This document shows, piece by piece, positions 1-34,321 of a stretch of 34,321 nt of DNA. Location: the NCBI GenBank assembly GCA_021790195.1, contig JAJYIF010000035.1:1-34321 (forward strand), read 5' to 3'. The notes beneath the pieces were generated by a model that saw only the letters and a program-made list of their open reading frames with translations, did no database searches and had not been told where the DNA came from. The position numbers and the translations under genes were made by a program. The stretch's first letter is position 1; each line of letters begins with the position of its first letter. The DNA is from Nitrospirota bacterium. Its GTDB lineage: Bacteria > Nitrospirota > Thermodesulfovibrionia > Thermodesulfovibrionales > UBA9159.

Positions 1-371
1 CCTATGTACGCCATCCTTTTTGCCGTCTCTCTTGTCTTCATCTCTTTGTCCTCCTTTCTTTCGCCTTCACTAATTCTTAATGCACCTTCTGTGCCAGATG
101 AAAACCCCTTGAAATTACAGAAATATCAGAGAAAATCATTTTGCATGAATGAGAAAAAGGGAACGAAGCTTTGCAAATATGCAAAGAAGACGAAGAACTC
201 AGAAGTGAAGAATTACTTTTCAACATAGCCCCGAAGTATATCCCTTGCCGTCGTATCTCTCATAGCGGGCAGGACGTATGCCGTGATAATATTGAACTTT
301 CCGGGAGTGGTGTGTTATTTTTCATTCAGGCATGAAAGAAATGTCGATTCTGTGGCTGAAGTTCCATTCAA
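1..371. other. leading region without a supported gene
   Basis: I see no convincing gene here. A 74-codon plus-strand reading frame at 4-228 has a hydrophobic start but a low-complexity C/T-rich upstream sequence and no family resemblance. On the minus strand, a 33-codon stretch at about 215-315 is open but begins right after a stop codon. It could be a remnant of a gene lying to the left, but I cannot identify it. Confidence 0.4.
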
Positions 372-1037
372 GTGAGTAAGAGCAGGAAAGAGGACAAGAA
401 GTCCCCGCCCCGTCCGAGTTTCCCGGTTGAAGAAGAGAAGTTGCCGTGGCTGTCCCTGCTCCTCGATGCATATGCTGTTGTCGATAGGGGCGTTTCTGTT
501 GCGATAGAAGAACAGAAGAGGAAATGGAACAAGAAGCTGGCCTGCAGGAAGGGCTGTGACAACTGCTGCAGGACCCATACGGACATTCCGGTCTATCCTC
601 TCGAACTGGTGGGGATATACTGGTTTGTCTCCGAAAAGACGGCTGGTCCGCTTCGCGAAACCCTGAGGAAACAGCTCTTGGAGCACCGCGCCGGAGATGC
701 ATGTCCGTTCCTCACACAGGACTCATGCTCTGTCCACGTTATCCGTCCAGTAGCCTGCAGGCAATTCAATGTGTTCGACAAGACCTGTACGGTGGGTGAG
801 GACCCGTATTATACGAGAAGGCAGGATGTGCTTACGCCGATACGGGGTTATACTAAAAAGGCTTTTTCTATCGTGTTACCGTTCTATGGAGTTGAGGACG
901 GCGAGGACCCTGCGCAAGCCGTTAACAGGATCATCCAGACCCAGGTTGTCAATCTTCAGTCGTACGATTGGAAGAAGCTGGTCAGTGCAATGAACAACCT
1001 CGATCCAGAAAACCTCAGGCACACGGAATCAAGGTAA
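372..1037 (+). CDS. YkgJ-type cysteine-cluster (zinc/iron-chelating) protein
   Basis: This 221-residue protein has a cysteine cluster typical of the YkgJ/CxxCxxCC family: C58, C62, C65 and C66 early, followed by C111, C119, C129 and C139, with the 'RPVACRQF' segment also typical. Members are thought to bind zinc or an Fe-S cluster; their biochemical role is mostly unknown. The GTG start at 372 is forced because an in-frame TGA lies at 357-359. No strong Shine-Dalgarno sequence precedes it. There is no signal peptide, so the protein is probably cytoplasmic. Family call fairly sure; function unknown. Confidence 0.8.
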   Translation: MSKSRKEDKKSPPRPSFPVEEEKLPWLSLLLDAYAVVDRGVSVAIEEQKRKWNKKLACRKGCDNCCRTHTDIPVYPLELVGIYWFVSEKTAGPLRETLRKQLLEHRAGDACPFLTQDSCSVHVIRPVACRQFNVFDKTCTVGEDPYYTRRQDVLTPIRGYTKKAFSIVLPFYGVEDGEDPAQAVNRIIQTQVVNLQSYDWKKLVSAMNNLDPENLRHTESR

Positions 1038-1054
1038 GCATCTCAAAGGGTTAA

Positions 1055-1129
1055 TGGTAGGCCCGCCCGGTTTCGAACCGGGGACCTCTACCGTGTCAAG
1101 GTAGCGCTCTCCCCCTGAGCTACGAGCCT
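1055..1129 (-). tRNA. tRNA-Val (anticodon GAC)
   Basis: Read on the minus strand the cloverleaf is complete. The 7-bp acceptor is AGGCTCG/CGGGCCT with one G-T pair. The D arm is GCTC/GAGC, the anticodon stem CTACC/GGTAG encloses loop TTGACAC, and the T arm is CCCGG-TTCGAAA-CCGGG. The discriminator A is followed by an encoded CCA. The GAC anticodon reads valine codons GUC/GUU. Length is 75 nt. Confidence 0.95.
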
Positions 1130-1141
1130 TCAACCGCGTAT

Positions 1142-1171
1142 AAAATAACCTTTCCTATCCCTGCTTGTCAA
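1142..1171 (-). promoter_or_regulatory. candidate sigma-70 promoter for tRNA-Val
   Basis: On the minus strand a perfect -35 TTGACA (1166-1171) is followed after 18 nt by TATTTT (1142-1147). This is just upstream of the tRNA 5' end at 1129. The position and -35 match fit a strong tRNA promoter; the -10 is imperfect. Confidence 0.5.
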
Positions 1172-1337
1172 CTTGACCTGTCTAATGAGATTATATTCGA
1201 GGGCCGTCCCGCTTGTAGGGAATCTCCTTGGCGGTCACGACGGGACAATGTGCCCCGCACTCGCACAATAATTGGCGGAGAGGATTCATGCGGATTTCTT
1301 GACATGAGAAAGTGTAAGTGATAATATTCTTGGAGCG

Positions 1338-2039
1338 ATGCTTATTTCGAAGGCATTGATAATAATAGTGATTGCGCTTAGTGCAGTTTCGGCGGAAGCC
1401 GATATTTTCCGCTATATAGACGACAACGGCGTAATCTGCTACACCGATACTCCCCGCAACAGGAAGGCGGAGAGAATAATGAGGACGGACCCTGTCGAGG
1501 TCAGGAAGAGCAGCGCAAGCCCTTCGAAATCGAAAGATTTTGACGGCATTGTTGCCGACAAGGCCAATAAATATGAGATCGACCCGTCGCTCCTGCGTGC
1601 CGTTATAAAGACCGAGTCCAACGGCAACCCTTACGCGGTCTCGAGAAAGGGTGCCATGGGCCTTATGCAGTTGATGCCGTCCACTGCCAATGACCTTGCC
1701 GTCAGAAACCCCTTCGACCCCGAGGAGAACATAGAAGGGGGGACGAAGTATCTGAAGTACCTTATTGAGAAGTTCGGTGGCGACCTTACCCTTGCCCTTG
1801 CCGCCTATAATGCAGGTCCGAAATTGGTCGAAAAGAGAGGGACTGTTCCTGAGATATCTGAAACCAAGCAATATGTCAGGAAGGTGCTCTCGCTTTATAG
1901 CGGAAAGACTTATCATACCCTGCCGTTGTCGAATCATGAACTGATCCCAAGACCAGAGCAGATTTATAAGATAACTACGCAGGACGGCTCTATTTTATTT
2001 ACCAACTCTCCCCAGTATAAAAAGAATCCAAGGTTTTAA
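1338..2039 (+). CDS. exported lytic transglycosylase (SLT domain, DUF4124 N-terminus)
   Basis: The 233-residue product has an N-terminal signal peptide (about residues 1-21, ending VSAEA). A short DUF4124-like segment follows ([17 protein letters not shown], about 23-39), then a soluble lytic transglycosylase domain (about 68-185). The catalytic glutamate is probably E93 in KTESNGNP, followed by the family motifs [10 protein letters not shown] and AYNAG. It should cleave the MurNAc-GlcNAc bond of peptidoglycan in the periplasm with 1,6-anhydro product formation. GGAG about 5 nt upstream supports the ATG at 1338. Its TAA overlaps the nadA ATG (TAATG), so the two are probably co-translated although functionally unrelated. 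Confidence 0.88.
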
Positions 2040-3022
2040 TGTCCCGGACAGAAGGTCTTCTCGATGAGATCCGGAAGTTGAAGGTAGAGAAGCGCGCAGT
2101 CATCCTCTCCCATAACTACCAGAGAGATGAGGTGCAGGAGATTGCCGACTACGTGGGCGACTCGCTTGAACTTTCTAGAAAGGCATCGACGATAGACTGT
2201 GATTTGATCGTCTTTTGCGGAGTGCACTTTATGGCTGAAAGCGCCTCTATCCTTTCTCCGGAAAAGACGGTACTGCTTCCCGAACCGGATGCCGGTTGTC
2301 CCATGGCTGACATGATCCGGGTGAGCGGCGCGAGAGAGGTCTGGAAGAGCTTCCCCGGATATGATGTGCAACCTGCCTTTGTGCTCCCCCATGAATTTAC
2401 TCTGAGAGACATGAAGGAAAGGTATCCAGGCGCTCCCGTGGTGGCATATGTGAACACTACTGCAGCAGTGAAGGCCGAGAGCGATATCTGCTGCACCTCC
2501 GCAAATGTGGTTAAGGTGGTGGAGTCCCTATCCTCGGAGAGAGTCATATGCATTCCTGACAGGAACCTTTCAATGTGGGCACAGAAGAACACGAAGAAGC
2601 AGGTGATCGCTTGGGACGGCTTCTGTCATGTGCACGACAGGGTCACAAGAGATGACGTGTTTAAGGCGCGGAAGGAGCATCCCGGGGCGCTGCTTATGGC
2701 CCATCCTGAATGCAGGCCGGAAGTGCTGGAGCTCGCAGACCATGTGACGAGCACCTCGGGAATGCTGAGGTTTGCGGGGGCTTCCGATAGAATGGAATTT
2801 ATCGTGGGGACGGAAATCGGACTGATGTACAGGCTGAGAAAAGAGAACCCTGAAAAGCTCTTCTATCCTCTCAGGAAGGACATGATCTGTCCGAACATGA
2901 AAAAGACTACTTTACAAAGCGTCTTGAGAGCCCTGAAGGAGATGAGGAGTGTCATTAAAGTCCCGGAAGAGATCAGGGTCCCCGCAAAAAGGGCGCTTGA
3001 CAGGATGCTTGAGATCAAGTGA
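2039..3022 (+). CDS. nadA: quinolinate synthase
   Basis: NadA condenses iminoaspartate with dihydroxyacetone phosphate to quinolinate in NAD synthesis, using a [4Fe-4S] cluster. The 327-residue sequence shows the family blocks [28 protein letters not shown] and GTEIGL. The three expected cluster ligands are C87 (GCPMAD), C196 (GFCHVH) and C284 (ICPNMK). Compared with the short thermophile-type enzyme, about 20 extra residues lie between C87 and the YVNT motif. The ATG overlaps the previous stop. No nadB or nadC is in the window. Confidence 0.95.
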
Positions 3023-3082
3023 AAGTCCCGTAGGGATCAAACACAAAGCCTTTTAGTCATCGCTGACCGTCCGTATGTTCCA

Positions 3083-4216
3083 ATGAATTTCCTGAAACAA
3101 AAGATCATCGAAAGAATAGAAGCGGAGGGCCCGATCAGTTTCGAAGCCTTCATGGATATGTGCCTCTACTATCCGGGCCTTGGATATTACGCGAAGGAAT
3201 CAACGGCCATAGGAAGGACCGGAGATTTTTACACAAGCCCTCATCTCCATCCGATATTCGGAGCTATGATAGGTCGCCAGATGGAAGAGATGTGGCGTGC
3301 CATGGGAATGCCCGCTGTCTTTCAGGTTGTCGAGATCGGGGCAGGAATGGGGTATCTCGCGAAAGACATGCTTGATTATGTTTGTGGTCCAGGATCTGTG
3401 GCCCGCGGCCCGGCATTTTCCGATTGTCTTAAATATACCATTATCGAACTGAATCCCCGCATGAAGGGGAGGCAGGAGCTCCTGCTCGGCGATCTCAAGG
3501 ACAGGGTGAATTGGCTTTCGGGACTGGGTGACCTCGGGCCGGTCACAGGCTGCTTTTTTTCAAACGAGCTTATCGACGCGTTTCCCGTCAAAATCGTTAC
3601 GATGGAAGAGGATCTTAGTGAGGTTTATGTGACTGTCGACGGAGGTGATTTTGCCGAGATCAGGAAGCCTGCATGTAAAGAGGCGAAGGAATACTTATCG
3701 GAACTCGGCGTTGAACTGCCGCGCGGATACAGAACCGAAGCGAACCTGAGATTGAGAAGTTGGGTCAGAGAGGTGAGTGAAAGACTTCTCAAGGGCTTTG
3801 TCCTGACCATCGATTATGGCTATCCCGCCTGGGATTATTACGGAGAAGACCGGAGCAGAGGGACCCTTCTTTGTTATTATCGGCACGACGTGAATGAGAA
3901 CCTTTATGACAATGTGGGTGAGCAGGACCTGACCGCACATGTGAACTTCTCGGCCCTGAAGAAGTGGGGAGAAGAGTCGGGGCTAAGGACAGTCGGTTTT
4001 TGTCCGCAGGGGACATATCTCGTTTCTCAGGGCATCGATGAGGTGATTTCAGAGCTGTACGGGGACAGGCCCGACCCTTTTGAGATCTCAAAGATCAAGG
4101 GACTTCTTCTGCCGCAGGGCATGGGAGAGTCGCATAAGGTGATGGTTCAATATAAAGGTGAGGGCGAGGCGAGACTGAAGGGATTTGAGGTCAGGAACCA
4201 GGCCGGACTCTTGTAA
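3083..4216 (+). CDS. MidA/NDUFAF7-type SAM-dependent methyltransferase
   Basis: This 377-residue protein matches the Methyltransf_28 (MidA/NDUFAF7, COG1565) family. The N-terminal ISFEAFMDMCLYYPGLGYY and TGDFYTSPHLHPIFG blocks are diagnostic. The SAM-binding glycine motif VEIGAGMGYLAKD and the FFSNELIDAFPV block follow. The mitochondrial homologue methylates an arginine of a complex I subunit; the bacterial substrate is generally not known. No signal peptide is seen. The 3' end overlaps the convergent gene at 4191-4967 by 26 bp. Confidence 0.88.
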   Translation: MNFLKQKIIERIEAEGPISFEAFMDMCLYYPGLGYYAKESTAIGRTGDFYTSPHLHPIFGAMIGRQMEEMWRAMGMPAVFQVVEIGAGMGYLAKDMLDYVCGPGSVARGPAFSDCLKYTIIELNPRMKGRQELLLGDLKDRVNWLSGLGDLGPVTGCFFSNELIDAFPVKIVTMEEDLSEVYVTVDGGDFAEIRKPACKEAKEYLSELGVELPRGYRTEANLRLRSWVREVSERLLKGFVLTIDYGYPAWDYYGEDRSRGTLLCYYRHDVNENLYDNVGEQDLTAHVNFSALKKWGEESGLRTVGFCPQGTYLVSQGIDEVISELYGDRPDPFEISKIKGLLLPQGMGESHKVMVQYKGEGEARLKGFEVRNQAGLL

Positions 4217-4967
4217 TATGCCCCTTCAGTCTTTCGATGCTTTTCATGACTCCTTCGGGTGAATGGGCTTCGACAGTGCAGAGGCAATCGGCGCCCCGAA
4301 GGGCGTAGAAGAGGCCCTCGAAATCGAATGTACCGTCACCTATGGGTAGGTGCTGATCGGCCGTCTTGTCGTTGTCGTGAAGGTGCAGCTCAAATATGTA
4401 GGGCTTGAGCTCGTCGAGCCAGCGTTTTAGAGGGACTATTGTAAAGAGGTTGCAGTGGCCGGTGTCAAAACAGATGCCGAAAGAACGGGAGTGAAGCTCT
4501 TCCATAAGCAGCCGGAGGTTCGATGGTTCATCCTCGAAGATGTTTTCTATCGCTATCTTGACGCCGAGTCCGTCCGCCCTTTCAATGAGCGGTTTCCAAG
4601 TCCTGAGGCTCCCCTCAAGCCAGATGTCCGGACGGTGTCCGTATTTCCATTTCTCATACCCTGAATGGAACACAACCGCTTTCGGAGAGAGGACCTCCGC
4701 AATGTCCATAACATGGGAAAACCGCTGCGCAGTAACATCCCTCACCTTGGAATCCACAGCTCCCGGAGACATGTCCATGAAAGGCGCATGAATCGAAATA
4801 GAGGGATTGTAATCGAGACTTTCTTTTAAGACGTAAGGGTCATCAGGACGAAGCTCGTCCAGAGAGGACGCAGGGAAATAGATTTCAAGGTCGAGCCTGT
4901 GCTTCTTCAAGTAATGGAGATAATCCCCGACCCTGGGGTAAGGGATGTGGGCATGAACTGCGTTCAC
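4191..4967 (-). CDS. sugar phosphate isomerase/epimerase-like TIM-barrel protein (AP endonuclease 2 fold)
   Basis: The 258-residue sequence has the metal-binding pattern of xylose-isomerase-like TIM barrels: [37 protein letters not shown] and VEAHSP supply His, Glu and Asp ligands. These proteins include sugar isomerases, epimerases and endonuclease IV-like enzymes; substrate cannot be inferred. The GTG start overlaps the TGA of the upstream fmdB-type gene (GTGA), indicating translational coupling. It converges with the methyltransferase gene and overlaps it by 26 bp. Confidence 0.8.
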
Positions 4968-5239
4968 TCTGTTTTTGAGGCGGTCTCCGGTTTTTTCTCA
5001 GTCTTGTTTTCCTGCTTTGCGCCGTTACCCTTTTGTTTACCGGGAGTTCTCTGAGACCCGGATGACGCATAATCGGTCTTGTACCAACCGGTGCCTTTAA
5101 GGACAAAGGATGTGTTTGAGATGAGCTTTCTCATTGGACCATTGCAAGCCGGACACTTTGTCAGAGGCGCGTCGGTGTACTTCTGCATAATTTCCAGATA
5201 TTTGCCGCAGGACTCGCATAGATATTCATAAATAGGCAT
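4964..5239 (-). CDS. FmdB-family zinc ribbon protein
   Basis: This small protein begins [14 protein letters not shown] and has two CxxC pairs (CESC and CPAC) forming a zinc ribbon. A lysine/glutamate-rich, probably disordered tail follows. FmdB-type proteins are proposed regulators, but function is not established. An ATG three codons further upstream (5248) directly abuts the AAGGAG sequence. The ATG at 5239 has a 9-nt spacing and gives the usual MPIYEY start, so I chose it. It overlaps the downstream isomerase-like gene by 4 nt. Confidence 0.85.
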
Positions 5240-5270
5240 TGCAAACATCTCCTTCGATATCGGTTATTTA

Positions 5271-5299
5271 ATATAACTGATTTTCCGGAATATAATCAA
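5271..5299 (-). promoter_or_regulatory. candidate promoter for the fmdB-type operon
   Basis: On the minus strand TTGATT (5294-5299) and TTATAT (5271-5276) are separated by 17 nt, about 30 nt upstream of the start codon. The match is moderate and the region is AT-rich. On the plus strand a TATAAT at 5320-5325 lies only 5 nt before the coaE ATG. Confidence 0.45.
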
Positions 5300-5330
5300 A
5301 TGGAGCTGTGATTATGAGGTATAATACCCT

Positions 5331-5948
5331 ATGCTGGTTGCGGGACTTAGCGGGAATTACGGCATGGGAAAAAGCACCGTGCTCCAAATATTCGGAGAAC
5401 TCGGAGCTGTTACACTTGACGTCGATGAAGTTGTCGACAGGCTTCTTCTCAGCAAGTCTGTTCTCGATAGGATCAGGAGGACGCTAGGGGACGGCGTTTT
5501 CTACGGGGACGGCCAGCTCGACAGGACAAAGGTTGCTGTCATGATCTTCGGGGACACGCAGAAGAGGAACACGCTGGAAGGCATCCTGCACCCTTTGGTA
5601 TTTGAAGAGATAGCGGAGTTTATCAAAGTTGCGGCGAACGCTGATACCGGCGATGGGGTGGCTGTAATTGAAATCCCCCTGATGTTCGAGAAAGAACAAG
5701 CCGGAAGGTTCCACAAGACAATAACAGTATGTGCCGACGAGGAGACTGTTTTCCGGCGTCTGAGGGAGAAAGGGATCGAACGCGAAGATGCCGAGGCCCG
5801 TCTGAGGGCCCAGTTGGACATAGGAGAGAAGGTGAGGAGGTCCGACTTTGTCATAGACAACAGCGGACCGATTAATGAGACGAGGGCAAAGGTAATGGAT
5901 ATATATCGAAAACTTCTTGAGTGCAAGAAGCATTTCAGGGGTGAATGA
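5331..5948 (+). CDS. coaE: dephospho-CoA kinase
   Basis: CoaE phosphorylates dephospho-CoA in the last step of coenzyme A synthesis. The 205-residue product carries the P-loop GLSGNYGMGKST (residues 5-16), the DVDEVVDRLL block typical of the D-AD-x-V region, LHPLVF, IPLMFE and a C-terminal RRSDFVIDNSG lid/substrate region. Length fits the family. A GAGG about 12 nt upstream is a weak ribosome site. The stop overlaps the ribF start (ATGA). Confidence 0.92.
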   Translation: MLVAGLSGNYGMGKSTVLQIFGELGAVTLDVDEVVDRLLLSKSVLDRIRRTLGDGVFYGDGQLDRTKVAVMIFGDTQKRNTLEGILHPLVFEEIAEFIKVAANADTGDGVAVIEIPLMFEKEQAGRFHKTITVCADEETVFRRLREKGIEREDAEARLRAQLDIGEKVRRSDFVIDNSGPINETRAKVMDIYRKLLECKKHFRGE

Positions 5949-6895
5949 TGGTTGCCGTAAGAGGGATTGAGAATCTTAGAGGGAGGTACCCGAACGTCGT
6001 CTTGACAATAGGCAACTTCGACGGCGTGCATATTGGGCACCAGAAGATTTTCAGTAATGTTGTCGAGAGGGCGAAGTCCCGGGGAGGCGTAGCCATGGCG
6101 ATCACTTTCGACCCGCATCCGATGAAGGTTGTCGCTCCGGAGAGGGGTGTGAGGGTGCTAACGCCCTTCGGTGAGAAGGCGCGCTTAATGGGGGCTTTCG
6201 GGATAGAGGTCGTCCTCTGCATAAGTTTCAGCCGTGAGTTTTCCGGCATGAAGCCGGACGATTTTATAAAAGACGTGATAGCAGGGCGCATCGGCGCAAA
6301 AGAGGTGATTGTCGGACACAACTACACCTTCGGGAAGGGAAAGAAAGGCACGACTGAGCTCTTAAGGAGGAGGGGCAGAAGGCTCGGTTTTTCACTTACC
6401 GTGGTCAGGAATGCGAGGCTTTTCGGCGATGTTGTGAGCAGCAGCCGGATCAGGAGCCTTGTCAGCAGGGGCAGGGTCTGCGAGGCATCGTGGCTTCTTG
6501 GGAGACCGTATATGATCGAGGGAGAAGTCGTGAAGGGCGCTGGCAGGGGGAAGAGCCTCCTCAATGTTCCGACTGCAAACATAAGGACCCCGAATGAACT
6601 CGTTCCGCGGGAAGGCGTTTACGCTGTGAAGGCGCTCATTAAGGGCAAATTGCTGGACGGTGTGGCAAACATGGGAAAGAACCCCACCTTCGGGGAGGGC
6701 GAGATGAGCTACGAGGTCCATCTCTTTGATTTTTCCGGGGATGTGCTCGGAGAGACGATGAGGGTATATTTCATAGATAGGATAAGAGACGAGAAGACCT
6801 TTCCCGACATTGCCGCGCTCCATGAGGGCATCCTCAGAGACATCGAACGGGCCGGAGAAATACTTAAGACAAAAAAGTACCCTAAAGTGATATAG
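5945..6895 (+). CDS. ribF: bifunctional riboflavin kinase / FAD synthetase
   Basis: RibF makes FMN from riboflavin and then FAD. The N-terminal nucleotidyltransferase domain shows TIGNFDGVHIGHQ, TFDPHP and VGHNYTFGKGKKG. The C-terminal flavokinase domain shows GRGKSLLNVPTANI and GVYAVKA. The 316-residue length is normal. Its start overlaps the coaE stop by 4 nt, so the two cofactor genes form an operon. Two ATG codons are in tandem at the start. The 3' end overlaps the convergent priA-like gene by 14 bp. Confidence 0.95.
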   Translation: MMVAVRGIENLRGRYPNVVLTIGNFDGVHIGHQKIFSNVVERAKSRGGVAMAITFDPHPMKVVAPERGVRVLTPFGEKARLMGAFGIEVVLCISFSREFSGMKPDDFIKDVIAGRIGAKEVIVGHNYTFGKGKKGTTELLRRRGRRLGFSLTVVRNARLFGDVVSSSRIRSLVSRGRVCEASWLLGRPYMIEGEVVKGAGRGKSLLNVPTANIRTPNELVPREGVYAVKALIKGKLLDGVANMGKNPTFGEGEMSYEVHLFDFSGDVLGETMRVYFIDRIRDEKTFPDIAALHEGILRDIERAGEILKTKKYPKVI

Positions 6896-8780
6896 GATCT
6901 ACGTCTATCACGGTCCGCATTCCTTTCTTGTATTTAAAGCGCTTTAGAAAGTCCTTCGCGCACGCATTGAGTTTTACTCTGACCGGCGATTTAAGCAGCA
7001 CCTTCCAGATATATATCCCTTTCCTTGTCGAGCTCGAAGGGCCGATTACCTCTATCTCTCTGTCAAAACAGGCCATTGCTTCCTCCGACGCTCTGCCGAT
7101 ATCCGTATTCGAAGACACGGTTATTCCTATCATTCGCGAAAAAGGCGGGTACGCGAGAGTCTTTCTGACCGAAAGTTCCTCTTTCAGGAAGTCTATAGAA
7201 TTGTACCGTCTGACATTTCTGTAAACGCTGTTTTCCGGCATTCTCGTCTGCACAAGGACCAGTCCGCCTGGACTTGTGCATTCGGCCAGTCCCAATATTT
7301 CCTGGAAGAGCGCCTCCGCTGATCTGAAATCCGGCAGATGAAGGCCTATGTCGGGATTCAGCAAAACGCAGAGATTGTACTCTCCTTTAGATCTGAATCT
7401 TCCCGTGACGGCCTTTGTGCCGACGACTATTCTTTCCGCGGAAGGACCCGGGAGGACCTTAAGGAGCCGATCATTGCTAAGCGCGTCTTTGTCGATGCGG
7501 AGCGGTTCCGTCCCAAGCAGTTTCTTCAGATCAGCAGCTACACGCTGGGTACCTGCACCGACCATCTCAAGATTTGCGCTGCCGCATTTCCTGCAAGAGT
7601 CCGGGGCGTCTGACGCGTGGCCACAATAATGACATTTGAGGGTTCTCGCGTCTTTGTGATAGATGAGAGGGATTCTGCATTCGGGGCAGGAGGGGACGTC
7701 GCCGCACTCGGGGCATTGAATCATAGAATACCCCTTCCTGTTGATCAGGAAGAGGACGCTCCCCCCTTTTTTTATATGTGAGGATGCGGTATCCAGGGCC
7801 TGTCGAGATATGTACGGCGTCGCCTTTCTTGCGGTCCTCATATTAATAACGTCGATCCTGGGACGCCTTATCTGCAGATCAGGACGAAGCAGTACGTATT
7901 TGCCCCTGAGTGTGTTATGGAAAGATTCCGCCGAAGGAGCGGTTGATGAGAGCAGAACAGGGGTTCTGTCCAGGTACCCGCGCATGACCGCGACGTCCCT
8001 TGCGTGATACCTCAAACCCTCTAGGTTCTTGTAGGACCTGTTTTGCTCCTGCAGGACCGCTATAAGGGAAAGGGACTTCAGGGGCGCAAATACAGCGGGT
8101 CTTGTGCCTAAGACAATATCCGCGGTTCCTGAAAGGATTCTGTCGAAGGCTGCCCTCTTTCTTCCCCGGGAAAGCTGTCCGTGCAGGACGGCCAGACGTT
8201 CTCCGGCGATGCCGTGAAGGACAGCCGCCACCTCTTCAACGACGGATATCTCGGGAGCGAGCAGTATGACGTTACTGATCTCCTTTATGATCTCATGTAT
8301 GCAGGATATCTCATGCCGGAGGGTGGGTGAATGGAGGAGGTAAGCCTTATATTGCCCTTTGAAGATGGATTCACTCACCGGCGACAGGATCGCTCTATCA
8401 ACGGGGCAGGGCTGCCATGCATAATTACTGCTGTCGACGAGGGTCGTCTGTTTTGCAGATCCGGGCTTTTCGAAAACTTCGGTCGGAAGCATGCTCTTGA
8501 GCACAAGACCTTCAGAGGAAATATAATAATCGGCCATCCAGGCGAGGAGCTTTAACATCGCTTTGCTGAAGAGCGGCCCCTCGCTGACGATATCGACAAT
8601 CTCTTTTGTCCTGTGGCCTGTATAGCCGGGGGTCTCGCCGAGGACAACGCCGTGTTGCAAGGTCCTTTTCACCTCTGCCCTGACCAGTGTGCCCGGGGTT
8701 ATTACGCCGGCATATCCCGAAGGTCTACTGTAAGTCAGCGGTCCGATGTTAAGTGGAAAGACCACGTTATAGAAATCCAT
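6882..8780 (-). CDS. priA: PriA-like primosomal protein N' with degenerate helicase motifs
   Basis: Overall layout is that of PriA: N-terminal DNA-binding region starting MDFYNVVFPL, helicase lobe 1, a cysteine-rich zinc insert with eight cysteines (C356, C359, C365, C368, C383, C386, C396, C399), lobe 2 and a C-terminal domain. Sequence blocks such as GTRPAVFAPLKSLSLI, RYHARDVAVMRGYL and LPDFRSAEALFQ leave little doubt on the family. The ATPase motifs are missing: the Walker A site reads SPTLRHE (about 151-157), the DEEH box reads LQEQ (243-246), SATPS reads STAPS, and the arginine-finger GRAGR reads LAECTS. It is therefore probably not an ATP-driven helicase and may load other primosome proteins or be structural. 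A GTG five codons upstream (8795) is an alternative start. Confidence 0.88.
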   Translation of the reverse strand: MDFYNVVFPLNIGPLTYSRPSGYAGVITPGTLVRAEVKRTLQHGVVLGETPGYTGHRTKEIVDIVSEGPLFSKAMLKLLAWMADYYISSEGLVLKSMLPTEVFEKPGSAKQTTLVDSSNYAWQPCPVDRAILSPVSESIFKGQYKAYLLHSPTLRHEISCIHEIIKEISNVILLAPEISVVEEVAAVLHGIAGERLAVLHGQLSRGRKRAAFDRILSGTADIVLGTRPAVFAPLKSLSLIAVLQEQNRSYKNLEGLRYHARDVAVMRGYLDRTPVLLSSTAPSAESFHNTLRGKYVLLRPDLQIRRPRIDVINMRTARKATPYISRQALDTASSHIKKGGSVLFLINRKGYSMIQCPECGDVPSCPECRIPLIYHKDARTLKCHYCGHASDAPDSCRKCGSANLEMVGAGTQRVAADLKKLLGTEPLRIDKDALSNDRLLKVLPGPSAERIVVGTKAVTGRFRSKGEYNLCVLLNPDIGLHLPDFRSAEALFQEILGLAECTSPGGLVLVQTRMPENSVYRNVRRYNSIDFLKEELSVRKTLAYPPFSRMIGITVSSNTDIGRASEEAMACFDREIEVIGPSSSTRKGIYIWKVLLKSPVRVKLNACAKDFLKRFKYKKGMRTVIDVDPISL

Positions 8781-8917
8781 AGGAGATTTTACCACGAACG
8801 GACATTCGGAAAACCGGCGAGGTCAAACTATCTCGAAGGGATTCGTCGGACTTGAGAGGCGGCGAGGACAAACCGAACCGGTAACCGTCGAACCGGCCCG
8901 GTCCCGTCAGGGAAGGG

Positions 8918-10327
8918 TTACAGCATATACTCGGCGAGGTTGATCCTATATTTGTTCGGGTCCATGGTCTTGACTATGGTCCTCAGGTATTTGCCGCTGA
9001 CGTTCTTCTCAGTCAGATCGACCACATCTCCTTTGACCCGGTTGCCGGTGCTGTCGATGATTACAAGGACCCTCGGCCTGTCCTGAAACATAGTGTTTCC
9101 TCCGTAAACGAGCCCGAGCTCTTTCGTGTCGAGGAGGACGAGAGTCCCGATGGGAAACACCCCTACCATGTTTATGAAGAATTTAAAGAGCAGCGGGTCG
9201 AGCTGCGTACCGGCCCGCTCCAGCATTATACTCAAGGCCTTATCCGGCGCCATGGGCACTCTTGAATAGACCCTGGAAGAGGTCATGGCGTCATACTGGT
9301 CCGCAAGGCTCACGATTTTGGAATAGAAATCCAGCTCCAGGGGCCTGGATATCTTCGGATATCCTGACATGTCGTAGTTAAGGTGATGTTCAAACGCCAC
9401 GATGGCGGTCCTGACAGAGGTGTAGTCCAGCCCCTTCAGCCTAAGTATCGCCCTTACGCCCCAAAAAGGATGTTTTTTGATGACGCGCCACTCGTCGTCA
9501 TTGAAATTAGTGGGCTTGTTGAGAATCTCAGGAGGGATCTCCATCTTTCCTATATCGTGGAAAAGCGCCACTAGGCCGAGGTCGGTCAGGGCCTTTCTGC
9601 TCAGGCCGATCCTTTGGCCGAGGGCCACGGAGAGGATGCTGACATTCACGGAATGATTATAGGTGTACTCATCATAGTCCTTTATCGCGGTCATGCCGAT
9701 AAGGAGTTCTTCCTCCTCAAGGATCATGTCCACCATGGACTCGACAACCCTCTTAGCTTTCTTCAGGCTCACTCTTTCTCCGGATTTTATCTTATTGATG
9801 ACGCCCTTTGTGAACGAAACAGCGTTGAAATAGGTCTTCTTGACCATCTTTTTCACATCCACATCGCCTTCTTCTTTGATCTTCTTCAAAGGCCCGACAC
9901 TCAGGGAATCCACTTTTGACATCTCATCCGACAGAGTGTCGAAGGGGCTGCCGGAATATGAGCAGGATATGAAGGACTTCAGAAATGTCTGAACATCTTC
10001 CGGAGAGATCTTTCGGTTTATCGTCACGCTGCCGAGGCCCCTCCTTTTGAACTCCCTCACGAGAAAATCAAAGTTCAGGAGATATTCCATCGAATATCTG
10101 ACCCTGGACTCGTTAAGGTAAAAGAATTCGCCGACAAGATCGAGGGTGAGCACGTTGCCGCGTTCAATCATGGGGTTAATCGTCGCAATAAATCTTTCGA
10201 CGGCGGTCATAACGGCCACATTTCCGGGGTCGTGTATATGCGCCGTCCGGATAAAGACCGCGAGCTGGTTTATAATGTCTTTCGCGTTCCTAGCTATCTC
10301 TATGTCTTCTTTGTCCTTATCTAGCAT
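8918..10327 (-). CDS. HD-GYP-type phosphodiesterase domain protein
   Basis: The 469-residue protein has a C-terminal HD-GYP-like domain (about 215-400): NHSVNVSILS, LFHDIGK with the HD pair at 257-258, and a variant HHLNYDMSGYP (314-324) in place of the usual HHERxDGxGYP. Such domains hydrolyse cyclic di-GMP. The altered second motif lowers certainty of activity. The N-terminal about 200 residues are helical and unassigned; no receiver or membrane segment is seen. The ATG lies inside the end of the HEAT-repeat gene (11-nt overlap), so the two are translationally coupled and probably act together. Confidence 0.85.
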   Translation of the reverse strand: MLDKDKEDIEIARNAKDIINQLAVFIRTAHIHDPGNVAVMTAVERFIATINPMIERGNVLTLDLVGEFFYLNESRVRYSMEYLLNFDFLVREFKRRGLGSVTINRKISPEDVQTFLKSFISCSYSGSPFDTLSDEMSKVDSLSVGPLKKIKEEGDVDVKKMVKKTYFNAVSFTKGVINKIKSGERVSLKKAKRVVESMVDMILEEEELLIGMTAIKDYDEYTYNHSVNVSILSVALGQRIGLSRKALTDLGLVALFHDIGKMEIPPEILNKPTNFNDDEWRVIKKHPFWGVRAILRLKGLDYTSVRTAIVAFEHHLNYDMSGYPKISRPLELDFYSKIVSLADQYDAMTSSRVYSRVPMAPDKALSIMLERAGTQLDPLLFKFFINMVGVFPIGTLVLLDTKELGLVYGGNTMFQDRPRVLVIIDSTGNRVKGDVVDLTEKNVSGKYLRTIVKTMDPNKYRINLAEYML

Positions 10328-11975
10328 TCTCTATCTTCTTTATTGCGACGGCAGCGTATTCCCTCAGTAGCCTGTTATTTGAATCCCTCAGTTTCTGCAG
10401 AACGGGCAGGGAGTCCTTGTTGCCCATCAATCCAAGGCAATGAGCGGCGCAGGCCTTGTCCTCGTCGTTTTTCGCCTTTCTGAAAAAACTTCTTTTCTTG
10501 AGTATCTTTATCATGAAGTCCGCGGTCTCCGCGTCGCTCCAGTGGGACAGGACCTCGTAAAACTCCCTTTTCTCCTCGAAATCTCTGTTGCCGAAATCCT
10601 TGTCCGACACATTTTCAAGTATTATTCGCTTTGCCGTCTCCGAGCCCATGTTCCCGAGCGCCTTTACAGCGGATTTGCGGATCGACTGGTCCGCATCATT
10701 GAGGCAGTCCTTCAATGTCTGGAGGGCAAGCGGACTCTTCAGCTCGCCGAGGGTCTTGATTGCCTCCTTCCTGACCCTTTCGTCGGTATGCTTTGCTGTC
10801 GATAAGAGATATTCCACCGCCTTTTTGTCTCCTATGTGGCGCAGGATGTAGATAATATTTCTCACGAGATACCAACGCTGGTCTTGAAGGCCCCTGGCGA
10901 CGGCCTGGATATCTTTCTTTCCGAGCTGGATGAGGATATTTATCACGATCTTTCTCCCGCGAATGCTCTCCAGTTCTCCGAGCAGGGACATAAAAGGAGA
11001 AATGGCCTCTTTTTCGAGAAAGCCCGTATATTCCGCCAGGACATTTTCATCCACCTCGACATCTGACGCGAATATCTCTCCAACGCTCTTGACAGACTCG
11101 GGGGAGTTGACGGTGGACAAAAGAATCCTCATCTGGCGCCGCATTGCCTCGGGAGCGGACGGGTCGTCGGCCAGCTCTTTGGTCTTCTTCATGAGGTCCA
11201 CGACAGTCTTCAGGTTGCCTTGTTTGACGCAGTAGGAAAAAACGTCCCTGAGCAGCCGCTGGATGTCTTCGTATTCCGCTGCGCTTTCAGACTGCGCCAG
11301 CATCTCAAATAGTATCTCGTAAATCTTCGGGGTCTTGTCGTGAAGGTCCTTTTCTATCTCCTTTACGAGGGCCTGAAGGTCTTTGTCGGTGAGGTTTATT
11401 ATAGCGACCTCCCTGACGTCCTCCGAGTCAAAGGCGGCGGCATAAGCCTTAAGGACCTCGTCCGTCTCCGGGGCCTTGGATTTGACTTCCTTTACGGCCT
11501 CGGCTTCATAGTCCTCATCTTCGAGGAGAAAGGCCTCGTCTGCGACGTATTTAATGTTCTGGAAGTCCTTTTCCCATAGGAGAGTGACCACATCATCGTC
11601 AACGGCCTCACGGTCAAAATCGAGCGCGATGATCCTCAGAAAGTCCTCGAGCTCAGACTGGGACATACCCCTTGAGAAGGTCAGCTCCCTTAAACCGTCT
11701 TTAAAGAAAAAAAGCGCCAGGTTGTCTTCTTTTTCCGAGCTGAAGTATATCTGTTCCGTATCGAGGAAGATCTCGTTCTGCTTAATCTTCAGACCAAGGT
11801 TTTCTTTGAAGCCAAAGAATTCTTCAAACTTTGAAAAAGATTCCTCGACCGTCTTCCTGTAGATAGGATTGTTTTCAGGGTACATCCGGATGGTCTTCCT
11901 TGCCTTAAGGATGGTCTGTAATATATCTTTTGCGGACTTGATGTCCTCTGAGACTTCCATAAGACAAAATAACAC
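10317..11975 (-). CDS. HEAT-repeat protein partnered with the HD-GYP protein
   Basis: This 552-residue acidic protein has a unique N-terminal half (about 1-170). The C-terminal part contains HEAT-like helical repeats, clearest at about 370-550, such as the repeat units with DERVRKEAIKTLGEL and DQSIRKSAVKALGNM. HEAT repeats are protein-binding scaffolds. The GTG at 11975 has AGGA six nt upstream; an ATG five codons later is an alternative. It overlaps the downstream HD-GYP gene, and the N-terminal region of that protein has a similar helical character, suggesting a joint signalling role. No enzymatic motif is visible. Confidence 0.8.
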   Translation of the reverse strand: MLFCLMEVSEDIKSAKDILQTILKARKTIRMYPENNPIYRKTVEESFSKFEEFFGFKENLGLKIKQNEIFLDTEQIYFSSEKEDNLALFFFKDGLRELTFSRGMSQSELEDFLRIIALDFDREAVDDDVVTLLWEKDFQNIKYVADEAFLLEDEDYEAEAVKEVKSKAPETDEVLKAYAAAFDSEDVREVAIINLTDKDLQALVKEIEKDLHDKTPKIYEILFEMLAQSESAAEYEDIQRLLRDVFSYCVKQGNLKTVVDLMKKTKELADDPSAPEAMRRQMRILLSTVNSPESVKSVGEIFASDVEVDENVLAEYTGFLEKEAISPFMSLLGELESIRGRKIVINILIQLGKKDIQAVARGLQDQRWYLVRNIIYILRHIGDKKAVEYLLSTAKHTDERVRKEAIKTLGELKSPLALQTLKDCLNDADQSIRKSAVKALGNMGSETAKRIILENVSDKDFGNRDFEEKREFYEVLSHWSDAETADFMIKILKKRSFFRKAKNDEDKACAAHCLGLMGNKDSLPVLQKLRDSNNRLLREYAAVAIKKIENAR

Positions 11976-11990
11976 AGATTCCTATATGTG

Positions 11991-12266
11991 TCAAACTAGC
12001 CGAATGCGCTTGTCTCTTGCGAAATTCTTTATGATCATTGCTGCGGAATGAAGCCTTTGCAGTCTCATGTTCCTCCAGCGTATGGCCTGTATATCCCCGA
12101 AAGGGAACTTCTCACCCCTGACCTCGGCTTGGGTTTTCATGACGAGCTGATAGAGCTCCTTCAGGCTCTCCGGATCGAAAGGCTTCAGAAAGAGAGGGTT
12201 GACGGTGGCATATCCTTCAGATATGTCCTGGGCTATTATCTTCAGACTCTTCCCTCTTATGGCCAT
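11991..12266 (-). CDS. conserved-looking small protein downstream of tatC (unknown)
   Basis: This 91-residue basic protein begins one base after the tatC stop (TAG ATG) and ends 15 nt before the HEAT-protein GTG. It is therefore embedded in the operon and very likely translated. I do not recognise a family. There is no membrane segment or cysteine motif; the C-terminal third is rich in Arg/Lys (IRWRNMRLQRL). A link to Tat transport or to the HEAT/HD-GYP pair is possible only by position. Confidence 0.65.
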   Translation of the reverse strand: MAIRGKSLKIIAQDISEGYATVNPLFLKPFDPESLKELYQLVMKTQAEVRGEKFPFGDIQAIRWRNMRLQRLHSAAMIIKNFARDKRIRLV

Positions 12267-13079
12267 CTATTGACCCTCGCTGACCGCTTTTCCAGGATTA
12301 TCTTTCTCCGGGGGCTTCTTCTTGACAAAGAACCTCGATACCAATATACCGACCTCGTATAGGATTATGATGGGGACCGCCATCAATGTCTGGTTAAAAG
12401 CATCCGGGGTTGGCGTGAGGATGGCGCCGGCCACAAAGGCGAGCAGCACGGCATATTTCCTGTTCTTTGCCAGGGTCTTGGGAGTCACTATCCCGAGACG
12501 TGTCATGACGACGATGACTATGGGGAGTTCGAAAACCGCGCCGAAGGAGAGAATGAATTTGAGGCAGAAATCGACATAATGGCCTACCGAAAGCATCGGC
12601 GTCATGTTCGCTGTCTTATACGTAAGGAGAAAGGACATGGCAAAGGGCAGGACGAACAGAAAACAGAAGGCCGCCCCAGCAAGGAAAAGCAGGGAGGCGG
12701 ACACGACAAACGGCGCGACATACTTCTTCTCCTTTACAAGAAGTCCCGGAGATATGAATTTCCATAGCTGGTAGAGGATCACCGGTAATGTAATAATAAG
12801 GCCTGCCACAAAAGAGACCTTGAGGTGCATCCAAAAGGCCTCGGCGGGTGCAAGAAAGACGAGGGAAGGGTTCTTTATCTTCGAAGGCACCAGCAAAAGA
12901 AAAGGATAGCTTGCACTGAAGCTTATCTCGGAGCGCAAGGGCAAGGTCAGCACATTGAATATGTCTTCGGAATAAGTAAAAGACAGAGAGAAGCCCGCAA
13001 GCAGGGCTATAAGAGAAATGATGATACGTTTTCTGAGCTCGACCAGGTGGCCGGTAAAGGGCATTTTTTCATCTGCCAT
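12267..13079 (-). CDS. tatC: Sec-independent protein translocase TatC
   Basis: TatC is the multi-spanning receptor of the twin-arginine export system and binds signal peptides of folded precursors. The 270-residue sequence has six hydrophobic helices and the family motifs HLVELRKRI near the N-terminus, FLAPAEAFWMHLKVS, YQLWKFISPGLLVKEKKY and ILTPTPDAFNQTLMAVP. A proline/lysine-rich tail follows the last helix. The start lies within the end of tatA (11-nt overlap). Confidence 0.95.
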   Translation of the reverse strand: MADEKMPFTGHLVELRKRIIISLIALLAGFSLSFTYSEDIFNVLTLPLRSEISFSASYPFLLLVPSKIKNPSLVFLAPAEAFWMHLKVSFVAGLIITLPVILYQLWKFISPGLLVKEKKYVAPFVVSASLLFLAGAAFCFLFVLPFAMSFLLTYKTANMTPMLSVGHYVDFCLKFILSFGAVFELPIVIVVMTRLGIVTPKTLAKNRKYAVLLAFVAGAILTPTPDAFNQTLMAVPIIILYEVGILVSRFFVKKKPPEKDNPGKAVSEGQ

Positions 13080-13449
13080 CTACAGGACCTTCCTTCCCCT
13101 CAGAGGTCGGGCCGGCATCGGTCGGACGATAAAACGTGTTGTCGGCGGACGGCGCTTTCGAATCCTGCGGGCCGTCTTTCTTCTCTTCTCCTCCTGGAAT
13201 CCCTGCTGCCTCTTTGGGAGCTGCTTCCACAGACGCAGCCTCGCTTCCTTCCTTTGTCTTCGCCTCGGGCGATTCCGCGGGCATCTCGGATTCGGCCTGG
13301 ATCTGCTCCTTAACGCCCTCCATGGCCTTCCTCAACTCCAGTAGCCCCTTACCAATGGATCTGCCCAGCTCGGGCAGTCTCTTCGGCCCGAAGACGATAA
13401 GCGCCACTACGAAGATGACCACAAGCTCCTGTATTCCCAGATCGAACAT
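13069..13449 (-). CDS. tatA: Sec-independent protein translocase TatA/TatB
   Basis: The 126-residue protein has the single N-terminal membrane helix and the hinge FGPKRLPELGRSIGKGL typical of TatA/B, followed by an amphipathic helix. A long acidic, Ala/Pro-rich tail follows that is probably unstructured. TatA oligomers form the translocation route; TatB-type subunits work with TatC. With one A/B-type gene here, it may serve both roles. The ATG overlaps the upstream stop (TAATG) and uses the AGGAGG at the end of the upstream gene. Confidence 0.93.
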   Translation of the reverse strand: MFDLGIQELVVIFVVALIVFGPKRLPELGRSIGKGLLELRKAMEGVKEQIQAESEMPAESPEAKTKEGSEAASVEAAPKEAAGIPGGEEKKDGPQDSKAPSADNTFYRPTDAGPTSEGKEGPVDGR

Positions 13450-14234
13450 TATTCCTCCTGCTCGATGACCTTCTTGATCTTCTTTTCTTTATGAGGGAAG
13501 AGGTAGGTGAATGAAAGTATCAGCCGATATTCGGGCGTTCTGTTCTTCAGATCAAAACCTACGCCGATGGTAGTAAGGAGGTTTTCGGTCGTCAGAATCC
13601 TGTACCCGAACCGTAATTCTGCGCGGTCGATCTTTCCGGAATAGCTCTTCTTTGCGTAGATCTCTCCCAGGAGTTTGAAATTATGAGATGCGGCGAAATC
13701 AAGTCCGGCTGCGAAGGTGACGTCGTCTTTGAACTTATTGCTTCCGGGCCGGAAGTATAAGACATTGGCGTGTCCGGTTACGGGGCCTACCCTTTTGCTA
13801 ACGATCAACCCGCCCCCGTAGCTCCCCTCAGTGCTGAACTCGTCTTTTCCGGAAGGAACCGAAGCACCCAGGATATAAGCAATTGAGGGACCGTACTTGC
13901 CTTCGTCGAAAAACCTGTGTTTCAGCCCGAAAGCTATGTCCTCAAAACCGTCGGTGGAGTGTTCCCAATCATAAACATATGGAATAGTTATATCGAGTTC
14001 TATGTTGTCGGTGATGCCGTATGCAAACTGGTTAGTGAACCTGTAATAGTCGGGATGCCGGGATCTTTCGAATCCCAGGGCTATGCCGGACCTGCCCTGC
14101 GGGAGACTCTCTGCGCTGAAGGTTGAAAAAACTCCGTAGGGCGCCAGAGGCTGAATGCCCTTAATGTCGAACCCATAAGCATATCGAATCAGCAGCAGGT
14201 TGGCGAGAAAGAGGAGAAGGAGATATTTTTTCAT
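13449..14234 (-). CDS. outer-membrane beta-barrel protein (phenol MetA pathway-like)
   Basis: The 261-residue product has a signal peptide (MKKYLLLLFLANLLL...YG) and many alternating beta segments rich in Gly, Tyr and Phe. It resembles the MetA-pathway phenol degradation-like outer-membrane family (Phenol_MetA_deg type): an N-terminal ...LPQGRSGIALGFERS strand and ...NIELDITIPYVYDW are characteristic. The true role is unknown; the family name does not imply phenol degradation here. It is the first gene of the tat/HEAT/HD-GYP operon and its tail carries the tatA ribosome site. Confidence 0.75.
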   Translation of the reverse strand: MKKYLLLLFLANLLLIRYAYGFDIKGIQPLAPYGVFSTFSAESLPQGRSGIALGFERSRHPDYYRFTNQFAYGITDNIELDITIPYVYDWEHSTDGFEDIAFGLKHRFFDEGKYGPSIAYILGASVPSGKDEFSTEGSYGGGLIVSKRVGPVTGHANVLYFRPGSNKFKDDVTFAAGLDFAASHNFKLLGEIYAKKSYSGKIDRAELRFGYRILTTENLLTTIGVGFDLKNRTPEYRLILSFTYLFPHKEKKIKKVIEQEE

Positions 14235-14288
14235 CAGCGTAAAGATAACAGAAAGAATTCGCCACTGTCAATAAGTGATTGATTTCTC

Positions 14289-14317
14289 TTGACAATCGGC
14301 GGTCTGATGACTATACT
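14289..14317 (+). promoter_or_regulatory. near-consensus sigma-70 promoter for the IHF/HU-MerR operon
   Basis: TTGACA (14289-14294) and TATACT (14312-14317) are separated by exactly 17 nt. They lie about 65 nt upstream of the IHF/HU gene start. This is the best housekeeping-type promoter in the window. Confidence 0.75.
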
Positions 14318-14380
14318 GTAAAAATACAAGGACTGTTCTTCTGACGGTCCGCTATTACTTAACGCAAATGAGAGGTGCAT

Positions 14381-14665
14381 ATGACAAAGGCTGACCTGGT
14401 TGATCTCATATTCGGCAAAGTGGGTCTGTCGAAGATAGAGTCTCAGAATCTAATCGAATTGATTTTTGATACGGTCAAGCAGACGCTCGTTGAGGGTGAA
14501 TCAGTAAAGGTATCGGGGTTCGGGACTTTCAGCGTTAAGAAGAAGAATGCGCGAAGGGGAAGGAATCCGAAGACCGGCGAGGAGTTGCAGATAACTCCCC
14601 GCAGGGTGATAACCTTCCGTGCGAGTAACCATTTCAAGGACCTTATAGAAAAGACTGATGCATAG
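14381..14665 (+). CDS. IHF-alpha/HU-type DNA-bending protein
   Basis: The 94-residue protein has the full HU/IHF fold: [16 protein letters not shown] at the N-terminus, [12 protein letters not shown], and the DNA-binding arm [23 protein letters not shown]. The sequence is closer to IHF alpha than to HU, and its coupling to a MerR regulator is a common arrangement for ihfA-type genes. ATG 14381 is chosen because GAGAGG lies 6 nt upstream; a GTG two codons earlier is also in frame but lacks a ribosome site. It overlaps the MerR gene by 8 nt. Confidence 0.9.
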
Positions 14666-15038
14666 ATCGGCGGCCGAAAATATAGTCAGGGTCGAGAGAC
14701 CTTTCCCGGACAAGCTGTTCTACAAGATAGGCGAAGTGAGCAAAATTGCCGGCGTAGAACCTTACGTCCTCAGGTACTGGGAGACGGAGTTCGCCTTTTT
14801 GAGACCGAGAAAGAATAAGTCCGGTCAGAGGGTCTATGTACGAAGGGACCTGGAGTTGGTACTTGAGATAAAGAGACTGCTCTACGAAGATAGGTTTACT
14901 ATCGAGGGAGTGAGAAAGAAGTTCGGAGAAAGTGAGCCGCCTAAGCAGCCACAACCTCAGCTTATCCAATCCCCATCAAATGAAGTAATCGAAATGGTCA
15001 GGAAGAGGCTCAGGGAGATTCTGAGCCAGATCCGGTAA
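14658..15038 (+). CDS. MerR-family transcriptional regulator
   Basis: This 126-residue protein has a winged-helix MerR domain (about residues 18-85): [23 protein letters not shown], then [13 protein letters not shown] and [20 protein letters not shown] short C-terminal helix follows. No metal- or drug-binding domain is present, so it is the short MerR form often encoded right after an IHF/HU gene. The ATG overlaps the previous stop. Target genes cannot be told. Confidence 0.87.
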
Positions 15039-15039
15039 T

Positions 15040-15116
15040 CGGGGCGTAGCGCAGCCTGGTAGCGCACTCGCTTGGGGTGCGAGTGGTCGGCAGTTCAAAT
15101 CTGCTCGCCCCGACCA
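15040..15116 (+). tRNA. tRNA-Pro (anticodon GGG)
   Basis: The acceptor CGGGGCG/CGCCCCG pairs perfectly. The D-arm sequence is GCGCAGCCTGGTAGCGC, the anticodon stem CTCGC/GCGAG encloses TTGGGGT, and the T loop is TTCAAAT. The discriminator A is followed by encoded CCA. The gene starts 2 nt after the MerR stop. Anticodon GGG reads CCC/CCU proline codons. Confidence 0.95.
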
Positions 15117-15124
15117 ATACCTAA

Positions 15125-15156
15125 TGCGAGACAGGCGAGGGATTGGGTATCTCGCA
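15125..15156 (+). terminator. hairpin downstream of tRNA-Pro, possible terminator
   Basis: TGCGAGA (15125-15131) and TCTCGCA (15150-15156) form a perfect 7-bp stem with an 18-nt loop 9 nt after the tRNA. No U-tract follows, so a role as an intrinsic terminator is uncertain. Nothing else is seen in the remaining gap to 15230. Confidence 0.3.
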
Positions 15157-15230
15157 CAATCTCTTCTCGGCAGTTCATCTATGGACCGCGGCGGTCTTCC
15201 GTACGTATAAGTGGACGTCGGGCGCAGCTG

Positions 15231-16703
15231 TTATTTGTCCCTGATATATTCGTAGATATTGAGGTAATGGCCGCCGGGATGGTTCCAGGAATAGTCGTAT
15301 CTCATGCCGTTCACCATCAGCTCCCTGAAATGCTGAGGATACGAATACCACATGCCCACGGCCCTTCTGAGCGCAGATTCCAGCCCCTCGTAATTAAAGT
15401 CTTTGAAGGTATAGCCGTTGCGCTCATGATACGGCTTGTGGCTGAAGTTTGCATCGAAGACAGTGTCCTTCAGCCCGCCGGTCTCCCTGACGACCGGAAC
15501 CGTCCCGTATTTCAGGGAGATCATCTGCGTGAGGCCGCACGGCTCAAACAGACTCGGAACGACAATCATGTCCGCCCCAGCATAGATAAGGTGGGAAAGC
15601 TCTTCATTAAAGCCGATCTCAAGATGGCAGTCCGGGTTGTCGTTGAGCTGTCTTTTCAGGTGAAAGAAGTAGTCACGGGTCCTTTGCTCGGGGGCGTCTC
15701 CAAGGAGCGCGAACTGGCAGCCGTTGGCCAGCGCATAGAAGATGGCGTCCCTGATGAGGTGCACACCCTTTTGATGGTCGAGGCGGCCCACGTAGGCGAT
15801 AATCGGCTTATAGTCCTGCCGCAGTAGGAATCTGTGGCGCAATGCCTCCTTGTTCCGGTACTTGTCCTCGATGTTGGCTATCCCGTAGCGATGTGGAATA
15901 TGGCGGTCGACCTCCGGATTCCAGACGTCGTAGTCCACGCCGTTAAGGACCCCGCCGAATTTTTCCCAGTGGACGTGCAGGGTGTGGCCGAGCCCGTAAG
16001 ATAGATCGGAATGGCGGATTTCAGACGCGTACGAAGGCGATACGGTTGTCACGAAATTGGAATAGACGATGCCCCCCTTCATAAGGTTGACCGCCGAGTG
16101 GTTGAAGTTGTCCCGAAGGCGGTCGGTATGCATGTAATAATCCGGCCTGTTCAGACCCGAGGCGCCGAGGATGGACTCTCCTGTGACCCCCTGGTGTTTG
16201 AGGTTATGGAGGGTATAGCAGACGCGGGGATGGGACATGCCGAGGTATTTGTATATCTCAAATAGCATCACCGGCACGATTCCGGTCTGCCAGTCGTGAC
16301 AATGGATGATGTCGGGGTGCTTCCCGGATTTGAGCATAAACTCAAGGGCGGCCCGGCAAAAGAAGACGAACCGCTCGTGGTCGTCGTGGTGGCCGTAGAA
16401 TATCCCCCGGTTGAAAAAATTCCGTTCCGAATGTGCGTCTATGAAAAAGCATTTCCTGCCGTGAACGAAGCCGAAAAAGACGCTGCAGTGAACCGATCCG
16501 CCGTAAAAGGGCACCCACAAGTCATGGTAGACCTCATGCAGCCCGTAGATCTGGTCGTAGCGCATGCAATCGTATTTCGGAAGGATGATCTCGACGGCGT
16601 GGCCCCTGATCTCCAGCTCATGACTCAAGCCGAAGACAACATCGGCAAGACCGCCGACCTTTGCTACTGGCGCGCATTCCGGTGTGATTGTGACTATGTA
16701 CAT
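15231..16703 (-). CDS. glgA: glycogen (starch) synthase, GT5
   Basis: GlgA transfers glucose from ADP-glucose to glycogen. From the chosen ATG the protein starts MYIVTITPECAPVAKVGGLADVV, which holds the nucleotide-sugar-binding KVGGL motif. Later blocks are CYTLHNLKHQG, VGRLDHQKGVHL and the GT-B C-terminal SLFEPCGLTQMISLKYGTVPVV with RETGGLKDTV. Length is normal for the family at about 490 residues. A TTG start 18 codons upstream (16757) is possible but the family start supports 16703. No other glycogen genes are nearby. Confidence 0.93.
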   Translation of the reverse strand: MYIVTITPECAPVAKVGGLADVVFGLSHELEIRGHAVEIILPKYDCMRYDQIYGLHEVYHDLWVPFYGGSVHCSVFFGFVHGRKCFFIDAHSERNFFNRGIFYGHHDDHERFVFFCRAALEFMLKSGKHPDIIHCHDWQTGIVPVMLFEIYKYLGMSHPRVCYTLHNLKHQGVTGESILGASGLNRPDYYMHTDRLRDNFNHSAVNLMKGGIVYSNFVTTVSPSYASEIRHSDLSYGLGHTLHVHWEKFGGVLNGVDYDVWNPEVDRHIPHRYGIANIEDKYRNKEALRHRFLLRQDYKPIIAYVGRLDHQKGVHLIRDAIFYALANGCQFALLGDAPEQRTRDYFFHLKRQLNDNPDCHLEIGFNEELSHLIYAGADMIVVPSLFEPCGLTQMISLKYGTVPVVRETGGLKDTVFDANFSHKPYHERNGYTFKDFNYEGLESALRRAVGMWYSYPQHFRELMVNGMRYDYSWNHPGGHYLNIYEYIRDK

Positions 16704-16905
16704 AGTTTGCGAAATCAGGACAAGATTGTTTATCCATTTTATCATATCGGTCTTCAATTTCCACTTTACGGGCGACGGTGGTATACGGCACGCATGTCTC
16801 CTATTTGTTCCTGGTCTTTCTCCGTGCCTCTTGTGCCTTTGTGGTGAGACTTTTTTGGTTCCCGCTTCGCCGCGTTGGGTATAAAGCGAGAAACGGCGCG
16901 GGCGG

Positions 16906-16935
16906 TTTACAGGAACCGGATGAAGCTGTTAGACT
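16906..16935 (+). promoter_or_regulatory. weak candidate promoter for the DUF3617 gene
   Basis: TTTACA (16906-16911) and TAGACT (16930-16935) are separated by 18 nt, 52 nt before the start codon. Match to consensus is moderate only. The sequence between 16770 and 16905 otherwise holds no gene I can support. Confidence 0.3.
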
Positions 16936-16987
16936 AGGTGGGTGCAGGCCATGGGAAGAGGCCAAGAAAGGAAGAGGAGGATTCAGG

Positions 16988-17413
16988 ATGCTTAAGAGAT
17001 TGACGTTGTTTGGTTCGCTTATAGGGTTCGTTCTGTTTGCGGGGTCTGCCTTCGGCGGAATGAATATGCATGAGGGCATGTGGGAGATGACGATGAAGAC
17101 GGAGATGCCGGGGATGCGTTTTGAGATTCCGCCGGTGAAGTTCAATCAGTGCATGACCAAGAAGAATGCGGTGCCCCAGAGGCGGGGAGAGAATAAGGAC
17201 TGCCAGGTAAAGGATACCAGAATAGAAGGGAACGCCGTGTCGTGGCATGTGCAGTGCCGGACAAAAAGTGGAACAGTTGACGGCATCGGGAAGATCACAT
17301 ACAGGGGCGACAGCTTTGAGGGTGTCATGAAGACGGTCTCGAATAGCGGGAAGGCCGGCAAGATGGAAATTACGCAGCACATGAGCGGCAGGCGCATCGG
17401 GGACTGCAAATAG
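16988..17413 (+). CDS. DUF3617-type exported protein
   Basis: The 141-residue product has a signal peptide (about 1-23, ending AFGG) and the DUF3617 pattern: GMWEMTMKTEMPGM, a CMTKK segment, paired cysteines (CQVKD and VQC) and a final CK. The family is periplasmic and of unknown function. GGAGGA lies 6-7 nt upstream of the ATG, which gives a clear start. Confidence 0.78.
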   Translation: MLKRLTLFGSLIGFVLFAGSAFGGMNMHEGMWEMTMKTEMPGMRFEIPPVKFNQCMTKKNAVPQRRGENKDCQVKDTRIEGNAVSWHVQCRTKSGTVDGIGKITYRGDSFEGVMKTVSNSGKAGKMEITQHMSGRRIGDCK

Positions 17414-17469
17414 CAAAGACTGAAATTTCCGTCGCCTGAAGAGAGTGTACAATATGCAGAGCATATACC

Positions 17470-17946
17470 TTGCAGCGGCGTGAGACCGAAGACGGACAGA
17501 CCTCAAGACCTTTCTTGGGGCGGGCAGGGATCTTTCTTTTATGTATCTTCCTGCTGATGTCCGTGTCGTGTTCGAGGGAACGGGCTTATCAGGAGGCGCT
17601 CAGCAGGGGGGGATATGTCGTCGTCGACGCAAACAAGCTTCCGCTGGATACACCTAAATTCCTTACATATCATTTCAGAGGCAAGAATGTGAATTTCTTT
17701 GTGATCAGAACGGGCGGGCAGGTCCTTTCGTTTCTCGACGCATGTGCGAGCTGTTATCCCTATAAGAAGGGATTCAGGTTCGACAACGGATACCTTATCT
17801 GCCGCGAATGCAATATAAGATATTCCGTCACTGATTTAGAGAAGGGGATAGGCCGGTGTTTCCCCATACGCCTCGAAGGCGTTCTCCGTAACGGAGAGTA
17901 CTCTATCCCTGTAGCGAGTCTCGAAACGGCCGCAGATAAATTCTGA
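17470..17946 (+). CDS. DUF2318-type cysteine-rich membrane-anchored protein
   Basis: After one hydrophobic segment (about 18-35) ending LLMSVSC, a DUF2318-like domain follows. It contains DACASCYPYKKGFRFDNGYLICRECNIRYSV-type cysteine pairs (CxxC, CxxC) and a later Cys, a metal or Fe-S binding pattern. The Cys after the hydrophobic stretch might be lipidated but the lipobox is poor. The only in-frame start giving the full segment is TTG at 17470, so the start is uncertain. It may be cotranscribed with the DUF3617 gene 56 nt upstream. Confidence 0.72.
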   Translation: MQRRETEDGQTSRPFLGRAGIFLLCIFLLMSVSCSRERAYQEALSRGGYVVVDANKLPLDTPKFLTYHFRGKNVNFFVIRTGGQVLSFLDACASCYPYKKGFRFDNGYLICRECNIRYSVTDLEKGIGRCFPIRLEGVLRNGEYSIPVASLETAADKF

Positions 17947-17992
17947 AGCTTAGCTCAGACTGACCTGACGGCGGTTGATCGTCCGAAGCCGC

Positions 17993-20086
17993 TCAGCGCG
18001 ATCTGGCGCAGCGGAAGCCCACGTTGTACCTTGAGTTTTGCGGATCGCCGCTAAAGCGCTTAACGGTCGTGAGCTGGGAGGGCCCGCTAAGAAAATCACC
18101 GCCCCTCATCACCTTTGCGGAGCCGGACGCAGGCCCCCTTGGATTTTCCCTCGGACTCTTTCTGTAGTAATTATTGTCGTACCAGTCCGATACCCACTGC
18201 ATAACGTCGCCGCTCATATCGAAGAGGCCGTCATCTCCCGGCCTTTTCTGCCCCACCGGGTGGACTTTCCCGCCCGAGTTGTGAGACATCCATGCATAGT
18301 CGCCGAGCTTTGCCTCGCTGCCCGCGCCAGGCCACTCCTCCTTCTTTCCGAGACCCCTCGCCGCGTATTCCCATTCAGCCTCCGTCGGGAGTCTCAGCCC
18401 GGCCCATTCGCAGTACGCCCTGGCGTCATCCCAGGACACAAGGACCACAGGATAGTTGTCGCCCGGGTTATATTGTTTGTTCCTCCAGGTCGTACGTTTG
18501 TCTTTCACCCAAACTCCCCTGAAGGCGAATTGTCCCCGCTCCGCGTCCGTCAGATATTTCTTTGCCTCGGCGAACTTCCTGAACTCCCCGACCGTCACAT
18601 CATATTTGCCTATATGGAAGTCATCTACGCACACCTCGTGAGGATCGTTGTCGGACACGGCGTCGTCAAATATATTCCCCATTCTAAAGCAGCCGCCTTT
18701 GATGAAAACGAGGAGATTCTTGGTCTTTTTTCCGTCGGCTATCTTCTTTTCCAGATCTGAAATCGCGCTGTCGATTCCGGTGAAACCCGGAGAGAGCGCT
18801 TTCGCCTCCTTATAAATATCGAGGGCATTATCGAGCTGTCCCTCGGACTCTTTGGCCTTGCCCTGAGCAACCAATTCGTCTGCCTTTTTCTCAATCCCTT
18901 CAATCTCGCGCACTCTTTCGCGGGCCGGGGAGTATCCGGGAGAGACCAACGTCGCTTTTCCGTAATAATCTTTGGCATCTCCGAAGTTCTTTGAGGAATA
19001 AGCATTATCCCCAAGTTTGACGAGGGCGTCCCTTATTTCGACGATCTTTCCCTTGGCCTGGGCGTTGTCGGGGTCTGAGGCCAGGACCTGCTTCAATGTG
19101 GAAAAGGCGTTGTCCCCCTCCGGAGAAACATATCGCCGCGCCGAAAACTGCTTTTCGGCCCTCGCGAGAAGAGAAGCTATCGCTTCGTTCTTCGGCCGTT
19201 CTGAGCTCTGTGAACTCTGGACCTGTGTCTTGCCGTGAATCAAAAAAAAGACAATTACGACAGCGGCGACCGCGACAGCTCCGAAAATAACTGCCATCGG
19301 CGGCTTTTTACCGGAAGACACTGTTACCTTGTCGTCCGTATGTTTAGACTCGCCCGGGGATTCAACAGTTTGCGACGGTGTCTTATCTATATGTCCACCC
19401 GGCTTAGGGTCCGAAGCAATGCCTGCGGAAAGATCTGCTGCTCCCGCGCCGGCGGAAATGCTTTCTGACAAGTTCTCGCTTTCCCTGGGTGCTTCGTCAG
19501 CCGCGACAGCTTCGGTTGGGGCAGTATAGTGAAGAGCAAGTTCGTCGTCGGACGTGAACAATTCAGCGGCCTTAGGGTGTGCGGAGTGGTCCAGCACCCT
19601 CGCGCCTTCAAGCAGCAAATACTCCGCGCTCAATCCCTGGGAGAGCTCCCACCCGAAGTCAGGGAAACTCGCCAGTCCGTCCAGGGAAAGGTCGTCCGCG
19701 CGGAACTGGAATTCCCCTTCTCCCCAGTAAAGAAGGCGGTGAAAGATGCCCTCGATCCTCTTCTTGGCTATCTTGTCGAGGTCTTCTCTGCCGACGGAAT
19801 TATGGTCGTAGAGTATGTCCGCGACCGAATTCCCCCGGACCTTTTCCTTGACCTTCAGGGCCGCCATAATCTCGGTCCTGCTCACGAGACCCTCTTCAAG
19901 AAGGTCGTCGGTCAGCTTTTTGTCGAGAACATCCGACTCGGCCCTGAAAACGAGGCCGTTCTTAAAGACGATGAGCGCGGTCCCGCTATTGCCGCGTACA
20001 ACGAATACTCCTGTCTTTCTGCCTATGCTGAGTATCTGGAATACGTCAGCGAGGGCAATGGTTTCAAGTCTGCCTACAAGGCTCAT
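17993..20086 (-). CDS. DUF4388 / TM / TPR / SUMF1-fold membrane protein
   Basis: This 697-residue multidomain protein has an N-terminal DUF4388 (PATAN-like) domain (about 1-165) starting [20 protein letters not shown], an acidic linker, one membrane helix (about 263-284), TPR-like repeats (about 295-450) and a C-terminal formylglycine-generating-enzyme-like domain (about 465-697). The FGE fold is clear from [24 protein letters not shown] and MRGGDF. The cysteine pair that active FGE carries near its C-terminus is absent (the RGGDF segment is followed by Ser/Pro/Thr). It is therefore likely a binding domain rather than an active enzyme. Topology suggests cytoplasmic DUF4388 and an exported C-terminal half. 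Confidence 0.82.
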
Positions 20087-20331
20087 CCGGCTTCAAGCCC
20101 TCCGGGGCACTATCAAAAGCAAACACCGGCATCGGGCGACCGCCGCCCCGCCGGACCTGCTATTCCGCTTGTTATTCAACGCTATCCCCTCGCTCCTTTT
20201 TGGACAATCTACTATATCAGTTAGAATGAGGAGTGTCAACGAGATGTTGCTTGCCGGCCCTATAGTTTTGCTAAGAGGCGGGACAGCGGTTAATGTATCA
20301 AGCCCGGGTTTCGGGGATCTTCAGGAAGGCA

Positions 20332-22047
20332 TCAGTCCGATTCGGAGAACCGTACAAGGGTCCCCTTTTTTGCGGTCCCGTATCTGAATATGGTGATACC
20401 CTTCAATCCCTTCTCGTACGCCATGAGATAGGTTCGCTCGACTTCCTCTTTTGTTGCGCGTTTGGGCATGTTTATGGTCTTTGAGACGGCATTGTCCGTG
20501 TATTTCTGGAATGCCGCCTGCATTTCCAGGTGGTCTTCCGGCTTGATTTCGTGGGCGGTCCTGAAGAGTCGCCTGATATCGGGCGGCACCTCCTTCATCC
20601 CCTTCAGCGCGCCTCTTGCGACCACCTTCTCTTCGAGTTCCCTTGTGTAAAACCCGCGCTTTTTGGCGACCCTGAAGAAATGCTTGTTCACTTCGCGGAG
20701 TTCCGTATCGAGGATAAGTCTCTTATAGGCCAGGGCAAAGAGAGGCTCTATTCCGCTCGAACAATCCGCTATGATCGACAGAGTGCCGGTGGGAGCAATG
20801 GTGGTCGTCGTGGCGTTTCTGAGGCGCGGCATTCCGGGCGCGTCGAAAATGGACTTGCTGAAATTCGGGAATACACCCTTCTCTTCGGCGAGCGCAGAAG
20901 AGGCCGCCCTTGCAGCGTCCCTGAAGAATTTCATCAACTCCATGGCAAGTCGAAAGGCCGTCCGGCTGTCGTAGGGGATGCCGAGCTGTATAAGCATGTC
21001 GGCCCATCCCATGAGGCCGAGGCCGATCTTCCTGTTGCCCTTGTGCATAGCCTCGATAGCCGGAAGGGGATACCTGTTTACGTCTATTGCGTCATCAAGG
21101 AACCTTACGGCAGTTGTGACGTCCGAGGAAAGGGCGCCATAATCTATCTCCGGGGCAGCGTCCCCCGGCGCTGTGACATACTTCGAAAGATTTATCGAGC
21201 CCAGGACGCACGCCTCGTAAGGAAGAAGGGGCTGTTCCCCGCAGGGATTTGTGCTCTCCATCACTCCTATTCCCGGTGTGGGATTGAATTCGTTTATCCG
21301 GTCGATGAAGATGAGGCCGGGGTCCCCTGTCTCCCAGGCGCTTGCCACAATCTCATCAAAGACGACCTTTGCCCTCAGCTTGCCCGCTACCGCCTTGCTC
21401 CTCGGGTTGACAAGGTCGTACTCGGAATCGTTCTTCACAGCCTGCATGAAGGCGTCGGTCACCGACACCGATATATTAAAGTTGGTCAACTCCTTTTCGT
21501 CCCTCTTTATGCGGATAAATTCTAGAATGTCAGGGTGGTCGACACTGAGGATGCCCATGTTGGCGCCGCGACGCGCGCCTCCCTGTTTTATGACGTTTGT
21601 GGCCGTGTTATAAATCTTCATGAAAGAGACCGGTCCGCTAGCTATGCCTCCCGTGGAGCGCACGATATCGGTCCTCGGTCTCAGTCTCGAGAAAGAGAAA
21701 CCGGTCCCCCCGCCGCTCTGCAGGATAAGCGCCGCGTTTTTCAGGGTGTCGAAGATGCTCTGCATCGAATCGTCTACAGGCAGAACAAAGCATGCTGCCA
21801 GCTGGCCGATGCTCTTTCCTGCGTTCATGAGGGTAGGGGAGTTAGGAAGGAAGCGCAATCCCGAAATAAGACCGTAGAATTTCTCCTCCCATTCCGAGGG
21901 GTCTTTGCCATATAGTCTCTCGGCAGAGGCGACAGTCGAGGCCACGCGCCTGAACATCCCATCCGGGGTCTCTGTCACTCTGCCGCGCTCGTCTTTTAGC
22001 AGGTATCGCGCATTGAGCGCCTTAAGGGCGTTTTCAGTCAGCTCCAT
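20332..22047 (-). CDS. nrdJ: adenosylcobalamin-dependent (class II) ribonucleotide reductase
   Basis: NrdJ reduces ribonucleotides to deoxyribonucleotides with a B12-generated thiyl radical, with no oxygen requirement. From the ATG at 22047 (571 residues) it has LPNSPTLMNAG, C86, the GGGTGFSFS loop, NPCGEQPL with the radical cysteine C269 and E271, C280, and TTTIAPTGTLSIIADCSSGIEP. C86 and C280 are the expected redox pair. The C-terminus stops shortly after GITIFRYG and lacks the tail CxxC that normally re-reduces the active site. A TTG 21 codons upstream (22110) is the longest start but falls inside the attC-like palindrome. Confidence 0.92.
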   Translation of the reverse strand: MELTENALKALNARYLLKDERGRVTETPDGMFRRVASTVASAERLYGKDPSEWEEKFYGLISGLRFLPNSPTLMNAGKSIGQLAACFVLPVDDSMQSIFDTLKNAALILQSGGGTGFSFSRLRPRTDIVRSTGGIASGPVSFMKIYNTATNVIKQGGARRGANMGILSVDHPDILEFIRIKRDEKELTNFNISVSVTDAFMQAVKNDSEYDLVNPRSKAVAGKLRAKVVFDEIVASAWETGDPGLIFIDRINEFNPTPGIGVMESTNPCGEQPLLPYEACVLGSINLSKYVTAPGDAAPEIDYGALSSDVTTAVRFLDDAIDVNRYPLPAIEAMHKGNRKIGLGLMGWADMLIQLGIPYDSRTAFRLAMELMKFFRDAARAASSALAEEKGVFPNFSKSIFDAPGMPRLRNATTTTIAPTGTLSIIADCSSGIEPLFALAYKRLILDTELREVNKHFFRVAKKRGFYTRELEEKVVARGALKGMKEVPPDIRRLFRTAHEIKPEDHLEMQAAFQKYTDNAVSKTINMPKRATKEEVERTYLMAYEKGLKGITIFRYGTAKKGTLVRFSESD

Positions 22048-22098
22048 GATTTCAAGTATATCAGAGAATGTTAGGGGGACAATCGACCGGGTCTGCTG

Positions 22099-22146
22099 CC
22101 GGAACGACAAGTTCAGCGGGTTCCCCGCTGGAACGGCTTGTTGGAA
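22099..22146 (-). other. attC-like site 1 (left end of cassette array)
   Basis: An imperfect palindrome with inner stem GTTC-AGCGGG/CCCGCT-GGAAC (one unpaired G) and outer ends GGAAC/GTTGGAA. Read on the minus strand it starts CCAACAAGCCGTTCCAGCGG, nearly the same as the start of the site at 29092-29151. It would close the restriction-modification cassette. The R' core on this side (GTTCCGG) is degenerate. Confidence 0.55.
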
Positions 22147-22185
22147 ATCATCGTCGTTATTCCTCTATGTTCCTTCTCCGTTTTC

Positions 22186-22213
22186 TTGTTTTATGATTGT
22201 CAGTCATTATAGA
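22186..22213 (+). promoter_or_regulatory. candidate promoter for the HTH/methyltransferase genes
   Basis: TTGTTT (22186-22191) and TATAGA (22208-22213) with a 16-nt spacer. The start codon at 22227 lies only 13 nt after the -10 and no Shine-Dalgarno sequence is seen, so the message could be almost leaderless. Confidence 0.35.
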
Positions 22214-22226
22214 ATATTCCTAACTT

Positions 22227-22421
22227 ATGGGAAAGTATTTTACAACTGAAGAGGCTGCGCAATATCTTGGGGTGACTTCTTCGCGTATTCGTCAATTTAT
22301 TATCGGGGAGCGATTGGAGTCTTACAAACATGGTCGAGATCATTTGATTGATGAGGTTGAATTGGAAAGGTTTGCCAAGAATGGTAAGAAAAAAAGAGGC
22401 AGACCAAAAAAAGTAGAATAA
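22227..22421 (+). CDS. small excisionase/MerR-type HTH protein with AT-hook-like tail
   Basis: The 64-residue protein has a winged-helix of the excisionase/MerR sort (FTTEEAAQYLGVTSSRIRQFI, then YKHGRDHLIDEVELERF). A KKRGRPKK tail that looks like an AT-hook follows. It lies 41 nt upstream of a DNA methyltransferase on the same strand. It may be the controller of the restriction-modification set rather than a phage excisionase; no recombinase gene is adjacent. Confidence 0.7.
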   Translation: MGKYFTTEEAAQYLGVTSSRIRQFIIGERLESYKHGRDHLIDEVELERFAKNGKKKRGRPKKVE

Positions 22422-22424
22422 ATT

Positions 22425-22436
22425 GCTTGCGCAAGC
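22425..22436. promoter_or_regulatory. perfect 12-bp palindrome before the methyltransferase gene
   Basis: GCTTGCGCAAGC is a perfect palindrome between the HTH gene stop and the methyltransferase start (22463). It could be an operator for the HTH protein. A chance palindrome cannot be excluded. Confidence 0.35.
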
Positions 22437-22462
22437 GTTAGGAATATGATACACTGTCAACA

Positions 22463-23356
22463 ATGAATCGCGTTCTATCATCAGTAACCGCACCAAGACA
22501 GCCGCTCGATTGGCCGACGAAGGAAGAGCCTATTGTCGTGTTGCACGGCGATACAAGAGATATAATACGTAGATTGCCTGATAACTCGTTTCAATGCGTT
22601 GTGACCTCGCCGCCATATTGGGGGGTGAGGGATTATGGGGTTCACGGACAAATAGGCGCAGAAGCCGAATTAGATGAATATCTTGATACTCTGGTCGATA
22701 TTTTTCGAGAAGTCCGAAGGGTTTTAAAACCCGACGGAACATTCTGGCTAAACATCGGTAATACTTATACCTCCGGCGGTAGAAAGTGGCGTCAAGAAGA
22801 TGACAAAAATAAAGGCCGGGCAATGTCATATAGACCTCAGACACCACCCGGCTTGAAGAAGAAAGACCTTATCGGTGTAGCCTGGCTCCTGGCCCTTAAA
22901 TGTCAAAGCGATGGCTGGTATTTGAGAAATGATATTATTTGGTACAAACCGAATTGCCAGCCGGAGAGTGTAAAAGATCGCTTTACAGTCGCTCATGAGT
23001 ACCTTTTTCTTTTCAGTAAGTCAGAACATTATTTCTTCGATCAGGAGGCCATAAAAGAACGCACAACGGATGGGAATGGCCTTAAGAACAAGAGGACCGT
23101 CTGGTCGATTAATACAGAACCATGCCCTGACGCCCATTTCGCAGTGTTTCCCAAAGGGCTTGTACGGCCTTGCATACTGGCGGGAAGCAGACCCAATGAT
23201 TTTGTCCTCGATCCGTTTTATGGGGCCGGCACTGTGGGTATAATTTCTAAAGAGCTTACGAGACGATGTGTCGGTATTGAATTAAAGGATGAATATATTG
23301 AAATTGCCGACAAAAGAACATCAGCTGTGCAGACGCCGCTTATTCCGGCGGTATGA
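22463..23356 (+). CDS. type II DNA methyltransferase (beta class, probably N4-cytosine)
   Basis: The 297-residue enzyme shows catalytic motif IV TSPPYW (48-53) ahead of the SAM-binding motif I region DPFYGAGTVGI near the C-terminus. This order defines the beta class. The SPPY form is typical of N4-cytosine methylation, though N6-adenine enzymes also occur. It should protect host DNA from the neighbouring nuclease. Its 3' end overlaps the convergent nuclease gene by 17 bp, which ties the two genes together as a unit. Recognition sequence cannot be predicted. Confidence 0.88.
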   Translation: MNRVLSSVTAPRQPLDWPTKEEPIVVLHGDTRDIIRRLPDNSFQCVVTSPPYWGVRDYGVHGQIGAEAELDEYLDTLVDIFREVRRVLKPDGTFWLNIGNTYTSGGRKWRQEDDKNKGRAMSYRPQTPPGLKKKDLIGVAWLLALKCQSDGWYLRNDIIWYKPNCQPESVKDRFTVAHEYLFLFSKSEHYFFDQEAIKERTTDGNGLKNKRTVWSINTEPCPDAHFAVFPKGLVRPCILAGSRPNDFVLDPFYGAGTVGIISKELTRRCVGIELKDEYIEIADKRTSAVQTPLIPAV

Positions 23357-24107
23357 TAAATTCCCAAGTTGCGTGAACCGAGCATACGCTTTTGTTGAGG
23401 TTCTTAATCTGTAGCTTTCGTTCCGTACCCCCGTCAAAATAAAGGTCAAAGATTGTCTCTCCCGCCTTATTCTGAACATGGCAATATCCGGGCTTAGGAT
23501 ATTGTTTACTGTCCGCCATCATCTGTAATTCGCCGTCCTTCGCCTTTAAAAGAAGACTTTTAGGGATTTCAACAAGTTCATATTTCCATTTCGGCGTCTT
23601 TGCCAGGGTCCGCAAAATGAGAATTCTGTCATAAGCTTTCATGTGCTCCAGAAATTGTTTGCGAAGGCCGACGAGATCGTCAGGATTGTCGCCCCAAGTC
23701 CCCTTACCAAGCTCCATGAATTTGCTTATCCAAATAATATTTTCTTTGACGCCCTTATCAGCCTGCGTTTTCAGGGAGAGCTTAACACCGTCTGAGCTTG
23801 CGTCATGTCCGGGATTTCCTTTTGGTGCAAGAGATGCTGTATGCCCGCTCATTTTTAAAACATTCACCAGCACATACTCGAACTTGTCCTTACTAAAGGG
23901 CTCCGATGAAAAGCTGTGATGCACACGGATAGCGTCACCAAAATTCTGCAATGTTGTTTCATCAAAAAGGTCTGTCTCACTTAACCGAAAGTCATGCTCC
24001 GCAGAGAATACACGTACGACACGCTGTAGCCAATGCAATTGTCCCGCCGTCAGTTCCGGCATCGCCTGTACCAATAATGCGATCAATCGTTTCTTATCGT
24101 CTGTCAT
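23340..24107 (-). CDS. candidate type II restriction endonuclease
   Basis: This 255-residue protein lies tail-to-tail with a DNA methyltransferase. It contains a candidate PD-(D/E)XK-like core: PGHDASSDGVKLSLKTQ, where the Asp and the SLKTQ lysine would bind metal, though the usual acidic residue before the Lys is Ser. I do not recognise a named nuclease family from sequence alone. Context is the main support. Like the other island genes it is on the minus strand, starting 50 nt after an attC-like site. Confidence 0.65.
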   Translation of the reverse strand: MTDDKKRLIALLVQAMPELTAGQLHWLQRVVRVFSAEHDFRLSETDLFDETTLQNFGDAIRVHHSFSSEPFSKDKFEYVLVNVLKMSGHTASLAPKGNPGHDASSDGVKLSLKTQADKGVKENIIWISKFMELGKGTWGDNPDDLVGLRKQFLEHMKAYDRILILRTLAKTPKWKYELVEIPKSLLLKAKDGELQMMADSKQYPKPGYCHVQNKAGETIFDLYFDGGTERKLQIKNLNKSVCSVHATWEFIIPPE

Positions 24108-24157
24108 AGTCTATCTCTTGTCATGGCTCGGAATTATAACACTTCGAGCTGTGGAGT

Positions 24158-24316
24158 AGCCAACGGACCGGAGCTAAGCTGCGTGCAAACGCTCCAGAGC
24201 GTGAGATTAAAAGTTTAAATTTAAAATGCTGTATCGTGTAGCATGTTGTAAGTTGATTTCGCCACACTTGCAAACTTGGAGCGTCGGCGGTTTGCACGTC
24301 AGCTTGAGCGACTGGT
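24158..24316 (-). other. long attC-like site 2, interrupted by the group II intron
   Basis: Left end AGCCAAC (24158-24164). Arms AAGCTG-CGTGCAAAC...GCTCCA and its complement at about 24276-24306 pair with unpaired bases between. On the minus strand the site would start GCCGAACCAGTCGCTCAAGC once the intron is removed, joining 26360-26356 to 24316, and it ends GTTGGCT. The stop of the DUF1444-like gene lies 4 nt from that end and the nuclease gene starts 50 nt from the other. At about 164 bp it is long for attC, with an AT-rich loop. Confidence 0.65.
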
Positions 24317-24960
24317 GTACGCCCGGCATGGGCGTGAGCTAATGGGGTGAAAGTCCCCTGTACGAGAACCGATGGTGTTCATAGTAATGGATACTAACAA
24401 AAGTACGAGCCGAAGGCAAGGGCGTCTCCGCGAGGAGGGGTCTGAAGGAAGCCGGAGTGCAAACGTGCGAGGCGACGGACAGAAACCGCATACAAGGCTC
24501 AGCTCTTGGGCGAGCAGGCACAACACGAGCGAAGCCCATAGGTTCGGGAGCAGGGTAAATGCGGCGTTTGTGCACGGAAGGTTCACGTTCTTATCCGGGG
24601 AGATCTGCATGTCACGCGGCAGGAGTATCATGAGAGAAGGCCGGAGGAGGTTCACCCGGTTGACCAGGAACCCGGCGCATCCGTCCGCTGTGGGCGGGTG
24701 CGAGTCCCGACCACCCCGACCCTTTGGCAGGCTCAGGGCCACCCCTCCTTGCCAAGGCGGGGAGTTATGGGAAACACAAAGCAGACAGCAACTCATGAGC
24801 CTTTCTGTAGCGCCCTGTATGGAGACATACGGGGTAAGTATGCAGAAGTCAGCAGAGGGCATAGTACTTCCGGTAAAACGGAAGGAAGGCCCGAACGTGG
24901 AAATGAGGATGACACTATCATGAGCTCTCATACGGTGAAGAATCCGAACGGAGGAGCCGG

Positions 24961-26256
24961 GTGAGGCGCGACATGGAAGATTGTCCCCTTGATCCTGTCA
25001 CAGTGGAGGATGTCGTCAAAAGCGACAACATTCTCAGCGCATGGAAGCAAGTCAAGGCAAACAGAGGGGCTCCTGGTATCGATGGTATCACCATTGAGGA
25101 GTTTCCCGCGTACGCCCATGAAAGCTGGAAAGGGATTAAGACATCTTTGCTGGAGGGGACTTATTGTCCCTGTCCAGTCAAGCGTGCCGAAATCCCCAAA
25201 GACAAAGGAGGTGTCCGCCCCTTGGGCATCCCCGTTGTTATGGACCGCGTGATTCAACAGGCGGTCAGTCAGGTTCTCACTCCTGTCTTTGAGCCTCAAT
25301 TCTCCGAATCCAGCTTCGGGTTCAGGCCGAATCGCTCGGCCCACATGGCAGTCAAGAAGGTGCTCAGACTAATTCAGAAAGGATATGCCTATGCCGTGGA
25401 CATCGACCTTGAGAAGTTCTTCGATACGGTCAACCATGACGCCCTGATGCATCGGGTCTCCCGACGCCTCAAGGATAAAGGCATACCTCGTCTGATAGGC
25501 AAGTATCTTCGGGCCGGTGTGGTCGTAAAGGGCAGCCTGAAAGAAACCTCCGGGGGAGTGCCGCAGGGCGGGCCGTTATCGCCGCTGCTGAGCAATATCC
25601 TTTTGGATGATCTCGATAAGGAGCTGGAGAAAAGGGGGCATCAGTTCGCAAGGTATGCCGATGACCTTACAAGACTGGTCAAATCCAAAAGGGCCGCTTA
25701 TCGCGTCATGGAAAGTATCAGCCGGTTCCTTGAGGAAGTCCTCAAGGTGAAGGTTAACAGAGACAAGAGCCGGGTGGTAAGGGCCGAGGAGAGCACTTTC
25801 CTTGGTTTTACCTTTGCCAAGAAACGACTCACAATCTCTGAGAAATCCCTTGCACGCTTTAAGACCCAACTACGTCTTCTTACAGGCCGCAGCTGGGGTG
25901 TCTCTATGGATTATCGGTATTATAAAATCCGCCTCTATGCTCAGGGGTGGATCAACTACTTCGGCGTCGCCTTGAAGTACAACGACGCCGTTGAAATGGA
26001 TCACTGGCTACGTCGTCGTATTCGCATGTGCTATTTGAAACAGTGGAACAGGGCGAGAAGACGTATAGGCGAACTGATCAAACTCGGTGCGCCAAGGTAT
26101 CATGCCATTCTCACGGGGTTGAGCAGGAAGGGCTATTGGCATCTTGCTAAAACTCTATCGACGAATTGCGGGTTATCTCAGGCGTTCCTTCAAAAGCGGG
26201 GACTTGCCTCTATTCGCACATTGTGGATCAAGATTCACTACCCGGCTAAGACATAA
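24961..26256 (+). CDS. ltrA: group II intron reverse transcriptase/maturase
   Basis: The 431-residue protein has RT blocks RPLGIPVVMDRVIQQA, FGFRPNRSAH, YAVDIDLEKFFDTVNHD, GVPQGGPLSPLLSN, the active site YADD (232-235) and VNRDKS...FLGFTF. A maturase (X) domain follows with GWINYFG and WLRRRIRMCYLKQW. No HNH endonuclease domain is seen at the C-terminus, as expected for class C introns, which use replication-fork or hairpin DNA. It reads as intact. Start GTG 24961 or ATG 24973. The last 45 codons are repeated in the remnant at 30355-30594. Confidence 0.93.
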   Translation: MRRDMEDCPLDPVTVEDVVKSDNILSAWKQVKANRGAPGIDGITIEEFPAYAHESWKGIKTSLLEGTYCPCPVKRAEIPKDKGGVRPLGIPVVMDRVIQQAVSQVLTPVFEPQFSESSFGFRPNRSAHMAVKKVLRLIQKGYAYAVDIDLEKFFDTVNHDALMHRVSRRLKDKGIPRLIGKYLRAGVVVKGSLKETSGGVPQGGPLSPLLSNILLDDLDKELEKRGHQFARYADDLTRLVKSKRAAYRVMESISRFLEEVLKVKVNRDKSRVVRAEESTFLGFTFAKKRLTISEKSLARFKTQLRLLTGRSWGVSMDYRYYKIRLYAQGWINYFGVALKYNDAVEMDHWLRRRIRMCYLKQWNRARRRIGELIKLGAPRYHAILTGLSRKGYWHLAKTLSTNCGLSQAFLQKRGLASIRTLWIKIHYPAKT

Positions 26257-26278
26257 TCAGGTCTTTGCCGTGCTTTCC

Positions 26279-26355
26279 GCGAACCGCCTATTGCGGAGCC
26301 GCACGATGGGTGGTGTGGGGAGGGACGGACGGTTAGCTACCGTCCCTTACCCGAT
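26279..26355 (+). ncRNA. intron domains V and VI
   Basis: Domain V-like stem ACCGCC...GGTGGT (about 26279-26319) and domain VI hairpin GGGACGG...CCGTCCC (about 26320-26348) followed by TTACCCGAT. These are the catalytic core and branch-point domains. The second copy has a shorter domain VI (4-nt deletion) with a perfect GGGACGGT/ACCGTCCC stem, so the helix is retained in both. Confidence 0.75.
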
Positions 26356-26363
26356 TCGGCATT

Positions 26364-27179
26364 TTATTCTGGATATTTTCCTATGGCCTTAATTCCATCA
26401 TCCGATATTTTTAATACTTCTGTAGTAATTGGATAGCCCGAGGTCCTGTATTCCCGCTGAACAACTCCGCCCAGTTTATCGAGCAGAGCCTCATCCTTCT
26501 CTGGAATGATATATATGAAATCACGGCAAGGGATCACAACAAGGACCGGCCAGCCAACATCTGTTAATGCAAGCTTCTTGAAATTAGGTGAAAATATCGT
26601 GGACGCTTTAAAGACACTATTGATAGGTATCATCGCTAATTTGAAATCGTCAATTTGTTCAACTTCGAGGCGTATGCCCTTCAATAAGCCGCCCATGTTC
26701 TCAGCGGCATTCATTTCAGCTTCGCTTTGAGAAACATTCCATTCCTTTATCATTTCCGGAGTAACCCAAGTGATCTTCCCTTCATCAGGATCTGTTATAA
26801 CCAAAACTTTTGATAGACTATCGGTTACGGCATAATGAATTGATCTATTGAAGTTATAATCGGATGGTTCGACTGAAAAGAATATCAATTTCTTGGCCGT
26901 GTTCCAAGGCGGCGTTCTAAATCGCGTCAATGACTGATCGATAAAATGGATAACGGCTTCAGGGTCTTTGTCTCTTGCATAATTTTTTGTAATATTTTCC
27001 AGATTTATAGTAACTTCAAAATTCTCCGTATTTACTTTATAAAACCCGATCGAGTCCGGCCCTTTGTATTTGATCTTTCGTTTATCTAATTCATGTTCAA
27101 AAATCTCTCTCGCCGATAGCACAGTTTCGCACCTCCCGTATGCGGTAATAAATACTATTGGAACTACCATAACGGTCAA
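26364..27179 (-). CDS. DUF1444-like (YtpQ-type) protein, 5' end rebuilt
   Basis: The body resembles DUF1444: AVTDSLSKVLVITDPDEGKITWVTPEMIKEWNVS and LTDVGWPVLVVIPCRDFIYIIPEKDE-type blocks. Function unknown; family members are cytoplasmic. The first about 20 residues (from a TTG at 27179; ATG at 27170) are hydrophobic, unlike the family. They are encoded opposite the leader of the IS256 fragment. A GTG at 27125 followed by LSAREIFEHEL would give a normal N-terminus. The stop lies 8 nt from the intron end, so the 3' end abuts the interrupted attC. Probable cassette gene. Confidence 0.65.
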   Translation of the reverse strand: MTVMVVPIVFITAYGRCETVLSAREIFEHELDKRKIKYKGPDSIGFYKVNTENFEVTINLENITKNYARDKDPEAVIHFIDQSLTRFRTPPWNTAKKLIFFSVEPSDYNFNRSIHYAVTDSLSKVLVITDPDEGKITWVTPEMIKEWNVSQSEAEMNAAENMGGLLKGIRLEVEQIDDFKLAMIPINSVFKASTIFSPNFKKLALTDVGWPVLVVIPCRDFIYIIPEKDEALLDKLGGVVQREYRTSGYPITTEVLKISDDGIKAIGKYPE

Positions 27180-27194
27180 GAAGGAGACACCACC

Positions 27195-27404
27195 ATGAGA
27201 AAGAGTATCACCGAGAGGGCGAGGCCGTCAAGCGGAACGTATGAGGTGTTGGAGGAAATGGTTCGAGGCAAGGTGCAGAAGTATATTCAGGAGATTCTTG
27301 AGGATGAAGTCGAGAGCTTCCTTGGTAGGAAGAAATCCGAAAGGATGACGCCAATAGATAGCGCATCAGGATATCGGAACGGGTATGGAAACAAATGTCA
27401 ATAA
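27195..27404 (+). pseudogene. N-terminal fragment of an IS256-family (mutator-type) transposase
   Basis: The reading frame encodes only about 69 residues. EMVRGKVQKYIQEILEDEVESFLGRKK and SGYRNGYG are the standard N-terminal blocks of IS256-family transposases. The rest of the about 400-residue protein, including the DDE catalytic core, is missing after RNGYG. An AAGGAGA ribosome site precedes the ATG. It is a dead remnant left between the cupin and DUF1444 cassettes. Terminal repeats were not identified. Confidence 0.8.
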
Positions 27405-27528
27405 TCAAGTCTGACCCCATCGTCCCTCATCCACGTGCTAAAACGACAAAATCCACTCCCAAAAAATTTCTTCGATATCCAGCACTAGATTTGACTATCA
27501 TTCGCAATCCTCCTCTTTGGAAATCGAC
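27405..27528. other. short non-coding remnant between IS fragment and attC site
   Basis: No open frame or repeat that I can name. It may be residual sequence from the insertion/deletion that truncated the IS256 element. Confidence 0.4.
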
Positions 27529-27585
27529 GTTTAATGCGAGTCAGGCGCCGCTTTTGGCGTGTCGCTGTGGACGCGCATGTTGGTG
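27529..27585 (-). other. attC-like site 3 (cupin cassette)
   Basis: A 57-bp imperfect palindrome. On the minus strand it starts CACCAAC ATGCGCGTCCACAGCGA and ends in ATTAAAC, with inner stem around GGCGCCGCTTTTGGCGT. It lies 45 nt after the cupin stop codon. It shares the GTCCACAGCGA arm with the site at 29092-29151. The R' core (ATTAAAC) is degenerate. Confidence 0.7.
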
Positions 27586-27630
27586 GCGGCTTTAATGCCG
27601 CGACACCCTTGTCTTGCTATATGTTGTACC

Positions 27631-27978
27631 TCATTTCGCAATCTTGGCTTTGTATCTATCCCGCTGATTGAATAAGGTAATATCTTTGTACCCTGCGCTG
27701 ATTTTCGCGCTGTGGCGTACATCCTTTGGGATAAAGTACATATCACCCTTCTTGAATATCTGTTTTTTGTCATTTACTGTCAATTCTATTTTACCCTCTA
27801 AAACAACACCCCATTGAGCCTCATGTGCATGTTCGGGAACTTCCACATGATTTTCAAAACTCATAAATACGACTTGATGGCCGGTTCCTTGAACAAGGTA
27901 TGCCTTTAATCCTTCAATGGGAATTTCAGCTTGGGGAAGATCAGTAATTATATTTGGGAATTGGGAATCAGCTTTCAT
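27631..27978 (-). CDS. cupin-domain protein
   Basis: This single-domain 115-residue cupin shows motif 1 VEVPEHAHEAQWGVVLEGKIEL (His, His and Glu metal ligands) and motif 2 GDMYFIPKDVRHSA (third His). It could be a small metal-dependent enzyme or a ligand-binding protein; substrate unknown. Its ATG is preceded by GAAAGGAGAG. As a single-gene unit between two attC-like sites it fits a mobile cassette. Confidence 0.83.
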   Translation of the reverse strand: MKADSQFPNIITDLPQAEIPIEGLKAYLVQGTGHQVVFMSFENHVEVPEHAHEAQWGVVLEGKIELTVNDKKQIFKKGDMYFIPKDVRHSAKISAGYKDITLFNQRDRYKAKIAK

Positions 27979-28056
27979 TTATATTCTCTCCTTTCGAAAG
28001 TTAAGCGGCTCATGACCGCTTGGACTGCTGGTTGGCGTAGATCGGTATTTTGCCGG

Positions 28057-28103
28057 AGCCAATGCGGAGTTAACCCTGAATGGGGTTGAACGATTGGTTA
28101 GAA
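28057..28103 (-). other. attC-like site 4 (coiled-coil/HTH cassette)
   Basis: On the minus strand it starts TTCTAACCAATCGTTCAACCC, has the stem TTCAACCC/GGGTTAA with a six-base loop, and ends ATTGGCT. It lies 40 nt after the stop of the coiled-coil/HTH gene. The 47-bp length is short for attC. The site is closely similar to that at 29672-29720. Confidence 0.6.
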
Positions 28104-28143
28104 GTCGTTCGGAAAGGATAATATGAATAAGTCGTTAACACGA

Positions 28144-28605
28144 TCAAGCCAACCCTTTTTTCGAAAGATAATGAACTGCACTGCCGGTAATATGTCCATC
28201 ACTATCAAGCATTTGGCCAATCTGTCGAAAATGAGCAAGCCAATGTTTTACAGTGAGAGGCGCAACATTAACGCCAGTAGCAATTTCTGTTTCCGAGGCA
28301 TCAGGCTTATAACAGAGAAACAACAAGATTCTATCCGCCGGATGATGGTCATTGTTTTTGTAAGGCTCATTGAATACCCCCATCTGCTTTGTAAGCTCGG
28401 CGTTATGAAGTTTAAGACGCTCATTCTCCGCTTCAAGTTCTATTATTTCCGTATCTTTAATTCCTACCTCTCTTTCAAGCTCAATCGTCTTCTTTTCGAG
28501 CGCGGCATACTGATCCTTGGCAAAAGCATTTCGTTCTCTCAGTATGTTCGCAGACCCATGCTCGTTTATCAATTTTTCAAGTTCATCAAAGATAGGGATG
28601 CCCAT
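28144..28605 (-). CDS. coiled-coil and winged-HTH protein, function unknown
   Basis: The 153-residue protein has a central coiled coil (about 30-75: ALEKKTIELEREVGIKDTE and following heptads). A C-terminal winged helix follows (ADRILLFLCYKPDASETEIATGVNVAPLTVKHWLAHFRQ ...) of a type seen in small DNA-binding regulators. I do not recognise a named family. GGAGGTG just upstream gives a strong ribosome site at the ATG. A candidate dimeric regulator encoded in a single-gene cassette. Confidence 0.65.
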   Translation of the reverse strand: MGIPIFDELEKLINEHGSANILRERNAFAKDQYAALEKKTIELEREVGIKDTEIIELEAENERLKLHNAELTKQMGVFNEPYKNNDHHPADRILLFLCYKPDASETEIATGVNVAPLTVKHWLAHFRQIGQMLDSDGHITGSAVHYLSKKGLA

Positions 28606-28638
28606 AAATCACCTCCGGGTGAATATCATGTCTGAAAT

Positions 28639-28694
28639 TTATAACGTCGAGTTCACACGCCGCGAAGTGGTCGGCGTGGAACGAGTCGTTATAA
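28639..28694 (-). other. attC-like site 5 (hypothetical cassette)
   Basis: Well-formed 56-bp palindrome: TTATAACG-TCGAGTTC-A-CACGCCG pairs with CGGCGTG-GAAC-GAGTCGTTATAA, with one or two unpaired bases on one arm as in known attC sites. Ends are TTATAAC/GTTATAA. It overlaps the stop codon of the gene at 28689-29078. This is the clearest of the sites. Confidence 0.8.
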
Positions 28695-29078
28695 ATTTGA
28701 CTTTTTCGTAAAGAATGCCGTAATTCTGTTTATGATTCCGACGCTCGGTTTGAAATCAAAATGCTCAAGAATTATGCTGGACGTAATTTCGTGATCTTCT
28801 TCAATATCTTTTATAATTATTTTGGCAAGTCGTGGCCAATCAGCTTGAGATAGCCCTTTGTAGTAACGCCATTCGTGATTTCTCGCATCTTGCCAACAAT
28901 CCCAGAAGTTTAATGCGAGGAAAAGCTTGTTAAACTCTGGGCCGCTATTCCTAGGTAGGTTCTGATCAAATACGTCAAACCCTTCTCCGATCTTCTTAAA
29001 TTCACCACGGGTGTGACTTGCAATATCTTGCGTGAGACTATCCAATAAATATTTCTTAGCTTCACTATAAGTAAACAT
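28689..29078 (-). CDS. hypothetical cassette protein, 129 residues
   Basis: Unrecognised. The sequence is mixed-charge and aromatic-rich (LALNFWDCWQDARNHEWRYYKGL), with no signal peptide or membrane segment and no catalytic motif. The ATG has no strong ribosome site. It is flanked by attC-like sites on both sides (stop within site 5, start 13 nt after site 6), so it is one complete cassette. Many integron cassette genes encode such orphan small proteins. Confidence 0.6.
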   Translation of the reverse strand: MFTYSEAKKYLLDSLTQDIASHTRGEFKKIGEGFDVFDQNLPRNSGPEFNKLFLALNFWDCWQDARNHEWRYYKGLSQADWPRLAKIIIKDIEEDHEITSSIILEHFDFKPSVGIINRITAFFTKKSNL

Positions 29079-29091
29079 TGTTTGCCTCAGG

Positions 29092-29151
29092 ATATAACGC
29101 CCGCGTCACGCGCCGCCTTCTGGCGCGTCGCTGTGGACCGGCTTGTTGGTC
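29092..29151 (-). other. attC-like site 6 (SUKH cassette)
   Basis: On the minus strand GACCAAC then AAGCCGGTCCACAGCGACG, inner stem ACGCGCC/GGCGCGT, and the end GTTATAT. It overlaps the stop codon of the SUKH gene and is 13 nt before the next gene start. Total 60 bp, the commonest attC length. Confidence 0.8.
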
Positions 29152-29660
29152 TATAGTGGGTCATTACCTTCCGGAGAATCTTTTACTAATTTATCTATAT
29201 CCGCGTTCCAATCCTTGGCTGGTGGGAGATCGAACTTCGGTGGTTCGGCAGCAGTAAGACGAAAATCGTTTTTGGCCCATTCAGAGAACGACGGCGACTG
29301 GACAACGAATTCTTCAGGTTCTAGGGAAGCGAAATCAACCCTGACGACAGGCCATTCATTCGGATTATCTCTTGAGACAGAGCAGTCGAATAGAAGTGCA
29401 TCATCGCCACCGTCTGATCCTATCACCAAAGCGTTTGGCAGCTGTTGTTGGATATCGCGTGTCTTATTATTCTCAACGATTTCTCTACAACCCCACAGAA
29501 CAATGCAATCACCAGGTTGGTCCGTGATTCCATATTCTGAACCATCGGTCTCACGAAGAAATTGTATGTAGGCACTTGGCAGTGGGCCTACTTCTGAGAT
29601 CAAAAAGCGAAGATCATCTTCGGACGAAGGGTTTCTCGTTATACGGAACTTTTCTTTCAT
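29151..29660 (-). CDS. SMI1/KNR4 (SUKH) family protein
   Basis: The 169-residue sequence has the SUKH fold hallmarks: SSEDDLRFLISEVGPLPSAYIQFLRETDGSEYG at the N-terminus and IVLWGCREIVE plus the acidic loop IGSDGGDDALLFD. SUKH proteins are mainly immunity proteins against contact-dependent or nuclease toxins. No cognate toxin gene is adjacent, so here it is an orphan immunity-like gene or serves another ligand-binding role. Single-gene cassette. Confidence 0.8.
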   Translation of the reverse strand: MKEKFRITRNPSSEDDLRFLISEVGPLPSAYIQFLRETDGSEYGITDQPGDCIVLWGCREIVENNKTRDIQQQLPNALVIGSDGGDDALLFDCSVSRDNPNEWPVVRVDFASLEPEEFVVQSPSFSEWAKNDFRLTAAEPPKFDLPPAKDWNADIDKLVKDSPEGNDPL

Positions 29661-29671
29661 GTCTCTTCTCG

Positions 29672-29720
29672 GACTAACAATGAATTAACCCGCTTGTCGG
29701 TGTTGAATGATTGGTTGGAA
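29672..29720 (-). other. attC-like site 7 (toxin-antitoxin cassette)
   Basis: On the minus strand TTCCAACCAATCATTCAACACCG, a short loop, then GGGTTAATTCATT and end GTTAGTC, close to GTTRRRY. It lies 47 nt after the ParE stop and 11 nt before the SUKH start. It is a close relative of site 4. Confidence 0.72.
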
Positions 29721-29767
29721 ATCTATCCATATTTTGGCCGAGTACCCCACCCCCTCAAATGATGGCT

Positions 29768-30079
29768 CTATCTTTCCCTGTCTTGAAGCTCAGTCAATAC
29801 AAGCTGTGGATTTCGAGCACAATGGAAAAGCCCGTATACAATAACCAGATCATTATCTACCATGAAATAAATGGCGTATGGGAAGCGTCTGAGAAGCCGT
29901 CTCCGAAATTCCTGATGAACTTTTGGATAAAGCAACGGATTCAAAAGGAAGTCATTTGCAGAAGCGTAGAACATACGAAGAAAGTCCTCGCCGAGTCCCC
30001 TTGATTTTTCTTCATACCAGACATAGCCATTAATGACATCTTCCTCAACTTCAGGAAGAAATCTCAGGACATAAGTCAT
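29768..30079 (-). CDS. RelE/ParE-type toxin
   Basis: The 103-residue protein matches the RelE/ParE toxin fold: TYVLRFLPEVEEDVINGYVWYEE, GLGEDFL and the C-terminal RRFPYAIYFMVDNDLVIVYGLFHCARNP. ParE-type toxins poison gyrase; RelE types cleave mRNA at ribosomes, and the type cannot be fixed here. ATG overlaps the antitoxin stop (ATGA), standard for toxin-antitoxin operons. Confidence 0.88.
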   Translation of the reverse strand: MTYVLRFLPEVEEDVINGYVWYEEKSRGLGEDFLRMFYASANDFLLNPLLYPKVHQEFRRRLLRRFPYAIYFMVDNDLVIVYGLFHCARNPQLVLTELQDRER

Positions 30080-30297
30080 TTCCTTGAATCTATTCTGATC
30101 CTAAGTTCATCAAGAGACAAAAGCATGCCGGGGGTAGACTTATGCCGAGCAAGCCGCCTGTCAAGTTCTGCGATGTGACTTTGGGGTATCGGGACGGCGG
30201 AATCATCCGAGGCTATGCTATCCCACATATCTTCGACAAAGAGAATCTTTTCAGGGACGCTTAAGTTTTCTATCTGTGGAATATCCGTTATGCGCAT
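30076..30297 (-). CDS. addiction-module antitoxin (Unstab_antitox type)
   Basis: The 73-residue protein belongs to the PF09720-like antitoxins: EKILFVEDMWDSIA and SHIAELDRRLARHKSTPG are typical. It neutralises the ParE-like toxin encoded 4 nt downstream. AGAAGG before the ATG is the ribosome site. The module is carried as one two-gene cassette; such modules are known to stabilise cassette arrays. Confidence 0.87.
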   Translation of the reverse strand: MRITDIPQIENLSVPEKILFVEDMWDSIASDDSAVPIPQSHIAELDRRLARHKSTPGMLLSLDELRIRIDSRK

Positions 30298-30326
30298 TGC
30301 CTTCTTCTTTCTTATATCTGTTTAAA

Positions 30327-30354
30327 TGATAACATTTTTCAGGCGAAGTTGCTT
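30327..30354 (-). other. remnant of attC-like site 8 (HNH cassette)
   Basis: TGATAAC (30327-30333) and about 21 nt of one arm remain, 29 nt before the antitoxin start. The other arm is missing and the 3' intron remnant begins here. On the far side of the remnant, T-AGGTC (30595-30600), joined to GT, makes GTTAGGT, or ACCTAAC on the minus strand, a perfect core. Site disrupted by an intron insertion plus deletion. Confidence 0.5.
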
Positions 30355-30594
30355 ACAGGGTTAAGCAGGAAGGGCTATTGGCATCTTGCTAAAACTCTAT
30401 CGACGAATTGCGGGATATCTCAGGCGTTCCTTCAAAAGCAGGGACTTGCCTCTATTCGCACATTGTGGATCAAGATTCATTACCCGGCCAAGACATAATC
30501 AGGTCTTTGCCGGTGCTTTCCGCGAACCGCCCGTTGCGGAGCCGCACGATGGGTGGTGTGGGGAGGGACGGTTAGCTACCGTCCCTTACCCGAT
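30355..30594 (+). mobile_element. 3' remnant of a second copy of the group II intron
   Basis: About 240 nt aligned with 26113-26355. It encodes the last about 45 codons of the RT (a few substitutions), then domains V/VI with a 4-nt deletion in domain VI, and ends exactly at the same CGAT|T border. Domains I-IV and most of the RT are missing. At this end it supplies the stop codon of the HNH gene. Confidence 0.9.
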
Positions 30595-31504
30595 TAGGTC
30601 TTTCTTCTTTCTGCATTGAAAGATTGCTCTTCCCGCTGTTACAGCGGTTACATAGCGTTTGCAAATTCCCCATGATGGTTTCACCACCTGTGCTCCAAGG
30701 AATAATATGGTCAACTTCTAAGCTGATGTTTTTGTCAACATTTTGCATAGCACCGCACAAGCAACACCTGAAGTTATCGCGACGCATGATTAAAAATCTT
30801 AACCGCCAGGAAACAATTCTTGATGTTTTCCGTTTTGTCTGTGCTACTTTTTTAGTCGTTGAGCTACCTGAAGCAATTAACGGCGGCGGCTGGTTATGGA
30901 TAATAGGTTCGGAAGTCCATCTGGCATCTATGTTTACAAATGCTATAAAAGATTCCAGTGCCTTTCTCCAAGTTCCAAATTTCTGTTCATATGTTTTAGC
31001 AGAGTATTTTGAAAGAGGCTTTTGCATGTCTGAATAGCGCGGTTGGCGGCCAAGCGTCCGCCAAACATATTCGAGATTTTCAAAATAATTTTCTCTGGGA
31101 ACGCGATGGGGTGTGCTTGGCTTTAGGCCGTTTTGTTCCAATGTCAGCCGCCAAGAGCCAAAATGACCAATTAGGGTGCTAGCGGCATATTGACCATGTT
31201 TTGAGTATTCTTTGAATGTTACGTTGTCTTTTCCCAGTTCTTGTGAAACGCGTTTTAAATCAGCAATTAAATTTTCGACCGGAATATTTAACTCGCTACG
31301 TGTCTTTTCCAATCCCGCCCTTTTAAGTGCAGTAAACCAAGAACCAAATCGCTTACGGAGACTTGAGGAATGATATGCTCCGTATCTATCATATTCTTCT
31401 ATCGTGACTGATTTCCTCTGGTGATGCCTTGCAATCTTTCTCAGATCTTCGAGAAGTTTCTCATCTGAAACATTGCGATGATATGGCTCAAGTTCAAATT
31501 TCAT
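30572..31504 (-). CDS. HNH endonuclease with N-terminal repeats
   Basis: The 310-residue product has three N-terminal repeats of about 60 residues, each ending FGSW/FGTW plus LxxxG (FGSWFTALKRAGL, FGSWRLTLEQNGL, FGTWRKAL). These resemble the repeats that accompany some HNH nucleases. The C-terminal HNH domain shows CCLCGA, EVDHIIPWSTGG, NLQTLCNRCNSGKS. It probably cuts DNA; specificity unknown. The last residues (after EERP) and the TAA stop are encoded inside the antisense of the intron remnant, so its original C-terminus is lost. The HNH core itself is intact. Confidence 0.85.
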   Translation of the reverse strand: MKFELEPYHRNVSDEKLLEDLRKIARHHQRKSVTIEEYDRYGAYHSSSLRKRFGSWFTALKRAGLEKTRSELNIPVENLIADLKRVSQELGKDNVTFKEYSKHGQYAASTLIGHFGSWRLTLEQNGLKPSTPHRVPRENYFENLEYVWRTLGRQPRYSDMQKPLSKYSAKTYEQKFGTWRKALESFIAFVNIDARWTSEPIIHNQPPPLIASGSSTTKKVAQTKRKTSRIVSWRLRFLIMRRDNFRCCLCGAMQNVDKNISLEVDHIIPWSTGGETIMGNLQTLCNRCNSGKSNLSMQKEERPNRVRDGS

Positions 31505-31516
31505 CTTAGTCCATCA

Positions 31517-31607
31517 GGCCAACGACCAGCATGAGGGGCGCGGAAGCAACAACGCAAGAATGAATAAAGAATGACGGCTATTCCCGCGTCCCTCTCGATG
31601 CGCTTGT
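31517..31607 (-). other. attC-like site 9, truncated by intron insertion
   Basis: GGCCAAC (31517-31523) starts the site on the plus strand. The arms AGCAT-GAG-GGGCGCGG-AA (31528 onward) and the complement of TTCCCGCGTCCCTCTCGATGCGCTT (up to 31605) pair with unpaired bases. It ends GCGCTTGT at the intron junction. Minus strand core: GTTGGCC. It begins 12 nt before the HNH start codon. Confidence 0.65.
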
Positions 31608-31717
31608 GTACGCCCGGCATGGGCGTGAGCTAATGGGGTGAAAGTCCCCTGTACGAGAACCGATGGTGTTCATAGTAATGGATACTAACAAAAGTACGAG
31701 CCGAAGGCAAGGGCGTC
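31608..31717 (+). mobile_element. 5' remnant of a third copy of the group II intron
   Basis: About 110 nt identical to the first 110 nt of the complete intron (24317-24426), then abrupt divergence. The identity starts at the same GT|GTACG border. Domains II-VI are missing. It ends the island on the side of the nifU-type gene. Confidence 0.9.
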
Positions 31718-31844
31718 CGCTTGTCGGCAGACAGGTCTGCGTGAGGACGACGATGATTTATACGCACTGCATACCGAGCAAGACCCTGAAGGAGGCGAGG
31801 AGTCCGCTGGATTTTTGACGCCGTGCGGCCGGCGCAAAAAAAAC
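31718..31844. other. unassigned sequence right of the intron remnant
   Basis: No gene seen. It contains a small inverted repeat GCAGAC-AG-GTCTGC near 31725-31740. It is not similar to the same part of the complete intron. It may be chromosomal sequence joined by a deletion or divergent intron sequence. Confidence 0.4.
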
Positions 31845-31873
31845 TTGCATAAAGTTTCTTTTTTTCATATCAT
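31845..31873 (+). promoter_or_regulatory. candidate promoter for the nifU-amidase operon
   Basis: TTGCAT (31845-31850) and TATCAT (31868-31873) with a 17-nt spacer. The expected transcription start falls within about 5 nt of the ATG at 31883 and no Shine-Dalgarno sequence is seen, so the message may be leaderless. It lies entirely outside the intron remnant. Confidence 0.5.
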
Positions 31874-31882
31874 TACTAATTA

Positions 31883-32116
31883 ATGAGTGACAATATGTTA
31901 AGAGAAAAAGTTGAAGAGGTTCTTGAGAAAATAAGGGCCGGGTTGAAGACCGAGGGCGGAGATATAGAATTAGTGGATATCAAGGGCGGCGCAGTGTACG
32001 TGAGGCTGAAAGGGGCCTGCGGCACGTGCTCCATGTCAACGCTTACTATGAAAAACTGGGTGGAGTCGAACCTGAAGAAGGAGATCCCTGAGATAACATC
32101 CGTTCATTCGGTATGA
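31883..32116 (+). CDS. NifU C-terminal-type Fe-S scaffold protein
   Basis: The 77-residue protein is a stand-alone NifU-like domain: REKVEEVLEKIRAGLKTEGGDIELVDI and GACGTCSMSTLTMKNWVE with the CxxC that holds a transient Fe-S cluster. It likely carries or delivers clusters to apo-proteins. The stop overlaps the amidase start (ATGA). Confidence 0.92.
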   Translation: MSDNMLREKVEEVLEKIRAGLKTEGGDIELVDIKGGAVYVRLKGACGTCSMSTLTMKNWVESNLKKEIPEITSVHSV

Positions 32117-33372
32117 GGGAAGAACCGGACCGGAACAGCCGTTATACGTTGCTTATGGGACGTCGGGAATTTCCGAACGTCTTTCGGTTAGCAGTAGTCG
32201 CTTTTTTCCCCCTTCTTTTTCTTCTTGCAGCCGGGCCTTTGGAGGCATCGGAGAAGGCCGAGGTAAAGGACATCCATTTCTGGTCGTCCCAGGGGTATAC
32301 GAGGGTCATCGTTGATCTCTCCCGCCCGGTCGAATTCACCAAAAGGCGCTTGTCTGGACCCGACAGGCTTTTCTTTGACCTCAAGGACTCGAAGATGGTG
32401 AAGGAGATCCATACCAAGCTGCCTGTGGGCGACGGCATCCTGAAGGCGGTAAGGGCGGGCCAGTACGATGCCGACACGGTGAGGATCGTGCTCGACCTCG
32501 AGACCATGGAAGATTTCAACGCCTTTGTCCTCGACGATCCGGCAAAATTGGTCATCGACGTCAATGCGAAGAAGAATGAGAAGCACGACGGGTTCGCGGC
32601 TTCGAAGAAGGTGATAGTGATAGACCCCGGACACGGCGGGCATGATTCAGGGGCATGCGGTCCTAATGGGCTGAAGGAGAAGGACGTTGTGCTCGATATC
32701 GCGCTCAAGGTCAGGGACATCCTGTCGAATGACCCGAACTTGAAGATCGTTCTCACGAGGGACAAGGATGTCTTCATCCCGTTGCCCGAGAGGACCCTTA
32801 TTGCGTTAAGGAACAACGCTGACCTCTTTGTCTCGATCCATGCCAATGCGAGCCCGAGGAGCGGTGCGAGGGGCATAGAAACCTATCTCCAGAACTGGAC
32901 GACCGAGGAAGAGGCCATAAGGGTCGCGGCAAGGGAGAATTATGTGACCGTGAAGAGGATGAAGGAGAAGATGGCCCAGTACAGGAACGACGACGTAGGC
33001 AAGATATTGAGCGATCTCAACAGGGACTATAAGCGCGATGAGTCCATCGCCCTTGCCAACTATGTCCAGAGGTCTCTATATGCGAGCGCTGCCAAGGTCA
33101 ATGCGAGGACGATCAATCTCGGCGTCAAGCAGGCGATGTTTTTCGTGCTCATGGGGGCGAATATGCCGTCCATACTCGCCGAGGTATCTTTCATAAGCAA
33201 CCCGCACGAAGAGAAGCTGCTCTCGACCGAGGCCTACCGGAAAGTGCTGGCTTCCTCAATAGCGGCGGGCATAAAGACCTATTTTTCGTCCCTGTCTCCG
33301 GTCCAGAAGATGGCGGATGCCAAGAGCGGGGCGCATCCCGAGGGTCTGCGCGAGTTCGCGACAGGGCGGTAA
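32113..33372 (+). CDS. AMIN-domain N-acetylmuramoyl-L-alanine amidase
   Basis: The 419-residue protein has a hydrophobic export segment (about 24-45), an AMIN domain (about 48-155, DIHFWSSQGYTRVIVDLSRPVEF), and an Amidase_3 zinc domain. The last shows VIDPGHGGHDSGA (first His ligand), a later LKEKDVVLDIA Glu region, SIHANA (His) and ILAEVSFISNPHE (Glu). AmiC-like enzymes cut the bond between MurNAc and the stem peptide during cell separation. The ATG at 32113 overlaps the previous stop; a second ATG (32155) lies 14 codons in. Confidence 0.92.
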   Translation: MREEPDRNSRYTLLMGRREFPNVFRLAVVAFFPLLFLLAAGPLEASEKAEVKDIHFWSSQGYTRVIVDLSRPVEFTKRRLSGPDRLFFDLKDSKMVKEIHTKLPVGDGILKAVRAGQYDADTVRIVLDLETMEDFNAFVLDDPAKLVIDVNAKKNEKHDGFAASKKVIVIDPGHGGHDSGACGPNGLKEKDVVLDIALKVRDILSNDPNLKIVLTRDKDVFIPLPERTLIALRNNADLFVSIHANASPRSGARGIETYLQNWTTEEEAIRVAARENYVTVKRMKEKMAQYRNDDVGKILSDLNRDYKRDESIALANYVQRSLYASAAKVNARTINLGVKQAMFFVLMGANMPSILAEVSFISNPHEEKLLSTEAYRKVLASSIAAGIKTYFSSLSPVQKMADAKSGAHPEGLREFATGR

Positions 33373-33994
33373 ACAGCTCTTGCCTGCAGAAAGCAAGATC
33401 TCACTTTATATCCTTCTCGTCATAGGCCTGTTCGTCATACAGGACCTGAAGGTCCAGTTGATCGCGGCGTCTGCTGTCTTTCTCGCCGCCCTGATATTCC
33501 TCCCCTTCAAAAAGGTCAGGGGCGGCTTCATTCCGATCACCATATTCCTTTCATTCACCTTCGCCGGTAACCTCTTTTTTCATCCCGGAAGGATCATCTT
33601 CAGCAAGGGTCCTCTTTCGGTAACCGATGAAGGGCTTCAGCTTGCGTCGTTGAGGACGGCAAGAGTTTTTACCATGCTGTTCGGCGCCAAGATACTCACC
33701 TTTCTCCTGCCTGCGAGGGAGATGGTGCGCGCCTTCGAGAGGATGCTGAGGCCGCTGGAGAGGCTCGGGGTGCCGGTGAAGGATTTCTTTTCAGTGATGG
33801 CCCTTACCCTCGAGTCCTTTCCGGTGCTTATAGACTACCTTGGTAAGGCCTATAGAGAAGATGCAAGAAACAACGACATCAAGGGGTTCCGCGGACGCAT
33901 AAGGCACGTGGTGTCTTTTATGATGCCGGTCTTTGTAAAGAGCATGCATTCGCCGGAGAGTTTTTTTGAGTCGCCGGACAAGAAAAAAACATAG
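33317..33994 (+). CDS. CbiQ/EcfT-like membrane protein
   Basis: From about residue 25 the product has several membrane helices (SLYILLVIGLFVIQDL, LIAASAVFLAALIFLPF, ITIFLSFTFAGNLFF). It also has the EcfT-type region ...RTARVFTMLFGAKILTFLLPAREMVRAFERMLRPLERLGVPV. It resembles the transmembrane T component of energy-coupling factor transporters, but no ATPase or S component is adjacent. The ATG at 33317 overlaps the amidase end by 56 nt. A TTG at 33380, just after the amidase stop, is a simple alternative that removes a basic N-terminus. Confidence 0.68.
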   Translation: MPRAGRIPRVCASSRQGGKQLLPAESKISLYILLVIGLFVIQDLKVQLIAASAVFLAALIFLPFKKVRGGFIPITIFLSFTFAGNLFFHPGRIIFSKGPLSVTDEGLQLASLRTARVFTMLFGAKILTFLLPAREMVRAFERMLRPLERLGVPVKDFFSVMALTLESFPVLIDYLGKAYREDARNNDIKGFRGRIRHVVSFMMPVFVKSMHSPESFFESPDKKKT

Positions 33995-34061
33995 CCACAG
34001 AGGTCTTAAAGAAAGAAGGGAAATTATTTGAAGGCTCTGTGTTCTCCGAGCTCTCTGTGGC
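33994..34061. repeat. 9-bp perfect inverted repeat GCCACAGAG/CTCTGTGGC
   Basis: Arms at 33994-34002 and 34053-34061 frame a 50-nt spacer containing a third similar piece, GGCTCTGTGTTCTC. Similar CTCTGTG-type sequence occurs at about 16823-16847. It may be a short interspersed repeat of this genome or a weak terminator region. Confidence 0.45.
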
Positions 34062-34073
34062 AGGAAGGGCTTA

Positions 34074-34211
34074 ATGGGCAAGGATATCGACATATTGATC
34101 AAGGGCGGTAAGGTCTACGACGGAACAGGGGAAGACCCCTATGTGGCCGATATCGGTGTTTCTGGAGGCCGGATAGCTTTCATTTCTAATGACCTACTAA
34201 GGAGGTCATAA
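34074..34211 (+). pseudogene. 5' fragment of an amidohydrolase / N-acyl-D-amino-acid deacylase gene
   Basis: Translates as MGKDIDILIKGGKVYDGTG, then EDPYVADIGVSGGRIAF and a stop after 45 codons. The start is the usual N-terminal beta strand of D-aminoacylase-type amidohydrolases, whose full length is near 500 residues; everything after ISN is foreign. The break falls at a GACCT-ACTAAGG-AGGTC sequence. The rest of the gene may lie beyond an inserted element to the right of the window. Confidence 0.6.
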
Positions 34212-34225
34212 GTAAAGCCCCGTAA

Positions 34226-34321
34226 TTAGGCCGCATACCTGAGATTGGGCTCACGGAAGAACCCGCATATTTTTTCCGGATCACGTTGGAGAGACTTCAG
34301 GTAATATCTCACCTTCTCTTG
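34226..34321 (-). CDS. partial minus-strand gene at the right edge, possibly a transposase C-terminus
   Basis: The open frame runs in from the window edge and ends EKVRYYLKSLQRDPEKIC, then GFFREPNLRYAA and a TAA (34226-34228). Only 31 residues are seen. The position directly beside a broken gene suggests an insertion sequence, and the tail looks like those of some transposases. The family cannot be confirmed from this piece. Confidence 0.4.
   Translation of the reverse strand, partial: QEKVRYYLKSLQRDPEKICGFFREPNLRYAA

Follow-up and report, generated by a model that had tools for sequence, protein, structure and literature searches.

A probable PriA pseudohelicase in the Thermodesulfovibrionales and a second loss of PriA motor motifs within the Nitrospirota

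We find that a PriA gene in a Nitrospirota bacterium of the order Thermodesulfovibrionales encodes a full-length protein that has lost its motor motifs, and that the loss is order-wide. The gene lies in a 34,321-nucleotide stretch of DNA, hereafter the window, from contig JAJYIF010000035.1. We consider it highly probable that this sole, orthologous PriA of the cell has been a pseudohelicase since the ancestor of the order, and that it works as an ATP-independent fork-binding platform for the reloading of DnaB. PriA pseudohelicases are already known as a kind; among open-licence papers, we found none on such a protein in the Nitrospirota. New here are the lineages, two independent losses in a single phylum that also holds canonical sisters, the fact that every motif has eroded, and a candidate intermediate.

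A full-length PriA with eroded motor motifs

The gene occupies positions 6882..8795 on the minus strand, with its stop at 6882 and two possible starts, a GTG at 8795 (637 aa) and an ATG at 8780 (632 aa). The ATG is the likelier start, as relatives begin at the corresponding position. By its domains, profile score, and fold, the reading frame is a full-length PriA. The protein scores 313.1 bits against the curated NCBIfam equivalog model TIGR00595 (cut-off 230.35), and its best NCBIfam scores are 362 bits for ordinary PriA models and 157 bits for the PRK14873 models. The 3′ DNA-binding domain (3′BD; PF17764; 8484..8744, minus strand; 53.4 bits against a cut-off of 22.7, E 2.4e-14) and the PriA C-terminal domain (CTD; PF18074; 6894..7145, minus strand; E 1.3e-7) are kept, as are all eight cysteines of the cysteine-rich zinc region (CRR; PF18319 plus other cysteines; 7584..7715, minus strand). 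There is no Pfam match for the helicase domain. The original prediction, made from the DNA letters, had described the eight cysteines and the GTRPAVFAPLK and LPDFRSAE blocks as retained, and they are.

The fold predicted by AF2 with 49 aligned relatives (mean pLDDT 88.5, pTM 0.89) and the order of its domains are those of PriA. The top five PDB matches are all PriA (Z 29.6-35.6), the next being Mfd (Z 18.4), and the best of them is E. coli PriA without the winged helix (rmsd 4.5 over 566 residues at Z 35.6). The winged-helix domain, which lies between the 3′BD and the helicase in PriAs that have it, is absent from the window protein. The spacer at this place measures 67-75 aa in family f1 and at least 128 aa in families with a winged helix, and about 66 aa in canonical family f16. 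We considered whether this absence accompanies the loss of the motor and rejected the idea: canonical sister families f15, f16, and f19-f21 (L071-L076, L078-L100, L148, L150, L152; spacers of about 65-72 aa) lack the domain as well. Since these canonical families share the absence, loss of the winged helix is older than loss of the motor and is not diagnostic.

The motor itself has left only relics, all on the minus strand. These are LLHSPTLRHEI at motif I (Walker A; 8307..8339), LQEQ at motif II (8043..8054), SSTAPS for GSATPS at motif III (7932..7949), GTKAVTGRFRS at motif V (7389..7421), and GLAECTS at motif VI, the arginine finger (7272..7292). All four replacements named by the original prediction were thus present (SPTLRHE for GVTGSGKT, LQEQ for DEEH, STAPS for SATPS, and LAECTS for AGRAGR), and motif V is altered as well (GTKAVTGRFR for GTQMVAKGHD). 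With motifs I (GKT), II (DEEH), III, V, and VI (GRAGR) missing, the protein lacks the marks of an active SF2 helicase; it is most likely a PriA pseudohelicase of the D. radiodurans type, in that the catalytic motifs are lost from an intact PriA under selection.

The original prediction of a changed Walker A motif holds, with the refinement that the change goes beyond substitution. In many families, the motif I region reads HAPSxxYE, and its conserved Glu, at offset 9, aligns best with the Glu that follows GKT at offset 11. The loop has therefore been shortened by some two residues, and the P-loop itself is gone. In the AF2 model, strand and helix are joined at this site by a turn of three residues. 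An automatic alignment had suggested a Walker A K-to-E substitution (E in 53 of 64 sequences); we regard this as an effect of the alignment and prefer the shortened loop.

The genes around priA are ordinary by Pfam, with coaE and ribF to one side and genes for an HD-domain protein and a HEAT-repeat protein to the other. Elsewhere in the window, a minus-strand gene (17993-20086) fuses DUF4388 to a formylglycine-generating-enzyme-like domain, and genes for a SmaI-type type II restriction enzyme and an N4/N6 DNA methylase are convergent (22463-24107). A group II intron (24424-26256, plus strand) comprises Rfam domains D1-D4 followed by a reverse transcriptase/maturase open reading frame. A further minus-strand gene (30572-31504) encodes an HNH nuclease domain together with three HNH-associated repeats; it lies in a stretch of lower GC (26-32 kb) that also codes for proteins without a Pfam match.

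Loss of the motor across the order and again within the phylum

A PriA match was found in 60 of 61 genomes of the order, the window genome counted. Of the 65 PriAs that we read from 13 families of Thermodesulfovibrionales, not one has GKT at Walker A, DEEH at motif II, or GRAGR at motif VI, apart from a stray K in L058 and some partial matches to motif II. Of the DEEH residues, the third, a Glu, is retained in every member of the order, and the zinc cysteines number eight of eight in 65 of 65. A class-wide draw gave exactly one PriA in each of the 94 genomes of the order with a match, with profile scores of at most 378 bits and matches that begin after position 6; genomes of the same class outside the order mostly score 500-640 bits, with matches from position 1. 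As read, the PriAs of these other orders carry GVTGSGKT, DEEH or DEEQ, GSATPS, and GRAGRG, family f14 excepted. The nearest matches from other phyla, which sample only the closest neighbours and are not a survey, were canonical at motif I in every case listed. To quantify the loss, we took the 109 alignment columns with at least 95% invariance among canonical relatives. In the order, the 17 of these that belong to the ATP site are kept in 6% of cases and the other 92 in 71% (Mann-Whitney p = 5e-8), so the loss of the motifs is not random. Some canonical DNA-contact positions are also altered. Loss of the motor thus characterises the whole order and is not explained by error or by a peculiarity of one genome, and most likely the orthologous PriA became a pseudohelicase in the order's ancestor. 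The original prediction that this loss is independent of that in other lineages is supported by the canonical PriAs in sister orders of the class. The order-wide extent of the loss, its recurrence in the phylum, and the biochemical precedent of D. radiodurans go beyond that prediction.

A second group of degenerate PriAs appeared in a draw across the phylum, where families f29, f32, and f37 gave low scores and late-starting profile matches. The 17 PriAs that we read from them (L128-L142, L161, L162) have lost motifs I, III, VI, and most of II, their zinc cysteines are invariant, and the ATP-site columns are kept at 14.5% against 75% for the other 92. Two f29 genomes hold a perfect copy of the sequence of Ntspa662, a 16S probe for Nitrospira, and therefore f29 very probably includes Nitrospira. 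A PriA tree built without the motif columns places the order in one clade and f29, f32, and f37 in another (92/79), with canonical families between. Because an AU test rejects a tree joining the two motor-less clades (p-AU 0.002, lnL difference 67), because canonical families intervene, and because the replacement residues differ (HAPSxxYE and SSxCPSxES in the order, HAPxxxR and GSSHPSLE in f29, f32, and f37), we conclude that the motor was lost at least twice, independently, within one phylum. Long branches mark both clades, and their placement could be wrong; a single loss common to them, by ancestry or gene transfer, is very unlikely given the same three lines of evidence. Finally, family f14 (L151, L153, L256), from the window's class and another order, is a possible intermediate in the loss of the motor. 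All three of its genomes lack the second motif VI arginine, and motifs I and II are mostly intact. Motif I is intact in G061 and altered in G064; the alteration may be a sequence error, since the G064 reading frame is also split. In L153, a stop in the linker interrupts the reading frame.

Despite the loss, the protein is maintained by selection. In within-genus pairs, dN/dS is 0.11-0.38 in the order versus 0.07-0.18 in canonical PriA, values which show that purifying selection acts on the motor-less PriA and which agree with the original prediction of an intact frame selected for a non-helicase function. In most pairs from the order, the relic motif columns evolve at roughly the rate of the remaining protein; in canonical PriA, the same columns are clearly slower than the remainder, in most pairs by a factor of about two to three. 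This is the pattern expected if catalytic constraint was lost and the protein retained. Although metagenome assemblies account for many of the relatives, the sequence errors that the original prediction had allowed for are excluded because 65 genomes from 13 families share the loss, and with dN/dS well under 1 and eight invariant cysteines, we give next to no credence to error or to a decaying pseudogene.

A diverged paralogue, with a canonical PriA elsewhere in the genome, is scarcely more credible. The window genome is a 54-contig assembly of 96.3% completeness, which leaves about 4% missing. However, searches of its 3.3 Mb with the window protein and with TIGR00595 at E<=10 returned no second PriA, three of the other helicase matches being UvrB, RecG, and Mfd; a second complete priA, on which the original prediction would have been revised, was not found there. 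Moreover, every genome of the order with a match has exactly one PriA, and the order forms one group in the gene tree, consistent with vertical descent.

Proposed replication restart without a PriA motor

The window genome encodes both DnaB and DciA; DciA was present in 20 of 20 genomes and DnaB in 19 of 20. Of the partners raised by the original prediction, DnaB was thus found, and dnaC and dnaT were not: the genome search gave no candidate for DnaT, and none for DnaC beyond an IstB/DnaC-like match. This one strong match is an IS21-type IstB whose gene adjoins an IS21-type transposase gene, and we rejected it. RecG and Mfd are present in the genome. We also rejected RecQ as a compensating helicase, which occurs in 3 of 13 motor-less versus 6 of 9 other genomes, counts that ignore kinship.

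In E. coli, the fork is gripped by the 3′BD, the CRR, the helicase lobes, and the CTD of PriA, and the ATPase-dead mutant K230A has been used for DnaB loading in vitro (PMC10175261). The PriA of D. radiodurans has no ATPase or unwinding activity and binds single-stranded DNA, forks, and DnaB (PMC4504706). Given these precedents, the presence of DnaB and DciA, and the lack of a DnaT, we favor a platform that recognises forks and supports loading without ATP. The motor-less PriA very probably still marks stalled forks and unwinds no DNA. It would recognise abandoned forks through its 3′BD, CRR, and CTD, hold the single-stranded DNA of the lagging strand, and recruit DnaB, directly or via DciA, without ATP. 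Duplex on the lagging arm could be cleared by another helicase, such as RecG or Mfd, or clearing may be unnecessary.

An improbable alternative is that PriA has left restart for another role, for example binding DNA in a structural or regulatory capacity, and that forks are restarted by a PriA-free route. The long branches in the tree, indicating rapid divergence, and the changed DNA-contact positions would suit such a history, but all DNA-recognition domains are kept, the fold and domain order equal those of PriA, the gene is near-universal in single copy, and no replacement is seen. In a more tentative reading, unlikely but less so than any of the alternatives above, the ATP pocket may have been rebuilt as a conserved surface (HAPSxxYE, EHSxSYK, and SSxCPSxES in many families), for example a docking site or conformational lock that fixes fork-bound PriA or binds DciA-DnaB, and the motor might be repeatedly dispensable wherever DciA loads DnaB.

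To our knowledge, the PriA ATPase is conserved almost everywhere. E. coli with an ATPase-dead PriA nevertheless lives, which raises the question of the motor's purpose. The canonical close relatives make its dispensability testable and, with the half-way family, provide natural before-and-after pairs for asking what the motor is for. In addition, annotation pipelines label probably dead enzymes as "replication restart helicase PriA" across the Thermodesulfovibrionales and in a family to which Nitrospira, a major oxidiser of nitrite, very probably belongs.

Comparison with known PriA proteins

Actinobacterial PriA is said to lack helicase motifs, for which we found no paper in the literature; the PRK14873 models of actinobacterial PriA fit the window protein worse than ordinary PriA models do (157 vs 362 bits). 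The nearest precedent we compared is the PriA of D. radiodurans (PMC4504706), from another phylum. Its motifs I and II are broken and its DNA binding is kept, as would be expected of the window protein from its domains, and its genome has no clear priB or dnaT, as no DnaT was found in the window genome. The DciA family was found in our Deinobacterium and Thermus controls. The two proteins differ at Walker A, where D. radiodurans PriA has an arginine in place of the lysine and the window protein has a shortened P-loop, and in the extent of the loss, which in the window protein takes in motifs I, II, III, V, and VI; loss of ATPase activity was measured there and is predicted from sequence here. 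With the canonical PriA of E. coli and of sister families f15-f21, the window protein shares domain order, fold, zinc region, C-terminal domain, and single copy. It differs from them in having no motifs for ATP binding or hydrolysis and no winged helix, the latter already lost in f15, f16, and f19-f21.
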